A DNA stretch of 64,000 nucleotides from Micromonospora echinospora (lineage in GTDB: Bacteria; Actinomycetota; Actinomycetes; Mycobacteriales; Micromonosporaceae). Location of the stretch: positions 1,922,001-1,986,000 of the forward strand of contig NZ_JACHJC010000001.1 of assembly GCF_014203425.1 (NCBI RefSeq). The letters run 5' to 3'. Positions 1 to 64,000 of this stretch are shown here, one piece after another; positions within the stretch are counted from its first letter, which is position 1, and every line of letters starts with the position of its first letter. The position numbers were made by a program, and so were the translations under genes. The notes beneath the pieces are model-generated. The model was not told where the DNA came from. It saw only the letters and a program-made list of their open reading frames with translations, and did not search any database.

Positions 1-1
1 C

Positions 2-445
2 CAGCCCGGCACCTGGCTCGACCCCGGCCCGTACGGGTGCCTCGGCACCGGCATGGGCTACGCCATGGGCGCCCGGGTCAGCCACCCCGACCGGCAGATC
101 TGCGTGCTGATGGGCGACGGCGCGGCCGGCTTCTCGCTGATGGACGTGGAGTCGCTGGTCCGGCAAAAGCTGCCGGTGGTGATCGTGGTCGGCAACAACG
201 GCATCTGGGGGCTGGAGAAGCACCCGATGCGGGCGATGTACGGCTACGACGTGGCCGCCGACCTCCAGCCCGGGCTGCGCTACGACAAGGTGGTCGAGGC
301 GCTGGGCGGCGCGGGCGAGACGGTGGAGAAGGCCGCCGACCTCGGGCCCGCGCTGGGGCGCGCGTTCGACTCGGGCGTGCCGTACCTCGTCAACGTGCTG
401 ACCGACCCGGCCGACGCGTACCCCCGCTCGTCGAACCTGGCCTGA
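2..445 (+). CDS. Thiamine-diphosphate enzyme, acetolactate synthase-like (C-terminal part)
   Basis: The reading frame is open from the window edge, so only the last ~147 residues are present and the start lies upstream. They form the C-terminal ThDP-binding domain: the GDG of [12 protein letters not shown] begins the Mg/ThDP motif, which ends at GNN about 30 residues later. This is the fold of acetolactate synthase, oxalyl-CoA decarboxylase and related enzymes. A complete ilvB with its small subunit lies at 51.4 kb, so this is a paralogue and probably not the main biosynthetic enzyme. No regulatory subunit follows it; the next gene is convergent. The exact substrate cannot be decided from the fragment. 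Confidence 0.85.
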
Positions 446-500
446 ACACGGCGCCCGCGGGCCGTCCGCCGGGTGACCGGCGGGCGACCCGCGGCGCGTG

Positions 501-899
501 TCAGACCTCGGGGCGGTCCCGGTCGTCCGGACGGCCGCGCAGTTCCTCCTCGCGGCGGCGCAGGTCCTCCTCCCACAGCCGCAGCCGTTCCTGGTCCTCG
601 CGGCGGGACCGCTCGTTCAGCGAGGCGAGGAACTCCGGGTCGTCGTCCGGGGCGAGCGGCCGGCGGGCCGGGGCGGCGGTACCGCCCGCGCCGGTGACGC
701 CCACGGCTCCGGCCGGGCGCTCGCGACCCACCAGGAACCAGGCGATCGAGCCGACCAGCGGGAAGACGAGGATGACCAGCACCCAGACCATCCGGGGCAG
801 CGCCTTGACCTTCTCCTCGTCGGCGGAGAGGCAGCTGATCAGCGCGACGGCGGCAAGGACGACCTGAACCAGGAACAGCAGCACGAAGAGGCGGGGCAT
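501..899 (-). CDS. Small membrane protein with PLDc_N-type domain
   Basis: 132 residues. Two hydrophobic segments (about 3-24 and 36-58) are separated by a short charged loop. The motif around VFPLVGSIAWFLVGRER matches the phospholipase-D N-terminal (PLDc_N) membrane domain often found alone in actinomycetes. No HKD catalytic motif is present, so it is not a phospholipase. The last 60 residues are charged, rich in Arg/Glu, and probably form a cytoplasmic helix or coiled coil (RSRREDQERLRLWEEDLRRR). It converges on the ThDP-enzyme fragment. Function is unknown; a membrane-associated structural or accessory role is inference. Confidence 0.8.
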   Translation of the reverse strand: MPRLFVLLFLVQVVLAAVALISCLSADEEKVKALPRMVWVLVILVFPLVGSIAWFLVGRERPAGAVGVTGAGGTAAPARRPLAPDDDPEFLASLNERSRREDQERLRLWEEDLRRREEELRGRPDDRDRPEV

Positions 900-925
900 G
901 CCTCATGATGGCTCACCCGGACACG

Positions 926-1225
926 TCATTGCACCCCGCCGAGCACATGCGCCACGCCGAGCACCGCAAGTCCGGCCGCGCCGAGCGCGGTCAGCGGCAC
1001 CGACCAGCTGTCGAACCGCCGCGGTCCCGCGCCGGTGGCCCGGTGCCACGTCACCACCAGCACGGCGAGCCAGACCAGGAGCGCTGCCCCGGTCAGCAGC
1101 GCGTCGAGGACGCGGCCGGTGAACGCCTGCCGGAGCTGCAGCAGCAGCACCGCCGTCAACGTGAGCAGCGTCCGCCGCCAGGCCAGCCGGGTGCGTTCGG
1201 GTTGCAGGCCGGGGTCGCGGGTCAT
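926..1225 (-). CDS. DUF202 family small membrane protein
   Basis: 99 residues with the N-terminal DUF202 signature DPGLQPERTRLAWRRT followed by three predicted membrane helices. DUF202/YidH proteins are small inner-membrane proteins of unknown function. The start codon overlaps the stop of the upstream DUF202 gene by 4 bp (ATGA at 1222-1225), so the two are translationally coupled and may form a hetero-oligomer. It probably shares a transcript with the PLDc_N gene, which follows after a 26-bp gap. Confidence 0.85.
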   Translation of the reverse strand: MTRDPGLQPERTRLAWRRTLLTLTAVLLLQLRQAFTGRVLDALLTGAALLVWLAVLVVTWHRATGAGPRRFDSWSVPLTALGAAGLAVLGVAHVLGGVQ

Positions 1226-1605
1226 CCCGCGCCGCCCAGCAGCACGGCCACCAGCAGCAGCGAGCCGATCGCGACGATCAGCGCCAGCACGGCCGGGAAG
1301 CGGGACGCGGGCAGCTCCTCGTTCAGCCGCATGGCCCGTTCGGTCCGGGCCCAGTGGTCGACCGCCCGGATCGAGACGGCCGCGCCGAGCAGCAGCAGCG
1401 CGATCGCGAGCGCCTCGCGCAGGTGGGCCAGGCGCAGTGGCGGAAGGAACTGCGCGGCGGCCAGCCCGCCCGCCACCAGCGCCAGGCCGGTACGCAGCCA
1501 GGCCAGGAACGTCCGTTCGTTCGCCAGCGAGAAGCGGTAGTCCGGCGGGGTGCCGACCGAACGCAGCTCACGCGGGTCGAACCAGCTCTTGATCGACTCC
1601 CACAC
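1222..1605 (-). CDS. YidH-like DUF202 membrane protein
   Basis: 127 residues. The DUF202 core ANERTFLAWLRTGLAL lies at about 28-43, followed by three hydrophobic segments; this is the usual YidH architecture. It is the first gene of a three-gene minus-strand set (YidH, short DUF202, PLDc_N) and overlaps the second by 4 bp. It is divergent from the acetyltransferase at 1647, with only 41 bp between the start codons, so both promoters lie in that gap. Tandem unlike DUF202 genes are common in actinomycetes. The function is not known. Confidence 0.87.
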   Translation of the reverse strand: MWESIKSWFDPRELRSVGTPPDYRFSLANERTFLAWLRTGLALVAGGLAAAQFLPPLRLAHLREALAIALLLLGAAVSIRAVDHWARTERAMRLNEELPASRFPAVLALIVAIGSLLLVAVLLGGAG

Positions 1606-1646
1606 GCTGCCGATTATCCGCTTTGCCCCGCGCCTAGCCTGGGGGG

Positions 1647-2444
1647 ATGACCGATCTTGATGCGCGGAGCCTGCGGGACGTCTACGACACCCAGCTTCGT
1701 CCGGAGTTGCCCGACCCGGTGCCCGCCGGGGTGACCGTGGAGCAGGACGGTCCGCTGTTCCGCGTGCTCGGCCTTGACCACGGCGGTTTCCTCACCTACC
1801 GGACGCTCGACGGCCTGGCCGGCGCCGAGCTGGACGCGCTCATCGCCCGGCAGGTCGAGGTCTTCCGGGCTCGGGGCGAGTCGGTCGAGTGGAAGCTCGC
1901 CGGTCACGACGAGCCGGCCGACCTGGCCGACCGGCTGCGCGCCGCCGGCTTCGTGGCGGAGGACCAGGAGACAGTAGTGATCGGCCCGGCCGCGCCGCTC
2001 GCCGCCGCCGTCCCGGTGCTCCCCGAGGGGGTACGCCTGCGCGAGGTCACCGGCCGGGCCGACCTGGAGCGGATCGCCGCCATGGAGGAGGAGGTCTGGC
2101 AGGAGGACCGCAGCCACCTGGTGTACGGGCTGGCCCGGGAGATCGAAGCCGACCCACAGTCGATCACGATCGTGGTGGCCGAGGCGGGGGAGACCGTGGT
2201 CAGCGCCGGCTGGGTCCGCTACCAGCGCGGCACCGGCTTCGCCAGCCTCTGGGGCGGCTCGACGCTGCCGCAGTGGCGCCGGAAGGGCATCTACCGGGCG
2301 CTGGTGGCGTACCGGGCGCGGCTGGCGCAGCAGCGCGGCAAGACGCTCGTACAGGTGGACTGCTCGTCGGACAGCCGGCCCATCCTGGAGCGGCTCGGGC
2401 TCGTTGCGGTCACCACCTCCACGCCGTACGTCTACACTCCGTGA
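1647..2444 (+). CDS. GNAT family N-acetyltransferase
   Basis: 265 residues. The C-terminal half carries the GNAT fold: the acetyl-CoA pyrophosphate-binding motif A is QWRRKGIYRALVAYR (about 209-223), followed by the beta-strand/loop LVQVDCSSDSRPILERLGL typical of motif B. The N-terminal half is a divergent domain with no motif I recognise. The substrate is unknown; small-molecule or protein amines are possible. A TAGCCT hexamer at 1635-1640 ends six bases before the ATG with a run of G between, so the transcript may be leaderless, or the G-run may act as ribosome site. The 134-codon hypothetical gene follows at once. Confidence 0.88.
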   Translation: MTDLDARSLRDVYDTQLRPELPDPVPAGVTVEQDGPLFRVLGLDHGGFLTYRTLDGLAGAELDALIARQVEVFRARGESVEWKLAGHDEPADLADRLRAAGFVAEDQETVVIGPAAPLAAAVPVLPEGVRLREVTGRADLERIAAMEEEVWQEDRSHLVYGLAREIEADPQSITIVVAEAGETVVSAGWVRYQRGTGFASLWGGSTLPQWRRKGIYRALVAYRARLAQQRGKTLVQVDCSSDSRPILERLGLVAVTTSTPYVYTP

Positions 2445-2446
2445 TC

Positions 2447-2851
2447 ATGGAACGGTTGACGGCGGACGAGCGGCTCACCCTGAAGACCGGCGCGTTCGGC
2501 GCGGTCTTCCTGGTCTCCAACGCCGTACCAGGGGTGCTGGCGATGGTGCGGGAGAGCTTCGCCGCGTCCGGCGCGCTCGCCGAGGTGGGGGGCGTGGTCA
2601 AGGAGGCGCTCACCACCGGCCCGCTGCCGCAGCTGCCCCGGGACTCGGCCCTGGAGGTCGAGTCCGTGGTGCTGCCCGCGCTGGGCCGGTCGATGGAGAT
2701 TCTCCGGGGCAAGTCGCCCGCCGACGCCGAGACGTACCGGTCGGTGGTGCTCGCAGCGGCGGAGCGGGTGGCGCAGGCGCACCGGGGGATCGAGCCGGCC
2801 GAGGCGGCGGCGATCGAGAAGATCACCCAGGCGCTGGCCGGATCGGCCTGA
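2447..2851 (+). CDS. Conserved hypothetical protein (134 aa)
   Basis: 134 residues from ATG 2447; an in-frame GTG at 2441 is an alternative start. It is mostly helical with no Cys pair and no catalytic motif. The opening stretch (LTLKTGAFGAVFLVSNAVPG) is mildly hydrophobic, but I would not call it a membrane segment with certainty. A TACACT hexamer at 2433-2438 ends eight bases before the ATG and lies inside the end of the acetyltransferase gene, which suggests its own leaderless promoter. I do not recognise the family beyond its resemblance to uncharacterised actinobacterial proteins. Confidence 0.75.
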   Translation: MERLTADERLTLKTGAFGAVFLVSNAVPGVLAMVRESFAASGALAEVGGVVKEALTTGPLPQLPRDSALEVESVVLPALGRSMEILRGKSPADAETYRSVVLAAAERVAQAHRGIEPAEAAAIEKITQALAGSA

Positions 2852-3028
2852 TGCCGGTGACCTGCGTCACTGCGGGCGGCCGGGGTGCCCATGCTACTTG
2901 CGGGTAACATTGCGCTCGTGGGGAAGTGCACAGCTGCCCGCGGTTGACCCACGTTCCGTCACGCGGGAGGCTGCGCCCGTGACCGGGCGAGTGATCGCAA
3001 CACCAAACAGGAGGGTCGTCGAAGCGCG

Positions 3029-3808
3029 ATGAATATCGTCGTACTCGTCAAGCAGGTGCCTGATTCGGGCGCGGACCGCAGCCTGCGTTCTGACGACAAC
3101 ACCGTCGACCGCGGTTCGGCGAACAACGTCATCAATGAGATGGACGAGTACGCCATCGAAGAGGCGTTGAAGATCAAGGAGGCGCACGGTGGTGAGGTCA
3201 CCATCCTGACGATGGGTCCGGACCGGGCGACCGAGTCGATCCGTAAGGCGCTGTCGATGGGCCCGGACAAGGCCGTGCACGTCGTGGACGACGCCCTGCA
3301 CGGTTCCTGCGCGGTGGCCACCTCCAAGGTCCTCGCCGCTGCCCTCGGGCAGCTCAACGCCGACCTGGTCCTGTGCGGCGCCGAGTCGACCGACGGCCGG
3401 GTGCAGGTGATGCCGCACATGATCGCCGAGCGGCTCGGTGTGGCCGCCCTGACCGGCGCGCGGAAGCTCACCGTCGACGGGTCGACCCTGACCGCCGAGC
3501 GGCAGACCGAGGAGGGCTACGAGGTGGTCACCGCCTCGACCCCGGCCGTGGTGTCGGTCTGGGACACCATCAACGAGCCGCGGTATCCGTCGTTCAAGGG
3601 CATCATGGCCGCGAAGAAGAAGCCGGTGCAGACGCTCGCCCTGGGCGACCTGGGCGTGGCCCCGACCGAGGTGGGCTTCGACGGCGCCACCAGCGCCGTG
3701 GTCGAGCACTCCAAGCGCCCGCCGCGCTCCGGCGGCGAGAAGATCACCGACGAGGGCGACGGCGGCGTGAAGCTGGTCGAGTTCCTCGCTGCCGAGAAGT
3801 TCGTGTGA
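3029..3808 (+). CDS. etfB: Electron transfer flavoprotein beta subunit
   Basis: 259 residues, the normal length of EtfB. It opens with the conserved MNIVVLVKQVPDS and contains the adenine-nucleotide/beta-signature stretch around VLCGAESTDGRVQVMPHMIAERL (about 115-137). EtfAB passes electrons from acyl-CoA and related dehydrogenases to the quinone pool through ETF-quinone oxidoreductase. The AGGAGG at 3009-3014 is some 14 bases from the ATG, a long spacing. Upstream, TTGACC (2944-2949) and GAGGCT (2967-2972) are 17 bp apart and may be the promoter. etfA follows after 12 bp, so the two are one operon closed by the hairpin at 4791. Confidence 0.97.
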   Translation: MNIVVLVKQVPDSGADRSLRSDDNTVDRGSANNVINEMDEYAIEEALKIKEAHGGEVTILTMGPDRATESIRKALSMGPDKAVHVVDDALHGSCAVATSKVLAAALGQLNADLVLCGAESTDGRVQVMPHMIAERLGVAALTGARKLTVDGSTLTAERQTEEGYEVVTASTPAVVSVWDTINEPRYPSFKGIMAAKKKPVQTLALGDLGVAPTEVGFDGATSAVVEHSKRPPRSGGEKITDEGDGGVKLVEFLAAEKFV

Positions 3809-3820
3809 GGGGACTGGGAC

Positions 3821-4780
3821 ATGTCTGAGGTTCTCGTCGTCGTCGAAGCCACCAAGGAATTCGGCGTCAAGAAGGTCACCCTCGAGATGCTCACCCTCGC
3901 CCGCGAGCTGGGCAGCCCGAGCGCCGTCGTGCTCGGTGGCGTCGGCGCGGCCGACGCGTTGAGCGCGAAGCTGGGTGAGTACGGGGCGGGGAAGATCTAC
4001 GCCGCGGAGGGTGAGGAGATCGACGGCTACCTGGTCGCCCCCAAGGCGACTGTGGTCGCCGAGCTGGTCGCGCGGGTGCAGCCTGCGGCGGTGCTGCTCG
4101 CCTCGTCGCAGGAGGGCAAGGAGATCGCCGCGCGGCTGGCGGTGAAGCTGGACAACGGGATCCTGACCGACGTGGTCGCCCTGGCTGCGGACGGCACCGC
4201 CACGCAGGTGGCGTTTGCTGGTTCCACGATCGTCAAGGCGAAGGTCACCAAGGGTTTGCCGTTGGTGACCGTCCGGCCGAACTCGCTCGCCCCGGTCCCG
4301 GCCGCGGCCACCCCGGCGGTCGAGCAGTTGACCGTAGCGGTCACCGACGCGGACAAGCTGGCGAAGGTCGTGGAGCGGGTCGCGGAGCAGAAGGGCTCCC
4401 GTCCGGAGCTGACCGAGGCGTCGGTGGTTGTCTCCGGTGGGCGGGGTGTCGGTAACGCCGACAATTTCAAGCTGGTCGAGGAGATCGCCGACCTGCTCGG
4501 CGGCGCGGTCGGCGCGTCCCGCGCGGCGGTCGACTCCGGCTACTACCCGCACCAGTTCCAGGTCGGCCAGACCGGCAAGACCGTCTCCCCGCAGCTGTAT
4601 GTCGCGCTGGGTATCTCCGGCGCGATCCAGCACCGGGCCGGTATGCAAACCTCGAAGACCATCGTCGCGGTCAACAAGGACGCCGAAGCGCCGATCTTCG
4701 AACTCGCCGACTACGGCGTGGTCGGCGACCTGTTCAAGGTCGTCCCACAGGCCGCCGAGGAGATCCGCAAGCGCAAGTGA
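3821..4780 (+). CDS. etfA: Electron transfer flavoprotein alpha subunit
   Basis: 319 residues, the normal EtfA length. The C-terminal FAD-binding domain carries the family signature [18 protein letters not shown] (about 259-276) and a downstream [19 protein letters not shown], both contacting FAD. The N-terminal domain pairs with EtfB. It lies 12 bp downstream of etfB and is the last gene of the unit. In many actinomycetes the next gene on this strand is a cysteine desulfurase; here that gene is more than 3 kb away because an anti-sigma/sigma and sortase module is set between them. Confidence 0.97.
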
Positions 4781-4790
4781 GCGTCGCGTG

Positions 4791-4830
4791 AAAAAGGCCG
4801 CCGCCCGGTGATCCGGGCGGCGGCCTTTTC
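4791..4830 (+). terminator. Rho-independent terminator of etfBA
   Basis: A perfect 13-bp GC stem (4796-4808 with 4813-4825) closes a TGAT loop. It is flanked by AAAAA on the left and TTTT on the right, so it is a classic intrinsic terminator that could work in both directions. It begins 10 bp after the etfA stop codon. Confidence 0.93.
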
Positions 4831-4839
4831 TCGTGGGGA

Positions 4840-4882
4840 GCTGATCGGCGGGCCGGGGAGCTGAGCCGGCCCGCCGATCAGC
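4840..4882 (-). terminator. Inverted repeat ending the rskA-like/sigK-like transcript
   Basis: A perfect 17-bp inverted repeat (4840-4856 with 4866-4882) with a 9-base loop. The right arm contains the stop codon of the anti-sigma gene (4878-4880), so the hairpin forms at the very end of the minus-strand transcript. There is no T-run, which is usual for actinomycete terminators. Confidence 0.75.
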
Positions 4883-5645
4883 CCGTCAGGGTGCCCCTCA
4901 ACAGGCTGTCGCCGGAGTGATCGGGCTTGTTGTCGTACTGCTCCGCGCTGATGTCGACGACGGTGTAGGTGCGCAGGTCGACGTTCCGGGGGATCGGCAG
5001 GAGCGCGTCCCCTGAACCGTTGCTCAGCGTACCCACGGAGAGCATCTCCATCGTCTTCGGATCGATCAGCCAGACCTCGTAGTACCCCGGAACGGTCGGG
5101 AGATTCGTCACGTGGAGATGCAACCGGTTGTCACCGAGCACCCGGGCGTCGCCGGAGGCGTCCTTCGGTGTCGAGCCGAACGCGGCGAGCGGCGCGCTGG
5201 CCACCACCGGCGGCTCGGGATCGGTGTCCGTGCCGCCGCCGAGCACCGCGGCGGTGCCGGCGACACCGATCACCGCGGCGGCGGTGGCGGTGACCGCCGT
5301 GGTCGCCCACCCCGGCCAGCGCCGGCCCCGGCGCGTTCGGCGCGAGGCGGCGGGTACGGCGACCGGCTCGACCGGGTCGGCCGGGCGCGGCAGGCGCCGC
5401 TCGGTCAGCGCCGGCAGTTCCTCGGCGGCCCGGATCTCGGCCACGATGCCCTGCCAGATGTGCTCCGGCGGGTCGGGCAGGTCGGCCAGGCCCTGGGTGC
5501 CCGCGCCGAGTCCGGCGACGTGCTGGAGCGTCTCCATCTCGCCCCGGCAGTGGTCGCAGGTGTCCAGATGGGTGGCCTCACCGTCAGCCGCCTCACTCTC
5601 ACCGAGCGCCAGAAAGACCAGCCGGTCGTGGTCCAGGTGCTGCAC
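4878..5645 (-). CDS. rskA: Anti-sigma factor, RskA-like, zinc-finger type
   Basis: 255 residues. The cytoplasmic N-terminus has the ZAS zinc-binding motif HLDTCDHC (H26-x3-C30-x2-C33) that holds an ECF sigma factor inactive. A linker rich in Pro and Arg leads to one membrane helix (about 113-138). The extracytoplasmic C-terminal ~110 residues match the anti-sigma-K (RskA) domain, including YYEVWLIDPKTMEMLSVGTL. It overlaps the end of the sigma-factor gene by 47 bp, so the two proteins are made together. In mycobacteria the homologue is cleaved by membrane proteases to release SigK. The symbol is by similarity; the signal it senses cannot be read from the sequence. Confidence 0.88.
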   Translation of the reverse strand: MQHLDHDRLVFLALGESEAADGEATHLDTCDHCRGEMETLQHVAGLGAGTQGLADLPDPPEHIWQGIVAEIRAAEELPALTERRLPRPADPVEPVAVPAASRRTRRGRRWPGWATTAVTATAAAVIGVAGTAAVLGGGTDTDPEPPVVASAPLAAFGSTPKDASGDARVLGDNRLHLHVTNLPTVPGYYEVWLIDPKTMEMLSVGTLSNGSGDALLPIPRNVDLRTYTVVDISAEQYDNKPDHSGDSLLRGTLTG

Positions 5646-6204
5646 TGTCCACCTCCCATCTGCGTTTCAAGCTCTGCATGCCGCGTCTGATGTGACTCTT
5701 CACAGTGCCGAGCGGCACTCCCGTCACGGCCGCGATCTGCTGGTGTGTCAGGTCGTCGTAGAACGCCAGCTCCAGCATCCGGCGCTGCTCGTCGGGGAGC
5801 CGGGCCAGCTCGTCGGCGACCACCAGCCGGTCGACCACGGTGTCCGGGTCGGGGCCGGTGGAGACCGGCTCGGGCAGTTGCTTCACCGTCTCGACCACCC
5901 GGGTCTCCCGGGCCGCGGCCCGGATCCGGTCGACCACCTTGCGCCGCCCGATCCCGAGCAGCCAGCCGACCAGTGAGCCTTTCGCCGGGTCGAACGTCTC
6001 CCGGCCCAGCCAGGCGGCGACGAACGTCGCCTGGGTCACGTCCTCTGCGTCGCTGCGGTTGACGAGCGTCGTGGTGGCCAGGTGCAGCACCGCTCGGCCG
6101 TACCGGTCGTACGCCTCTCGCAGGGCGGCCTCGTCGCCGTCGCGGAACCGGGTGGCGAGGTCGTCCTCGCCCGGCGGTTCGGGGCCCTGCCTCGCCGCCG
6201 TCAT
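5599..6204 (-). CDS. sigK: ECF RNA polymerase sigma factor, SigK-like
   Basis: 201 residues from ATG 6204; a GTG/ATG 45 bp upstream is possible but adds a tail outside the family. Region 2 spans about YDRYGRAVLHLATTTLVNRS-DAEDVTQATFVAAW, and region 4 contains LTHQQIAAVTGVPLGTVKSH, the -35-binding helix-turn-helix. There is no region 3, as expected for ECF factors. The partner anti-sigma gene follows with overlap. A promoter-like motif of mycobacterial SigK type (GCATCC, 17 bp, CGAAGG) faces this gene at 6300-6328, suggesting autoregulation; its mirror faces the DUF4397-sortase operon. The SigK assignment rests on the RskA-type partner and region-4 likeness. Confidence 0.88.
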   Translation of the reverse strand: MTAARQGPEPPGEDDLATRFRDGDEAALREAYDRYGRAVLHLATTTLVNRSDAEDVTQATFVAAWLGRETFDPAKGSLVGWLLGIGRRKVVDRIRAAARETRVVETVKQLPEPVSTGPDPDTVVDRLVVADELARLPDEQRRMLELAFYDDLTHQQIAAVTGVPLGTVKSHIRRGMQSLKRRWEVDSAAPGPRPAGLSGAR

Positions 6205-6299
6205 GGGGCGGCTCGCCTTCCGTGGGGCATGCCCGACTGTAACTCCCACAGCCCTCGCCCCACTCTTCCGGTGTGTCCGTGACGACCCTCGTCATCTCT

Positions 6300-6328
6300 C
6301 CTTCGTCGCCGGAAGGCCCGACGGATGC
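6300..6328 (-). promoter_or_regulatory. Candidate SigK-type promoter for the sigma/anti-sigma operon
   Basis: Read on the minus strand: GCATCC (6328-6323), 17 bases, CGAAGG (6305-6300). This resembles the mycobacterial SigK promoter as I recall it (CCATCC, about 17, CGAATA). It is some 95 bp upstream of the sigma gene's ATG and faces away from the similar motif at 6362-6390. Confidence 0.45.
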
Positions 6329-6361
6329 GCCCGGAGACGGGAAAAGAAATCGGATCCGGGC

Positions 6362-6390
6362 GCATCCGGGGGCGACGGAGCCGGCGTAAC
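6362..6390 (+). promoter_or_regulatory. Candidate SigK-type promoter for the DUF4397-sortase operon
   Basis: GCATCC (6362-6367), 17 bases, CGTAAC (6385-6390). The -35-like hexamer and spacing are identical to the opposed motif at 6300-6328, and the -10-like hexamer also begins CG. A transcript from here would have about 45 bases before the AGGAGG-led ATG at 6444. Confidence 0.45.
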
Positions 6391-6443
6391 CCGTTCTGCA
6401 AGCCAGGCCTGACGAATCAGCATGAACTACCAGGAGGCAGACA

Positions 6444-7277
6444 ATGCAGTACGCGATGTTCCGTCGGGTCGCCGCGGGCGGCGCGGTGGCCGCCCTCACC
6501 TTCGCCGGCGTCGGCGCCGCCACCATGAGCCCGGCCTACGCCGCCTCGTCGAAGGTCTCCGTGGTCCACGGCATCCCGGACACCCCGGTCGACGTGTACG
6601 TCAACGGCGAGAAGACGCTGAACAACTTCAAGCCCGGCGACGTGGCCGGCCCGCTCACCCTGCCCGAGGGGGAGTACGACATCGCCCTGACCAAGCCGGG
6701 CGAGGCGATCGACAAGGCGATCCTGAAGGTGGACGACGCCGCGGTGCCGGGCGGGGCGAACATCAGCCTCGCCGCGCACCTGAGCGCCGACGGCAACCCG
6801 CAGATCACGCCGTTCGTCAACGACGTGTCCAAGGTGGGCGCCGGCAAGGCCCGGCTGATCGTCCGGCACACCGCCGCCGCCCCGGCCGTCGACGTGCGGG
6901 CCGGCGGCAAGCCGGTCTTCGAGAACCTGACCAACCCGAAGGAGGCCAAGGCCGACGTGGCCGCCGGCGCGGTGAAGGCGGACGTGGTGCTGGCCGGCAC
7001 CGACACCGTCGCCATCGGCCCGGCCGACCTGAACCTCAAGGAGGGCACCGCCACCATCGTCTACGCCATCGGCTCGGCCGAGGCGAAGAACCTGAGCGTG
7101 GTCGCCCAGACCATCAGCGGCCTGCACTCGGCGCCGGGCGGCGTGCCCAGCGGCACCGGCGGCCAGGCCGGCACCGGCGTGGACACCTGGTGGTACGTGC
7201 TGGCCGGGGCCGGCGTGCTGCTCCTGGTCGGCGGCGGTGCGCGGGTGGCGGCAACCGCCCGGGCCGGTCGCCGGTGA
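6444..7277 (+). CDS. Secreted, membrane-anchored DUF4397 protein
   Basis: 277 residues. A signal peptide (about 1-33, ending in PAYAAS) is followed by a DUF4397 domain beginning KVSVVHGIPDTPVDVYVNG (36-54), with a second similar unit near RLIVRHTAAAPAVDVRAGG. DUF4397 proteins are exported beta-sandwich proteins of unknown role. The C-terminus has a Gly/Thr-rich spacer, one membrane helix (about 246-263) and a basic tail RAGRR. That resembles a sortase sorting signal, but there is no LPXTG-like pentapeptide that I can see. AGGAGG sits 8 bp before the ATG. The stop overlaps the GTG of the sortase gene (GTGA), so the two are coupled. Confidence 0.88.
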   Translation: MQYAMFRRVAAGGAVAALTFAGVGAATMSPAYAASSKVSVVHGIPDTPVDVYVNGEKTLNNFKPGDVAGPLTLPEGEYDIALTKPGEAIDKAILKVDDAAVPGGANISLAAHLSADGNPQITPFVNDVSKVGAGKARLIVRHTAAAPAVDVRAGGKPVFENLTNPKEAKADVAAGAVKADVVLAGTDTVAIGPADLNLKEGTATIVYAIGSAEAKNLSVVAQTISGLHSAPGGVPSGTGGQAGTGVDTWWYVLAGAGVLLLVGGGARVAATARAGRR

Positions 7278-7939
7278 CGGTGCGCAACCGCGGGGCGCTG
7301 GCGGCGATGGCCGCCGGCGCCGCCGCGCTCACCCTGGCGGGCGTGGTGGCGTGCGGGTCCGAGCCCGCCGAGGACGTCGGCGGCGACGAGGTGGCCGCCC
7401 TGTCCAGCGCCACGCCCACGCCCACGCCGGCCGCCCCGGCGTCGGGCTCGGTGCCGGTGAACCCGGGCACGCTGCCCGCCGGCAGCGAGATCGTGCCGCC
7501 GGTGAAGCTGAGCATCCCGCCGATCCGGGTCACCGCCACCGTCGACCCGGTGGGTGTGAACGAGCGCACCGACGAGTTCGAGGTGCCGCCCAGCGTGGAC
7601 CAGGTCGGCTGGTACCGCTACGGCCCGGGGCTGGAGGCCGACGCCGGCTCGGTGGTGATCGCCGGGCACGTGGACAGCGCCGAGCAGGGCAAGGGGGCGT
7701 TCTTCCGGCTGCGCGAGCTGGACCGGGGCGACCGGCTCACCGCCACCGGCTCGGACGGCCGCGAGCGCTCCTACCGGGTGGTGGCCCGGGAGGAGTACCG
7801 GAAGACGAAGATCCCGCTGGAGCGGTACTTCGCGCGCGACGGCAAGCCCCGCCTCACGCTGATCACCTGCGGCGGCCCGTTCGACGCGAAGACCCGGAGC
7901 TACCGGGACAACATCGTGGTCACCGCCGTTCCCCTGTGA
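7274..7939 (+). CDS. Class F sortase, probable lipoprotein
   Basis: 221 residues from GTG 7274, overlapping the DUF4397 stop by 4 bp. The N-terminus has a signal with a lipobox-like VVAC (LAGVVACGSEP), so it may be lipid-anchored; a Thr/Pro-rich linker follows. The sortase domain is complete: His132 in IAGHVDSA, Cys199 in TLITCGG and Arg208/Arg211 in TRSYRDN, the His-Cys-Arg set of sortases. Class F sortases are actinobacterial, usually housekeeping-like or of unknown role, and join a Thr of a sorting motif to a cell-envelope amine. The immediate partner lacks a canonical motif, but an LPITG protein is encoded at 20.6 kb. The operon ends at the hairpin at 7957-8000. Confidence 0.9.
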   Translation: MTVRNRGALAAMAAGAAALTLAGVVACGSEPAEDVGGDEVAALSSATPTPTPAAPASGSVPVNPGTLPAGSEIVPPVKLSIPPIRVTATVDPVGVNERTDEFEVPPSVDQVGWYRYGPGLEADAGSVVIAGHVDSAEQGKGAFFRLRELDRGDRLTATGSDGRERSYRVVAREEYRKTKIPLERYFARDGKPRLTLITCGGPFDAKTRSYRDNIVVTAVPL

Positions 7940-7956
7940 GCGCGAGGAGTGAGCCG

Positions 7957-8000
7957 CCGGACCGCCCCGTCCCACCCCCGCGCGGGACGGGGCGGTCCGG
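7957..8000 (+). terminator. Hairpin terminator after the sortase gene
   Basis: A perfect 17-bp inverted repeat (7957-7973 with 7984-8000) with a 10-base C-rich loop, starting 18 bp after the sortase stop. There is no T-run. Confidence 0.8.
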
Positions 8001-8026
8001 CCCCCGGCGGCGGGTCCGTAGGCCGT

Positions 8027-8032
8027 TAGGCT
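8027..8032 (+). promoter_or_regulatory. -10-like TAGGCT for a leaderless cysteine desulfurase transcript
   Basis: TAGGCT ends eight bases before ATG 8041, with no purine-rich ribosome site between. This spacing puts the transcription start at or next to the start codon. No clear -35 hexamer is visible. Confidence 0.4.
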
Positions 8033-8040
8033 GAACGGTG

Positions 8041-9216
8041 ATGGCATACCTTGATCACGCGGCGACGACCCCGATGCTCGACGAGGCACTCGAGGCGTAT
8101 GTCGCGACCGCCCGCGAGGTGGGGAACGCGTCGTCGCTGCACGCGGCGGGCCGCCGTGCCCGGCGGCGGGTGGAGGAGTCCCGTGAGAGGGTGGCCGCCG
8201 CGCTCGGCGCCCGTCCCTCGGAGGTGATCTTCACCGGCGGCGGGACGGAGAGCGACAACCTCGCCGTGAAGGGCGTCTTCTGGGCCCGCCGCGCGGCCCG
8301 GGCCGACCGGGTCCGGGTGGTCTCCAGCTCGGTCGAGCACCACGCCGTGCTGGACGCGGTGGACTGGCTGGTCGAGCACGAGGGCGCGCAGGCCGGTCTC
8401 CTTCCGGTGGACGCGGTCGGCCGGCTCGACCCCGAGCGCCTGCGCGCCGAGCTGACCGAGCACGGCGAGCGGGTGGCGGTGGTCACCGCCATGTGGGCCA
8501 ACAACGAGGTCGGCACCGTGCAGCCGGTCGCCGAGCTGGCCGCGGTCGCCGCCGCGCACGGCGTGCCGTTCCACACCGACGCCATCCAGGCGGTCGGCCA
8601 GGTGCCTGTCGACTTCGCCGCCAGCGGGGTGTCCGCGCTCACCGTGACCGGGCACAAGCTCGGCGGACCGACCGGCGTGGGCGCGCTGCTGCTGGCCCGC
8701 GACGTGGCCGCGACCCCGCTGCTGCACGGCGGCGGCCAGGAGCGCGACGTCCGTTCCGGCACGCTGGACACCGCCGGCATCGTCGCGTTCGCCGTCGCCG
8801 TCGAGACCGCGGTGAAGGGCCAGCAGGAGTACGCGGCCCGCGTGGCCGCGCTCCGCGACGAACTGGTCGAGCGGGTCCGGCAGGCCGTTCCCGAGGTGAT
8901 CTTCAACGGTGACCCGGCCGACCGGCTCCCCGGCAACGCGCACTTCTCCTTCCCCGGCTGCGAGGGGGACGCGCTGCTGCTGCTCCTGGACGCCCAGGGC
9001 ATCGCCTGCTCGACCGGGTCGGCCTGCTCGGCCGGGGTGGCCCAGCCCTCGCACGTATTGCTGGCCATGGGCGCCGACGACGACCGGGCCCGGTCCTCGC
9101 TGCGCTTCACGCTCGGGCACACCAGCACCGGCGCGGACGTGGACGCGCTGATCGCCGCGCTGCCCGCCGCTGTGGAGCGGGCGCGCCGCGCGGCCGCCCT
9201 GCGTACGCCCCGCTGA
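8041..9216 (+). CDS. Cysteine desulfurase (NifS/IscS family)
   Basis: 391 residues from ATG 8041 (GTG 8038 is adjacent and in frame). It is a PLP enzyme that takes sulfur from cysteine as a persulfide. It shows the N-terminal YLDHAATTP, the PLP-stacking SSVEHHAVL, the PLP lysine K206 in [10 protein letters not shown] and the catalytic Cys329 in [10 protein letters not shown]. Spacing and length fit the IscS/NifS class. The next gene is mnmA, so its main role here is probably to supply sulfur for tRNA 2-thiouridine; Fe-S assembly is also possible. There is no scaffold gene (iscU/sufU) nearby. Confidence 0.95.
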
Positions 9217-9253
9217 CCCGGATACGCTCGGTGAGGACGAGGGGAGTGGGCCG

Positions 9254-10330
9254 GTGAGGGTTCTGGCGGCGATGTCGGGCGGGGTGGACTCCGCCGTCGC
9301 GGCGGCGCGGGCGGTGGAGGCCGGGCACGACGTGACGGGCGTGCACCTGGCGCTGGCCCGCAACCCGCAGACGTACCGCACCGGCGCCCGGGGCTGCTGC
9401 ACGCTGGAGGACTCCCGGGACGCCCGGCGCGCGGCCGACGTGCTGGGCATCCCCTTCTACGTGTGGGACATGGCCGACCGGTTCCACGACGACGTGGTGG
9501 ACGACTTCGTGGCCGAGTACGCCGCCGGGCGTACCCCGAATCCGTGCCTGCGCTGCAACGAGAAGATCAAGTTCGCGGCGGTGCTGGACCGGGCCGTCGC
9601 CCTGGGCTTCGACGCCGTGGTGACCGGTCACCACGCCCGGCTCGGCGCGGACGGCCTGCTGCGGCGCAGCGTCGACGCGGCCAAGGACCAGTCGTACGTG
9701 CTGGCGGTGCTGACCCGCGCGCAGCTCGACCGGTCGATCTTCCCGCTCGGCGACTCGACAAAGGCCGAGGTGCGCGCGGAGGCCGCCCGGCGCGGCCTGG
9801 CGGTCGCCGACAAGCCGGACTCGCACGACATCTGCTTCATCGCCGACGGCGACACCCGCGGCTTCCTCGCCGAGCGGCTCGGCGAGGCGCCCGGCCAGGT
9901 GGTGGACGCGCTCACCGGCGCGGTGGTGGGCAGCCACAGCGGCGCCTACCAGTACACCGTTGGGCAGCGGCGCGGGCTGCACCTGGACCGCCCGGCGCCG
10001 GACGGCCGGCCCCGCTACGTGCTCTCCATCACCCCGACCACGAACACGGTGACCGTCGGCCCGGCCGAGGCGCTGGAGGTCTCGGACGTACGCGCCACCC
10101 GCCCGGTGTGGACCGGTGGCCCGCGCCCGGACGGGCCGGTCGAGTGCGAGGTGCAGCTGCGGGCGCACGGCGACGTGGTGCCGGCCGCCGTCGAGGTCGA
10201 CGCCGGCGGCCTGCGGGCGTCGCTGCGCCGGCCGGTGCGGGGTGTCGCCGCCGGTCAGGCGATCGTCGCCTACCGGCCGGACCCGGCCGGTGACGTGGTC
10301 CTCGGCTCCGCCACCATCACCGCCGCCTGA
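9254..10330 (+). CDS. mnmA: tRNA-specific 2-thiouridylase
   Basis: 358 residues from GTG 9254, with GAGGGGAG upstream. It modifies U34 of Lys, Glu and Gln tRNAs to 2-thiouridine using ATP and persulfide sulfur. The PP-loop SGGVDS is at 8-13. The catalytic Cys98 lies in [12 protein letters not shown] and the second Cys194 in DICFIADGD, matching the two cysteines that form the thiolation pair. The central GQRRGLHL and the C-terminal beta-barrel are present. A TACGCT hexamer at 9223-9228 may be its -10. It follows the cysteine desulfurase by 37 bp and the pair is likely co-expressed. Confidence 0.96.
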
Positions 10331-10348
10331 CCTCGCACCGGCAGCGGA

Positions 10349-10354
10349 TAGGCT
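10349..10354 (+). promoter_or_regulatory. -10-like TAGGCT for a leaderless MetE-like gene transcript
   Basis: TAGGCT ends six bases before GTG 10361 with no ribosome site between, the arrangement seen for actinomycete leaderless mRNAs. Confidence 0.4.
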
Positions 10355-10360
10355 GCGGCC

Positions 10361-11365
10361 GTGACTGAGCAGGCATGGCCCTGGCCCACCGGCGCGGCGA
10401 CCGGCATCGGGTCGCTGCCCGGCACCGACATCGCCGAGGCGCAGCGGGTCGTGCTCGGCGAGCTGCCCACCCTGCCGCACCTGTCCGAGCTGCCCGCCCG
10501 GGGACCGGGCGCTGACCTGGTCGGCCGCAGCGCCGGCCTGCTCGTCGAACTGCCGGTCGAGCTGTACGCGGGTCGCTGGCGGATCGCCCCGCGCCCCGGC
10601 CGGGACCTGCGCCGCGCCCGCGACCTGATGGAACGTGACCTGGACCAGCTCGCCGAGCAGGCCGAGGAGTACGCCGGGCCGGTCAAGGTCCAGGCCGCCG
10701 GCCCGTTCACCCTGGCCGCCGCGCTGGAGCTGCCGATCGGCGGCCGGATGCTGCGCGACCCGGGCGCGGTACGCGACCTCGCCGGCTCGCTCGGCGAAGC
10801 GCTGCGCGGGCACGTGGCCGCGGTGACGCGGCGGCTGCCCCGCGCCTCGGTGCTGCTCCAGCTCGACGAGCCGTCCCTGCCGACGGTGCTGGCCGGCCGG
10901 GTGCCCACCGAGAGCGGCCTCGGCACCCACCGTCCGGTCGAGACGGAGGTGGCGCGGGCGTTGCTGCGCGACGTGATCGAGGCGGCCGGCGTACCGGCGC
11001 TGGTGCACTGCTGCGCGCCGGACGTGCCGCTGGACCTGATCCGATCCGCCGGCGCGGTGGGCGTCGCGCTCGACCTGTCGCTCGTCACCGAGCTCGACCC
11101 GCTCGGCGAGGCGATCGACGCCGGGCTCGGTCTGCTCGCAGGCGCCGCGCCGACGCTGCCGCCGGCCTCCGGCCGGGCGCCGACGTCGGCCGAGGTCGCC
11201 GACCGGGTCCGCCGGGTCTGGGACCGGCTCGGCTTCCCCCGCCGCCGGCTGGCCGAGCAGGTGGTGGTAACCCCCGCGTGCGGCCTGGCCGGCGCCACCC
11301 CGGCGTACGCCCGCGCGGTGCTCACCGCCTGCCGCGACGCGGGCCGGCGGCTCGCCGAGGACTGA
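10361..11365 (+). CDS. MetE C-terminal-domain-like protein (UROD/MetE superfamily)
   Basis: 334 residues from GTG 10361, less than half the length of full MetE (~750). It begins GAATGIGSLPGTD, the typical opening of the UROD/MetE-like barrel. It retains QLDEPSLPTVL (about 167-177) and a Zn-ligand-like VHCCAPDVP (about 212-220) and CGLAGATP near the end, where MetE has its last zinc cysteine. Such short proteins are annotated as methionine synthase in actinomycetes, and some are thought to act with other methyl donors. Its constant place after mnmA suggests a link to sulfur metabolism, but the reaction is unproven. Confidence 0.8.
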   Translation: MTEQAWPWPTGAATGIGSLPGTDIAEAQRVVLGELPTLPHLSELPARGPGADLVGRSAGLLVELPVELYAGRWRIAPRPGRDLRRARDLMERDLDQLAEQAEEYAGPVKVQAAGPFTLAAALELPIGGRMLRDPGAVRDLAGSLGEALRGHVAAVTRRLPRASVLLQLDEPSLPTVLAGRVPTESGLGTHRPVETEVARALLRDVIEAAGVPALVHCCAPDVPLDLIRSAGAVGVALDLSLVTELDPLGEAIDAGLGLLAGAAPTLPPASGRAPTSAEVADRVRRVWDRLGFPRRRLAEQVVVTPACGLAGATPAYARAVLTACRDAGRRLAED

Positions 11366-11403
11366 CGGGTTTTCCGTCGTACCCGCCGGGCACGATGACC
11401 GGC

Positions 11404-11772
11404 ATGATTGGACGACTGCGTTCCACAGTGATCGACTGCCCCGATCCGCACGCGCTCGCCGCCTTCTACTCCGAGCTGCTCGGACTGCCCCTGGTGGAGG
11501 AGAACTCCGACGGCGACGAGTGGGTGGTGCTCGGCGGCCCACCCGGGCACCAGCCGCGGGTGGCCTTCCAGCGGGCGCCCGGCCTGCGCGCGCCGGACTG
11601 GCCCGACCCGGCCCGGCCGCAGCAGTTCCACCTGGACGTGACTGTCGACGACATCGAGGCGGCCGAGAAGGCGGCGCTGGCGCTGGGCGCGCGGCGGCTG
11701 CCCGGTGAGGGGGAGGGCTTCCGGGTCTACGCCGACCCGGCCGGTCACCCGTTCTGCCTCTGCTGGGACTGA
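11404..11772 (+). CDS. VOC family (glyoxalase/bleomycin-resistance fold) protein
   Basis: 122 residues from ATG 11404 (ATG 11395 also in frame). It has the beta-alpha-beta-beta-beta pattern of a vicinal oxygen chelate protein: STVIDCPDPHALAAFYSELLGLPL at the start, HLDVTVDDIEAAEKAALALGARRL in the second half, and the closing VYADPAGHPFCLCWD. Metal-ligand candidates are His in QFHLDV and Asp/His near the end. The substrate is unknown; such proteins range from dioxygenases to drug-binding proteins. It stands alone between the MetE-like and ADP-ribosylglycohydrolase genes, 38 bp and 26 bp from its neighbours. Confidence 0.87.
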   Translation: MIGRLRSTVIDCPDPHALAAFYSELLGLPLVEENSDGDEWVVLGGPPGHQPRVAFQRAPGLRAPDWPDPARPQQFHLDVTVDDIEAAEKAALALGARRLPGEGEGFRVYADPAGHPFCLCWD

Positions 11773-11798
11773 TCTTCCGCCACTTGCGCGGCGGAGGC

Positions 11799-12833
11799 AT
11801 GATCGCCACCGTGACCGCCTCCACCGCCACCGGCCGCGCCGCCGGCTCACTGTTCGGCCTGGCCTACGGCGATGCCCTGGGCAAGCCGACCGAGTTCCTG
11901 ACCGTCACCGAGATCGTCCGGCGCTACGGCCCGGACGGTCCACGCGAGCTGAGCGGCGACCCGGCCCTGGTCACCGACGACACGCAGATGGCGCTGGCCG
12001 TGGCGTGGGCGCTGCACGAGGCGCCCGCGTACACGGCCGAGGTGGTGGAGCCGCTGCTGCGGCAGCGCTTCGTCGACTGGTCGGTCAGCCCGGAGAACAA
12101 CCGCGCCCCGGGCATGACCTGCCTACGGGCGTGCGCCGAGCTGGAGCGGGGCACCCGCTGGCAGGAGGCCACCGTCGCCGGCTCGAAGGGCTGCGGCGCG
12201 AACATGCGGGTCACCCCGGTCGGGCTGCTCGACGTCGACCTCGACACCATGGCCGGGCTGGCCCAGCTCCAGGCCGGGCTCACCCATGGCCACCCGACCG
12301 GGCTGGCGGCCAGCGAGCTGACCGCGTACGCGGTCCGGCTGCTGCGCGACGGCGCGGCGCTGCCGGAGCTGCCCGGCCTGCTCACCGAGCGGGCGCGGGA
12401 GCAGCGCACCGTCTACCGGGAGGACTGGCTGGGCGACCTGTGGCAGCGGCCCGGCGTGAGCGAAGCGGCCGGGTTCATCGCCCGGGGCTGGGACGACTGC
12501 CTGCGGGTGCTCGACCGGCTGGAGGCGGCGCTGGCCCGCCCGGACGACGGCGGAGACCTGTGCCGGTTCACCGGCGAGGGATGGATCGCCGAGGAGGCGC
12601 TCGCCACAGCGCTGCTCTGCGCGCTGCGTCACGCGGACGACCCGGTCGGCGCGCTGGCCCGGGGCGCGACCACGGCCGGTGACTCGGACTCCATCGCCGC
12701 GCTGGCCGGCGCGTTCGCCGGAGCCGCGTACGGCATGGGCGCCTGGCCGGCCGGGTGGGCGGACCGGATCGAGTACGCCGGGCAACTCGCCGCGCTCGCC
12801 GACGCACTCGACGCAGGGGCGTCGCAGCGCTGA
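11799..12833 (+). CDS. ADP-ribosylglycohydrolase family protein
   Basis: 344 residues from ATG 11799, preceded by GGCGGAGG. It is a DraG/ARH-type all-helical fold that removes ADP-ribose using two Mg ions. The metal-binding sites are visible: TDDTQMAL (about 49-56) and the C-terminal GDSDSIAALAGAFAGA, where DraG has GDTDT. The N-terminal GSLFGLAYGDALGKPTEF is also typical. Thus the active site looks intact. No ADP-ribosyltransferase is encoded nearby, so the target (protein, nucleic acid or small molecule) is unknown. It converges with the PemK-like gene; only 19 bp separate the stops. Confidence 0.9.
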   Translation: MIATVTASTATGRAAGSLFGLAYGDALGKPTEFLTVTEIVRRYGPDGPRELSGDPALVTDDTQMALAVAWALHEAPAYTAEVVEPLLRQRFVDWSVSPENNRAPGMTCLRACAELERGTRWQEATVAGSKGCGANMRVTPVGLLDVDLDTMAGLAQLQAGLTHGHPTGLAASELTAYAVRLLRDGAALPELPGLLTERAREQRTVYREDWLGDLWQRPGVSEAAGFIARGWDDCLRVLDRLEAALARPDDGGDLCRFTGEGWIAEEALATALLCALRHADDPVGALARGATTAGDSDSIAALAGAFAGAAYGMGAWPAGWADRIEYAGQLAALADALDAGASQR

Positions 12834-12852
12834 GGCCCGGACGCTGCCGGGG

Positions 12853-13464
12853 TCAGCCGGCGAGGTGGTTCAGGCGGCGGACACCACGCCACAGCGCCGG
12901 GTCGCACGTGCCGGCCCGGTCGGCGAAAGCGGTGAGCGGCACTCGGATCGGCTCGCTGATGTCCAGGTAGCTGTCGTGGCCGGCGTCCGGGTCCCAGCCC
13001 CGGGTCGGGATCGGCAGGTGGTCGTCCCGGTCCGACTTGTCCTGGCTGGTGATCTTGAGCACCTCGGCGTCCGCACCGTCGACCCGCAGCACCAGGCAGG
13101 GGCGCACCTTGGAGCCGGTCCCGTCGGCGTAGGGCACGTCGGCCCACCAGATCTCCCCGGGCCGGGGCTCGTCCCGGTCCGTCCGCCCGGCGCCCCGCGG
13201 CCGTGGCGGCGCCCCGACGCGATCACCCCGGCCGCCGCCGGCCCGGTCACCGCGGCGTCCGCCGCCGGGCCGGTCGGCGCCGGTCCGGTCGTCGCCCGGT
13301 CCGCGCCCGGTCCGACCACCGCGCCCGGAGCCCGGCCGCCGCCCGTCGGCCCGGCCACGCGTCCCGGCGGAACGGTCGGCCGCCCGGCGGCGCCACTCGT
13401 TCCAGAGCCAGCCGGCCGCGACACAGGCCACGATCACCAGCGCCCACAGCACCCCGTCGCGCAT
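12853..13464 (-). CDS. Membrane-tethered PemK/MazF-like protein
   Basis: 203 residues from ATG 13464. One N-terminal membrane helix (about 5-22) is followed by a Gly/Arg/Asp-rich low-complexity linker of some 80 residues. A C-terminal PemK/MazF-fold domain starts at PGEIWWADVPYADG (about 105) and carries the family motif KVRPCLVL and a following KITSQDKSDRDDHLPI. Free MazF/PemK toxins are ~110-residue mRNA endonucleases paired with a small antitoxin. Here no antitoxin gene is adjacent and the domain is fused to a membrane anchor, so a classic toxin-antitoxin role is doubtful. The linker is highly biased in composition, but the ORF agrees in codon use with its neighbours. Confidence 0.8.
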   Translation of the reverse strand: MRDGVLWALVIVACVAAGWLWNEWRRRAADRSAGTRGRADGRRPGSGRGGRTGRGPGDDRTGADRPGGGRRGDRAGGGRGDRVGAPPRPRGAGRTDRDEPRPGEIWWADVPYADGTGSKVRPCLVLRVDGADAEVLKITSQDKSDRDDHLPIPTRGWDPDAGHDSYLDISEPIRVPLTAFADRAGTCDPALWRGVRRLNHLAG

Positions 13465-13547
13465 CAGTACCCGCCTCCCGACCGTTCCCGCACAGCGCCG
13501 CCGAGGCGATGGTCGCACGCCCGGGGCCGGACCGCGCGGGGGCATGA

Positions 13548-15797
<2,250 letters not shown>

Positions 15798-15947
15798 CCT
15801 GGTCACGACGACCGGCCCGGCGGATACCAAGTTAATTACGACTACGACCGATTCGTGACTGTCGTGTCGGGGAAACCGCCTCGGAGGGCGTTTCATTGGC
15901 GTACGGCGCGTGACGGCGCGCGCCAGGACGTTGCCCCGGGAGGTGCG

Positions 15948-18536
15948 ATGGAGACCGGCGACCCGCGTAACTCCGTCCCGCCCGGGCGGAGCGGGCCGTT
16001 CTTCGGCTTCGTCGGCGCGGTCGGTGTGGTCGCGGTGCTGGTCTCGGCCGGGCCGCTGGTCGCGCTCGCCGACCGGTTGACCGAGCTGCCGGCCGCGTTC
16101 TGGACCATGGCGGCGCTCGCCGTCGCCTGCGACGCCCGCCCGTTCGTCCCGCCCGGGCGGCGGCAGACCTCGGCCGTGTTCCCGTCGACCTGCTTCACCT
16201 TCGCCATCCTGCTCGGCTGGGGCTTCGGCCCGGCCGTGGCGGTGCAGGCGGTGGCCGTCGCGGTGAGCGGCTGGCGGCTCGGGTACGCGCCGTGGCGTAC
16301 CGGCTTCAACGCCGCGCAGTACGCGTGCGCGCTCGCCGCCGCGTACGCGGTCAGCCGGATCGGCCCGGGTGAGCTGTTCGGCGACGGCCGGCTGCACTGG
16401 ACCGACGTGGCCGCGGTCGGCGGCGCGACGGCCGCCTGGTTCGTCGTCAACTACGGCCTTGTCAGCTCCGCCGTGCGGCTGCGGTTCGGCGACCGCTGGT
16501 GGCCCAGCGTGCGCAGCGGGCTGGCCTACGAGCTGCTGGCCACCGGCTCGCTGCTGCTGCTCGCGCCGGTGCTGGTGGCCGCCGCCCGGGCCAGCGCGGC
16601 GCTGATCCCGCTGGTGCTGGTGCCGCTGTTCGCGGTCTACCGGATGGCACGGCTCTCCGTGGAGCGGGAGCAGCTCGCCGACGTGGACCCGCTCACCGGG
16701 CTGCCCAACCGCAAGGCGCTGCTGACCGAGATGGCCGAACAGGTGCACCTGCACGCCGAGCGGGCCGCCCGGGGCGCGCCGGGCTCGCACCTGGCCCTGC
16801 TGCTGCTCGACCTCGACCGGTTCAAGCACGTCAACGATGCGCTCGGGCACGCGGTGGGGGACCGCCTCCTGGTCGAGGTGAGCGCCCGGCTGATGGGCGT
16901 GGTCGGCGCGGGCGACATGGTGGCGCGGCTCGGCGGTGACGAGTTCGCGATCGTCGTACCCCGGCTCACCGACATCGACCAGGCCCGCGAGCGGGCCGAC
17001 CGGGTGGTCGCCGCGCTCGCCGAGCCGGTGCCGTTGGACGGGTTGCCGCTGGATGTGGGCGGCTCGATCGGCATCGCGCTCTACCCGGACCACGGCGAGG
17101 ACTTCGCCACCCTGATGCGGCACGCCGACGTGGCCATGTACGACGCGAAGCACCGCAACGACACGGTGGCGGTGTACGCGCCGGAGTCCGACCACAACTC
17201 GGCCGAGCGGCTGAGTCTCCTGGCCGACCTGCGCCGGGTGCTGGAGTCGGGTCCGTCCGCGCAGGGCGGGGAGTCGGTGGGCGTACGCGGGGGTGACGGC
17301 GCGGCCCTGACGCCGGCGCTGTCGGCTCCGCGACCGGCCCGGGCCGAGCGGCCGTCCCGCAACCAGCGCCCGGCGCGCGACGACGGCCGGGGTGGCGGAC
17401 GGTCGGGCGACGGGCCGAACCGGTGGCTGCGGCGTCGCCGGGACCGAGCCGTGGAGCGGCACGACGACGACCTGATCGAGCGGATCCTCACCGGCGCCGA
17501 CCCGATCCGCAGCCGGGCCGCGCGCTCCGGCGGCACCGGAGCGGTGGTGGCGCCGCTCGTGGTCGATGGCGGGGACGCCGGCGCGGAGGCCGCGCGCGGG
17601 ACGGACGCCGGGCACGACGTCGAGGCCCCGCGCGAGGCCGACACCGGGCACGACGCGCAGGTTGCGGTGAGCACGGGCGCGCCCGGCGTCATCGGGCCGA
17701 CCGCCGACGGGAGCGCCGAGCCGGAGGACCAGTCCGGGCACCCGGGCGAGATCACCATGTACTACCAGCCGCAGATCGCGATCGCGACCGGTGAGGTGGT
17801 CGGTGTCGAGGCGCTGCTGCGGTGGCGGCACCCGCGCCGGGGCATGGTCGACCCGGGCGAGCTGATCCAGGTCGCCGAGCAGAGCGCGGTGATGCGGCTG
17901 CTCACCCGCCGCGTGGTGGACGACGTGGTGGAGCAGTTGGCCAAGTGGTCGGCGGCCGGGCTCACGCTGCGGGCCGCGCTCAACGTCAGCGTTCGTGACC
18001 TGCACACCGGCGAGATCGCCGACCAGATCGCCGACCGGCTGACCCGGTACGGTGTGCCGCCGGAGCGGCTCCAGGTGGAGATCACCGAGGGCGCGCTGAT
18101 GGCCGACCCGCGGCGGGTGCTGGCCAGCATCACCCAGCTGCACCGGATCGGCGTCGGCATCGCGCTGGACGACTTCGGCACCGGCTACTCCTCGTTGCAG
18201 CACCTGCGCCGGCTGCCGCTGTCGGAGGTGAAGGTGGACCGCTCGTTCGTCCTCGGGATGGCCGACGACCCGGACGACGCGGCGATCGTCCGCTCGATGA
18301 TCGAGCTGGCCGGCGCGCTCGGGCTGCGGGTGGTGGCCGAGGGCGTGGAGGACGAGCGCACCTGGCGGTTGCTGCACGCGGCCGGGTGCGACGTGGCGCA
18401 GGGCTGGTTCCACGCCCGGCCGATGCCGGCCGAGGACCTGGTGGCCTGGTTGTCGCGCTACCGTCCGGTGCGCCCGGCGGAGGCCGGGAGCCGCGGCGGG
18501 CCGGCGGCGGAGGGGGAGTCGAAGGCGTCGTCGTGA
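15948..18536 (+). CDS. Membrane GGDEF-EAL protein with long disordered insert
   Basis: 862 residues from ATG 15948, chosen because GGGAGG stands six bases upstream; an in-frame upstream start at 15855 lacks one. The N-terminal ~220 residues hold several membrane helices (MASE-like sensor). The GGDEF motif is intact at 329-333 and the EAL motif at 621-623, with the EAL partners [29 protein letters not shown] and VAEGVED all present. It could therefore make and break cyclic di-GMP. Between them, about 425-595, lies a Pro/Gly/Arg/Asp-rich insert with no fold that I recognise; most such proteins have a short linker here. It sits between ligA and gatC. Confidence 0.93.
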
Positions 18537-18634
18537 CGGCGGGACAATAGACTCGCTCCGGTCACCGCGCGTCATCGCGTACGCGCGGCCGGCCCACCGC
18601 AGACGTCTCAGGACAGCCACGAAGGGGGCACCCG

Positions 18635-18940
18635 ATGGCCGCCATCTCCCGCGAGGAGGTCGCGCACCTCGCGCGACTGTCGCGGCTCGCCGTCACGGAG
18701 GAGGAGTTGGACACCTTCGCCGGCCAGCTGGATGTGATCCTCCAGTCGGTCGCGCAGGTCGGCGAGGTCGCCGCGGCGGACATCCCGCCGACGTCCCACT
18801 CGGTGCCGCTCACGAACGTGCTCCGCGAGGACGTCGTACGGCCGGGCCTGACCCCGCAGGAGGCGCTGTCCGGCGCCCCCGACGCCGAGGAGCAGCGGTT
18901 CCGCGTCCCGCGGATCCTGGACGAGGATGTGGCCTCATGA
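18635..18940 (+). CDS. gatC: Asp-tRNA(Asn)/Glu-tRNA(Gln) amidotransferase subunit C
   Basis: 101 residues, normal for GatC. It opens [31 protein letters not shown], the family's N-terminal helical pair, and ends with the [16 protein letters not shown] segment that wraps around GatA/GatB. AAGGGGG precedes the ATG. A TAGACT hexamer at 18548-18553 is a likely -10 element. Its stop overlaps the gatA start (ATGA), so it is translationally coupled with gatA. Confidence 0.96.
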
Positions 18941-20412
18941 GCGACTTGACCAAGCTGAGTGCCGTTGAGATCGCCGGGCTGGTGGCCAGCGGCGAGACCT
19001 CCGCCGTCGAGGTCACCCAGGCCCACCTGGACCGCATCGGCGCCGTCGACGACCGGGTGCACGCGTTCCTGCACGTCGACACCGAGGGGGCGCTCGCCGC
19101 CGCCCGGTCCGTGGACGAGCGCCGCGCGGCCGGTGAGGAACTCGGCCCGCTCGCCGGTGTGCCGGTCGCGGTGAAGGACGTGCTCACCACCAAGGGCGTG
19201 CCGACCACGGTCGGGTCGAAGATCCTGGAGGGCTGGCGCCCGCCGTACGACTCGACGATCGTCGAGCGGCTGCGCGCCGCCGGCACGGTGATGCTCGGCA
19301 AGACGAACATGGACGAGTTCGCCATGGGCTCCTCCACCGAGTACTCGGCGTACGGGCCGACCCGTAACCCGTGGGACCTGGAGCGGATCCCGGGCGGTTC
19401 CGGCGGCGGCAGCGCGGCGGCGCTGGCCGCGTACGAGGCGCCGCTGTCGATCGGCTCGGACACCGGCGGATCGATCCGCCAGCCCGGCGCGGTCACCGGC
19501 ACCGTCGGCGCGAAGCCGACCTACGGCGGCACCTCCCGCTACGGCCTGGTGGCGTTCTCCTCGTCGCTGGACACGCCCGGCCCGTGCGCGCGTACCGTGC
19601 TGGACGCCGCGTTGCTGCACGAGGTGATCGGCGGCCACGACCCGCGCGACTCCACCTCGATCCCGGCCGCGGTGCCGGACGTGGTGGCCGCCGCGCGCCT
19701 CGGCGCCACCGGCGACCTGACCGGCGTCAAGCTCGGCATGGTCACCGAGTTCACCGGCGAGGGCGCGGAGCCGGGCGTGTCGGCCGCGTTCCGCGACGCG
19801 GCCGAGGCGCTGGCGAAGCTGGGTGCGGAGATCGTCGAGGTCTCCTGCCCGCACTTCAAGTACGCGCTGCCGGCCTACTACCTGATCGCGCCGAGCGAGT
19901 GCTCCTCCAACCTGGCCCGGTTCGACGGCGTCCGGTTCGGCCTGCGGGTCGGCGACGACGGCAACCGGTCTCTGGAGGAGGTCATGTCCCTGACCCGCGA
20001 GGCCGGATTCGGCCCCGAGGTCAAGCGCCGCATCATGATCGGCACGTATGCGCTCTCCTCGGGCTACTACGACGCCTACTACGGCCAGGCGCAGAAGGTC
20101 CGCACCCTCATCACGCGGGACTTCACCAGCGCGTTCGAGCAGGTCGACGCGCTGATCTCGCCGACCACGCCGTTCGTGGCGTTCCCGCTGGGGTCGCGCA
20201 CCGCCGACCCGTACCAGATGTACCTGGCCGACCTGTTCACCATCCCGACGAACCTGTACGGCGGCCCGGCGATCTCGGTGCCGTGCGGCCTGTCCGACGG
20301 GCTCCCGGTCGGCTTCCAGATCATGGCGCCGACCATGGCGGACGACCGGATGTACCGGGTCGCCGCCGCGCTGGAGAGCGCCGTCGGCACGCTCACCCCG
20401 CCGACGCTCTGA
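18937..20412 (+). CDS. gatA: Glutamyl-tRNA(Gln) amidotransferase subunit A
   Basis: 491 residues. It is the amidase subunit that releases ammonia from glutamine for transamidation of Glu-tRNA(Gln) or Asp-tRNA(Asn). The Ser-cisSer-Lys catalytic set is visible: Lys in VAVKDVLTT, the amidase signature [11 protein letters not shown] (about 152-162) and [13 protein letters not shown] holding the cis-Ser and nucleophile Ser. It overlaps gatC by 4 bp. A strong 17-bp hairpin follows at 20428, so gatCA is closed off from gatB, which lies 1.46 kb downstream beyond a surface-protein gene. Confidence 0.97.
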
Positions 20413-20427
20413 GCTGACGGGATCCGC

Positions 20428-20466
20428 ACGCGCCCGGCGCGGTCACCACGACCGCGCCGGGCGCGT
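20428..20466 (+). terminator. Hairpin terminator after gatA
   Basis: A perfect 17-bp GC-rich inverted repeat (20428-20444 with 20450-20466), 5-base loop ACCAC, starting 16 bp after the gatA stop. There is no T-run. Confidence 0.85.
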
Positions 20467-20505
20467 CTGTCGTCGTGGCGACACGGTGATCACCGATCAG
20501 TGGAT

Positions 20506-20534
20506 TGTCCGGGGTAGCTGGCACTGGTCGAATA
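20506..20534 (+). promoter_or_regulatory. Weak SigK-like promoter motif upstream of the LPITG protein gene
   Basis: CGAATA (20529-20534) matches the -10 that I recall for mycobacterial SigK, with TGTCCG 17 bases upstream at 20506-20511. The -35 part is a poor match to the GCATCC seen at 6.3 kb, so this is only a lead. Confidence 0.2.
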
Positions 20535-20612
20535 AACTCCGAGTCTGCTGGATCGACTGGACTGTGGCCCGCTGGCGGACGCGAGCGGTTCCGACCGAGA
20601 GCTGGATGTGCG

Positions 20613-21776
20613 ATGGGGACACTTCGCCCGGTCATGGCCCTGACGATGGTCGTCGCGTTGCTGCTGGGCGCCGGGCAACCGGCCGTCGCGCAACCGGCCA
20701 CCGCCGCCACCGAGGCGGTCACCATCACCTCGGGCAAGCCCCGGCCGGTCATGTACATCGGGCAGGTGTACGCGATCCACACCGTCGAGGCCACAGGTGG
20801 CACCGCGCCGTACCGGTTGTCGGTGACCTCGGGCAGCCTGCCCCCGGGGATGCTCGTGGTGGGGACGTCGCTCGGTGGTGCGCCGACCACGCCGGGGACG
20901 TACACGTTCCGGTTGCGGATGACCGACAAGAACGACCTCTTCGACGAGCAGACGGCGACGATCGAGGTGCGCGAACCGAAGGTCGTCATCACGTCGGGCA
21001 AGCCCCGGTCGCCCATGTACCTGGGCCGGGTGTACGCGATCCACACGGTCGAGGCGACCGGTGGCACCGGGCCGTACCGGTTGTCGGTGACCTCGGGCAG
21101 CCTGCCCCCGGGGATGCTCGTGGTGGGGACGTCGCTCGGTGGCGCGCCGACCACGCCCGGCACGTACACGTTCACGTTGCGGATGACCGACAAGAACGAC
21201 CGCTTCGACGAGCAGGACGCCACAGTCGTCGTCGCCGAGGCGGCGACGGCGTTCACCTCCGGCGACCCGCCCGCCGCCACCGTCGGTAAGCGCTACTCCT
21301 TCCGGTTCACCGCCGACGGTGACTCGGACATCGCGTTCTCCCTGGCCGCCGGGGCCCTGCCGGACGGCCTCACCCTCGACAAGGAGGGGCGGCTCAGGGG
21401 CACCCCGGGCAGCGTCGGCACGTTCGCCTTCACCGTCGCGGCGAAGGGGTACAGCACCAGCGCCACGAAGCAGGTGTCGCTGACCGTCGCGGCTCGGACC
21501 CCGAGCACCCCGACGGCGTCCCCGACCGGCTCGACGCCCGACCCGGCCGACCCGACTGCCACGCCGACCCCGGGCGATCCGGCCGCCACACCCTCGGAGA
21601 GCAGCCCCGCACCCCTGCCGACGGCCTCGCCGTCGAAGGTGAGCGGCGCGTGGCTGCCGATCACCGGCCCGGGCTCGCCGCTCGTGCTGCTGCTGCTGAG
21701 CGTCGTGGCCTTCTCCATCGGCGGCATCCTGCTCGTGCTGGCCTACAACCGCCGGCGGTTCACCACACCGGAGTGA
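20613..21776 (+). CDS. LPXTG-type cell-surface protein with tandem Ig-like domains
   Basis: 387 residues from ATG 20613. A signal peptide ends near AVA-QP (26). Three Ig-like (He_PIG, putative-Ig) units follow; the first two are near-identical copies of 88 residues (period 264 bp, 20724 and 20988), the third is divergent (from about [10 protein letters not shown]). Each contains the LPPGM/LPDGL turn typical of this family. A Thr/Pro/Ser-rich wall-spanning stretch leads to LPITG (348-352), a membrane helix and a basic NRRRF tail: a complete sortase sorting signal. The protein is therefore probably anchored to the cell wall. Ligand or adhesion role is inference. It sits between gatA and gatB. 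Confidence 0.88.
20724..21246 (+). repeat. 264-bp direct tandem repeat within the surface-protein gene
   Basis: Two head-to-tail copies, about 20724-20987 and 20988-21246, encode the first two Ig-like domains. Long blocks are identical, for example the block coding [20 protein letters not shown] including third codon positions, so the duplication is recent or kept alike by gene conversion. Confidence 0.9.
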
Positions 21777-21873
21777 CGCCCGCCCGAGCCCGGGTAGGCG
21801 GAGCGGTAGGCTTGGCGGCGTTGTGTCCGGATGCCGCCGTGGGCCGGCTACCGCCTGCAAAGCTGGAGTTCTC

Positions 21874-23367
21874 ATGACCACGACGCTGCCCGCGTACGAC
21901 GAGGTCGTCGCGCGCTTCGAACCGGTGATCGGCCTGGAGACCCACGTCGAGCTGGGCACGAACACCAAGATGTGGTGCGGCTGCCCGACCGACTTCGGCG
22001 GCGAGCCGAACACCCGGGTCTGCCCGGTCTGCCTCGGCCTGCCCGGCTCGCTGCCGGTAGCGAACAAGGCCGCCATCGAGGCGACCATCCGGATCGGGCT
22101 GGCGCTGAACTGTTCGATCGCCGAATGGTGCCGGTTCGCCCGGAAGAACTACTTCTACCCGGACATGCCGAAGAACTTCCAGATCAGCCAGTACGACGAG
22201 CCGCTGTGCTTCGACGGCTACCTGGACGTCGAGGTGAACGGCGAGCTGGTGCGCATCGGCATCGAGCGGGTGCACCTGGAGGAGGACACCGGCAAGACGC
22301 TGCATGTCGGCGGCGCCACCGGCCGCATCCACGGCGCCACCGAGTCGCTCGTCGACTACAACCGGGCCGGCATCCCTCTGGTCGAGATCGTCACCAAGCC
22401 CATCCCCGGCACCGGTGCGCTCGCGCCCGAGGTCGCCCGCGCGTACGTCGCCGAGCTGCGCGACGTGATCCGTTCGCTCGGCGTCTCGGACGTGCGGATG
22501 GAGGAGGGCTCGCTGCGCTGCGACGTCAACACGTCGCTGAACCGGCCGGGCGAGGAGTGGGGCACCCGCACCGAGACCAAGAACGTCAACTCGCTGCGCT
22601 CGGTCGAGCGGGCGGTCCGCTCGGAGATGCTGCGGCAGGCGTCGGTGCTGGAGGCGGGCGGCCGGATCACCCAGGAGACCCGGCACTTCCACGAGGACAC
22701 CGGCGACACCACGTCGGGCCGGTCCAAGGAGACCGCCACCGACTACCGCTACTTCCCGGAGCCGGACCTGGTGCCGCTCGCCCCGGACACCGCGTGGGTG
22801 GCCGAGCTGAAGGCGGCCCTGCCGGAGCTGCCGCGGCTGCGTCGCAAGCGGATCCAGCAGGGCTGGGGCCTGTCCGACCTCGACATGCAGTCGGTGGTCA
22901 ACGCCGGCGCGGTCGAGCTGATCGAGGCGACGGTCGCCGCCGGCGCCACCCCTGCGGCCGCCCGCAAGTGGTGGCTGGGCGAGCTGTCCCGCCGCGCCAA
23001 CGAGGCCGGCGTGGAACTGGCCGACGTGGGCGCGACCCCGGCCCAGGTCGCCGAGCTGCAGAGCCTGGTCGACGCCGGCAAGCTCAACGACAAGCTGGCC
23101 CGTACCGTGCTTGAGGGCGTGGTGGCCGGGGAGGGCTCGCCGACCGAGATCATGACCAACCGCAACCTGGAGGTCGTCTCGGACACCGGCGCGCTCACCG
23201 CGGCCGTGGACGAGGCGATCGCCGCCAACCCGGACGTCGCCGACAAGATCCGCAGCGGCAAGGTCGCGGCGGCCGGCGCGCTGGTCGGCGCGGTCATGAA
23301 GACCACCCGCGGCCAGGCGGACGCGAAGACGGTCCGCGAGCTGATCCTGGCGCGCCTCGGCGCCTGA
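21874..23367 (+). CDS. gatB: Asp/Glu-tRNA amidotransferase subunit B
   Basis: 497 residues from ATG 21874. GatB binds the mischarged tRNA and phosphorylates the Glu/Asp side chain. It starts with the family signature [27 protein letters not shown], where the Cys set near CGCP and [12 protein letters not shown] binds zinc. The kinase centre [19 protein letters not shown] is present, as is the C-terminal helical tail domain (YqeY-like, from about 375). A TAGGCT at 21807-21812 is a likely -10 for its own transcript. The palindrome pair at 23371-23427 lies immediately after the stop. Confidence 0.97.
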
Positions 23368-23370
23368 CGT

Positions 23371-23427
23371 GTAAGGAAGGGCCCCTTCTTAACGCCTGGT
23401 GCATGGGAAGGGGCCCTTCCTAACGCC
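23371..23427. repeat. Paired palindromic element, copy 1
   Basis: Two near-palindromic units, each built on AAGGGSCCCTTC followed by TTAACGCC or CTAACGCC, are spaced 31 bp apart (23371-23396 and 23405-23427). The same pair in reverse orientation and with the same 31-bp period is found at 46726-46782. It lies 3 bp after the gatB stop and may also serve as a terminator. Confidence 0.8.
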
Positions 23428-23475
23428 TCACCCCCACTCAGTGGGCGTCAACGGCGACGCCCGGATGGAGAAACC

Positions 23476-25824
23476 GTGAACACCGACGTCCTCGACGAGA
23501 TCCAGCGCCGGGTGCTCTGGCTCGCCACCCGCATCGTCGACGCGGCCAACCACGACCGCGACACCGGCGACGGGGTGAAGGTCGGCGGCCACCAGGCGTC
23601 CAGCGCGTCCCTGGTCACGGCGATGACCGCGCTCTGGTTCCACCACCTGGACGCCGAGGACCGGGTAGCGGTGAAGCCGCACGCCTCGCCGGTGTTCCAC
23701 GCCATCCAGTACCTGCTCGGCAACCTCGACAAGGCGTACCTGCCGAAGCTGCGGGCACGCGGCGGCCTCCAGTCGTACCCTTCGCGCACCAAGGACCCGG
23801 ACGAGGTCGACTTCTCCACCGGCTCGGTCGGCCTGGGCGCCGCCGCGCCACTGTTCGCCGCCGTGACCCGCCGCTACGTCGACGCGCACTTCGGCCCGCG
23901 CCCGCACTCCCGGTTCGTCGCCCTCATCGGCGACGCCGAACTGGACGAGGGCAACATCTGGGAGGCGGTCGCCGACCCGGCCACCACCGGCCTGGGCAAC
24001 GTGATGTGGCTGGTCGACTTCAACCGGCAGTCTCTGGACCGGGTGGTCCCCGGCATCCGGATCAACCAGTGGCGCGGCCAGTTCGAGGCGGCCGGCTGGC
24101 ACGTCGTGGAGGTCAAGTACGGCCGGAGGCTCGCCGAGGCGTACGCCCGGCCGGGCGGCGCGGCGCTGCGCGACTGGATCGACCGGATGCCCAACGAGCA
24201 GTACCAGTCGCTGTTCGGGCTGGCCGGGCCGGCGCTGCGCAAGCAGTTCCTGGACGGCGCGCCGGCCGAGGTCGCCGCGTTCGTCGCCGACATCGGCGAC
24301 GACGAGCTGGGCCCGCTCGTCACCGACCTGGGCGGGCACGACACGCAGGCCATGCTCGACGCGTACGCCCAGTGCGACGCGGTCACCGACCGGCCCAGCG
24401 TCGTGTTCGCGTACACGGTCAAAGGCTGGGGCCTGCCGATCGCCGGCAACCCGCGCAACCACTCGGCGCTGCTCACCACCGAGCAGGTCGACGCGCTGCG
24501 CGCCGCGAACGGCCTGACCCCGGAGACCGAGTGGGACCGCCTCGACCCGGCGTCCCCGGCCGGCATCCGGGCCGGCGAGCGCCGGGAGGCGCTGTCCCGC
24601 GCGCCGCGCGAGCGGGCGCTGGGCGTCACCGTTCCGGAAACCACGCGGGTACGCGCCAACAAGCCCGTCTCCACCCAGGAGGTCTTCGGGCGGGTGCTGG
24701 TCGACCTGGCCCGCGATCCGCAGGTGGCGCCCTACCTGGTGACCACCGCCCCGGACGTGGCGACCTCGACCAACCTGGCCGGTTTCATCAACAAGACGGG
24801 CGTGTTCGCGCCGACCGAGCAGCGTTCCTGGACCGAGGACCGGATGCTGCGCTGGACCGAGAGCCCCGCCGGGCAGCACATCGAGCTGGGCATCTCGGAG
24901 ATGAACCTGTTCCTGCTGCTGGGCCAGCTCGGCCTGTCGTGGGACCTGTCCGGCCAGCCGCTGCTGCCGGTGGGCACCGTCTACGACCCGTTCGTGCTGC
25001 GCGGTCTCGACGCGTTCCTCTACGGCACGTACTCCGGCTCCCGGTTCGTGGTGGCCGGCACCCCGTCCGGCATCACGCTGGCGCCCGAGGGCGGCGCGCA
25101 CCAGTCCACCATCACCGCCTCGGTCGGCCTGGAGCTGCCGGGTGTGACGTTCCTGGAACCCGCGTACGCCGGCAGCCTCGACTGGCTGCTCTGCGACGCG
25201 CTCGGCCAGATCGCCGGTGGCGCCGCGCCCGCCGCCACGGCCGCGCCGGCCGAGGACGGGGCGTACTACTTCCGGCTCAGCACCCGGCCGATCGACCAGG
25301 CGCCGTTCGAGGCGGCCCGGACCCGGCTCGGGGACGCGGTGCTGCGGCGGCAGGTGGTGGCCGGCGCGTACCGGCTCGTGGACGCGCACCAGGCGTACCC
25401 CGAACTGGCTGACGCCCCGGTCGTGCAGCTCGCCGCCTCCGGCGCGGTGCTGCCGGAGGTGCTCGCGGCCGCCGCGGAGCTGGCGGAGGAGGGCGTGGCC
25501 GCGCACGTGGTCGACGTGACCAGCCTGGACCGCCTCTACCGGGCGTGGCAGCGGACGCTGCGCCAGGGTGTGCGGACCGCGACCGTGCCGAGCGTGCCGG
25601 GCGCGCTGCGGTCGGCGTTCGCCGACCGGGTGCCGGTGGTCACGGTGCACGACGCGGCGTCGCATGCGATGGCCTGGCTCGGCTCGGCGGTCGGCGCCCC
25701 GGCGGTGCCGCTCGGCGTGGACGAGTTCGGCCAGTCCGGCAGCGTCCGGGAGCTGTACGAGCTGCACGACCTGCTGCCGGGCAGCATCGTCAACGCCGCG
25801 CTGGCCGCGATCGCGCTGCGCTGA
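23476..25824 (+). CDS. Transketolase-like/pyruvate dehydrogenase E1 (AceE-like) protein
   Basis: 782 residues from GTG 23476. It belongs to the homodimeric-E1/transketolase group. The N-terminal ThDP domain has GDAELDEGNIWEAV (about 155-168), the GDxE variant of the ThDP motif seen in AceE, with DFNRQSLDRVV following. The Pyr domain has LGISEMNLFLLLGQLG with the ThDP-activating Glu, and a transketolase C-terminal domain follows. E. coli AceE has ~887 residues and M. tuberculosis AceE ~900, so this is about 100 shorter. No E2/E3 genes are near. It may be a second E1 or an enzyme of another 2-oxo acid or sugar phosphate. Confidence 0.85.
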   Translation: MNTDVLDEIQRRVLWLATRIVDAANHDRDTGDGVKVGGHQASSASLVTAMTALWFHHLDAEDRVAVKPHASPVFHAIQYLLGNLDKAYLPKLRARGGLQSYPSRTKDPDEVDFSTGSVGLGAAAPLFAAVTRRYVDAHFGPRPHSRFVALIGDAELDEGNIWEAVADPATTGLGNVMWLVDFNRQSLDRVVPGIRINQWRGQFEAAGWHVVEVKYGRRLAEAYARPGGAALRDWIDRMPNEQYQSLFGLAGPALRKQFLDGAPAEVAAFVADIGDDELGPLVTDLGGHDTQAMLDAYAQCDAVTDRPSVVFAYTVKGWGLPIAGNPRNHSALLTTEQVDALRAANGLTPETEWDRLDPASPAGIRAGERREALSRAPRERALGVTVPETTRVRANKPVSTQEVFGRVLVDLARDPQVAPYLVTTAPDVATSTNLAGFINKTGVFAPTEQRSWTEDRMLRWTESPAGQHIELGISEMNLFLLLGQLGLSWDLSGQPLLPVGTVYDPFVLRGLDAFLYGTYSGSRFVVAGTPSGITLAPEGGAHQSTITASVGLELPGVTFLEPAYAGSLDWLLCDALGQIAGGAAPAATAAPAEDGAYYFRLSTRPIDQAPFEAARTRLGDAVLRRQVVAGAYRLVDAHQAYPELADAPVVQLAASGAVLPEVLAAAAELAEEGVAAHVVDVTSLDRLYRAWQRTLRQGVRTATVPSVPGALRSAFADRVPVVTVHDAASHAMAWLGSAVGAPAVPLGVDEFGQSGSVRELYELHDLLPGSIVNAALAAIALR

Positions 25825-25861
25825 CCCGCCGACCCCCGCGCCCCGGCGGGGTCAGCGGGTC
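25823..25861. terminator. Bidirectional hairpin between convergent genes
   Basis: A 14-bp inverted repeat with one mismatch (25823-25836 with 25848-25861). It covers the stop codons of both the AceE-like gene and the metallophosphoesterase gene, so it can end both transcripts. Confidence 0.7.
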
Positions 25862-27465
25862 GTGGTGGGGCTGGGGGTGGCCGTGCTCGGCGACGGCGAG
25901 CCCGAGGGGCCGCGGGTCGGGGTCGGGGTGACCGGCACCTGGTCGCCCTTGGCCGGGTCGCGGATGACGTGCCGCTCCAGGTTGACCTGCGACTGCCCGG
26001 TCCCGCCCACGGTGATCTCGTCGTAGGCCTGGAGCAGCTTCTGCTGGTCGAAGTAGAGCACCGTCATGGTCAGCGGGGTCGGCTTCTCGCCCTCCAGGCC
26101 GCGCAGCCCGGCCCCGCCGGTCGAGCCCTCCACCATCAGCGTGGTCGGCTGCTTGCCGGGCACCTCCGGCAGCTTCGACACCTGCCGCGAGTGGGTGTGC
26201 CCGGAGAGCACCAGCGGGCAGGTGCCGGAGAGCGGCCCGGCCGAGGCGGGGTCGTGCACCAGCGCGATGTCCACCTTGCGCGGCGACTTCTCGATCGTGG
26301 CGGCGAGCTGTTCGCCGGCGCCGATCACCTGGTCCGCGACCGCGGCGGTGAGGCCGCTGCCGGCCGGCGAGGTCTCCTTGTCCGGGGTGAAGCGGGGGTC
26401 GCCGATGCCGGCGATGGTCAGCCCGGCCACCGTCGTGATCGAGTTGTTCAGCACTATCGCGTTCGGCTGCTGGGCCACCGCCGCGGCGGTGCGGGGCGAG
26501 TCGTGGTTGCCGCGAATGAACACGTACGGCTTCTTGAGCAGGCCGATCGAGCCGACGAAGGACGCCTCCGGCTCGCTGCCCCAGTCGGTCATGTCGCCGG
26601 TGTCGATGACCACGTCGATGCCGAACTGCTCGACAACGGTACGGATCAGCTGCCAGCCGGTCGGGTTGAGGTGCATGTCCGACACGTGCAGCACCCGGGT
26701 GGTGCCGGGCGACGGCTGCACCACAGGCAGCGCGGAGACCGTGGTGTACAGCTTGCTGACGTTGCCGACCAGCCGCTGCAACTGCTCGGCGTACTTGGTG
26801 TAGTCGTTGGCGATCCGCCGCGCGTCGCCCACGATCGCGGGCGCGTTGACCAGCAGGCCCTCGTACCGTGGCTCCTCGATCGCCTGCGGGCGCAGCGTGG
26901 TCGCGGCCATCCCGAGGCTGCCGGCGGTGATGACGAGCGACAGGCCGCCGGCCCAGGCGGTACGGCGGACGTCGCGGAAGACCAGCGCGGCCAGGATCAG
27001 CGTGGCCAGCACCGCCGAGGCGAGCGTACGCAGCCCGAGCCGCATCACGCCGTCGCGGACGTCCTGCACCGCCGACTGGCTGGCCCGGCTGATGCTGGCC
27101 GGGTCGTCGATCAGCGCCTCGGTGCGCCCCTGGTCGAGCGCGCCCACCTCGACGGTCAGGTACGCCGGCCCGTCGTGGCTGTCCAGCAGCAGCGCGCCCA
27201 GCGGCGGGATGTCGACTGTGGTGCCGCCGCTCAGCGACGGGCTGAGTTTCAGCTCGGCCCGGAACGGGCCGATGTCGGTGCCGACGTGGCCGCCCGCGTA
27301 CGTGCCGACCACGATGCCGCCGAGCGTGACCGCGAGCAGGGCCAGCACGACACCCAGCCGGCGCAGCCGGTGACCGGGCCGCCAGTCCGCCCAGCGGCGG
27401 GCACGCCCCCGCGCGGGTGACGTCTCGTCCCCCGCGCGGTGCTCTTCGTTGTCGTGGCCGTCCAT
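25852..27465 (-). CDS. Membrane metallophosphoesterase (calcineurin-like)
   Basis: 537 residues. The N-terminal half has a membrane helix at about 36-56 and two more at about 148-195, with an exported loop between. The phosphoesterase domain begins near 265 with the full dinuclear-metal set: HVSDMHLNPTG, DTGDMTDWG, RGNHDSPR, a later LVHDP and SGHTHSRQ. The C-terminus is Pro/Thr/Ser-rich and probably disordered. Which side of the membrane the domain faces depends on whether three or four helices span it. The substrate is unknown. It is head-to-tail with the sugar dehydrogenase, but 53 bp separate them. Confidence 0.9.
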   Translation of the reverse strand: MDGHDNEEHRAGDETSPARGRARRWADWRPGHRLRRLGVVLALLAVTLGGIVVGTYAGGHVGTDIGPFRAELKLSPSLSGGTTVDIPPLGALLLDSHDGPAYLTVEVGALDQGRTEALIDDPASISRASQSAVQDVRDGVMRLGLRTLASAVLATLILAALVFRDVRRTAWAGGLSLVITAGSLGMAATTLRPQAIEEPRYEGLLVNAPAIVGDARRIANDYTKYAEQLQRLVGNVSKLYTTVSALPVVQPSPGTTRVLHVSDMHLNPTGWQLIRTVVEQFGIDVVIDTGDMTDWGSEPEASFVGSIGLLKKPYVFIRGNHDSPRTAAAVAQQPNAIVLNNSITTVAGLTIAGIGDPRFTPDKETSPAGSGLTAAVADQVIGAGEQLAATIEKSPRKVDIALVHDPASAGPLSGTCPLVLSGHTHSRQVSKLPEVPGKQPTTLMVEGSTGGAGLRGLEGEKPTPLTMTVLYFDQQKLLQAYDEITVGGTGQSQVNLERHVIRDPAKGDQVPVTPTPTRGPSGSPSPSTATPSPTTTR

Positions 27466-27518
27466 GCTGAGATCCTGACCTGCCCCTTGAGCGATCTTGA
27501 CAAACCCGTCGAACCGGA

Positions 27519-28694
27519 TCAGCTCCGGCCGGCGCCCCCGTCGGCGAAGACCAGCCGCAGGAGGCGGTCGTCCTCGGCGGCGGGCCGGCCCCGCCCGTCC
27601 CGGTTCGAGGTGCTCACCCAGAGCGAGCCGTCCGGAGCCACCGCCGCGGCCCGGAGCCGGCCGTACTTGTCGGTGAGCAGGTCGCGCGGCTGGCCGAGGA
27701 CGGTCCCGTTGCCGGCCAGCTCCACCAGCCAGAGCCGCTGCCCCCGCAGGCAGGCGGTGACCAGCAGCCGATCCACGGCGGCCAGGCCGGAGCAGGAGGC
27801 GTCACCGGTGGGCCACTGCGTGATCGGGTTGACGTAGCGCCTGTCGTCGCTGCGCCCCTCCACCCGGGGCCACCCGTAGTTGCCGCCCTTGTTGATCGGG
27901 TTGATCTCGTCCCAGGTGTTCTGCCCGAACTCCACCGCGTACATCTTCTTGTCCGGCGTCCAGGCGAAGCCCTGCACGTTGCGGTGCCCGGTCGACCAGA
28001 CCGGCGACCCGGCGGTCGGGTTGCCCGGCGCCGGCTTGCCGTCCGGGGTGATCCGCAGGATCTTGCCGCCGAGGCTCTTCGCGTCCTGGGCGTTCTCGGT
28101 GCGCCCGGCGTCCCCGGTGCTGGCGTAGAGGAGGCCGTCCGGGCCGAAGCCCAGCCCGCCGCCGTTGTGCGTGCCGGCCTTCGGAATGCCGGTCAGGATC
28201 GGCGTCGGCACCTGCCCGAGCCGCATCTTGGCGATCCGGTTGTCGTTCTCGGCGGTGTAGTAGACGAAGATCGTCCGGTCCCGCTCGTACGCCGGGGAGA
28301 CCGCGATGCCGAGCAGGCCGCCCTCGCCGCCGGCGGCCACGTCCGGCACGGTCTGCACCGGCCGCACGGCAAGCCCGTCCGGGCCGGACTCCGGGCCGAC
28401 CTGGAGGATCCGCCCCTTGTCCCGCTCGGTCACCAGCGCCGCGCCGTCGGGCAGGAACGTGATGCCCCACGGCACCTCCAGGCCCTTGGCCAGCACGGTG
28501 GCGACCACCTGCTGGCCGGCCCCACCCGGGCTGGCGGTGCTGGACGGGCTCGGCAGGTTGGGCGGAGCGCCGGCCGGGTCCGGCTCGGGCTTCCCGAGGG
28601 CGCAACCGGCGCTGCCCAGCAGCAGCGCCGCGCAGGACACCGCCAGCGCCGTGCGGAGCCGGCGGACGCGGGGGTACGGAAGAGGCGCTCTCAC
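27519..28694 (-). CDS. PQQ-type glucose/sorbosone dehydrogenase, lipoprotein
   Basis: 391 residues from GTG 28694, chosen because it gives a normal lipoprotein signal: basic PRVRRLRT, hydrophobic core, then lipobox SAGC at about 26. The mature part is a six-bladed propeller of the soluble-GDH family: LEVPWGITFLPDGAALVTERDKG at the start, AGGEGGLLGIAVSP in the middle and a conserved INKGGNYGWPRVEG near the end, where family members bind PQQ and calcium. It would oxidise sugars at the cell surface. PQQ synthesis genes are not in the window. Many actinobacterial members have no proven cofactor. Confidence 0.9.
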   Translation of the reverse strand: MRAPLPYPRVRRLRTALAVSCAALLLGSAGCALGKPEPDPAGAPPNLPSPSSTASPGGAGQQVVATVLAKGLEVPWGITFLPDGAALVTERDKGRILQVGPESGPDGLAVRPVQTVPDVAAGGEGGLLGIAVSPAYERDRTIFVYYTAENDNRIAKMRLGQVPTPILTGIPKAGTHNGGGLGFGPDGLLYASTGDAGRTENAQDAKSLGGKILRITPDGKPAPGNPTAGSPVWSTGHRNVQGFAWTPDKKMYAVEFGQNTWDEINPINKGGNYGWPRVEGRSDDRRYVNPITQWPTGDASCSGLAAVDRLLVTACLRGQRLWLVELAGNGTVLGQPRDLLTDKYGRLRAAAVAPDGSLWVSTSNRDGRGRPAAEDDRLLRLVFADGGAGRS

Positions 28695-28789
28695 CCGGCC
28701 CAGCCTAGCCGGGCGAAGCGCCGAACCGGGCAGGTCGAGCGTCGTTCGATCGGCCTGTCGAACAGGGCGGAGAAGCCGGACCGGTCCGC

Positions 28790-30595
28790 TCAGCCGGCGC
28801 GCAGGGCCAGCAGGGCGACGTCGTCCTCGCGGCGGTGCGCGGCGGCGAGCAGCCGATCGCAGAGGAGGTCCAGCGATCCGCCCGGCCCGTTGGCGCCGAG
28901 GTGGGCGAGCAGGTCGGCCTGCCCCTCGTCGATCGGCCGGTCCCGGCGCTCGATCAACCCGTCGGTGTGCAGCAGCAGCGTGTCGCCGGGGGCGAGGACC
29001 AGCGTCCGGCCGGTACGCCGGGGCGCGCGGGCCAGGCCGAGCAGCGGGCCGCGTCCTTCGGCCACCGCGACCGTGCCGTCCGCCCGGACCAGCACCGGCG
29101 GCGGGTGCCCGGCGTTGCACCAGGAGACCCGCAGCCCGTCCGCGTCCGGGCGGATCCGGGCCAGCACCGCGGTGGCGACAGTGGGCACCCGCAGCCCGCC
29201 CATGGCCCGGTCGAGCTGGGCCACCAGCTTCTCCACCGGGTCGTCGCGCCCGTACGCGTTGCCGCGCACCAGGTTGCGCAACTGACCCATGGTGGCCGCC
29301 GCCTCGATGTCGTGACCGGCGACGTCACCGATCGCGGCCACCAACTCGCCGTCGGGCTGGACGAACGCGTCGTACCAGTCGCCGCCCACCTCGACCCGGT
29401 CCGCGACCGGCAGATAGCGGGCGGCCAGCTCGATCCCCGGCACCGTCGGCAGGGTGGGCAGCATGCTGTGCTGGAGCACCTCGGCGACGTGGCGCTGCTC
29501 GCCGTAGAGGCGGCTGTTGCCGACCGCCTGTCCGGCGCGTACCCCGATGTCCTGGGCGGTGCGCAGGTCGCTGTCGTCGAAGCCGCGCCGGCCCGGACGG
29601 TTGACGAGCGTGACGGCCCCGATGATCCGGTCCCCGGCGGCGGTGATCGGCACGGTCAGGTGGGAGCCGACGCCGAGCCGCTCGGCGAGCGGCACCAGCT
29701 CCGGGCGGGTGCCGCCGCGCGCCACGTCCGCCAGCCCGGCCACCGCGCGCACCACCGGCCGCCCGGTGCGCAGCACCGACCGGATCTGCGACTCCGGGCC
29801 GAGCCCGGTGACCAGCAGCTCGGCGAAGCGGGCGAGGTCACCCTCCCGGTCGGCGTCCCGGTGCAGGCCGCTGACGCTGCGCGGGCGTCCCGCCGGGTCG
29901 ACGAGCGTGATGAGGCACCAGTCGGCGAGCAGCGGCACCATGGCGTGCCCGAGCCGGTCGACCGCAGTGGCCACGTCGAGCGTGCCGCCGAGCATCTGGC
30001 TCATCCCGGCCAGCATGGCGAGCCGGTCGTGCGCCTCCTCGGCCCGGCGGCGGGCCTCCTCGGCGCCCCGGACCGCGATGCGCAGCCGCAGCTCCGAGGA
30101 GCACGCGGCCGCCAGGTCGGCGAGCGTACGCAACTGCTCCGCGGTCCAGGCCCGGGGCTTGCTGTCGATCGCGCAGAGCGAGCCGAGCACCCGCCCGTCC
30201 AGGTCGGTGAGCGGCATTCCGGCGTACGCCACCACGCCCAGGTCCTCGATGGCCAGGTTGAGGCGTACCCGGGGGGAGAGGCGGGCGTCGGGCAACACCA
30301 ACGGCATTTCGACGTCCACCACGTGCTGGCAGAACGAGTGGCTCAGCGGTGTCTGCCGGCGCGCCGCCCAGGGCTCCGGCAGCCCGGTCGCGCCGGGAAA
30401 GAACTGCCGGTCGGCGTCGACCAGGGAGACCAGCGCGACAGGCACGTCGAGCAGGTCGCCGACCAGCCGGGCGAACCTGTCGAACGCCTCGTCGGGTACG
30501 GCGTCGAGCCGGGTCTCCCCGAGCGCACGCAACCGGTCGGGATCGGCCAATGCGGGAATCGGCACGGACATCCGCCCCGGGCCGTCCTCGCTCAT
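28790..30595 (-). CDS. GAF-domain PP2C-type serine phosphatase (RsbU/SpoIIE-like)
   Basis: 601 residues from ATG 30595. Two GAF domains lie in tandem: the first (about 30-160) includes SFCQHVVDVEMPLVLPDA, typical of GAF modules linked to signalling enzymes; the second spans about 185-335. The C-terminal SpoIIE/PP2C domain (about 360-601) has the metal-binding DWYDAF, GDVAGHDIEAA, NAGHPPPVL and DTLLLHTDGLIERR. Such proteins dephosphorylate anti-sigma antagonists in partner-switching. No RsbV/RsbW-type partner is encoded nearby, so the target is distant or unknown. The protein has no membrane segment. It is divergent from the 2-hydroxyacid dehydrogenase. Confidence 0.93.
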   Translation of the reverse strand: MSEDGPGRMSVPIPALADPDRLRALGETRLDAVPDEAFDRFARLVGDLLDVPVALVSLVDADRQFFPGATGLPEPWAARRQTPLSHSFCQHVVDVEMPLVLPDARLSPRVRLNLAIEDLGVVAYAGMPLTDLDGRVLGSLCAIDSKPRAWTAEQLRTLADLAAACSSELRLRIAVRGAEEARRRAEEAHDRLAMLAGMSQMLGGTLDVATAVDRLGHAMVPLLADWCLITLVDPAGRPRSVSGLHRDADREGDLARFAELLVTGLGPESQIRSVLRTGRPVVRAVAGLADVARGGTRPELVPLAERLGVGSHLTVPITAAGDRIIGAVTLVNRPGRRGFDDSDLRTAQDIGVRAGQAVGNSRLYGEQRHVAEVLQHSMLPTLPTVPGIELAARYLPVADRVEVGGDWYDAFVQPDGELVAAIGDVAGHDIEAAATMGQLRNLVRGNAYGRDDPVEKLVAQLDRAMGGLRVPTVATAVLARIRPDADGLRVSWCNAGHPPPVLVRADGTVAVAEGRGPLLGLARAPRRTGRTLVLAPGDTLLLHTDGLIERRDRPIDEGQADLLAHLGANGPGGSLDLLCDRLLAAAHRREDDVALLALRAG

Positions 30596-30738
30596 CGCCA
30601 CCGCCCTCAGCAACCGTAACGCCCGGCCGGCGTCCCGTTTTCGGTTATACCCCGCTGGGACGTCACTCCATTCCCGCCGCGGTGTTCGTCACGGGTCACG
30701 CCGCGCCCGCCGTCCCGGGGCCGATATCGTCGGCGGTC

Positions 30739-31665
30739 GTGAAGGCATGGATCCCGCACCCCGAGGGCCTCCGGCTGCTCGGCGAGCCACCGCCCGGCGT
30801 CACCGTGGAGCTGCTGGCGGACCCGGACCGGCTCCCGTCGTCCCCGGACGGGGTGCGGTTCTGGGTACCGCCGTTCCTGTCCGGCCCGGACGCCGGCGCG
30901 TTCCTGGCCCGGCTGCCGGACGTTGAGGTGGTGCAGCTTCTCTCCGCCGGCGCGGACGCCTGGGTGGGGCGCGTCCCGGACGGCGTGACGCTCTGCGACG
31001 CCCGGGGCGTGCACGACTCGCCCACCGCCGAGTGGGTGGTGGCCGCGATCCTGTCCTCGCTGCGCGGGTTCGCGCCGCTGGCCCGGGCGCAGGCGCGGCG
31101 CGAGTGGGCGTACGACGAGGTGGCGCCGACCGACGAACTGGCCGGCAAGCGCGTGCTCATCGTGGGCGCCGGTTCGATCGGCACGGCGGTGCGCGACCGG
31201 ATCACCCCGTTCGAGGTGAGCTTCACGCTGGTGGCCCGTACGCCGCGACCGGACCAGGGCGTGCACGGGGTGGACGAGCTGCCCGCCCTGCTGCCCGGGG
31301 CGGACGTGGTGGTGCTGCTGGTGCCGCTGACCGACCAGACCCGGGGCCTGGTCGACGAGCGTTTCCTGGCCGCGATGCCGGACGGCGCGTTGCTGGTGAA
31401 CGCCGCACGGGGGCCGGTGGTCAGCACCCCGGCGCTGCTCGCCGAGCTGACCTCGGGGCGCCTGCGGGCGGCGGTGGACGTCACCGACCCGGAGCCGCTG
31501 CCCGCCGACCATCCTCTGTGGGAGCTGCCGAACCTGCTGCTCACCCCGCACATCGGCGGCTCGGTACGCGGTCTGCTGCCGCGGGCGTACCGCCTGGTGG
31601 CCGAGCAACTGCGCCGGTACGCGGCCGGGGAGGAGCTGACGAACCGGGTGGTCGACGGCTACTGA
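30739..31665 (+). CDS. D-isomer 2-hydroxyacid dehydrogenase family protein
   Basis: 308 residues from GTG 30739. The NAD-binding domain has VLIVGAGSIGTAVRDR (GxGxxG, about 137-152). Catalytic residues are visible: Arg in NAARGPVV, Glu in DVTDPEPLPADHPLW and His in LLTPHIGG. The family includes glyoxylate/hydroxypyruvate, lactate and phosphoglycerate dehydrogenases; serA is separately present at 56.9 kb, so this one acts on a different hydroxy- or keto-acid. TATCGT at 30725-30730 ends eight bases before the GTG, suggesting a leaderless start. The 3' end overlaps the next, convergent gene by 7 bp. Confidence 0.92.
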   Translation: MKAWIPHPEGLRLLGEPPPGVTVELLADPDRLPSSPDGVRFWVPPFLSGPDAGAFLARLPDVEVVQLLSAGADAWVGRVPDGVTLCDARGVHDSPTAEWVVAAILSSLRGFAPLARAQARREWAYDEVAPTDELAGKRVLIVGAGSIGTAVRDRITPFEVSFTLVARTPRPDQGVHGVDELPALLPGADVVVLLVPLTDQTRGLVDERFLAAMPDGALLVNAARGPVVSTPALLAELTSGRLRAAVDVTDPEPLPADHPLWELPNLLLTPHIGGSVRGLLPRAYRLVAEQLRRYAAGEELTNRVVDGY

Positions 31666-32042
31666 TCGTTCGCCTCACCGGGCAGCTCCTGCCCGGTGAC
31701 GGCGATCAGGTGGGGCAGCTCGGTGGCGCGTACCGCCGGCAGCATGACGACTTCGCCGTCGTCGAGCCGGGCGAGCGCGCGGCCCCGGGCGTCGCCGGCC
31801 AGTTCGGCGACGCGCGTCCACGGCACCCGGCGTTGCCCGGCGAGCGCCCGCAGCCGCAGTTCCGAGGCGTCGGCGTCGGTGCCGGAGCGCCACGCCCAGA
31901 CCGCGACCGCGACCGGGACGAGCAGCACCCAGAGCAGCCACCAGCGGGCGGTGGCCAGTGGCAGCGCGCCGATGGCGGCGACGATCGCGGCGACCAGGAT
32001 GGCCTGGTTGTGTCGGAAACGGACGGTATCGGCACGGCTCAC
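31659..32042 (-). CDS. Small membrane protein with PH-like (bPH) domain
   Basis: 127 residues from GTG 32042. Two membrane helices (about 13-29 and 33-47) are followed by ELRLRALAGQRRVPWTRVAEL and a short beta-rich tail (LARLDDGEVVMLPAVRATELPHL). This is the pattern of actinobacterial PH-domain membrane proteins of unknown function. Upstream in-frame starts would add 77 residues with no homologous look, so I reject them. It overlaps the end of the convergent dehydrogenase gene by 7 bp. Confidence 0.75.
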   Translation of the reverse strand: MSRADTVRFRHNQAILVAAIVAAIGALPLATARWWLLWVLLVPVAVAVWAWRSGTDADASELRLRALAGQRRVPWTRVAELAGDARGRALARLDDGEVVMLPAVRATELPHLIAVTGQELPGEANDQ

Positions 32043-32428
32043 CCTCCGATGATCCCACCCGGCCGACTCCCACCACCCCTCGCCCCGGCAGACCGGCGTC
32101 CCATCCCCCCACGCTCGTCCGTAGCGCGCCCGCCTCCCGGTGCAAGCCGCTCTCATTCCCCGTTCCATCGCCGCCGTCAGCTCTGGAGATCTTGGCACGT
32201 CTCTGCCCTCCCGAGGGCGATTGCGTACCAAGATCTGGCGCGAGCGGGCCCCTATGGGTGGGGTGTGACGCATGTCACTGGTGTGGTGACGTCACCGGGC
32301 GCTTCCGGGATCGTTTCTAGGCATGGCCGCAGCGGTCCCCGCCGATGCGTCCCGCCTGCCCGACCCCGCACGTCGTACCGCGAACCGCAACCGCACCGCC
32401 CCCGTGCCCCCTCACGAAGGCGACCGCC
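32043..32428. other. 386-bp intergenic region with nested inverted repeat
   Basis: There is no convincing gene. It holds the divergent promoters of the PH-like protein and the degenerate GGDEF-EAL gene. The clear structure is the inverted repeat AGATCTTGG (32187-32195)/CCAAGATCT (32228-32236) with a second stem GCCCTC/GAGGGC (32205-32210, 32213-32218) inside its loop. The open frame here reads Pro/Ala/Thr-rich sequence without domain likeness. Confidence 0.6.
32187..32236. repeat. Nested inverted repeat
   Basis: Outer arms AGATCTTGG and CCAAGATCT are perfect 9-bp complements 32 bp apart. Inner arms GCCCTC and GAGGGC are separated by two bases. It stands more than 150 bp from either flanking start codon. 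It may be a regulatory hairpin or a member of a dispersed repeat family. Confidence 0.65.
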
Positions 32429-34861
32429 GTGCCCGTCCCCCCTCCCGCCGGTCCCCGTCGGCGGCCACCCCTGTCCGATGTCGCCGTATCGCTCACCGGC
32501 GCGGTCTTTCTCCTGGCGGGCGTCGCCGGGCTCCTGCCCGGTCCGGCCGCCGCCGCGCTCGCCGTCGCCGGTGGATCCGCGCTCGCCTGCGTCCGGCTCG
32601 CCTGGCTGGCCGGCGGAGCGCTGCCCGCCGCTCCGAGCGACCTCACCCCGAACGTGCCGCCGACCGTCGACGCCCGAACCACCGAATCGCCAGCCCGGAG
32701 CGCGGGCACCGGGCCGCCCGAGCACCGGCACGCCGCCTCGCCGGCCCGGCCGGCCGGGCACCGGCACGCCGCCTCGCCCGGCGTGCCGCCCGAGCGTCGG
32801 GACGGCACCGCGCCGGGCGTGACGACCGGGCGGCAGGCACGCCGGGTCGCGCTGTCCCGCCGGGTCGCTGCGATCCTGGACGCCGCCGTCCTGGTCGCCG
32901 GGCTCACCGTCGCGGTGCTGCCGCTGAGCGATCCCGCGCACCGGCTGCCGATCGCGCTGACCGGGCTGTGCCTCACCACGCCGCTGTACGTGACGGCGCT
33001 GCTGCGCCTGCCCGGCCGGTCCCGGATGTCCGGCCCCGAGTTGGTGCGCCGTGGCGTCGACGTGCTCGCGCTCGGCGTCAGCCTGGTCTTCGCCGGCTGG
33101 ATGCTGCTGCCGGGCGGCCCGGTCCGGGCCGTCGCCGGGATCGCCGCGTCGGGCGGCGCGGTGCTGCTGGCCGTACTCGTGGTGGCGGCCCTCGCCGAAC
33201 GCCGCCGCCGGCCGGGTGCCGCGGGCTGCCACGCCGGGGCGGCGCTGACGCTCGGCGGGCTGACGCTGCTGGTGGTGCTGCTGGCGTACGACGCGCCGGA
33301 ACGGGCGCTGCCGGTGGTCGCGGCGCCGCTGCTGGCGGGAGCGCTGCTCACCGTCGCCGGCCTGCGGCGCGCCTGGGCGGGGGAGCGGCCGGGCCGGGAC
33401 CTGGCGCCGGCCGCCTGGCCCCGCCTGACCGCGCCAGCCGGGATCGCCGCGCTGGCCGCCGGTGTCCACCTGTGCGCGGTGGGGGAGTTCAGCACCGGCG
33501 CGATGGCCCTGGGCCTGGCGGTCATTCCGCCGATCATGGCGGGGGAACTGCTCGCCGCCGCGGACCAGCGTCGCCGGGTGCAACGGCTCGCGGCCCGTGA
33601 GGCGTGGTTGCGGCGCCGGCTCGGACCGGACGCCCGGGCCGCCGAGCCCGCGCCGTTGACCCGCGCGGATCTGGTCCGGGCGATGGCGCAGCGCAGCGGC
33701 GGCGCCCTGCTCGTGGTCGACCTGCACGGCGAGGGCGCCGCCGTGCCGGAGGGACCGGTCCTCACCGAGGTCGCGCGTCGGCTCCGGGCCGGCGCCGAGA
33801 CGCGTGATCTGGTCGTCCGGCTCGGCGACACCGAGTACGCGATCCTCACCGACCTCGGGCCGGTGCTCGCGTACGCGCTCGGCACGCGGCTGCTGGCAGC
33901 GCTGACCGAGCCGTACCCGCGGCCGTGCGGGGCGGCCCGGGTGCGGGTGAGCGTCGGGCTGGCCGAGACCAGCGGCGGCGAACCGGAGGACGTGTTGCGC
34001 CAGGCCGACCTGGCCCGCCGCCGGGCGGTGCAGCTCGGCCGGGACCGGGTCGAGTGGTACGACGCCTATCTGGAGGAGCAACTGGTCCGGCGCCTGGATC
34101 TGGAACGGGAGCTGCCCGGGGCGGTGGCGCGCGGTGAGCTGGACCTGGTCTACCAGCCGGTGGTGGCGCTCGCGGAGCGGGTGCCGGTCGGCACCGAGGC
34201 GTTGCTGCGCTGGCGCAGTCCCACGCTGGGCACCGTGCTGCCGGCGGAGTTGCTGCCGGTGGCGACCGACCTCGATCTGGTCGGCGAGATCGGGCGCTGG
34301 GTGGTGGACCGCGCCTGCCGCCAGCTCGCCGCGTGGTCGGAGGGGGGCCGGGAGCTGTGGATGGCGGTGAACGTGACGCCGCGCGAGCTGGCCGCGCCGG
34401 ACTTCGTCGCCCGCACCGCTACCGCGCTCGCCGCGTACGACGTGTCGCCGGAGCGGCTGGTGGTGGAGGTGGCCGAGCCGGGGGTCAGCGCCGAGTTGTC
34501 CACCGTGGTGGCCCGGCTCGCCGGGCTCCGCTCGATCGGCGTGCGGACCGCGCTCGACGACTTCCGCGCCGAGCACGCCTCGCTCGCCCAGCTCCGCCGC
34601 CTGCCGATCGACCTGCTCAAGGTGGGCCCGCACCTGGTCGGGCCGGGTGGGGACGGGCAGCGTCCGTTGATCGACGTGGTGGCGAACCTGGCCGACCGGC
34701 TCGGTGTGGAGCTGGTGGTCGAGGAGCTGGAGTCGGAGGGGCAGGTGGCCGGGGCACGGCGGGCCGGCTGCCGGTACGGGCAGGGCTTCGCGCTGGCCCG
34801 GCCGGCGACCGCCGAGCGGGTCGAGGCGTGGTTCGAGGAGTTCCCGTCCGCCGCCCGATGA
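32429..34861 (+). CDS. Membrane GGDEF-EAL protein, GGDEF degenerate
   Basis: 810 residues from GTG 32429, chosen for the GAAGG eight bases upstream; ATG 32345 in frame is an alternative with a Pro-rich tail. The N-terminal ~380 residues contain about nine hydrophobic segments with a Pro/His-rich loop after the second. The GGDEF motif is replaced by GDTEY (466-470), so cyclase activity is unlikely. In the EAL domain, EAL (590-592), NVTPREL, VEVAE, LDDF and YGQGF are kept, but the usual KxD is KVG (Gly733), so one metal ligand is lost and FGTG is FRAE. It may bind rather than hydrolyse cyclic di-GMP. It converges on the LacI gene. Confidence 0.9.
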   Translation: MPVPPPAGPRRRPPLSDVAVSLTGAVFLLAGVAGLLPGPAAAALAVAGGSALACVRLAWLAGGALPAAPSDLTPNVPPTVDARTTESPARSAGTGPPEHRHAASPARPAGHRHAASPGVPPERRDGTAPGVTTGRQARRVALSRRVAAILDAAVLVAGLTVAVLPLSDPAHRLPIALTGLCLTTPLYVTALLRLPGRSRMSGPELVRRGVDVLALGVSLVFAGWMLLPGGPVRAVAGIAASGGAVLLAVLVVAALAERRRRPGAAGCHAGAALTLGGLTLLVVLLAYDAPERALPVVAAPLLAGALLTVAGLRRAWAGERPGRDLAPAAWPRLTAPAGIAALAAGVHLCAVGEFSTGAMALGLAVIPPIMAGELLAAADQRRRVQRLAAREAWLRRRLGPDARAAEPAPLTRADLVRAMAQRSGGALLVVDLHGEGAAVPEGPVLTEVARRLRAGAETRDLVVRLGDTEYAILTDLGPVLAYALGTRLLAALTEPYPRPCGAARVRVSVGLAETSGGEPEDVLRQADLARRRAVQLGRDRVEWYDAYLEEQLVRRLDLERELPGAVARGELDLVYQPVVALAERVPVGTEALLRWRSPTLGTVLPAELLPVATDLDLVGEIGRWVVDRACRQLAAWSEGGRELWMAVNVTPRELAAPDFVARTATALAAYDVSPERLVVEVAEPGVSAELSTVVARLAGLRSIGVRTALDDFRAEHASLAQLRRLPIDLLKVGPHLVGPGGDGQRPLIDVVANLADRLGVELVVEELESEGQVAGARRAGCRYGQGFALARPATAERVEAWFEEFPSAAR

Positions 34862-34877
34862 GCTGAACCGGTTCAGC
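34862..34877. promoter_or_regulatory. 16-bp perfect palindrome GCTGAACCGGTTCAGC (LacI-operator-like)
   Basis: A perfect 16-bp palindrome centred on CG, between the GGDEF-EAL stop and the last codon of the LacI gene (stop 34873-34875). It has no loop, so it suits a protein dimer better than an RNA hairpin. Its right half CGGTTCAG recurs at 36041-36048 and 36202-36209 near the LacI-controlled promoters. Confidence 0.6.
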
Positions 34878-35895
34878 GCTCCGTACGAGGTGGTGCGGTG
34901 CTGCCGCGCGGCGTGAGGTGCGCGGTCTCGTCCTGGACCACGGCGGCCGGCTCGCCGGCGATCACCGCCAGGAGTTGCCGGGCGGCGTGCGCGCCGTACG
35001 CCGGGATGTCCCGGCCCAGCGCGGTCAGCGGCGGGTGCACCAGCCGGCAGAGCGGCGAGTCGTCCCAGGCCACGATGGACAGGTCGCCGGGGACGGTCAG
35101 GCCCATCTCCTGGGCCACCGAGAGCCCGGCGATCGCCATCACGTCGTTGTCGTAGATGACGGCTGTCGGCCGGGCGGCGGAGCTGAGCAGCCGCCGGGTG
35201 GCCCGCGCGCCCTCCTCGCCGGTGTAGTCGGACCAGACCGTCTGCGCCTCGTCCAGCCCGAGCCGCCGGCACACGCCGGTGAACGCCTCGGTGCGGATCT
35301 CGGTGTGCAGCAGCGACGGCAGCCCGCCGACCCGGGCGATGCGCCGGTGCCCGAGCGCGACCAGGTACTCCACCGTCTCGGCCAGCGCCGCCGCGTCGTC
35401 GGACCAGACGCTCGCCAGGCCGCCGGTGTGGCCGGGGCCGCCGATCACCACCGCCGGCAGTTGCAGCTCCTCCAGCGCCGGTACCCGCCGGTCGTCGGTG
35501 CGCAGGTCGCAGACGAGCACGCCGTCGACCCGGCGTTCGGCCCACCACCGCCGGTACACAGCGATCTCGGCCTCCTGGTCGCTGACCACCTGGAGGGTGA
35601 GCGCGTACGAGCGGGCCGACAGCTCGGCCTCGACACCGCTGATCAGCTCCATGAAGAACGGCTCGATGCCGAGTATCCGGGCGGGGCGGCACAACGCCAG
35701 CCCGACCGCCTTCGCGGTCGCGCCGGACAGCGCGCGGGCGGCGCTGCTCGGCCGGAACCCGATCTCGGCGGCGATCGCGAGGATGCGCTGGCGGGTCGCC
35801 TCGGAGACGCCGGGCTGGCCGTTGAGCGCGTACGACACGGCGCCCTTGGAGACCCCGGCACGCCGGGCGACGTCGGCGATGGTCGGCCGCTTCAC
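34873..35895 (-). CDS. LacI family transcriptional regulator
   Basis: 340 residues from GTG 35895; GGAGG lies nine bases upstream, and the GTG gives the normal LacI start VKRPTIADVARRAGVSKGAVSYALNG. That is the helix-turn-helix plus the hinge (VSEATRQRI...ARALSG). The rest is a periplasmic-binding-protein-like sugar-sensor domain (about 60-325) with typical NDVMAIAGL and DLSIVAWDDSPL. It is divergent from a solute-binding protein, two permeases and a beta-mannosidase, so it most likely represses that operon until a mannoside is present. CGGTTCAG-containing sites lie upstream of both transcripts, which suggests autoregulation. Confidence 0.93.
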   Translation of the reverse strand: MKRPTIADVARRAGVSKGAVSYALNGQPGVSEATRQRILAIAAEIGFRPSSAARALSGATAKAVGLALCRPARILGIEPFFMELISGVEAELSARSYALTLQVVSDQEAEIAVYRRWWAERRVDGVLVCDLRTDDRRVPALEELQLPAVVIGGPGHTGGLASVWSDDAAALAETVEYLVALGHRRIARVGGLPSLLHTEIRTEAFTGVCRRLGLDEAQTVWSDYTGEEGARATRRLLSSAARPTAVIYDNDVMAIAGLSVAQEMGLTVPGDLSIVAWDDSPLCRLVHPPLTALGRDIPAYGAHAARQLLAVIAGEPAAVVQDETAHLTPRGSTAPPRTER

Positions 35896-36159
35896 CGGAG
35901 CGTTCCTCCACTGTGTCCGGCCCTCGCGGGCGTTCTCGGTCGCCGGGCTCACCGGCGTCTGGTGACGCTACTGCACCGCCGCCGCGGCCCGGTCGGCGTG
36001 GGCTGCGGCCGGCCGCGGTGTCCGGCGGCCACTGCTTGTGCGGTTCAGCTTAGTGCGCATGCCGCTCTCCCCGGTCACCCGGTGTCCGGGCGAATGCGCC
36101 TCCACCTGCGGTCCGATAAGGCGGTGCGGTTACCGGACCGGCACGTTCGTAACCGCCCG

Positions 36160-36188
36160 TTGACAGCCCTGGGGGTGAACCGTACGGT
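36160..36188 (+). promoter_or_regulatory. Promoter of the sugar-uptake operon (TTGACA-17-TACGGT)
   Basis: A perfect -35 hexamer TTGACA (36160-36165) is 17 bp from TACGGT (36183-36188), a good housekeeping-sigma -10 for an actinomycete. Transcription would begin near 36195, about 64 bp before the lipoprotein ATG. Confidence 0.75.
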
Positions 36189-36195
36189 GGCCTCA

Positions 36196-36210
36196 CTTAT
36201 CCGGTTCAGT
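36196..36210 (+). promoter_or_regulatory. Candidate LacI operator at the transcription start
   Basis: CTTATCCGGTTCAGT centres on CCGG and shares CCGGTTCAG with the perfect palindrome at 34862-34877; the left half is imperfect. Its place just after the -10 element would let a bound repressor block transcription. Confidence 0.45.
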
Positions 36211-36258
36211 CAACGTTCCTCGATATGTGGAGCGTTCCCATTCGGCGCGGAGGATGAG

Positions 36259-37542
36259 ATGAGACGGTCCTGGACGCACCTGGCGCGCGTGACCGCCGCC
36301 GGTGCCGTCGCCCTGGTCATGGTCGCCGCGTGCAGCGGCCGGAGCACCACCGGCGGCTCGGACGCGGGCGGCGGTCAGGTAACGCTGAAAATCAACTTCT
36401 GGGGCGACTTCGGCCTCCAGGACCTCAAGGCCAGGTACGAGGCCGAGCACCCGAACGTCAAGATCCAGCTCAACTCGGGCGAGTACAACGCCCAGCACGA
36501 GGACCTGCAGAAGAAGCTCGTCGCGGGCAACGGCGCGCCGGACATCGCGGCGATCGACGAGGGCTTCATGGTCCAGTTCCGCAGCCAGTCCGACAAGTTC
36601 GTCAACCTGCTCGACAAGGGCGCCGGCTCGTACGAGAGCAAGTACCTGCCGTGGAAGTGGAAGCAGTCGCTGTCGGCCGACGGCAAGACGCAGATCGGCC
36701 TCGGCACCGACGTCGGCGGTCTGGCCATGTGCTACCGCACCGACCTGTTCAAGGCCGCCGGCCTGCCCACCGAACGCGACCAGGTGTCCGCGCTCTGGCC
36801 CACCTGGGACAAGTTCATCGAGGTCGGCCAGCAATACACCACCACGACGAAGAAGAAGTTCATCGACGCGGGCACGAACCTGTTCAACCCGATCCTCGGC
36901 CAGCAGCCGGTCGGGTTCTACGACGAGCAGGACCAGCTCCGGATGGAGCAGGGCCCGAAGGTCGCGTTCGACTACACGGTCAAGGCCGTCGGCGCCGGGC
37001 TGTCGGCCAACCTGGTCAGCTTCCAGGCCGACTGGGACAAGGGCTTCACCAGCGGGGCGTTCGCGGTGCTGGCCTGCCCGGCGTGGATGCTCGGCCACAT
37101 CAAGGACACCGCGCCCGGCACCCAGGGCAAGTGGGACATCGCCGCGGTACCCGGTGGCGGCGGCAACTGGGGCGGCTCGTTCCTGACGCTGCCCAAGCAG
37201 GGCAAGAACGTCGACGAGGCGTACAAGCTGCTGACCTGGCTGGTCGCGCCGGAGCAGCAGATCGAGATCTTCAAGAAGGTCGGGAATCTGCCGTCGCAGC
37301 CGGCGCTCTACGCCGACCCGGCCATCGCCGACTTCAAGAACCCGTTCTTCAACGACGCCCCGGTCGGCCAGATCTTCCCGAAGATGGCGCAGGGCCTCAC
37401 CCCGCAGTACCTGGGCCGCAAGAACGGCCCGACCCGGGTGGCGGTGGAGAACGTGATCCGGCGGGTGGAGAACAAGTCGCTCAAGTCCGACGCCGCCTGG
37501 TCCGAGGCGGTCAAGGAGGCCGAGAAGGCCGCGAAGTCCTGA
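36259..37542 (+). CDS. ABC sugar-binding lipoprotein (family 1 solute-binding protein)
   Basis: 427 residues from ATG 36259, preceded by GGAGG. The signal peptide ends in the lipobox VAAC (Cys25), so it is lipid-anchored outside the membrane. The mature part is a family-1 extracellular solute-binding protein (LKINFWGDFGLQDLKARYEAEHPNVKI...; GAPDIAAIDEGFM; later FTSGAFAVLACPAWML and GGSFLTLPKQG). It captures sugars for the two permeases that follow. The downstream beta-mannosidase suggests beta-mannosides or manno-oligosaccharides, which is inference from context. It is the first gene of the operon under the promoter at 36160. Confidence 0.95.
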   Translation: MRRSWTHLARVTAAGAVALVMVAACSGRSTTGGSDAGGGQVTLKINFWGDFGLQDLKARYEAEHPNVKIQLNSGEYNAQHEDLQKKLVAGNGAPDIAAIDEGFMVQFRSQSDKFVNLLDKGAGSYESKYLPWKWKQSLSADGKTQIGLGTDVGGLAMCYRTDLFKAAGLPTERDQVSALWPTWDKFIEVGQQYTTTTKKKFIDAGTNLFNPILGQQPVGFYDEQDQLRMEQGPKVAFDYTVKAVGAGLSANLVSFQADWDKGFTSGAFAVLACPAWMLGHIKDTAPGTQGKWDIAAVPGGGGNWGGSFLTLPKQGKNVDEAYKLLTWLVAPEQQIEIFKKVGNLPSQPALYADPAIADFKNPFFNDAPVGQIFPKMAQGLTPQYLGRKNGPTRVAVENVIRRVENKSLKSDAAWSEAVKEAEKAAKS

Positions 37543-37612
37543 CACGTCAGCGGGGACGAGGCGGCCCGTTCCGCCCCGTCCCCGTCCGATCTCCCGGCCC
37601 TGGAGTGAACAG

Positions 37613-38614
37613 ATGTCCAGCACCCGTGCCGCGCCGCCCCGCCGCCCACCCGCGCCGCAGCGCGGCAGCGCCGGCGACCGGCGCATGACCTGGCGTGACC
37701 GGCTGTACCGCTTCGACATGCGCTACATGCCGTACCTGATGATCGCGCCGTTCTTCCTGCTCTTCATCGTGTTCGGGCTGTTCCCGCTGCTGTTCAACGC
37801 GGTCGTGTCGCTGCGGAACTACCGGCTGGACGACCCGACGTTGCCGTACTGGGCGGGCATGGAGAACTTCAGCCGCCTGTCCGCCGACGAGGACTTCTGG
37901 AACGCGCTGTACAACACGTTCGGCATCTTCCTGCTCTCCACGGTGCCGCAACTGCTGCTCGCGCTGCTCGTCGCGTCGCTGCTCAACCGCAAGCTCCGGG
38001 CGCAGACGTGGTGGCGGGTCGGCGTGCTGCTGCCGTACGTGACGCCGATCGTCGCCTCGACGATGGTGTTCAGCGTCTTCTTCTCCCGCGACTTCGGCAT
38101 GGCCAACTGGGCGCTCGGTCTGCTCGGCATCGGCGGCGCGGACGACCCGATCGACTGGCGGGCCGGCAAGCTCCAGGCCTGGATCGCCATCGCCACCATG
38201 GTCAACTGGAAGTGGATCGGCTACAACGCGCTGCTCTACCTGGCCGCCATGCAGTCCATCCCGCGCGACGTCTACGAGGCCGCGGCGATCGACGGCGCCG
38301 GGCCGTGGAAGCAGCTCTGGCGGATCACCGTCCCGATGATCCAGCCGGTGGTGGTGTTCACAGTCATCCTCTCCACCATCGGCGGGTTGCAGCTGTTCAC
38401 CGAGCCGATGCTGTTCGATCCGAACGCCCAGGCCGCGACCGGCGGGCCGGACGGCGAGTGGCAGACCATCGCCCAGCTCATCTACAAGGTCGGCTGGAAG
38501 GACCTGAACCTCGGGTACGCCGCCGCCATGTCCTGGGCGCTGTTCCTGATCATCCTGGTCGTGGCCGGCCTCAACTATTTGCTGACCAACCGACTCTCCG
38601 GAGGCCGCCGGTGA
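37613..38614 (+). CDS. ABC sugar transporter permease 1 (MalF-type)
   Basis: 333 residues. After a basic Arg/Pro-rich tail come six membrane helices, the first MPYLMIAPFFLLFIVFGLFPLLF (about 35-57). The inner-membrane EAA loop EAAAIDGAGPWKQLWRITVPMI (about 222-243) is the ATPase contact site of sugar permeases. It is the partner of the next permease, with which it overlaps (GTGA). No ATPase gene lies in the operon; in actinomycetes a shared MsiK-type ATPase serves many such transporters. It starts 70 bp after the binding-protein gene. Confidence 0.95.
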   Translation: MSSTRAAPPRRPPAPQRGSAGDRRMTWRDRLYRFDMRYMPYLMIAPFFLLFIVFGLFPLLFNAVVSLRNYRLDDPTLPYWAGMENFSRLSADEDFWNALYNTFGIFLLSTVPQLLLALLVASLLNRKLRAQTWWRVGVLLPYVTPIVASTMVFSVFFSRDFGMANWALGLLGIGGADDPIDWRAGKLQAWIAIATMVNWKWIGYNALLYLAAMQSIPRDVYEAAAIDGAGPWKQLWRITVPMIQPVVVFTVILSTIGGLQLFTEPMLFDPNAQAATGGPDGEWQTIAQLIYKVGWKDLNLGYAAAMSWALFLIILVVAGLNYLLTNRLSGGRR

Positions 38615-39471
38615 CGACGCGACGTGTGGTGGCCCGGGCGCCGCAGGACACCCCGGCCGGCCTCTGGACCTATCTGCTCCTCGCGGTCAGCATGCTGTTC
38701 GCCGCGTTCCCGCTCTACTGGATGTTCGTCATCGCCACCAGTAACGACGAGGCGCTGGCGAAGCTGCCGCCCGCGGTGATCCCCGGCGACCGGTTCCTGA
38801 CGAACGTCGAGGAGGTCTTCTCCCTCCAGGACGTCTACTTCGCCGCCTCGCTCGTCAACAGCGTCATCGTCTCCGCGGTGGTGACCGCCTCGGTGCTGTT
38901 CTTCTGCTCGCTGGCCGGGTTCGCGTTCGCCAAGCTGCGCTTCAAGGGCAGCGGCGCGCTGATGCTGTTCGTGGTGCTCACGCTCACCGTGCCCAACCAG
39001 CTCGGCATCGTCGCGCTCTACATCGTGATGGGCAAGCTCGGCTGGAACGGCACGCTGCTCGCGGTCATCGCGCCCGGCCTGGTCACCGCGTTCGGCGTGT
39101 TCTACATGCGGCAGTTCATCGTGAACACCGTCCCGGACGAGCTTGTCGAGTCGGCCCGGGTCGACGGCGCCACGACCATGCGGGTGTACGCGACGATTGT
39201 GGTCCCCTCGATCCGCCCGGCGCTGGCGGTGCTCGGCCTGCTCACGTTCGTGGCCACCTGGAACGACTTCCAGTGGCCGCTGATCACGCTCAGCGGCACC
39301 GACTACCCCACCTCGATGGTGGCGGTCTCCGACCTGGCCAGCGGCAACTACGTGATCTACCGGCGGGTGCTCGCGGGCGCGTTCATCGCCACCGTCCCCC
39401 TGCTGGTCATGCTGTTCATCGGTGGACGTCAGATCGTCCGCGGAATCATGGAAGGCGCGGTGAAGTCGTGA
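38611..39471 (+). CDS. ABC sugar transporter permease 2 (MalG-type)
   Basis: 286 residues from GTG 38611, overlapping permease 1 by 4 bp. It has six membrane helices, the first at about 17-36 (LLLAVSMLFAAFPLYWMFVI). The EAA loop is ESARVDGATTMRVYATIVVPSIRPAL. The C-terminus WNDFQWPLITLSGTDYPTSMVAVSDL fits MalG-type subunits. Its stop overlaps the GTG of the beta-mannosidase (GTGA), so import and hydrolysis are translationally coupled. Confidence 0.95.
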   Translation: MTTRRVVARAPQDTPAGLWTYLLLAVSMLFAAFPLYWMFVIATSNDEALAKLPPAVIPGDRFLTNVEEVFSLQDVYFAASLVNSVIVSAVVTASVLFFCSLAGFAFAKLRFKGSGALMLFVVLTLTVPNQLGIVALYIVMGKLGWNGTLLAVIAPGLVTAFGVFYMRQFIVNTVPDELVESARVDGATTMRVYATIVVPSIRPALAVLGLLTFVATWNDFQWPLITLSGTDYPTSMVAVSDLASGNYVIYRRVLAGAFIATVPLLVMLFIGGRQIVRGIMEGAVKS

Positions 39472-41915
39472 GCCGTCGAACGTTGCTGCACGAGGGGTGG
39501 ACGCTGCGGGCCGAGCCCGGCCCGGCGGTGCCGCCGGAGATCGCCGGGGTGGCGGTGCCGGCGACGGTGCCCGGCTGTGTGCACACCGACCTGCTCGCGG
39601 GCGGCCTCATCCCCGACCCGTACCGGGACGACAACGAGAACCGCCTCACCTGGATCGGCCGCATCGACTGGGTCTACGAGACCGCATTCTCCTGGCGGCC
39701 CGGCGACGACGAGCGGGTCGACCTGGTCTGCGCTGGTCTGGACACCGTCGCCACAGTGACGCTCAACGGCGTCGAGGTCGGCCGCACCGAGAACCAGCAC
39801 CGCTCGTACCGCTTCGACGTCCGCGCGCTGCTGCGCCCGGACACCAACACCCTGGCCGTACGCTTCGACTCCCCCTACCGGTACGCCGAGGCGCACCGGG
39901 ACCGGCTCGGCGACCGGCCCAACGCCTATCCGGAGCCGTTCCACTTCATCCGCAAGACCGCCTGCAACTTCGGCTGGGACTGGGGACCGACGCTCGTCAC
40001 CGCCGGCATCTGGCGCGACATCGGCCTGCACGCCTGGTCCACGGCTCGGCTCGCGTCGGTGCGGCCGCTCGTCACTGTGGTCGACGGCGTCGGCCGGGTC
40101 GAGCTGCGCGCCGAGGTCGAGCGGGCCGGCGACGAGCCGCTGACCGTCCGCGCCGCCGTCGCCGGGGTCACCGCCGAGATCGCCGTACCGGCGGGGGAGC
40201 GGACCGCCGTCGTGACGCTCACTGTCGCCGACCCCGCGCTGTGGTGGCCCATCGGGTACGGCGACCAGCCGCGCTACGACCTCGACGTGAGCCTGCACGC
40301 CATTGACGGCCGGGAGCTGGACGCCGAGTCCCGCCGGATCGGCTTCCGCTCGGTACGGCTGGACACCACGCCCGACGCCCACGGCACCCCGTTCGCGCTG
40401 CACGTCAACGACGTGCCGGTGTGGGTGAAGGGCGTCAACTGGATCCCCGACGACGCGTTCCCGAACCGGGTCACCCGTGACCGTCTCGCGCAGCGGTTCG
40501 GCCAGGCGGCCGGCGCGCACGTCAACCTGCTGCGCGTCTGGGGCGGCGGCCGGTACGAGTCGGACGACTTCTACGACCTCGCCGACGAGATGGGCCTGCT
40601 GGTGCAACAGGATTTCCTGTTCGCCTGCGCGGCGTACCCGGAGGAGGAACCGTTCCGCACCGAGGTCGAGGCGGAAGCACGGGGGCAGGTCACCCGGCTC
40701 GCCGGGCACCCCTCGCTGGTGCTCTGGACCGGCAACAACGAGAACATCTGGGGCTGGCACGACTGGGACTGGCAGGAACCCCTGGCCGGGCGCACCTGGG
40801 GACGCGGCTACTACCTGGAGCTGCTCCCCGCGATCGTCGGCGAACTCGACCCCACGGTCCCGTACTGGCCGGGAAGTCCCTGGTCCGGCAGCGAGGAGCT
40901 CCACCCCAACGACCCGGCGCACGGCACCACGCACATCTGGGACGTCTGGAACACAGACGACTACACGCGCTACCGGGACTACGTGCCCCGGTTCGTGGCC
41001 GAGTTCGGCTACCAGGCGCCACCCGCGTACGCGACGCTGCGCCGGGCGCTCTCCGACGAACCGCTCGCGCACGACTCGCCGGGCATGACCCACCACCAGA
41101 AGGCCGCCGACGGGGACCGAAAGCTCCGGCGCGGGCTCGACGCCCACCTGCCGCCACCCGCCGGCTTCGACGACTGGCACTACCTCACCCAGCTCAACCA
41201 GGCCCGCGCCATCCAGCTCGGCGTGGAACACTTCCGCTCGCACCGGCCGGTCTGCGCCGGCACCGTCGTGTGGCAACTCAACGACTGCTGGCCGGTCACG
41301 TCCTGGTCGGCGATCGACGGCGACGGCCGTCGCAAACCCCTGTGGTACGCGCTGCGCCGCGCCTACGCCGACCGGCTGCTCAGCGTGCAGCCGCGCGACG
41401 GCGGGCTGGCGCTGGTCGCGGTGAACGAGACCGCCGAGGCGTGGAGCGGGCCGGCCACCGTCACCCGGCTGACAGTCACCGGGGAGCCGAGGGCGAAGAC
41501 CTCGGTCGACCTCGACGTCCCGGCGTACTCCTCGGTCGTGGTGGCGCTGCCGGCGGAGCTGGCGCGGCCGGACGACGGGCGCGCCGAACTGCTCGTCGCG
41601 GACGCCGGGGAGGCCGCGGAGCGCGCGCTGTGGTTCTTCGCCGAGGACCGTGACGTGCGCTGGCCGGCGGCGGAGTGGGACGCGGTGGTCGAACCGGCGG
41701 CCGGCGGCCGGCGGGTCCGGGTGACCGCTCGGACCGTGCTGCGCGACCTGACGCTGTTCGCGGACCGCCTCGACCCGGCCGCGCAGGTGGACCGGGCGCT
41801 GGTGACGCTGCTGCCGGGGGAGAGCGTGACGTTCACCGTGCGCGCCACCCGCCCGCTCGACGCCGCCGCGCTCACCTCCCGACCGGTGCTGCGCTGCGTC
41901 AACGACCTCACCTGA
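39468..41915 (+). CDS. Beta-mannosidase (glycoside hydrolase family 2)
   Basis: 815 residues from GTG 39468. It hydrolyses terminal beta-mannosyl residues. There is no signal peptide, so it acts in the cytoplasm on imported sugar. The GH2 layout is complete: the N-terminal jelly roll starts GWTLRAEP, the Ig-like domain follows, and the TIM barrel starts near VWVKGVNWIPDDAFPNRVTRDR. The acid/base is Glu425 in WTGNNENIWGWHDW and the nucleophile Glu512 in VAEFGYQAPP. The WDWGP motif (about 170-174) is also typical of beta-mannosidases. It is the last gene of the operon. It was probably induced by release of the LacI repressor. Confidence 0.95.
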   Translation: MSRRTLLHEGWTLRAEPGPAVPPEIAGVAVPATVPGCVHTDLLAGGLIPDPYRDDNENRLTWIGRIDWVYETAFSWRPGDDERVDLVCAGLDTVATVTLNGVEVGRTENQHRSYRFDVRALLRPDTNTLAVRFDSPYRYAEAHRDRLGDRPNAYPEPFHFIRKTACNFGWDWGPTLVTAGIWRDIGLHAWSTARLASVRPLVTVVDGVGRVELRAEVERAGDEPLTVRAAVAGVTAEIAVPAGERTAVVTLTVADPALWWPIGYGDQPRYDLDVSLHAIDGRELDAESRRIGFRSVRLDTTPDAHGTPFALHVNDVPVWVKGVNWIPDDAFPNRVTRDRLAQRFGQAAGAHVNLLRVWGGGRYESDDFYDLADEMGLLVQQDFLFACAAYPEEEPFRTEVEAEARGQVTRLAGHPSLVLWTGNNENIWGWHDWDWQEPLAGRTWGRGYYLELLPAIVGELDPTVPYWPGSPWSGSEELHPNDPAHGTTHIWDVWNTDDYTRYRDYVPRFVAEFGYQAPPAYATLRRALSDEPLAHDSPGMTHHQKAADGDRKLRRGLDAHLPPPAGFDDWHYLTQLNQARAIQLGVEHFRSHRPVCAGTVVWQLNDCWPVTSWSAIDGDGRRKPLWYALRRAYADRLLSVQPRDGGLALVAVNETAEAWSGPATVTRLTVTGEPRAKTSVDLDVPAYSSVVVALPAELARPDDGRAELLVADAGEAAERALWFFAEDRDVRWPAAEWDAVVEPAAGGRRVRVTARTVLRDLTLFADRLDPAAQVDRALVTLLPGESVTFTVRATRPLDAAALTSRPVLRCVNDLT

Positions 41916-41940
41916 GGTGGGCGCCCATCTCCGTCGATTT

Positions 41941-41968
41941 GAAGACTTCTGCAAGTGCTAAAGTCTTC
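41941..41968. promoter_or_regulatory. Interrupted palindrome upstream of arsR-like gene (candidate operator)
   Basis: GAAGACTT (41941-41948) and AAGTCTTC (41961-41968) are perfect 8-bp complements separated by 12 bases, 22 bp before the ArsR ATG. The TAAAGT within the right part could be the -10. This is a normal place and form for an autoregulatory ArsR operator. Confidence 0.6.
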
Positions 41969-41990
41969 AGAGTCGTCGGGGGGTTGAATC

Positions 41991-42329
41991 ATGTCGGTGC
42001 CGCTGTACCAGGCGAAGGCGGAGCTGTTCCGGACCCTCGGGCACCCGGTCCGCATCCGGGTGCTCGAACTGCTCCAGGACGGGCCGAAGCCGGTACGCGA
42101 CCTCCTCGCCGCCATCGACGTGGAGGCGTCGAACCTCTCCCAGCAGCTCGCCGTGCTGCGCCGCGCCGGCATGGTCACCTCCTACCGGGACGGCCCCCTG
42201 GTCATGTACGCGCTCAGCACCCCCGACGTGGCCGACCTGCTCGCCGCCGGGCGGCGCATCCTCGGCGCGGTCCTCACCGACCGGGACGCCCTGCTGGACG
42301 AGCTGCGGGCCTCCGGGGCGGACCGGTGA
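41991..42329 (+). CDS. ArsR family winged-helix regulator (no cysteines)
   Basis: 112 residues with GGGGGG before the ATG. It has the ArsR DNA-binding core: LFRTLGHPVRIRVLELLQDGPKPVRDLLAAIDVEASNLSQQLAVLRRAGMV, in which SNLSQQLAVL is the recognition helix. It has no Cys at all, so neither Cys-metal nor Cys-persulfide sensing is possible; His/Asp-based or redox-independent sensing remains. Its stop overlaps the SulP start (GTGA), a conserved type of pairing, so it likely controls its own operon through the palindrome at 41941. Confidence 0.93.
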   Translation: MSVPLYQAKAELFRTLGHPVRIRVLELLQDGPKPVRDLLAAIDVEASNLSQQLAVLRRAGMVTSYRDGPLVMYALSTPDVADLLAAGRRILGAVLTDRDALLDELRASGADR

Positions 42330-44026
42330 GCACGGCGGCGGCCGGTCGCCTTCGCGCCGCCGAGGTCGTGCGGCAGGCTGGCCGGCTGTTCGGCGGGCTG
42401 CTGCCCGGCCGGGCCGACTGGGCGGCAGTGCGCCGCTCGCCCCGGCGCGACCTGCTCGCCGGCCTCACCGTCGCCGTGGTGGCGCTGCCCCTGGCGCTTG
42501 CCTTCGGCGTCACCTCCGGGCTCGGCGCGCAGGCCGGCCTGGTCACCGCAGTGGTCGCCGGGGCCGTCGCGGCGATCTTCGGCGGCTCCAACCTCCAGGT
42601 CTCCGGCCCCACCGGGGCCATGACCGTCGTGCTGGTGCCGGTGGTGCAGCAGTTCGGCGCCGGTGGCGTGCTGATGGTCGGCGCGCTGGCCGGGCTGATC
42701 CTGATCGCGCTCGCCCTGGCCCGCCTCGGCCGGTACGTCCGCTACCTGCCGACTCCGGTGATCGAGGGCTTCACCGCCGGCATCGCCGTCGTCATCGCGC
42801 TGCAACAGGTGCCGGCCGCGCTCGGCGTCGCCGGGGCGCACGGCGAGAAGGTGTGGGCGGTGGCCGCCGACGCGGTCGCCCGGTTCGCCGCGCATCCCCG
42901 GCCCGCCGCGATCGCTGTGGCGCTCGGCGTGGCGGCGCTGATGCTGCTCGGCGCCCGGTGGCGGCCCGCCGTGCCGTTCTCCCTGGTCGGGGTGGCCGCC
43001 GCCACGATCCTCGCCGAGCTGGCCCCGATCGACCTGGCCCGGATCGGCGAGCTGCCGCAAGGGCTGCCCGCGCCGTCGCTGGCCTTCCTCGACTTCGGCG
43101 CGCTGGGCGTACTGCTGCCGAGCGCCCTGGCCGTGGCCGCGCTCGCCGCGCTGGAGAGTCTGCTGTCCGCCACTGTGGCGGACGGCATGACGGTGGGTGA
43201 GCGGCACGACCCGGACCGGGAACTGTTCGGCCAGGGCCTGGCCAACCTCGCCTCCCCGGTGTTCGGCGGCATCCCGGCGACCGCCGCCATCGCCCGTACG
43301 GCGGTCAACGTCCGCGCCGGGGCGTCCTCGAAGCTCGCCGCGCTCACCCACGCGGTCGCCCTCGCCGCGATCGTGCTCGCCGCCGCCCCGCTCGTCGGCC
43401 GAATCCCGCTGGCCGCCCTGGCCGGCGTGCTGCTCGCCACCACCGTCCGGATGGTGGAGGCCGCCTCCCTGCTGGCGCTGATGCGGGCCACCCGGGCCGA
43501 CGCGGTGGTGCTGGTGCTGACGTTCGCCGTCACTGTGATCTGGGACCTGGTGACGGCTGTGGTAGTCGGGCTCGCCGTCGCGGTCGTGCTGGCGCTGCGC
43601 GCGGTGGCCCGCAGCGCCAGGCTGGAACAGGTGCCGCTGGACACCGGCGAGCACAGCGCCGAGGAGCACGAGCTGCTCGCCGAGCACATCGTGGCGTACC
43701 GGCTCGACGGGCCGCTGTTCTTCGCCGCCGCGCACACCTTCCTGCTGGAGCTGGCCGAGGTGGCCGACGTGCGGGTGGTGATCCTGCGGATGTCCCGCGT
43801 CTCCACCATCGACGCCACCGGCGCCCAGGTGCTCGGCGACGCCATCGCCCGGCTGCGCGGCCGGGGGATCACGGTGCTGATCTCCGGCATCACCCCGGGC
43901 CACGACCAGGTGCTCAGCACGCTCGGCGTCGCCGAGGAGCTGCGCCGCGAGGGCCTGGTGTTCGCGGACACCCCGGCCGCCATCCGGTACGCCCGGGGTG
44001 TCGCCCTCGCCGCGAGCCCTGCCTAG
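42326..44026 (+). CDS. SulP family anion transporter with STAS domain
   Basis: 566 residues from GTG 42326, overlapping the regulator's stop by 4 bp. The N-terminal ~430 residues hold the 10-14 membrane segments of the SLC26/SulP fold, starting RDLLAGLTVAVVALPLALAFG and including the signature VSGPTGAMTVVL and a conserved FGGIPATAAIARTAVN. The C-terminal STAS domain (about 455-560) has VVILRMSRVSTIDATGAQVL, where the Ser/Thr region matches the phospho-site of anti-sigma antagonists. Substrates in this family include sulfate, bicarbonate and dicarboxylates; I cannot tell which applies. It ends on CTAG, sharing bases with the stop of the next, convergent gene. Confidence 0.95.
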   Translation: MSTAAAGRLRAAEVVRQAGRLFGGLLPGRADWAAVRRSPRRDLLAGLTVAVVALPLALAFGVTSGLGAQAGLVTAVVAGAVAAIFGGSNLQVSGPTGAMTVVLVPVVQQFGAGGVLMVGALAGLILIALALARLGRYVRYLPTPVIEGFTAGIAVVIALQQVPAALGVAGAHGEKVWAVAADAVARFAAHPRPAAIAVALGVAALMLLGARWRPAVPFSLVGVAAATILAELAPIDLARIGELPQGLPAPSLAFLDFGALGVLLPSALAVAALAALESLLSATVADGMTVGERHDPDRELFGQGLANLASPVFGGIPATAAIARTAVNVRAGASSKLAALTHAVALAAIVLAAAPLVGRIPLAALAGVLLATTVRMVEAASLLALMRATRADAVVLVLTFAVTVIWDLVTAVVVGLAVAVVLALRAVARSARLEQVPLDTGEHSAEEHELLAEHIVAYRLDGPLFFAAAHTFLLELAEVADVRVVILRMSRVSTIDATGAQVLGDAIARLRGRGITVLISGITPGHDQVLSTLGVAEELRREGLVFADTPAAIRYARGVALAASPA

Positions 44027-44706
44027 GCTTTCGTCACCTCGGCGTCCACCTCCTCCTGCTTCCGCACGCCGAAGGCGATCAGGTAGCCGAGGATCCACAC
44101 CTCGCCCACGGTGGCGGGTACCACCAGCAGGTCACCGGCGATGCCGGCGCCGGGGGCGAGGTACGCGACGAACGTCATGAGCACGTAGCCGACGCCACCG
44201 GCGACGAGAACCCAGCCGAGAGGGCGGGGCAGCCAGCCCGACCGGAGCACGCACCAGCCCATCGGCACCAGCCACAGGCCGAAGAAGAGCCCGCCCACCT
44301 CCCACAGGTTCCCGCTGACCAGGTAGAGAAGCTGGACGGTGTCGGCGTCGCCCGGCCCGCCGGTCGCCACCCCCAGGGCCGTCGCGAGCACGGCCGCGCT
44401 GCCGAGGATCGCGACCGCGTTGACGAGCCCGAAGGCGGCGATGCTGCCCGCGGCGGTGCTGTCGACAGTCCGGAACAGGCGGTGGAACCAGACGGCGGTG
44501 AGCGCCTGGGTGAGGACGACGAGCAGTTCGAGGGCGATGCCGAGGCGGGCCAGCGACTCGTGGGCAACCAGGTTGGCGAGCGTCGCGCCCGCGTCGTCCG
44601 CGTCGAAGATCATCGGGCGGACGGTGAGGAACCCCAGCGCGCCGGTGACGGCGAGCCCGAGGTAGAACAGCCCGGTCACGCGGGCGGTACGGATCAGCTG
44701 GTGCAT
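44023..44706 (-). CDS. DUF4386 family membrane protein
   Basis: 227 residues with six hydrophobic segments; it starts RTARVTGLFYLGLAVTGALGF, the usual opening of DUF4386 proteins, and includes the conserved VWFHRLFR and a GNLWEVGGLFFGLWLVPMG. Function is unknown. AAGGAG lies a few bases before the ATG. It is divergent from a TetR gene with two operator copies between, so it is the most likely target of that regulator; the pair may answer a small lipophilic compound. The stop codon overlaps that of the SulP gene by 3 bp on the opposite strand. Confidence 0.9.
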   Translation of the reverse strand: MHQLIRTARVTGLFYLGLAVTGALGFLTVRPMIFDADDAGATLANLVAHESLARLGIALELLVVLTQALTAVWFHRLFRTVDSTAAGSIAAFGLVNAVAILGSAAVLATALGVATGGPGDADTVQLLYLVSGNLWEVGGLFFGLWLVPMGWCVLRSGWLPRPLGWVLVAGGVGYVLMTFVAYLAPGAGIAGDLLVVPATVGEVWILGYLIAFGVRKQEEVDAEVTKA

Positions 44707-44748
44707 GGCGGCTCCTTGAGGGTGATCGACGTGCCGTGGCTGGGGGTT

Positions 44749-44784
44749 GCCTTACGTCGTAAGGCCAACCATACGTTGTAAGGT
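44749..44784. promoter_or_regulatory. Two TetR operators between divergent genes
   Basis: GCCTTACGTCGTAAGGC (44749-44765) is a perfect 17-bp palindrome. CCATACGTTGTAAGG (44769-44783) repeats its pattern with two changes; their centres are 19 bp apart. They fill the space between the DUF4386 and TetR start codons, so the repressor probably controls both genes. Confidence 0.8.
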
Positions 44785-44792
44785 CAAGGGAG

Positions 44793-45497
44793 ATGGGGAG
44801 CCGGATGGGAGCGAGGAAACCTCGGGAGCCGCTGAGCCGCGAGCGGGCCCTGGCCAGCGCGATCGCCCTTGTCGACGCCGAAGGGATGGCGGCGCTCACG
44901 ATGCGCCGGCTCGCCGCCGAACTCGGCGTCGAAGCCATGTCGCTCTACCACCACCTACCCGGCAAGGCCGGACTGCTCGACGGCCTCGTGGACGCGGTCG
45001 CCACGGAGATCACCGCAGCCGCCGAGCTTGCCGAGGCGGACGCGCCCGGCGGCGACTGGCGAACCCGGCTGCGGCTGCGCTTCCTCGCCGCGCGCGCGGT
45101 CATGCTGCGGCACCCGTGGGCACCCGCGCTGCTCAGCTCCCGCCCGACCGTCCCCGCCGGGGTGTACGCCTACTACGACGGCATCCTCGCCACCCTCGTC
45201 GAGGGCGGCTTCTCGTACCGGATCGCCCACCGGGCGCTGCACGCGTTCGGCAGCATGGCGCTCGGCTTCGCGCAGGAGGTGTTCCGCCCGGACGCGGGCG
45301 GGGCAGCCGACGACGCAGCCGCGGAAGCGGAGATGATGGCGCTGGCCGAACGGCTGCCGCACCTGGCCGCGATGGTGGCCGCCGAGACGCACGACGCGGC
45401 CGATCCGACGCTCGGGTGGTGCGACAGCCAGACCGAGTTCGAGTTCACACTCGACCTGCTCTTCGACGGCCTCGAACGACACCTGCCGCACCCCTGA
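44793..45497 (+). CDS. TetR family transcriptional regulator
   Basis: 234 residues. The N-terminal helix-turn-helix is ALASAIALVDAEGMAALTMRRLAAELGVEAMSLYHHLPGKAGLLDGLVDAV, where MSLYHHLPGK is the recognition region of the TetR class with a TetR_C-like effector domain behind it (about 85-230). The effector domain includes HPWAPALLSSRPTVPAGVYAYYDGIL and an Asp/Ala-rich loop. The two palindromes just upstream are its likely binding sites. Its divergent partner is a DUF4386 membrane protein. The ligand is unknown. Confidence 0.94.
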   Translation: MGSRMGARKPREPLSRERALASAIALVDAEGMAALTMRRLAAELGVEAMSLYHHLPGKAGLLDGLVDAVATEITAAAELAEADAPGGDWRTRLRLRFLAARAVMLRHPWAPALLSSRPTVPAGVYAYYDGILATLVEGGFSYRIAHRALHAFGSMALGFAQEVFRPDAGGAADDAAAEAEMMALAERLPHLAAMVAAETHDAADPTLGWCDSQTEFEFTLDLLFDGLERHLPHP

Positions 45498-45700
45498 CCC
45501 GCCCCGGTACGGCCCGCTCGGCTCGGTGTTCGCCGCTGACGCACACCCGCCGGGCGTTCGGCCGGACCCGACCGGCCGAGCCTGCTCGACGATCTGGAGA
45601 ACATCCGGCCCTGACCGCCCGGCGCCGGGCGGGGCCCGCCGCTGCGGACGTCCCGCCGGGCCGGCGGGTTCGGGCGGCGCCGGGCGGGTACCAGGGCGGC

Positions 45701-45874
45701 ATGACTGATCCGGTTGAGCTGTCCGAACTGCACGCCGGAGGCGCCGACCCCGACGACGTCACCCCGGACGAGCCGCACGCGGACCTGGACGGAACCGACG
45801 AGAACTCACCGGCCGAGTTCGGCCTGCCCATAGACGGCACCGCGCCGGCCGAGGAGGACCCCATCCGGCCCTGA
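45701..45874 (+). CDS. Very small acidic protein (57 aa), hypothetical
   Basis: 57 residues, beginning MTDPVELSELHAGGADPDDV and ending EEDPIRP. More than a quarter of the residues are Asp/Glu, with few basic residues and no hydrophobic core, so it is probably unfolded alone. GGGCGGC precedes the ATG at a usable distance. Similar short Asp/Glu/Pro-rich proteins are seen in actinomycetes, but I do not recognise a family. A 19-bp hairpin starts 31 bp after the stop and would end the transcript. The gene is plausible, not certain. Confidence 0.5.
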   Translation: MTDPVELSELHAGGADPDDVTPDEPHADLDGTDENSPAEFGLPIDGTAPAEEDPIRP

Positions 45875-45905
45875 CCTGCCGTCGTGCAGCGCGCCCTCGC
45901 GGCGA

Positions 45906-45956
45906 GTGGAACGCCACGGGTGTCAAACGGGACCGGAGACACCCATGGCGTTCCAC
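45906..45956. repeat. Long hairpin (19-bp arms, one mismatch)
   Basis: GTGGAACGCCACGGGTGTC (45906-45924) pairs with the sequence at 45938-45956 at 18 of 19 positions, with a 13-base loop. It sits between two convergent genes, so it may terminate both. The arms are longer and less GC-only than the other terminators here, which also suits a dispersed palindromic repeat. Confidence 0.8.
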
Positions 45957-45978
45957 CCAACGGCTCTGCGGGCGAGCA

Positions 45979-46701
45979 CTAGTTGGGCAGGGCGGCGAGG
46001 CCGGCCAGCAGTTCCCACCGCTCGGCCTCGGTGAGCACCGCGTACGCGGGCTCGTCGCGGCGGTCGGTGTCCGCCTCGATCGACGCGCGCTGCGGACCGT
46101 CCGGCAGCGCGCGGATCTCGTCGGCCGTCAGCCCGGCGGCCCGCCACGCGGCCCGGTGGGCATCTGCGCGGTGGTGCCGCAGCGAGCCCAGCCGGGTGAC
46201 GAGCAGCAGCGCCGGGGAGGTGTCCTCCGGCTCGTACGGCGGGGACATCGCCCGGAACACCGGCCCGCCGGTGGCCTGCGCGTACGCCAGCACCCGGCCG
46301 ACCAGGTCGGCGAGCCGGGGCACGATGCCCAGGCCGGGCAGCACCCCGGGCAGCATGGCCCACAGTTCCTCGGCGGCCTCGCCGGTGGCCCGCTGCGCGA
46401 ACAGCGTCAGTTCCCGGCCCAGGTCGGTGAGGTGCCAGGCGCCCTCGCCGTCCCTGACGACGATGCCCTGCGCCAGCTCCTCGTCCATGCTGCCGGAGGT
46501 GTAGATCAGGCCGTCGGCCAGCGCTTCGGCGGGCATCGGCCGGGCCAGTACGCCGGAGAAGAAGCTGTTCTCCGCGCCGAGTGTGCAGCCCCGCTCGGCG
46601 TAGAACGCCTCCATCCGGGCGCGCGCTGCCCAGCGGGCGCCCACGTAGACCCGGTCGATCGCCGGGCGGACCAGTCGCGCGTAGCTCACCGTCGTCTCCA
46701 C
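45979..46701 (-). CDS. SCO6745-family protein (SalK-like)
   Basis: 240 residues. The family features are the opening VSYARLVRPAIDRVYVGARWAARARMEAFYAERG, the middle LARPMPAEALADGLIYTSGSMDEELAQGIVVRDGEGAWHLTDLGRELT and the very typical SLRHHRADAHRAAWRAAGLTADEI near the end. The middle part has a winged-helix look (WHLTDLGREL), which is why these proteins are sometimes called regulators. The biochemical role is not known. It stands alone, with the paired palindrome of copy 2 upstream of its start and the hairpin at 45906 after its stop. Confidence 0.82.
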   Translation of the reverse strand: METTVSYARLVRPAIDRVYVGARWAARARMEAFYAERGCTLGAENSFFSGVLARPMPAEALADGLIYTSGSMDEELAQGIVVRDGEGAWHLTDLGRELTLFAQRATGEAAEELWAMLPGVLPGLGIVPRLADLVGRVLAYAQATGGPVFRAMSPPYEPEDTSPALLLVTRLGSLRHHRADAHRAAWRAAGLTADEIRALPDGPQRASIEADTDRRDEPAYAVLTEAERWELLAGLAALPN

Positions 46702-46725
46702 GCCGCCGGACGTTACCGGCGCGCG

Positions 46726-46782
46726 GGCGTTAAGAAGGGCCCCCTCCTCTACCGGAGGCGTTAAAAGGGGGCCCTTCCTTAC
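46726..46782. repeat. Paired palindromic element, copy 2 (reverse orientation)
   Basis: GGCGTTAAGAAGGGCCCCCTCC (46726-46747, written here only in part as GGCGTTAAGAAGGGCC) and GGCGTTAAAAGGGGGCCC (from 46757) are again 31 bp apart. It is the reverse complement form of the element at 23371-23427. It ends 2 bp before the ilvD stop codon. Confidence 0.8.
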
Positions 46783-46783
46783 G

Positions 46784-48631
46784 TCACTCGGGGACGCGTC
46801 GGTAGGCGCCGTCGCTGGCCGAGGTCGCCATCGAGGCGTACGCGCGCAGCGCCGCCGACACCGGACGCTGCCGGTCGACAGGGGTGTACGGGCGGTCCCG
46901 CTTCTCCTCGGCCACCCGGCGCGCCTCCAGCTCGTCGGCGGGGACGTTCAGCTCGATCGACCGGCCCGGGATGTCGATGACGATCTCGTCGCCGTCGCGG
47001 ACCAGCGCGATCAGCCCGCCGGAGGCCGCCTCCGGGGAGACGTGCCCGATGGACAGGCCGGAGGTGCCGCCGGAGAACCGGCCGTCGGTGAGCAGCGCGC
47101 AGGAGCGGCCCAGCCCACGGCCCTTGAGGAACGAGGTCGGGTAGAGCATCTCCTGCATGCCGGGGCCGCCCTTCGGGCCCTCGTACCGGATCACCACCAC
47201 GTCTCCGGCGACGATCTCCTTGGCGAGGATCGCGGTCACCGCGTCGTCCTGCGACTCGTAGACCTTGGCCGGGCCGCGGAACGTCAGGCACTCCTCGGGC
47301 ACACCGGCGGTCTTCACCACGCAGCCGGCCGGCGCGAGGTTGCCGTGCAGGATGGCCAGCCCGCCGTCCGCGCTGTACGCGTGCTCCCGGTCGCGGATGC
47401 AGCCGCCGGCCGCGTCGGTGTCCAGCGACGACCAGCGGTTGGCGGTGGAGAACGGCTCGGTGGTGCGCACCCCGCCCGGGGCGGCGTGGAACAGCTCGAT
47501 CGCCGCCGGCGTGGCCGAGCCGCTGCGCACGTCCCAGTCGGCCAGCCACTCGTCGAGGTTGGGGGAGTGCACCGCGCGCACGTCGCGGTGCAGCAGCCCG
47601 GCGCGGTCCAGCTCGCCGAGGATGGCCGGGATGCCGCCGGCCCGGTGCACGTCTTCCATGTGGTAGTTCGGCGAGTTCGGGGCGACCTTGGCCAGGCACG
47701 GCACCCGGCGGGAGATCTCGTCGATGTCGCCCACGCCGAAGTCCAGCTCCGCCTCGCGGGCGGCGGCGAGCAGGTGCAGCACGGTGTTCGTCGAGCCGCC
47801 CATGGCCACGTCGAGGGCGATCGCGTTCTCGAACGCCTCCCGGCCGGCGATCGAGCGCGGCAGCACCGAGGCGTCGTCCTTCTCGTACCACTGCTTGGCG
47901 ATCTCCACGATGGTGCGCCCGGCCTCGACGAACAGCGACCGGCGCGCGGCGTGGGTGGCGAGCGTCGAGCCGTTGCCGGGCAGCGCCAGGCCGATCGCCT
48001 CGGTGAGGCAGTTCATCGAGTTGGCGGTGAACATGCCGGAGCAGGAGCCGCAGGTCGGGCACGCGGAGCGCTCGATCTCGCCGAGCTGGTCGTCGGTGAC
48101 CGCCTCGTTCGAGGAGGCGATCATGGCGTCGATCAGGTCGATCTTGGAGTGGACGACACCCTCGATCGCCACCGTCTTGCCGGCCTCCATCGGGCCGCCG
48201 GAGACGAAGACGGTGGGGATGTTGAGCCGCAGCGCGGCGAGCAGCATGCCTGGGGTGATCTTGTCGCAGTTGGAGATGCAGACCAGGGCGTCCGCGCAGT
48301 GCGCGTTGACCATGTACTCCACCGCGTCGGCGATCAGCTCCCGGCTGGGCAGGGAGTAGAGCATGCCGCCGTGGCCCATGGCGATGCCGTCGTCCACGGC
48401 GATGGTGTTGAACTCCCGCCCCACGCCGCCGGCCTCGGCCACCGCGTCGGCGACCAGGCCGCCGAGGTCCTTGAGGTGGACATGGCCGGGTACGAACTGG
48501 GTGAAACTGTTCGCGATGGCGACGATCGGCTTGCCGAAGTCGTCGTCGGTCATCCCGGTGGCCCGCCAGAGGGCCCGGGCGCCGGCCATCGTCCGACCGT
48601 GGGTGGAGGTCCTCGACCGCAGCTCAGGCAT
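46784..48631 (-). CDS. ilvD: Dihydroxy-acid dehydratase
   Basis: 615 residues from ATG 48631, nearly the same length as E. coli IlvD (616). It dehydrates dihydroxy-isovalerate and dihydroxy-methylvalerate in valine and isoleucine synthesis, using an Fe-S cluster. Cluster cysteines are in [11 protein letters not shown] and [19 protein letters not shown]. The start [27 protein letters not shown] is the family's opening; an upstream in-frame start would add 27 unrelated residues. It is oriented away from ilvBNC, with a GGDEF-EAL gene between, so it is separately transcribed. Confidence 0.97.
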
Positions 48632-48741
48632 GACACCCAGTCTGACACCATCCACGCGGCGCGCCCCCGCCGCGCACCCTGTGTCCCAACAGTTGCACAC
48701 CCGGTGCCCCACGGAGGGCGCTCATCCGGCACAGTTGACGC

Positions 48742-51189
48742 GTGCAGTCGTCCCCGGGGATGGTCACCGTCGCGGCGCTGAGCGGGATCGCCGCGGCCGC
48801 CGCCACGGTGCTGCTCGCCGCGTCCGCGCGGCGTCGCACCGGCCCTCGCCGGCAAGCCCACCTGCTGCTGGCCGTCGCCGCCGGGGCGGCCCTGCTCAGC
48901 CTGCTGGTCGGTCTCGGCGGCCTGCTCGCGGCCGGGGACCACTGGGCGCACCGGCAGGGCCAGCGGACCGGCTGGGCGATCCTGGTCGCGGTGGGCACCA
49001 CGCTCGCCGGGCTCGGTCTCGGCGCCGCGGTGCTCCGGCTGCCCGGCGCCGCCGCGACCCGCGCCACCACCGCCCGGCTGCTGCTCGACGGCCTGATCAT
49101 GGGCAGCGCGCTCTGGTTCGCCGGCTGGGTGGCGTTCAGCGAGCCGACCCGGCTCCTCGGTGACGCCACACCGACCGCCTGCCTGCCGATCCTGCTGGCC
49201 ACGATCATCGCGGCGCTGACCACCGGGCTCACAGTGATCCTGGTGCTGCGGGTCGCGCCGCCACGCGGGTGGCTGACCCTGCTCGGCGTCGGCGCGACAG
49301 CGGTCACCGCGGGCGGGCTGGGCGTCTCGGCCGGGCTCTGCCAGGCCGGTCCCGGCCTGGCGCTGACCGGCGCCGCGCTGACCGCCGCCGGCCTGCTCGC
49401 CATCGCTGTGGCCGGCCGCCGCGCCGACCAGATGCAGCTCGACGTCGATCTCATCCGCCGCGACGGCGAGTACGCCTTCGTGCCGATGTTCGCCATCGCC
49501 GCCTCCGCGATGTACCACCTGGTGCAGGGCGGCGGGTTCGACGGGTACGCCATCGTGGCCGGCACCGTCGAGGGCTTCGCCCTGGTCACCCGGCAGTACC
49601 TGGCGCTCAACGACGTACGCGGCTACGCGGGCCGGCTGGCCGAGCGGGAGGCGCACTTCCGTGAGCTGGCGCACACCGACCCGCTCACCGGGCTGGCGAA
49701 CCGGCGCGGGCTGCTGCGGGCGCTGCACCGCTGCGCCGACGGGGGTGTGCCCTGCGTCCTGCTCGGGCTCGACCTGGACGGGTTCAAGAACGTCAACGAC
49801 ATGCGGGGCCACGACGTCGGCGACGCGGTGCTGATCGAGGTGGGGCGGCGGCTGCGGGGCAATCTGCGGCCCGGTGACCTCGCGGCCCGGCTCGGCGGTG
49901 ACGAGTTCGCGGTGCTGATGCACGGGTCGGCCGATCCGGGCCCGGTGGCCGACCGGCTGCTCGGGGTGCTCGGCCGCCCGTACGAGCAGGGGGACGGACC
50001 GGTCTTCCTGTCGGTGAGCATCGGGGTGGCGGCCGGGCACGGCGAGGCGGACGTGGAGCTGCTGCTGCGCAACGCCGACCTGGCCCTGCGCTACGCCAAG
50101 CAGCGGGGCAAGAACCGGATCGAGCGCTACGACGCGACCTACGACCAGTTGCTGAGCCGGCGTACCCGGCTGGAGCACGAGCTGCGCGGCGCGATTGAGC
50201 GCGACGAGCTGCGGCTGGTCTTCCAGCCGGTGGCCTCGCTGCCGTCGGTGCGGCCGGTCGGCGCGGAGGCGCTGCTGCGCTGGCGTCACCCGGAGCTGGG
50301 CAACGTCCGGCCGGACGAGTTCATCCCGCTCGCCGAGGAGTGCGGGATGATCGCCAAGCTCGGCGCGTGGGTGCTGCACCAGGCCTGCTACCAGCTCTCC
50401 CGCTGGCTCGCCGACGGGCACGACGTGTGGGTGTCGGTGAACGTCTCACCGCGCGAGCTGCACGCGCCCGAGTACGTGCTCCAGGTCGCCGAAGCGCTGC
50501 GCGCGCACCACGTGCCGCCGCAGCGGCTGGTGCTGGAGGTGACCGAGCACGCGGTCGCCACCGACGTGGACGAGCTGATCCGGCGGCTCACCGCGCTGCG
50601 GCTGACCGGCGTCCGGATCGCGCTCGACGACTTCGGCGCCGGCTACTCCTCGCTCGGCCAGCTCCGGCGGCTGCCGATCGACATTCTCAAGATCGACCAC
50701 AGTCTGGTCGCCGAGCACGAGCCGGTCCGGCCGGTCGGGCGGGACGGTCCGGCGTTCGCCCCGATGGTCGACATCGTCATGCGCCTGGGGCACCAGCTCG
50801 GCCTGGAGGTGATCGCCGAGGGTGTGACCAACCCGACCGAGCTGGCCGCGGTGGTGGCCGCCGGCTGCCGGTTCGGTCAGGGGGCGCTGTTCGGCTGGGG
50901 CGTACCGGCAGAGCACCTGGAGGCCATGCTGGAGGCGGCGACCGCGCCCGGGAACCGGCACACCGCGATGCCCCAGGCGCCACCGGTCCCGCCAGCGCGC
51001 AGCCCTTCCCCGTTGCTGCCCCGGTTACGTAACAACCCGCCCGCCGCGGTGCCCGCCCAGCGTCCTCCGATGGAGGGATCTTCGCAGGTGGCGCCGGGGG
51101 TGGAGGGCATGGCGGGTACCGAAACGCCCACGTCCGTGAACCAAAATGTGGGATCAGTTGACTCATCGCGTGAGATGCGTCAGGCTTAG
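48742..51189 (+). CDS. Membrane GGDEF-EAL protein, both motifs intact
   Basis: 815 residues from GTG 48742 (ATG 48760 is an in-frame alternative; neither has a strong ribosome site). About nine hydrophobic segments occupy the first 280 residues. GGDEF is at 385-389 ([10 protein letters not shown]) and EAL at 509-511 (EALLRWRHP). The EAL partners NVSPREL, LEVTEHAV, LDDFGAGYSSL, LKIDHSLV and IAEGV are all present, so it could be a bifunctional cyclase/phosphodiesterase of cyclic di-GMP. The domains follow each other with almost no linker, unlike the 15.9-kb paralogue. The ilvB promoter lies inside its 3' end. Confidence 0.94.
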   Translation: MQSSPGMVTVAALSGIAAAAATVLLAASARRRTGPRRQAHLLLAVAAGAALLSLLVGLGGLLAAGDHWAHRQGQRTGWAILVAVGTTLAGLGLGAAVLRLPGAAATRATTARLLLDGLIMGSALWFAGWVAFSEPTRLLGDATPTACLPILLATIIAALTTGLTVILVLRVAPPRGWLTLLGVGATAVTAGGLGVSAGLCQAGPGLALTGAALTAAGLLAIAVAGRRADQMQLDVDLIRRDGEYAFVPMFAIAASAMYHLVQGGGFDGYAIVAGTVEGFALVTRQYLALNDVRGYAGRLAEREAHFRELAHTDPLTGLANRRGLLRALHRCADGGVPCVLLGLDLDGFKNVNDMRGHDVGDAVLIEVGRRLRGNLRPGDLAARLGGDEFAVLMHGSADPGPVADRLLGVLGRPYEQGDGPVFLSVSIGVAAGHGEADVELLLRNADLALRYAKQRGKNRIERYDATYDQLLSRRTRLEHELRGAIERDELRLVFQPVASLPSVRPVGAEALLRWRHPELGNVRPDEFIPLAEECGMIAKLGAWVLHQACYQLSRWLADGHDVWVSVNVSPRELHAPEYVLQVAEALRAHHVPPQRLVLEVTEHAVATDVDELIRRLTALRLTGVRIALDDFGAGYSSLGQLRRLPIDILKIDHSLVAEHEPVRPVGRDGPAFAPMVDIVMRLGHQLGLEVIAEGVTNPTELAAVVAAGCRFGQGALFGWGVPAEHLEAMLEAATAPGNRHTAMPQAPPVPPARSPSPLLPRLRNNPPAAVPAQRPPMEGSSQVAPGVEGMAGTETPTSVNQNVGSVDSSREMRQA
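51158..51186 (+). promoter_or_regulatory. Candidate promoter of the ilvB leader (TTGACT-17-CAGGCT)
   Basis: TTGACT (51158-51163) and CAGGCT (51181-51186) are 17 bp apart. The start would fall at about 51193-51194, exactly on the leader-peptide ATG, so that mRNA would be leaderless. It overlaps the end of the GGDEF-EAL gene. Confidence 0.5.
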
Positions 51190-51193
51190 CCGC

Positions 51194-51229
51194 ATGTCGT
51201 CGAACCGGTCGCCGCGAGTACTTACCTGA
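51194..51229 (+). CDS. ilvB leader peptide MSSNRSPRVLT
   Basis: An 11-codon open frame at 51194-51229. It ends Val-Leu-Thr just before the stop codon, and its stop abuts a 10-bp hairpin followed by a U-tract terminator. Val and Leu are products of the pathway, and Thr is the isoleucine precursor. This arrangement is the usual one for ribosome-mediated attenuation of ilv genes. Only one Val and one Leu codon are present, so the control would be mild or depend on the regulatory codons near the stop. Confidence 0.55.
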   Translation: MSSNRSPRVLT

Positions 51230-51286
51230 GCGCACTCTCCCACCGAGAGTGCGCTGGCCCCGTGCATCCTGCACGTGGGCTTTTTT
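51230..51286 (+). terminator. Attenuator of ilvBNC: hairpin plus intrinsic terminator
   Basis: Hairpin 1 is a perfect 10-bp stem (51230-51239 with 51245-51254) directly after the leader stop. Hairpin 2 (51257-51266 with 51270-51280, one bulged base) is followed by TTTTTT (51281-51286), so it is an intrinsic terminator lying upstream of ilvB rather than after a gene. I could not define the antiterminator pairing with confidence. Confidence 0.7.
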
Positions 51287-51367
51287 GTTGCCGTCGGACC
51301 CATCGCGGGACCTCCGCGTCCCATCCTGAGAAGCGTCACCCACTCACTTCCGAAGGCTTGAACCGCC

Positions 51368-53263
51368 ATGACGAGACCCACGCCAGAGACCCTCGCCCAC
51401 TCCGCCCGCCGTGCCCGTTCCGGCACCGGCGCGGCCGGTGACTCCGACTCCGCCGCCCGCCCCGGCCGTGCCGCCCCGGCGGCCGCCACCACCGAGACGC
51501 CCGTACGGGAGCCCGCCACCGCGCAGGTCTCGGGCGCCGGTTCGCTCGTGCGGTCGCTGGAGGCGCTCGGCGTCGACGTGGTCTTCGGCATTCCGGGCGG
51601 TGCGATCCTGCCCGCGTACGACCCGCTCTACGACTCGACGGTCCGGCACATCCTGGTCCGCCACGAGCAGGGCGCGGGGCACGCGGCCACCGGTTACGCG
51701 CAGGCCACCGGCCGGGTCGGCGTCTGCATCGCCACCTCCGGCCCGGGCGCGACGAACCTGGTGACCCCGATCGCCGACGCCTACATGGACTCGGTGCCGA
51801 TAGTGGCGATCACCGGCCAGGTGGCCCGGCCGTCGATCGGGACCGACGCCTTCCAGGAGGCGGACATCCAGGGCATCACGCTGCCGATCACCAAGCACAA
51901 CTTCCTGGTGCAGACGGCCGACGAGATCCCGCGGGTGCTGGCCGAGGCGTTCCACCTGGCCGCTACCGGCCGGCCCGGCCCGGTGCTGGTCGACATCCCG
52001 AAGGACGTCCTGCAGGCGCCCGCGACCTTCTCCTGGCCGCCCGCGCTCGACCTGCCCGGCTACCGGCCCACGCTGCACCCGCACGGCAAGCAGATCCGCG
52101 AGGCGGCCCGGCTGATGACCGGCGCCCGCCGACCGATCCTCTACGTCGGCGGTGGCGTGCTCAAGGCCGGCGCCACCGAGGGGCTGCGGAAGCTGGCCGA
52201 GCAGACCGGCATCCCGGTGGTCACCACGCTGATGGCGCTGGGCGCGTTCCCCGACTCGCACCGCCAGCACCTGGGCATGCCGGGCATGCACGGCACCGTG
52301 TCCGCGGTCTACGGCCTGCAGAAGGCCGACCTGATCGTGGCGCTGGGCGCCCGCTTCGACGACCGGGTGACCGGCAGGCTGGACTCGTTCGCGCCGGACG
52401 CGACAGTGGTCCACGCCGACATCGACCCGGCCGAGATCGGCAAGAACCGGCACGCCGACGTCCCGATCGTGGGCGACGCGCGGCACGTCATCGACGAGCT
52501 GATCGCGGCTGTCACCGCCGAGCAGGCCGCGCACCAGTCGGTCGACCTGACCGACTGGTGGGCGCAGCTCGACGACCTGCGCGAGCGGTACCCGCTCGGC
52601 TTCGAGGAGCCGGCCGACGGCACGCTCTCCCCGCAGTACGTGATCAAGCGGCTGGGCGAGATCGCCGGCCCGGACGCGATCTACGTGGCGGGCGTCGGCC
52701 AGCACCAGATGTGGGCCAGCCAGTTCATCTCGTACGAGAAGCCGCACACCTGGCTCAACTCCGGCGGCCTGGGCACCATGGGCTACGCCGTCCCGGCCGC
52801 GATGGGGGCCAAGGTCGGCAAGCCGGACACCACGGTGTGGGCGGTCGACGGCGACGGCTGCTTCCAGATGACCAACCAGGAGCTGGCCACCTGCGCGCTG
52901 GAGGGCATCCCGGTCAAGGTCGCTGTGATCAACAACGGCAACCTGGGCATGGTGCGGCAGTGGCAGACCCTGTTCTACGGGGAGCGCTACTCCAACACCG
53001 AGCTGGGCACGCACAAGCACCGCATCCCGGACTTCGTCAAGCTCGCCGAGGCGCTCGGCTGCGTCGGGCTGCGCTGCGAGAACGCCGCCGACGTGGACAA
53101 GACCATCGAGGCGGCCATGGCGATCAACGACGCGCCGGTGGTCATCGACTTCGTGGTCGGCAAGGACGCGATGGTCTGGCCGATGGTCGCCGCCGGCACC
53201 AGCAACGACGAGATCATGTTCGCGCGGGGCGTGCGTCCCGCCTTCGACGAGGACGAGTTGTAG
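51368..53263 (+). CDS. ilvB: Acetolactate synthase large subunit
   Basis: 631 residues from ATG 51368. It makes acetolactate or acetohydroxybutyrate from pyruvate with ThDP, Mg and FAD. About 50 disordered Ala/Pro-rich residues precede the catalytic core, which starts [24 protein letters not shown]. The ThDP-activating Glu is in [14 protein letters not shown], and the ThDP motif [15 protein letters not shown] ends in [12 protein letters not shown]. These match bona fide anabolic AHAS. It precedes ilvN and ilvC and follows an attenuator, so it is the main biosynthetic copy. A ThDP-enzyme paralogue is at the start of the window. Confidence 0.97.
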
Positions 53264-53324
53264 TCATGACCGAATGCACCGAGCGCAGCGAGGGCCATGA
53301 GGGCATGACGAGGAAGGCTCAGCA

Positions 53325-54913
<1,589 letters not shown>

Positions 54914-54924
54914 ACCCTCCCACG

Positions 54925-54972
54925 TGCGGCCCGCGACCCGACGCTCTCCCCGGCGTCCGGCCGCGGGCCGCA
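54925..54972 (+). terminator. Hairpin terminator of ilvBNC
   Basis: An 11-bp stem (54925-54935 with 54962-54972) encloses a second short stem GACGC/GCGTC (54940-54944 with 54953-54957), 11 bp after the ilvC stop. There is no T-run. Confidence 0.75.
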
Positions 54973-54997
54973 GTCCGCTCCACCCACCCACCGCCGG

Positions 54998-56680
54998 TCA
55001 GGTGGCCACCAGCCGGTCCGCCTCGGCGAGTGCCCGCCCGGCCTCGTCCGGGCGGCCGAGCGCAGCCAGCGACGCGGCCAGGTTGCGCAGTGCGTCGGCC
55101 ACCTCCGCGGGCGGCAGCCCGCCGTCCGCCGCACGCGCCTGCTCCACCGACTCGCGGTGAGCGTCGTACGCCTCGTCGAGCCGGCCCAGCGCGTCCAGCC
55201 GGTTGCCGAGATTGCCCAGCGCCTGGGAGAGGCCGGCCCGGTGGGCCGGATCCTCGTCGGCCAGCTCCCGGCGCAGGGCCACGCACTCCCGCAGCGCCTC
55301 GGCCGCCCCGGCCACGTCACCGGACCGGTTCAGGGCCCGCTCCAGGCCGAACAGGGCCGCGCTCAGCAGCCCACGGTAGGTCGGTTGTCCGGCCACCAGT
55401 GACCGGGCCAGCTCGACCGCCTCCCGTCCGGCCGCTGTCCCGGTCATTCCGGCGATCCGCGTGCCGGGCGGCGGCGGATCCTCGTCGCCCCGCTTGAAGG
55501 CGGACATGACCGTCACCGCGCACAGGCCCTGGACGAGCAGCGGGCGAAACACCTCGGGGAGGTCGTCGGCCCGCTGTCGGCAGAGGGGCAGCAACTCCTC
55601 CAGGAGCGGCTCCACGTCGTCCCACGCGCCGACCGTCATCCGTGCCGGGACGAGCGCCATCAGTGCCCGCGCCAGTGGGACGCCCCCGCCGTCGCGCGCC
55701 ACCTCGACGGCTTCGGCGAGGCGGGCGAGGCCCTCGTCCGGTCGGCCCGTCTCCAGCAGCAGTGAACCGTGGGCGCGCAACGCCTTGGCCAGGCCGCTCC
55801 CTCGTACCCCGGGAGTCTGGTCGACCCAGGGCCGTAGGAGGTCGACCGCCCCGGCAGCCGCCCGCTCGGCCGCCTCGACCTCACCGAGTGCCTGCCGGCA
55901 GTGCGACTCGGCCAGCAGTGCGTCGGCGGAGACGCGGTGTCCGGGCACCGGTGTGACGGAGCGGAGCACCTCCAGGTCCGCTGCGGACGCCGTCAGCAGT
56001 TCCAGTGCGTCCCGGTGACGACCGTTCACGGCCATGCTGAACGCGAGGTTTACCGCCGTGTTGGCGCCGGCGGCCTTCCAGCGGAACCGGTACCGCCAGG
56101 GAAGCGCGCGGTATGCGTCCCACGCCTGCCGGCGAACGTCCAGAGCTTCGTCGTGCCGCTCCAGCGCCGTCGCCCCCTCGCCGGCCGCCAGCAGGGTGAC
56201 GATCCGCCGGGCCCGGTCGTCGGCGGTGAGCGGCTCCGCGCCGGCCCAGGCGCGCAGCGCCAGCCGCGTCGACGTGAGCGCCTCCCGTGCCTCGCCTAGT
56301 TGGGACCGGTGCTGGGCGAGCAGCGTCCGAGCGGTGGCGAGCGCCACGAGCCCGAGCCGGTCGGACGACCCCTCGACGTACCCGATCGCCTCGGTGAGTT
56401 CGGCGATGATCGCGGTCGTGGGACGGACGTCCGGCACGCCGGCGCGGGCCACCAGCGCCCGGGCCAGAGCCGTCCGGTGCCGATCCGGGCGTTCGGCGAC
56501 CAGCCGACGGCAGAGCGCCACCGCCTCCTCGGCGGCGGTCGTCCGCCGGGCCGTTTCATCCCGCGGTCCGCTCACCACCTGGGACCGGGTGATCAACGCC
56601 TCGGCCAGCCTCGGCCCCCAGCCGAGCGGGTCGAGCCGGGCCATCGGCCGCAGCAGCGCGATCCGGACGACCACCGACAT
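54998..56680 (-). CDS. Tetratricopeptide-repeat protein (560 aa)
   Basis: 560 residues, all-helical, rich in Ala, Arg and Leu, with degenerate TPR units through most of its length. The clearest are near AVNLAFSMAVNGRHRDALELL, LRAHGSLLLETGRPDEGLARLAEAVEVA, LGNLGNRLDALGRLDEAYDAH and LRNLAASLAALGRPDEAGRALAEADRL. There is no NB-ARC, kinase or DNA-binding domain and no signal or membrane segment, so it looks like a cytoplasmic protein-binding scaffold. GGGAGG precedes the ATG. It is on the strand opposite its ilv and serA neighbours, so it is not part of their operons. The partner is unknown. Confidence 0.85.
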   Translation of the reverse strand: MSVVVRIALLRPMARLDPLGWGPRLAEALITRSQVVSGPRDETARRTTAAEEAVALCRRLVAERPDRHRTALARALVARAGVPDVRPTTAIIAELTEAIGYVEGSSDRLGLVALATARTLLAQHRSQLGEAREALTSTRLALRAWAGAEPLTADDRARRIVTLLAAGEGATALERHDEALDVRRQAWDAYRALPWRYRFRWKAAGANTAVNLAFSMAVNGRHRDALELLTASAADLEVLRSVTPVPGHRVSADALLAESHCRQALGEVEAAERAAAGAVDLLRPWVDQTPGVRGSGLAKALRAHGSLLLETGRPDEGLARLAEAVEVARDGGGVPLARALMALVPARMTVGAWDDVEPLLEELLPLCRQRADDLPEVFRPLLVQGLCAVTVMSAFKRGDEDPPPPGTRIAGMTGTAAGREAVELARSLVAGQPTYRGLLSAALFGLERALNRSGDVAGAAEALRECVALRRELADEDPAHRAGLSQALGNLGNRLDALGRLDEAYDAHRESVEQARAADGGLPPAEVADALRNLAASLAALGRPDEAGRALAEADRLVAT

Positions 56681-56778
56681 CGGCGCTTCCTCCCTCGTGA
56701 CGACAGCTCCCGTTGTAGCGGCCCGATGCCAGCGCGGCGTCCGGTGAACGGGGGATGACAGGCGTGCGACGGGCGTGT

Positions 56779-56792
56779 GTGAGGGCCCTCAC
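56779..56792. promoter_or_regulatory. 14-bp palindrome upstream of serA
   Basis: GTGAGGGCCCTCAC is a perfect 14-bp palindrome between the divergent TPR gene and serA, 153 bp before the serA ATG. It could be an operator; there is no regulator gene next to it. Confidence 0.35.
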
Positions 56793-56944
56793 CCCGCACT
56801 CCGGGACACGCCGGGCGGACGGCCACCTACCATCCTTGGTGTGGTGCCCGAGCGCACCCGACGGCCTGGCACGGATCGGCGTAGGGCGCAGTGCGGCGCC
56901 CCGGCGTCCCAGGCCGCACCATTACCGAGCGTCTACGAGGACCG

Positions 56945-58543
56945 ATGAATCCTGTCGTACTGATCGCCGAAGAACTCGCCCCCGCCGCCATCGAGGTGCT
57001 CGCCCACGACTTCGATGTGCGCCACGTGGACGGCACCGACCGCCCGGCCCTGCTCTCTGCGCTCTCCGAGGCCGACGCGGTGATCGTACGAAGCGCCACC
57101 CAGATCGACGCCGAGGCGATCGCGGCCGCGCCGCGGCTCAAGGTGGTCGCCCGCGCCGGCGTCGGTCTGGACAACGTCGAGGTGTCCGCCGCCACCGCTC
57201 GGGGCGTCATGGTCGTCAACGCGCCCACCTCGAACATCGTCTCCGCCGCCGAGCAGGCCGTCGCGCTGCTGCTCGCGGTGGCCCGCAACACCGCCAGCGC
57301 CAGCGCCGCGCTCAAGGCCGGCGAGTGGAAGCGGTCGAAGTACACCGGCGTGGAGATCCAGGGCAAGACCGTGGGCGTGGTCGGCCTCGGTCGCATCGGC
57401 GTGCTCTTCGCCCAGCGCATCGCCGCGTTCGGCACCCGGCTGATCGCGTACGACCCGTACATCCAGCCGGCCCGCGCCGCGCAGCTCGGCGTCCGCCTGG
57501 TCGGGCTGGAGGAGCTGCTGCGGGAGAGCGACTTCATCTCCATCCACCTGCCGAAGACGCCGGAGACGGTGGGCCTGATCGGCGAGAAGGAGCTGGCGAT
57601 CGTCAAGCCGGGCGTCCGGATCGTCAACGCGGCCCGGGGCGGACTGGTCGACGAGCAGGCGCTCGCCGACGCGATCGCGGAGGGCCGGGTCGCCGGCGCC
57701 GGCGTCGACGTGTACGCCAAGGAGCCCTGCACCTCCTCGCCGCTGTTCGCCTTCGACAACGTGGTGGCCACCCCGCACCTGGGCGCCTCCACCAACGAGG
57801 CGCAGGACAAGGCCGGTCTCGCCGTGGCCAAGAGCGTCAAGCTCGCGCTCCAGGGCGAGTTCGTCCCGGACGCGGTGAACGTGCAGGCCGGCGGCGTGGT
57901 CGCCGAGGACGTACGCCCGCTGCTGCCGCTGGCCGAGCGGCTGGGCCGGGCGTTCACCGCCCTGGCCGGCGGGGTGGCCGCCAGCGTCACCGTCGAGGTG
58001 CGCGGTGAGATCGCCGGCCACGACGTGTCGGTGCTCAAGCTCGCCGCCACCAAGGGGCTGTTCAGCTCCGTGGTGGAGGAGCAGGTCACCTACGTCAACG
58101 CGCCGCACCTGGCCGCCGAGCGGGGCGTCGAGGTCACCCTGGCCACGCCGGGCGAGACGGTCGACCACCCGAACCTGGTGACCGTGCGCGGCGCGCTGCC
58201 GGACGGGCGTACCGTCCGGGTGTCCGGCACCGTGGTGCACACCGGCGCCCGTGACGTGTTCAAGCTGACCGAGGTGGACGGCTTCGACGTGGAGATCGGC
58301 GCGGAGGGCATCCTGGTCTTCCTGCGCTACGCCGACCGGCCCGGCGTGGTCGGCACCGTCGGCACGCTGCTCGGTGAGGCCGGCGTGAACATCGCCGCCA
58401 TGCAGGTGGCCCGCCGCGAGGCCGGTGGCGAGACGCTGATGACGCTCACCGTCGACCAGGCGCTCGGCGCCGACCTGCTCACCTCCGCCGCCGACTCGAT
58501 CGGCGCGGTGGCGGCCAGCGCCGCAGACCTGCGCGACGTGTAG
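56945..58543 (+). CDS. serA: D-3-phosphoglycerate dehydrogenase
   Basis: 532 residues from ATG 56945, the long type found in actinomycetes. It starts serine synthesis by oxidising 3-phosphoglycerate. The NAD motif is VGVVGLGRIGVLFAQR (about 143-158). Catalytic residues are Arg in NAARGGLVDEQAL, Glu in VDVYAKEPC and His in ATPHLGAST. An intervening (ASB) domain follows (about 315-450), and the ACT domain at the end (ILVFLRYADRPGVVGTVGTLLGEAGVNIAAMQVARREAGG) binds serine for feedback. GAGG lies only a few bases from the ATG. Confidence 0.97.
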   Translation: MNPVVLIAEELAPAAIEVLAHDFDVRHVDGTDRPALLSALSEADAVIVRSATQIDAEAIAAAPRLKVVARAGVGLDNVEVSAATARGVMVVNAPTSNIVSAAEQAVALLLAVARNTASASAALKAGEWKRSKYTGVEIQGKTVGVVGLGRIGVLFAQRIAAFGTRLIAYDPYIQPARAAQLGVRLVGLEELLRESDFISIHLPKTPETVGLIGEKELAIVKPGVRIVNAARGGLVDEQALADAIAEGRVAGAGVDVYAKEPCTSSPLFAFDNVVATPHLGASTNEAQDKAGLAVAKSVKLALQGEFVPDAVNVQAGGVVAEDVRPLLPLAERLGRAFTALAGGVAASVTVEVRGEIAGHDVSVLKLAATKGLFSSVVEEQVTYVNAPHLAAERGVEVTLATPGETVDHPNLVTVRGALPDGRTVRVSGTVVHTGARDVFKLTEVDGFDVEIGAEGILVFLRYADRPGVVGTVGTLLGEAGVNIAAMQVARREAGGETLMTLTVDQALGADLLTSAADSIGAVAASAADLRDV

Positions 58544-58561
58544 TCCGGACAGGACACATCG

Positions 58562-58590
58562 GGGCCCGGCCGGATGCGGCCGGGCCCTTC
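58562..58590 (+). terminator. Hairpin terminator after serA
   Basis: A perfect 11-bp GC stem (58562-58572 with 58577-58587) with loop GATG, followed by TTC. It begins 19 bp after the serA stop. Confidence 0.82.
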
Positions 58591-58604
58591 GTCGTTCCGG
58601 ACGG

Positions 58605-58958
58605 TCAGGAACGCACGCGGGCCGGTGGCGGGTAGACCGAGCCGTCCTGCGCGTCGAAGAGCATCAGGTCGTGCTCGCCGGCCAGCCGTTCGATGTCCAG
58701 CAGGACCTGGTCCGGGCAGGTCGGGTTCAGGTTCATCTCGATGTGGTCGGCGGCCGTGTGCAACGGCGCCTCCCACGGCGTACCCGGCCGGGGCGGACCG
58801 TCGGGGTAGCTCCCCGTGATCGCCCGGTAGAAGGCGACCAGCCTCGGGTCGGGTTGCTGCCTGCCGTGCCAGCCCTCGCGGCACTGCTGCACCGCCGCCC
58901 GCACCTGCTCCGGTGTCGCCCTGTCCGGCAGGGCCCACACGCTCAGATCGAAACTCAC
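58605..58958 (-). CDS. Conserved hypothetical protein (117 aa)
   Basis: 117 residues from GTG 58958; the ATG at 58994 would add 12 residues unlike the rest. It opens SFDLSVWALPDRATPEQVRAAVQQCREGWH and has HIEMNLNPTCPDQVLLDIERLAGEHDLMLFDAQDGSVYPP near the end. This pattern (a short ferredoxin-like or alpha/beta fold that starts with a DLxVW strand) is seen in actinobacterial proteins of unknown function, some linked to polymorphic-toxin immunity, but I cannot show that here. It converges on serA across the terminator at 58562. Confidence 0.75.
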   Translation of the reverse strand: MSFDLSVWALPDRATPEQVRAAVQQCREGWHGRQQPDPRLVAFYRAITGSYPDGPPRPGTPWEAPLHTAADHIEMNLNPTCPDQVLLDIERLAGEHDLMLFDAQDGSVYPPPARVRS

Positions 58959-59253
58959 GGCGGACAGCGTGCCATCCCGGGCCCGGCCCGTCACCTCTGC
59001 CCCACCGTGCGTTCACCGGCTGACTGCCGACACCGATTCCGAAGCGTCCGCTGTGGAGACTCTTGCGTCGAGTTGCGTCGATTCGCTAGCGTACCGTTGC
59101 GGTTTCCGGCTGAGTCGATTCCCGGCCCGTCTTCGGGTGGCGCGGTCGGGCGTCCGCCCCGTCGGCCCGCACCCCTCGATTGCGCGAGCCACGCGCACTC
59201 GTCGCTGACCGGCCCTCACGGTCGTTGCCGAGACCGCGGGGGCCGATCGCGGC
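58959..59253. other. 295-bp intergenic region
   Basis: There is no supportable gene. It lies upstream of the 117-aa gene and downstream of the ApbE-like gene, both on the minus strand. The only structure seen is a short direct repeat TTGCGTCGA near 59063-59081 in a locally less GC-rich patch. Confidence 0.5.
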
Positions 59254-60126
59254 TCAGCGCCGGTGCTGCGCGAACAGCGGACGGTAGTCCGAGTCGTGGC
59301 GGAACCAGGCCAGTCCGGCCGGTCCGGCGGCGTACAGGGCGGTGGCGTAGGCGTCGGCGGCGGCCAGGTCCGGGCCGATCACGGTGGCGGCCACCAGACG
59401 GTCGGTCGGCTCGCCGGTGTGCGGGTCGATCACGTGTCCCCGCCGCCCGGTGACACCGGAGGTGCCCACCGCGCCGGTAGTCATCTCCAGCACGACAGGC
59501 GTCCGCCGGGTGTCGGTGGGGTGGTGCACCGCGACCCGCCACGGCCCGCCGTGCGCCGCGCGCCCGCGTACCGTCAGGTCGGCGCCGCTGAGCACGGCGT
59601 AGTCGTGGACGCCGGCGGCGCGCAGCCGCGCCGCGGCCCGCTCCACCGCCCATCCGCCGAGCAGGCCGCCCGGGTCGAAGCCGCCGGGCACGGCCCAGGC
59701 GTCGAACCACCCGTCGGTCGCCGCCCGCATCGACGCGCAGAGGTCGATCAGGTCGGCCAGCGGGGGGTACGAGTCGGGGCTGATCTCGTCGCGGCGCAGC
59801 CGGGACACGAGGCTGTCCGGCCGGTTCGGTCCGTAGGTGAGGTCGACGGCCCGCAGTTCGGCGACGGCGTCCCGCAGCGCCTCGCCCACCACCCGGTGGC
59901 CCAGCCACTCGGGCGCGTTGAGCAGCAGCGTGTAGTCGGCGGTCGAGGTGGTCACGTTGTGCCGGACGGCGATCCGGCCGGACGCGCCGGCGCCGGGCCG
60001 CTCGACGCGGTGGCTGCTGGCGCCCAGGTGCAGGTCCGGACGGACCGGGCGGAACGCGGACTGATCGACCCAGCGGGTACGTGGTTGCTCGTCCGCCCAG
60101 TGGGTTCGCCGGTGTTCGATCCGCAT
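59254..60126 (-). CDS. FAD:protein FMN transferase-like (ApbE family)
   Basis: 290 residues. ApbE enzymes attach FMN to Thr or Ser of target proteins. The landmarks are present: DGWFDAWAVPGGFDPGGLLGGWAVERAA (about 138-165), the VLSGAD strand, GAVGTSGVTGRRGHVIDPHTGEP (about 219-241) and a metal/FAD-binding AAADAYATALYAAG. The usual Lys of the GLxKGW(A) region is Gly here (LLGGWA). It has no signal peptide or lipobox, unlike many ApbE proteins, so it acts in the cytoplasm. There is no flavoprotein target gene (such as an FMN_bind protein) next to it. Confidence 0.88.
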   Translation of the reverse strand: MRIEHRRTHWADEQPRTRWVDQSAFRPVRPDLHLGASSHRVERPGAGASGRIAVRHNVTTSTADYTLLLNAPEWLGHRVVGEALRDAVAELRAVDLTYGPNRPDSLVSRLRRDEISPDSYPPLADLIDLCASMRAATDGWFDAWAVPGGFDPGGLLGGWAVERAAARLRAAGVHDYAVLSGADLTVRGRAAHGGPWRVAVHHPTDTRRTPVVLEMTTGAVGTSGVTGRRGHVIDPHTGEPTDRLVAATVIGPDLAAADAYATALYAAGPAGLAWFRHDSDYRPLFAQHRR

Positions 60127-60346
60127 GACACCTGCCCCTCGGTGGTCGCCGCCGTATCGCGGCGGTGGCCGGTTCCGGGCCTGCGTCGACCCGATCGAAC
60201 CCGACCCTAAGCAGTGGAGATGACGGCACCATGAGTGCCGGCTGGGAGCATCCTGTGACTCGCCTTTCCCGAATGGTGGAAGAGTCGTACCGGGGGCCGG
60301 GACACCGACGTACCGTTGCCGAGAACGTCGAGACGAGGAGCATCAG

Positions 60347-61378
60347 GTGGCACGCATCGCGGTGGTGGCCGGCGACGGCATCGGACCCGAGGTGGTCGCG
60401 CAGGCCCGCAAGGTCCTCGACGCGGTGCTGCCCGGCATCGAGGCCACCGAGTACGACCTGGGCGCGGCGCGCTGGCACCGCACCGGCGAGGCGCTGCCCG
60501 ACTCCGTCCTCGACGAGCTGGCCGGTCACGACGCCATCCTGCTCGGCGCGGTCGGCGACCCGACCGTGCCGCCGGGCGTGCTGGAGCGCGGCCTGCTGCT
60601 CAAGCTCCGGTTCGCCTTCGACCAGTACGTCAACCTGCGCCCGTCCCGGCTCTGGCCCGGCGTCGGCGGCCCGCTCGCCGCGGTCAAGCCCGGCGAGGTC
60701 GACCTCGTGGTGGTCCGCGAGGGCACCGAGGGCCTGTACGCGGGCGCCGGTGGCGCGCTGCACCGGGACACCCCGGCCGAGGTGGCCACCGAGGAGAGCC
60801 TGAACACCCGGCACGGCGTCGAGCGGGTCATCCGTGACGCCTTCGCCCGTGCCCGCCGCCGCGAGCGGCGCAAGGTCACGCTCGTGCACAAGACCAACGT
60901 GCTCACCCACGCCGGATCGCTCTGGTCGCGCGCCTTCGCCGCGGTGGCCGCCGAGCACCCCGACGTCACCACCGAGTACCAGCACATCGACGCCGCCGCG
61001 ATGTTCCTGGTGACCAACCCGTCCCGCTACGACGTGGTGGTCACCGACAACCTCTTCGGCGACATCCTCACCGACATCGCCGCCGCGGTGACCGGCGGCA
61101 TCGGGCTGGCGGCCAGCGGCTGCATCAACCCGGAGGGGCGCTACCCGTCGATGTTCGAGCCGGTGCACGGCTCCGCGCCGGACATCGCCGGCAAGGGCGT
61201 CGCCGACCCGGTCGCCGCCGTGCTCTCCGCCGCGCTGCTGCTGGACCAGCTCGGCCACGCCGACGCCGCCGCCCGGGTGACCGCCGCGGTCGGCGCCGAG
61301 CTGGCCGCGCGTACGCCCGGCGCGCCGCTGCGCACCGAGGAGGTCGGCGACCGGCTCGCCGGGTACGCCGTATCCTGA
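60347..61378 (+). CDS. leuB: 3-isopropylmalate dehydrogenase
   Basis: 343 residues from GTG 60347, with GAGGAG upstream. It oxidises and decarboxylates 3-isopropylmalate in leucine synthesis. It starts [24 protein letters not shown]. The substrate region has RLWPGVGG and [10 protein letters not shown], and the metal/NAD site is [28 protein letters not shown], with [20 protein letters not shown] near the end. It is of the short actinobacterial LeuB type. ilvE is 193 bp downstream beyond a terminator, so each has its own promoter. I found no leucine-rich leader in the 220 bp upstream. Confidence 0.95.
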
Positions 61379-61394
61379 CCGGGCCGATTCCTTC

Positions 61395-61420
61395 CTGGCG
61401 GCCCGGTAACGGGCCGCCAG
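61395..61420 (+). terminator. Hairpin terminator after leuB
   Basis: A perfect 11-bp stem (61395-61405 with 61410-61420) with loop GTAA, 16 bp after the leuB stop. Confidence 0.82.
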
Positions 61421-61571
61421 ACCCGTCTCCGGGCCCGCTCCGGCGGTCCGGTGCGACGTGACCGCCTGCGGGCGGATCTATCCGCTGAACGACCGTTCGG
61501 GGTAAGTTTCTGGCACCAGTGACGTCGGCGTGCGATCCCGCATGCCGTGAACCCGCAGGGAGGTCAGCGCG

Positions 61572-62666
61572 ATGAGCGGTGGTGACAAGCTCGATTTCGA
61601 GATCCGTCCGAATCCCGCGCCGGTATCCGCCGCCGACCGGGCCGCCCTGCTGGCGAACCCCGGTTTCGGCCGGGTCTTCACCGACCACATGGTCACCATC
61701 CGCTACGCCGAGGGCAAGGGCTGGTACGACGCCCGCCTGGAGGCGCGCGCGCCGATCCCGATGGACCCGGCGGCGGCGGTGCTGCACTACGCGCAGGAGA
61801 TCTTCGAAGGGCTGAAGGCGTACCGCACCGGTGACGCGGTGACGATGTTCCGCCCGGAGGCGAACGCGGCCCGGTTCAACGCGTCCGCCCGCCGGCTCGC
61901 CATGCCGGAGCTGCCGGACGAGACGTTCGTGGAGTCGCTGCGCCGGCTCGTCGAGATCGACCAGGCGTGGATCCCGCAGCACGAGGACGCCAGCCTCTAC
62001 CTGCGTCCGTTCATGTTCGCCAGCGAGGTCTTCCTCGGTGTGCGCCCGGCCAACGAATACCTCTACTGCGTCATCGCCTCGCCCGCCGGGGCGTACTTCT
62101 CCGGTGGGGTGAAGCCGGTGACGGTCTGGGTCTCGCCGGACTACACCCGGGCGGCGCCCGGCGGCACCGGCGCGGCGAAGTGCGGCGGCAACTACGCGGC
62201 CTCGCTCGCGGCACAGGCCGAGGCGATCGAGGCCGGCTGCGACCAGGTGGTCTTCCTGGACGCGGTCGAGCGGCGCTACGTCGACGAGCTGGGCGGCATG
62301 AACGTCTTCTTCGTCTACGACGACGGCAGCATCGTCACCCCGCCGCTGGGCGGCACGATCCTGCCCGGCATCACCCGCGACGCGATCCTCGCGCTGGCCG
62401 CCGAGGCCGGGCACGAGGTGCGGGAGGCGCCGGTCAGCTTCGCCGACTGGCAGACGGACGCGGCCAGCGGGCGACTGCGCGAGGTGTTCGCCTGCGGCAC
62501 GGCCGCTGTCGTCACCCCGATCGGCGGCGTGCGCTTCCCGGCGGGCGAGTTCCTCATCGGCGGTGGCGAACCGGGCCGGACCACCATGGCGCTGCGCCAG
62601 AAGCTCGTCGACATCCAGCGCGGTCGCGCCGAGGACCCGCACGGCTGGGTCACCCGGGTCATCTGA
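61572..62666 (+). CDS. ilvE: Branched-chain amino acid aminotransferase
   Basis: 364 residues, normal for the class II BCAT of actinomycetes. It performs the last step of Leu, Ile and Val synthesis with PLP. Fold type IV is clear: HYAQEIFEGLKAYRTGDAV at about 75-93, PLP lysine K203 in GGTGAAKCGGNYAASL, then ELGGMNVFFVYDDG and the phosphate-binding LGGTILPGITRDAIL. The end FACGTAAVVTPIGGVRF is also conserved. AGGGAGGTC stands a few bases before the ATG. Confidence 0.97.
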   Translation: MSGGDKLDFEIRPNPAPVSAADRAALLANPGFGRVFTDHMVTIRYAEGKGWYDARLEARAPIPMDPAAAVLHYAQEIFEGLKAYRTGDAVTMFRPEANAARFNASARRLAMPELPDETFVESLRRLVEIDQAWIPQHEDASLYLRPFMFASEVFLGVRPANEYLYCVIASPAGAYFSGGVKPVTVWVSPDYTRAAPGGTGAAKCGGNYAASLAAQAEAIEAGCDQVVFLDAVERRYVDELGGMNVFFVYDDGSIVTPPLGGTILPGITRDAILALAAEAGHEVREAPVSFADWQTDAASGRLREVFACGTAAVVTPIGGVRFPAGEFLIGGGEPGRTTMALRQKLVDIQRGRAEDPHGWVTRVI

Positions 62667-62726
62667 CCGTCCCGCCCGCGTGGTGGTCGAGGAGTCCGCT
62701 CCCCGACCACCACGCGGCGGGGGTCA
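62664..62726. terminator. Bidirectional terminator between ilvE and the phosphatase gene
   Basis: A long inverted repeat, core CGCGTGGTGGTCG (62677-62689) with its complement at 62704-62716, extends outward with one bulge to TGACC/GGTCA, which contain the two stop codons. It can end both convergent transcripts. Confidence 0.85.
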
Positions 62727-63464
62727 GTCCAGCAGGTGGGTGCGCAGGGACTCCAACTGCGCCTCGGTGACGCCGGCGTGGGTCAGATAGCCCTCGACCG
62801 AGCCGTAGCCGGCGCGCAGCTCGGCCAGGAACAGCTCCATCGTCTCGGCGGGCGAGTCCAGGAACGGCGGCGGCGGCTCCTCCGCGTCCGGCAGCGTGGC
62901 CCGTACCCACTCGGCGAAGCGCTGCGACGCGGCGCTGCTGAGCGCGTAGTCGGCGACCACGTCCTCGTCGGGCACCCCGAGCACGGCCAGCGTGAGCGCG
63001 CAGACGATGCCGGTGCGGTCCTTGCCGGCGACGCAGTGCACCACCACCGGGGCGTTGGCGCTGTCGGCGATCAGTCCGACCGCCTCGGCGAGCCCGGCCG
63101 TGCCGGTGCGTGCCAGGTCGGCGTACCGGTCGGCCAGGTAGCGGGCCAGGCTGACGCCGGAGGCGTCGAACCGGTTCGCGCCCCAGTCGGCGTGCTCGGG
63201 GTGGATGTGCCGGTAGGTGAGCCCGTCGTAGGCGGGCACCCGCCCGTCGCGTTCCACCTCGGTGGGGCGGCGCAGGTCGATCACGGTACGGATGCCGAGC
63301 GCGGTGAACGCCGCCCGGTCGCTCTCGTCGATGCGGTGCAGCGAGTCGGAACGGTAGAGCCGGCCGCGCCGTACGCCGCGCCCGTCGCCGGCGGCGTACC
63401 CGCCGACCTCACGGAAGTTGAACAGGGTGGGGAAGGGGCTCTGCGGGGCGTCCACATCCGACAC
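62724..63464 (-). CDS. Tyrosine/phosphoinositide phosphatase, PtpB-like
   Basis: 246 residues from GTG 63464; GTG 63488 and GTG 63455 are also in frame and I cannot choose firmly. The active-site loop is HCVAGKDRTG, catalytic Cys144, with Arg six residues later; this HCxAGKDRTG form is that of PtpB/LipA-type phosphatases, which act on phosphotyrosine, phosphoserine/threonine and phosphoinositides. The front part NFREVGGYAAGDGRGVRRGRLYRSDSLHRI is typical as well. No signal peptide is seen. The next gene upstream is a PRC-barrel protein on the same strand, 51 bp away. Confidence 0.92.
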   Translation of the reverse strand: MSDVDAPQSPFPTLFNFREVGGYAAGDGRGVRRGRLYRSDSLHRIDESDRAAFTALGIRTVIDLRRPTEVERDGRVPAYDGLTYRHIHPEHADWGANRFDASGVSLARYLADRYADLARTGTAGLAEAVGLIADSANAPVVVHCVAGKDRTGIVCALTLAVLGVPDEDVVADYALSSAASQRFAEWVRATLPDAEEPPPPFLDSPAETMELFLAELRAGYGSVEGYLTHAGVTEAQLESLRTHLLD

Positions 63465-63514
63465 GGTAACGGCCGACGGGGCGTTCACACGTCCCGCCGG
63501 CCGTCGCCGAGGTG

Positions 63515-63979
63515 TCAGATGCGCGGCGGTACGTCCGGTGGCAGCGCCGAGTGGCTCTCGCCGTAGTAGCCGCCGAGCCGGTCCCGGTAGCCCGGGTCGG
63601 CGTGGCTGGCCTCGTCGAATTCCGGTGCGGCCTTGATCTGGTCCTTGTCCCGGTCGACGTGCACGGTACGGGCGTCGTGGTCGACGAGGTTCACGGTGCC
63701 GGCCGGGAGCATCACCTTCTTGCCGAAGATCCACGGCCCGGTGTCCACGACCAGGTAGCTGTCGTCCACCTCGTGGCTCGCCCGGTCGATCTTGCCGATG
63801 GCGCCGTCGGTGGCCTCGACCTTGTAGCCGGTCAGGTCGGCGCTCGCCACGCCCGCCTCGTCGCGGTAGCGCCACGGGTCGAAGGCGCCCGCCGGGGCTC
63901 CACCGGCGACCGCGCCCCGGCCGTCGTCGAGGATCGGCTCGGTGCCGCCGTGCGTGGCGCGCGGGTCCAGTCCGTCCAT
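63515..63979 (-). CDS. PRC-barrel domain protein
   Basis: 154 residues with GGAGG close to the ATG. The PRC-barrel core is in the middle: LTGYKVEATDGAIGKIDRASHEVDDSYLVVDTGPWIFGKKVMLPAGTV (about 49-96), followed by DRDKDQIKAAPEFDEASHADPGYRDRLGGYYG, the typical tail of stand-alone actinobacterial PRC-barrel proteins. Such domains bind RNA-processing factors or other proteins; the role of the stand-alone ones is not known and some are stress-induced. It is the first gene of a minus-strand pair with the phosphatase. The window ends 21 bp upstream of its start. Confidence 0.92.
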   Translation of the reverse strand: MDGLDPRATHGGTEPILDDGRGAVAGGAPAGAFDPWRYRDEAGVASADLTGYKVEATDGAIGKIDRASHEVDDSYLVVDTGPWIFGKKVMLPAGTVNLVDHDARTVHVDRDKDQIKAAPEFDEASHADPGYRDRLGGYYGESHSALPPDVPPRI

Positions 63980-64000
63980 GTGCCGCCTCCCGTCCCGAGG

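Follow-up and report, generated by a model that had tools for sequence, protein, structure and literature searches.

Probable divergent ECF promoters, conserved in relatives, point to a surface-protein regulon, related to SigK and separate from it, in Micromonospora echinospora

Introduction

Between a sigma factor gene and a DUF4397-sortase gene pair of Micromonospora echinospora lie two short promoter-like elements that point away from each other. What are they, and which sigma factor would read them? They stand in the window analysed here, the whole stretch of 64,000 nucleotides from contig NZ_JACHJC010000001.1 (positions 1,922,001 to 1,986,000), whose own numbering is used below. An earlier note on this DNA had read them as SigK-type promoters, through which the adjacent sigma factor would regulate itself and turn on the sortase unit.

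The known system that this locus recalls is that of SigK and RskA in M. tuberculosis and its relatives (mpt83-sigK-rskA). Both pair an ECF sigma factor with a membrane anti-sigma factor that has an RskA_C-type domain, both have surface proteins of the fasciclin (FAS1) family among their known or predicted targets, and both show an ATCC core in the -35 element. MPT70 and MPT83, the products of mpt70 and mpt83, are FAS1 proteins. Both genes are given as SigK targets in the part of PMC7509140 available to us.

The comparisons described here indicate that the two elements are, very probably, real ECF promoters, divergent and conserved, and that they belong to a surface regulon that is SigK-related in kind and forms a separate system.

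Results

The two elements and the genes that they face

The first element, GCATCC-N17-CGAAGG on the minus strand (6328-6300), faces an ECF sigma factor gene at 5599-6249; its -35-like GCATCC occupies 6323-6328 (read 6328-6323) and its -10-like CGAAGG 6300-6305. The second, GCATCC-N17-CGTAAC on the plus strand (6362-6390), has its -35-like box at 6362-6367 and its -10-like CGTAAC at 6385-6390, and faces a DUF4397 gene (6444-7277, with an RBS-like AGGAGG at 6432-6437, 5' of its start) and a sortase gene (7274-7939). The gap between the two -35-like boxes is 33 nt (6329-6361). On direct reading, motifs, strands, 17-nt spacers, gap and directions are all as the earlier note had given them. Both -35-like boxes fall within a perfect 14-bp inverted repeat (6322-6335 and 6355-6368), and the core of the spacer between them (6342-6350) is A/T-rich, a possible shared UP element from this reading and from the relatives. 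The genome scan that the note had called for found GCATCC-N17-CGWA 20 times on the two strands of the 7,125,866-base genome, against 6 matches for the reversed control; two of the 20 are the window sites.

The sigma factor gene, on the minus strand, overlaps the anti-sigma gene. Its product (216 aa) is an ECF sigma factor by its sigma-70 regions 2 and 4 (PF04542 and PF08281/PF04545) and its size of about 200 residues; its best specific NCBIfam matches all lie below cut-off. The anti-sigma factor (4878-5645, minus strand) is of the RskA type, with an N-terminal H-x3-C-x2-C, one membrane span (by eye) and a C-terminal RskA_C domain (PF10099, 46.6 bits, cut-off 29.4). It scores 60 bits on the NF052375 model, below the cut-off of 100. 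HxxxCxxC was also found in 38 of the 42 family anti-sigma factors that were read. At 4785-4835, between the anti-sigma gene and a convergent gene that we take to be etfA-like, a strong GC-rich inverted repeat is followed by T-rich DNA, which by eye looks like a bidirectional terminator.

The DUF4397 protein, encoded on the plus strand, has a signal-peptide-like N-terminus (by eye) and, in a structure model, a pair of beta-sandwich domains with a helix at the C-terminus; the best structural match of the model is the PepT2 extracellular domain. The membrane helix (248-274) is followed by a basic tail. The protein contains no LPXTG-type pentapeptide; just before the helix it has VPSGTGG (7143-7163), a candidate non-canonical sorting signal. 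Aligned C-termini show VPSGxGG at this place well conserved in the family and looser outside it. A nearly identical DUF4397 protein (99%) occurs in Micromonospora chalcea and M. tulbaghiae.

The start codon of the sortase gene, also on the plus strand, overlaps the DUF4397 stop codon. The product contains the general sortase domain (PF04203, 68 bits, cut-off 26.6), and by eye a His, a Cys (TLITC) and an Arg stand out as candidate catalytic residues. Because it reaches only 119.6 bits on the class F model NF033748 (cut-off 166), the best of three models, while passing PF04203, we call it class F-like. Its N-terminus (7274-7390) shows by eye a lipobox-like GVVAC after a hydrophobic segment, and the sortase may be a lipoprotein. 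It probably acts on the DUF4397 protein encoded beside it.

Conservation of the elements in the family

DUF4397 relatives were found in 50 of 150 family genomes (E 1e-10). Their 55 matches, all of which were fetched, make up 54 loci, and misses were kept in the counts. We looked for GCATCC-N17-CGW on each strand within 260 nt upstream of DUF4397. The motif faces DUF4397 in 41 of the 54 loci and lies on the opposite strand in 37, against 0.36 and 0.23, respectively, for dinucleotide-based shuffles of each sequence, which, like the Fisher tests below, ignore kinship. Within DUF4397 coding DNA it was found in none of the 54 loci on either strand. Among 80 named loci, from genomes partly the same as those of the family set, the CGWA form is present in 71 on the DUF4397 strand and in 64 on the other. 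What is strongly conserved is GCATCC, a purine after it, the 17-nt distance and CGWA, the search pattern itself having fixed GCATCC and CGW. The earlier note had staked its reading on the presence of the two motifs in orthologous regions, and there they are indeed conserved.

The 13 family loci without an exact plus-strand motif include some with one-base or 18-nt-spacer variants. GTATCC-N17-CGTA is found in L010, a close relative whose DUF4397 protein is 97% identical, GAATCC-N17-CGTA in L055 and L056, and GAATCC-N17-CGAA in L053. In L055 and L056, both of genus g12, the variant upstream of DUF4397 goes with a diverged sigma factor (53% identity), possibly a natural change of promoter code. 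Another locus, L036, has two tandem copies of GCATCC-N17-CGAA upstream of DUF4397, with starts 33 nt apart and both facing that gene.

A divergent sigma factor gene is present in 39 of the 54 loci, and the motif stands on its side in 33 of these. Four other family loci have the other-strand motif in a flank without a divergent sigma gene; in three of them (L047, L052, L053) the motif points towards a FAS1 gene. The part of the earlier proposal in which the sigma factor controls both its own operon and the sortase unit thus finds a conserved promoter-like element upstream of each, but 6 of the 39 divergent sigma loci lack the motif. Since it also precedes the sigma gene in only 5 of 11 further sigma loci (L083, L085, L087, L090 and L092 among L083-L093), autoregulation appears to be common and not universal.

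The inverted repeat offers another explanation, namely that an ordinary transcription factor binds it as an operator and that the likeness to promoters is incidental. The repeat around the boxes is perfect over 14 bp, and the distances between boxes fall into clusters, as such a site might show. Among 34 family loci with both boxes the gap is 22-24 nt in 16, 33-35 nt in 10 and another length in 8 (13, 27, 56, 68, 69, 76, 83 and 136 nt); among 61 named loci it is 33-35 nt in 46, 23-24 nt in 13, and 56 and 14 nt in one each. As the clusters follow genera, however, we regard them as a lead and not as a test. Against an operator, strong conservation is limited to GCATCC and to CGWA 17 nt downstream, and one-sided copies stand before FAS1 genes and before operons outside the family. 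We consider an operator very improbable and rejected it as a candidate, the arms beyond the boxes being without conservation. Because those outer portions carry little information in relatives, the repeat probably arises incidentally, where the likeness of the two -35 regions runs on beyond the boxes. Relatives show raised A+T on either side, some 12-20 nt upstream of the -35 boxes. With the elements taken as ECF promoters, this would fit a shared UP element, and the clustered gaps would fit a helical phasing of the two promoters.

The elements outside the family

At class level, a DUF4397 relative was found in 52 of 394 genomes (E 1e-20). The set consists of 54 loci covering 56 places, taken as a first 27 and then the remaining 27, which are more distant; flanks were 1500 nt long, some of them ended by contig ends. 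The -35 box stays GCATCC in these loci, while the register of the -10 box reads NGWA, most often GGAA. GCATCC-N17-NGWA precedes DUF4397 in 20 of the first 27 loci and in 15 of the remaining 27 (0.03 in shuffled sequences in either case). The gene order differs from that of the window, a sigma gene standing downstream of the sortase gene on the same strand in 20 of the first 27. Over both sets the motif is present in 28 of 33 loci with a sigma gene in the flank and in 7 of 21 without one (hand tally; Fisher p 0.0003, kinship ignored). DUF4397 relatives L387-L396, at 33-38% identity and without a neighbouring sigma gene, show no motif and are kept in these counts. L180 was scored as a miss but has GCATCC-N17-GGAA at a distance of 749 nt upstream of DUF4397, and the DNA between ends in a FAS1-like C-terminus; FAS1, DUF4397, sortase and sigma genes may form one operon there.

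Relationship of the sigma factor to SigK

Would this simply be the known SigK-RskA regulon in a new host? The pairing of a sigma factor with an RskA_C anti-sigma factor, the related promoter and the FAS1 target would suit that explanation. The SigK label given to the sigma factor in the earlier note is nevertheless not supported, by protein model, clade or promoter code. On the SigK model NF007228 (cut-off 226) the window sigma factor scores 113.2 bits, while two SigK orthologs of the family, L296 and L297, score 277.1 and 268.9 bits. Compared with solved structures, L296 matches M. tuberculosis SigK at 177 bits and the next structure at 78; the window sigma factor matches R. sphaeroides RpoE at 76 and M. 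tuberculosis SigK at 75.

SigK relatives (of L297, E 1e-30) occur in 95 of the 150 family genomes; at the same threshold none was found in the window's own genome. In several genomes, for example G045, G082 and G096, they coexist with the window-type sigma factor. In a tree, SigK sequences form one group (support 99/95), and the sigma factors that go with DUF4397, from the family (the window's included) and from beyond it, form another (96/96). The tree drew on 15 of 44 family, 21 of 22 class-level and 10 of 30 SigK sequences, and the program dropped one row, C_L199; the branch of R. sphaeroides RpoE is long and its placement unsure.

The promoter codes separate as well. CCATCC-N16-CGWA is found upstream of 18 of 30 SigK loci, CCATCC-N17-CGWA upstream of one, and GCATCC-N17-CGWA at none of the 30. 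CCATCC-N16-CGWA lies within 1.5 kb downstream in 11 of the 30, and in L293 and L297 this downstream site precedes a FAS1 gene, which we take to resemble mpt83 in its product. Conversely, CCATCC-N16-CGWA is found at DUF4397 in one of 54 family loci and none of 27 class-level loci. In region 4, His186 is present in 62 of 66 window-type sequences against Arg in 30 of 30 SigK sequences, and Arg189 in 64 of 66 against Asp in 30 of 30; both positions presumably lie within the recognition helix.

Two positions that are Cys in all 30 SigK sequences also differ: among window-type sequences the first is Cys in one of 66, and the second in none among the residues listed. We treat the missing cysteines as a difference and not as proof, and their absence would not by itself exclude SigK, because the part of PMC7509140 available to us describes a functional Nocardia SigK without cysteines and a Cys pair in only 56% of ECF19. 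With model scores, clades and promoter codes all apart, we give a transplanted SigK-RskA regulon scarcely any credence. The window sigma factor belongs instead to an actinobacterial clade separate from SigK, with its own promoter code marked by G as the first -35 base and a 17-nt spacer.

Co-occurrence, FAS1 genes and other unlinked sites

Relatives of the window sigma factor were found in 51 of the 150 family genomes (E 1e-30). Sigma factor and DUF4397 occur together in 48 genomes, DUF4397 alone in 2 (G028, and G116, where the match covers 45 residues), the sigma factor alone in 3 (G030, G090, G122) and neither in 97 (Fisher p 5e-33, kinship ignored). Where the two genes are far apart or on separate contigs (L036 in G143, L052 in G140, L045 in G018) the motif still precedes DUF4397. 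In L062 of G116, a genome of the same genus without the sigma factor, the 45-residue DUF4397 match adjoins anti-sigma and sortase matches, possibly a decaying locus.

We sorted the 20 matches in the window's own genome by a simple reading-frame test, homology and sequence reading. Ten lie within predicted genes; the two window sites, L069 and L072 are upstream of genes; and six (L001, L002, L008, L066, L071, L074), of which L071 and L074 were read, fall outside good reading frames and count against the reading favoured here. L069 lies 81 bp upstream of a FAS1 gene (G000:C1:3980735-3981382), 2.05 Mb from the window. This type of FAS1 protein is present in 28 of 150 family genomes, the window's own included (E 1e-15). 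GCATCC-N17-NGWA was found within 200 nt upstream in 28 of the 30 loci examined (of 32 matches): in all 27 from genomes with the sigma factor and in one of 3 from genomes without it. For three of the FAS1 loci (L239, L262, L264) the intergenic DNA is the same as that of DUF4397 loci already counted (L052, L053, L047). In relatives, GCATCC-N17-CGAA also faces a secreted FAS1-like protein from downstream of the anti-sigma gene (L083, L084, L086, L089, L091) or divergently from the sigma gene (L090); one such protein was tested and scored 41.3 bits on PF02469 (cut-off 22). The unlinked FAS1 site, which the earlier note had missed, is a real functional parallel to SigK.

At L072 (1501-1527; G000:C1:5858876-5858902), an SDR/epimerase gene (PF01370, PF08338) has its start codon 9 nt after the end of GCATCC-N17-CGAA, a layout as for a leaderless transcript. 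Within the genus, where 30 of 39 matches were examined, 19 of the 30 loci have this site, and it co-varies weakly with the sigma factor (14 of 18 with it, 5 of 12 without; hand tally, Fisher p 0.06, kinship ignored).

These data bear on whether the elements, as true ECF promoters, are read mainly by some other sigma factor, with the adjacent one a bystander. Sigma genes are numerous in relatives, with 19 to 25 matches at E 1e-6 in each of G028, G116 and G137, and G116, in which no window-type sigma factor was found, keeps the motif at FAS1; the weak co-variation of the SDR site also leans this way. Set against this are the 48 genomes with both sigma factor and DUF4397 among the 53 with either, even where the genes are unlinked, the tracking of the neighbouring sigma gene by the motif outside the family, and the lack of a SigK match in the window's own genome at E 1e-30. 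We regard a bystander role as unlikely, and favour the adjacent sigma factor as the reader of the elements.

SigK-type elements at FAS1 and DUF4397 genes in two genomes

G028 and G137 yielded no window-type sigma factor, their best matches being at 6e-20 and 1e-17, and both have SigK. Here CCATCC-N16-CGAA stands at the usual distance before the FAS1 gene in both genomes (L255 in G028, L245 in G137) and before DUF4397 in G028 (L020). The pattern has 8 matches in all of G028 (reversed control 1) and 18 in G137 (reversed control 5), among them sites at sigK and at the FAS1 neighbour of sigK. With two genomes, which are few, it is possible that the FAS1 and DUF4397 genes were rewired to SigK-type promoters.

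Discussion

The sequences presented here allow us to outline how the locus may work. An anti-sigma factor of the RskA_C type would hold the neighbouring sigma factor at the membrane. A signal at the envelope would release the sigma factor, presumably by regulated proteolysis, by analogy with what is known for RskA. Free sigma factor would then read GCATCC-N17-CGWA at three places or more in the genome, in front of its own operon, of the DUF4397-sortase pair and of the unlinked FAS1 gene. The predicted products are envelope proteins, namely a membrane-tethered two-domain DUF4397 protein, a sortase for which it would be a substrate, and a secreted FAS1 protein. We put the probability of this reading, with divergent ECF promoters and a sigma clade distinct from SigK, at roughly 85%. 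Because the promoter code is found again in relatives, and also ahead of a surface-protein gene far away, the whole looks to us like a conserved surface regulon, related to SigK yet distinct from it. Beyond clade, promoter code and the Cys pair, the window-type system differs from SigK-RskA in that its anti-sigma factors mostly have HxxxCxxC and that its targets include the DUF4397-sortase operon.

The N-terminus of the window anti-sigma factor gives a further point of comparison. HLDHDRLVFLA matches the helix-1 consensus of AS19-2, HLDPDQLALLA, at 7 of 11 positions by eye, while the N-terminus of the SigK-partner anti-sigma factor in L296 (IHALAGAYALDAV) resembles AS19-1 (consensus sequences in the part of PMC7406223, mSystems 2020, available to us). 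According to the same part of that paper, AS19-1 and AS19-2 both partner ECF19 sigma factors, to which binding may have evolved independently; it gives no target genes, promoter code or function for AS19-2, and the word sortase is absent from its main text. The grouping of M. tuberculosis SigK differs between sources, being ECF18 in the portion of PMC7509140 that we used and having AS19-1 as its partner group in that of PMC7406223. In the literature searched, we found no paper that treats ECF19 together with a sortase, and no prior report of a sigma-controlled sortase unit. The 2021 ECF re-classification, which was outside that search, reportedly lists gene neighbourhoods, and the pairing of sigma factor and sortase may already be on record in it.

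In Actinoplanes missouriensis, which belongs to the same bacterial family, the joint deletion of all four class F sortases, SrtF1-SrtF4, caused no phenotypic change (PMC13251363, here and below from the part available to us). This counts against assigning a firm function to the surface unit, and the physiological roles of class F sortases are described as remaining unknown (PMC13251363). Genes next to srtF1 and srtF4 encode proteins that have a signal peptide, a membrane segment and a basic tail, lack a pentapeptide and were named as possible substrates (PMC13251363); the window DUF4397 protein has a layout of this kind. Unlike the window unit, SrtF1-SrtF4 have no regulator linked to them in that text.

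On a wider scale, we lean towards the idea that a class-wide surface regulon of actinobacteria has gone unrecognised, whose sigma factor, a relative of SigK, is set apart from it by a single base of the -35 element and a single base of spacer, with genes switching from one sigma factor to the other by those features. The back-to-back promoters would share the A/T-rich spacer, and the two preferred lengths, near 24 and 34 nt and about one helical turn apart, suggest a coupling of two polymerases that sit on the same face of the DNA.

If the reading of the locus outlined above is right, one group of class F-like sortases would be tied to a dedicated sigma/anti-sigma pair with a readable promoter code, and a likely sortase substrate could be named together with a co-regulated FAS1 protein. 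The predicted condition-dependent expression could explain why sortase deletions show no phenotype. A target set is also suggested for AS19-2-like anti-sigma factors. Finally, the locus and its relatives would provide a natural case of two related sigma factors that use nearly identical and yet separate promoters and between which genes seem to have been rewired in nature.
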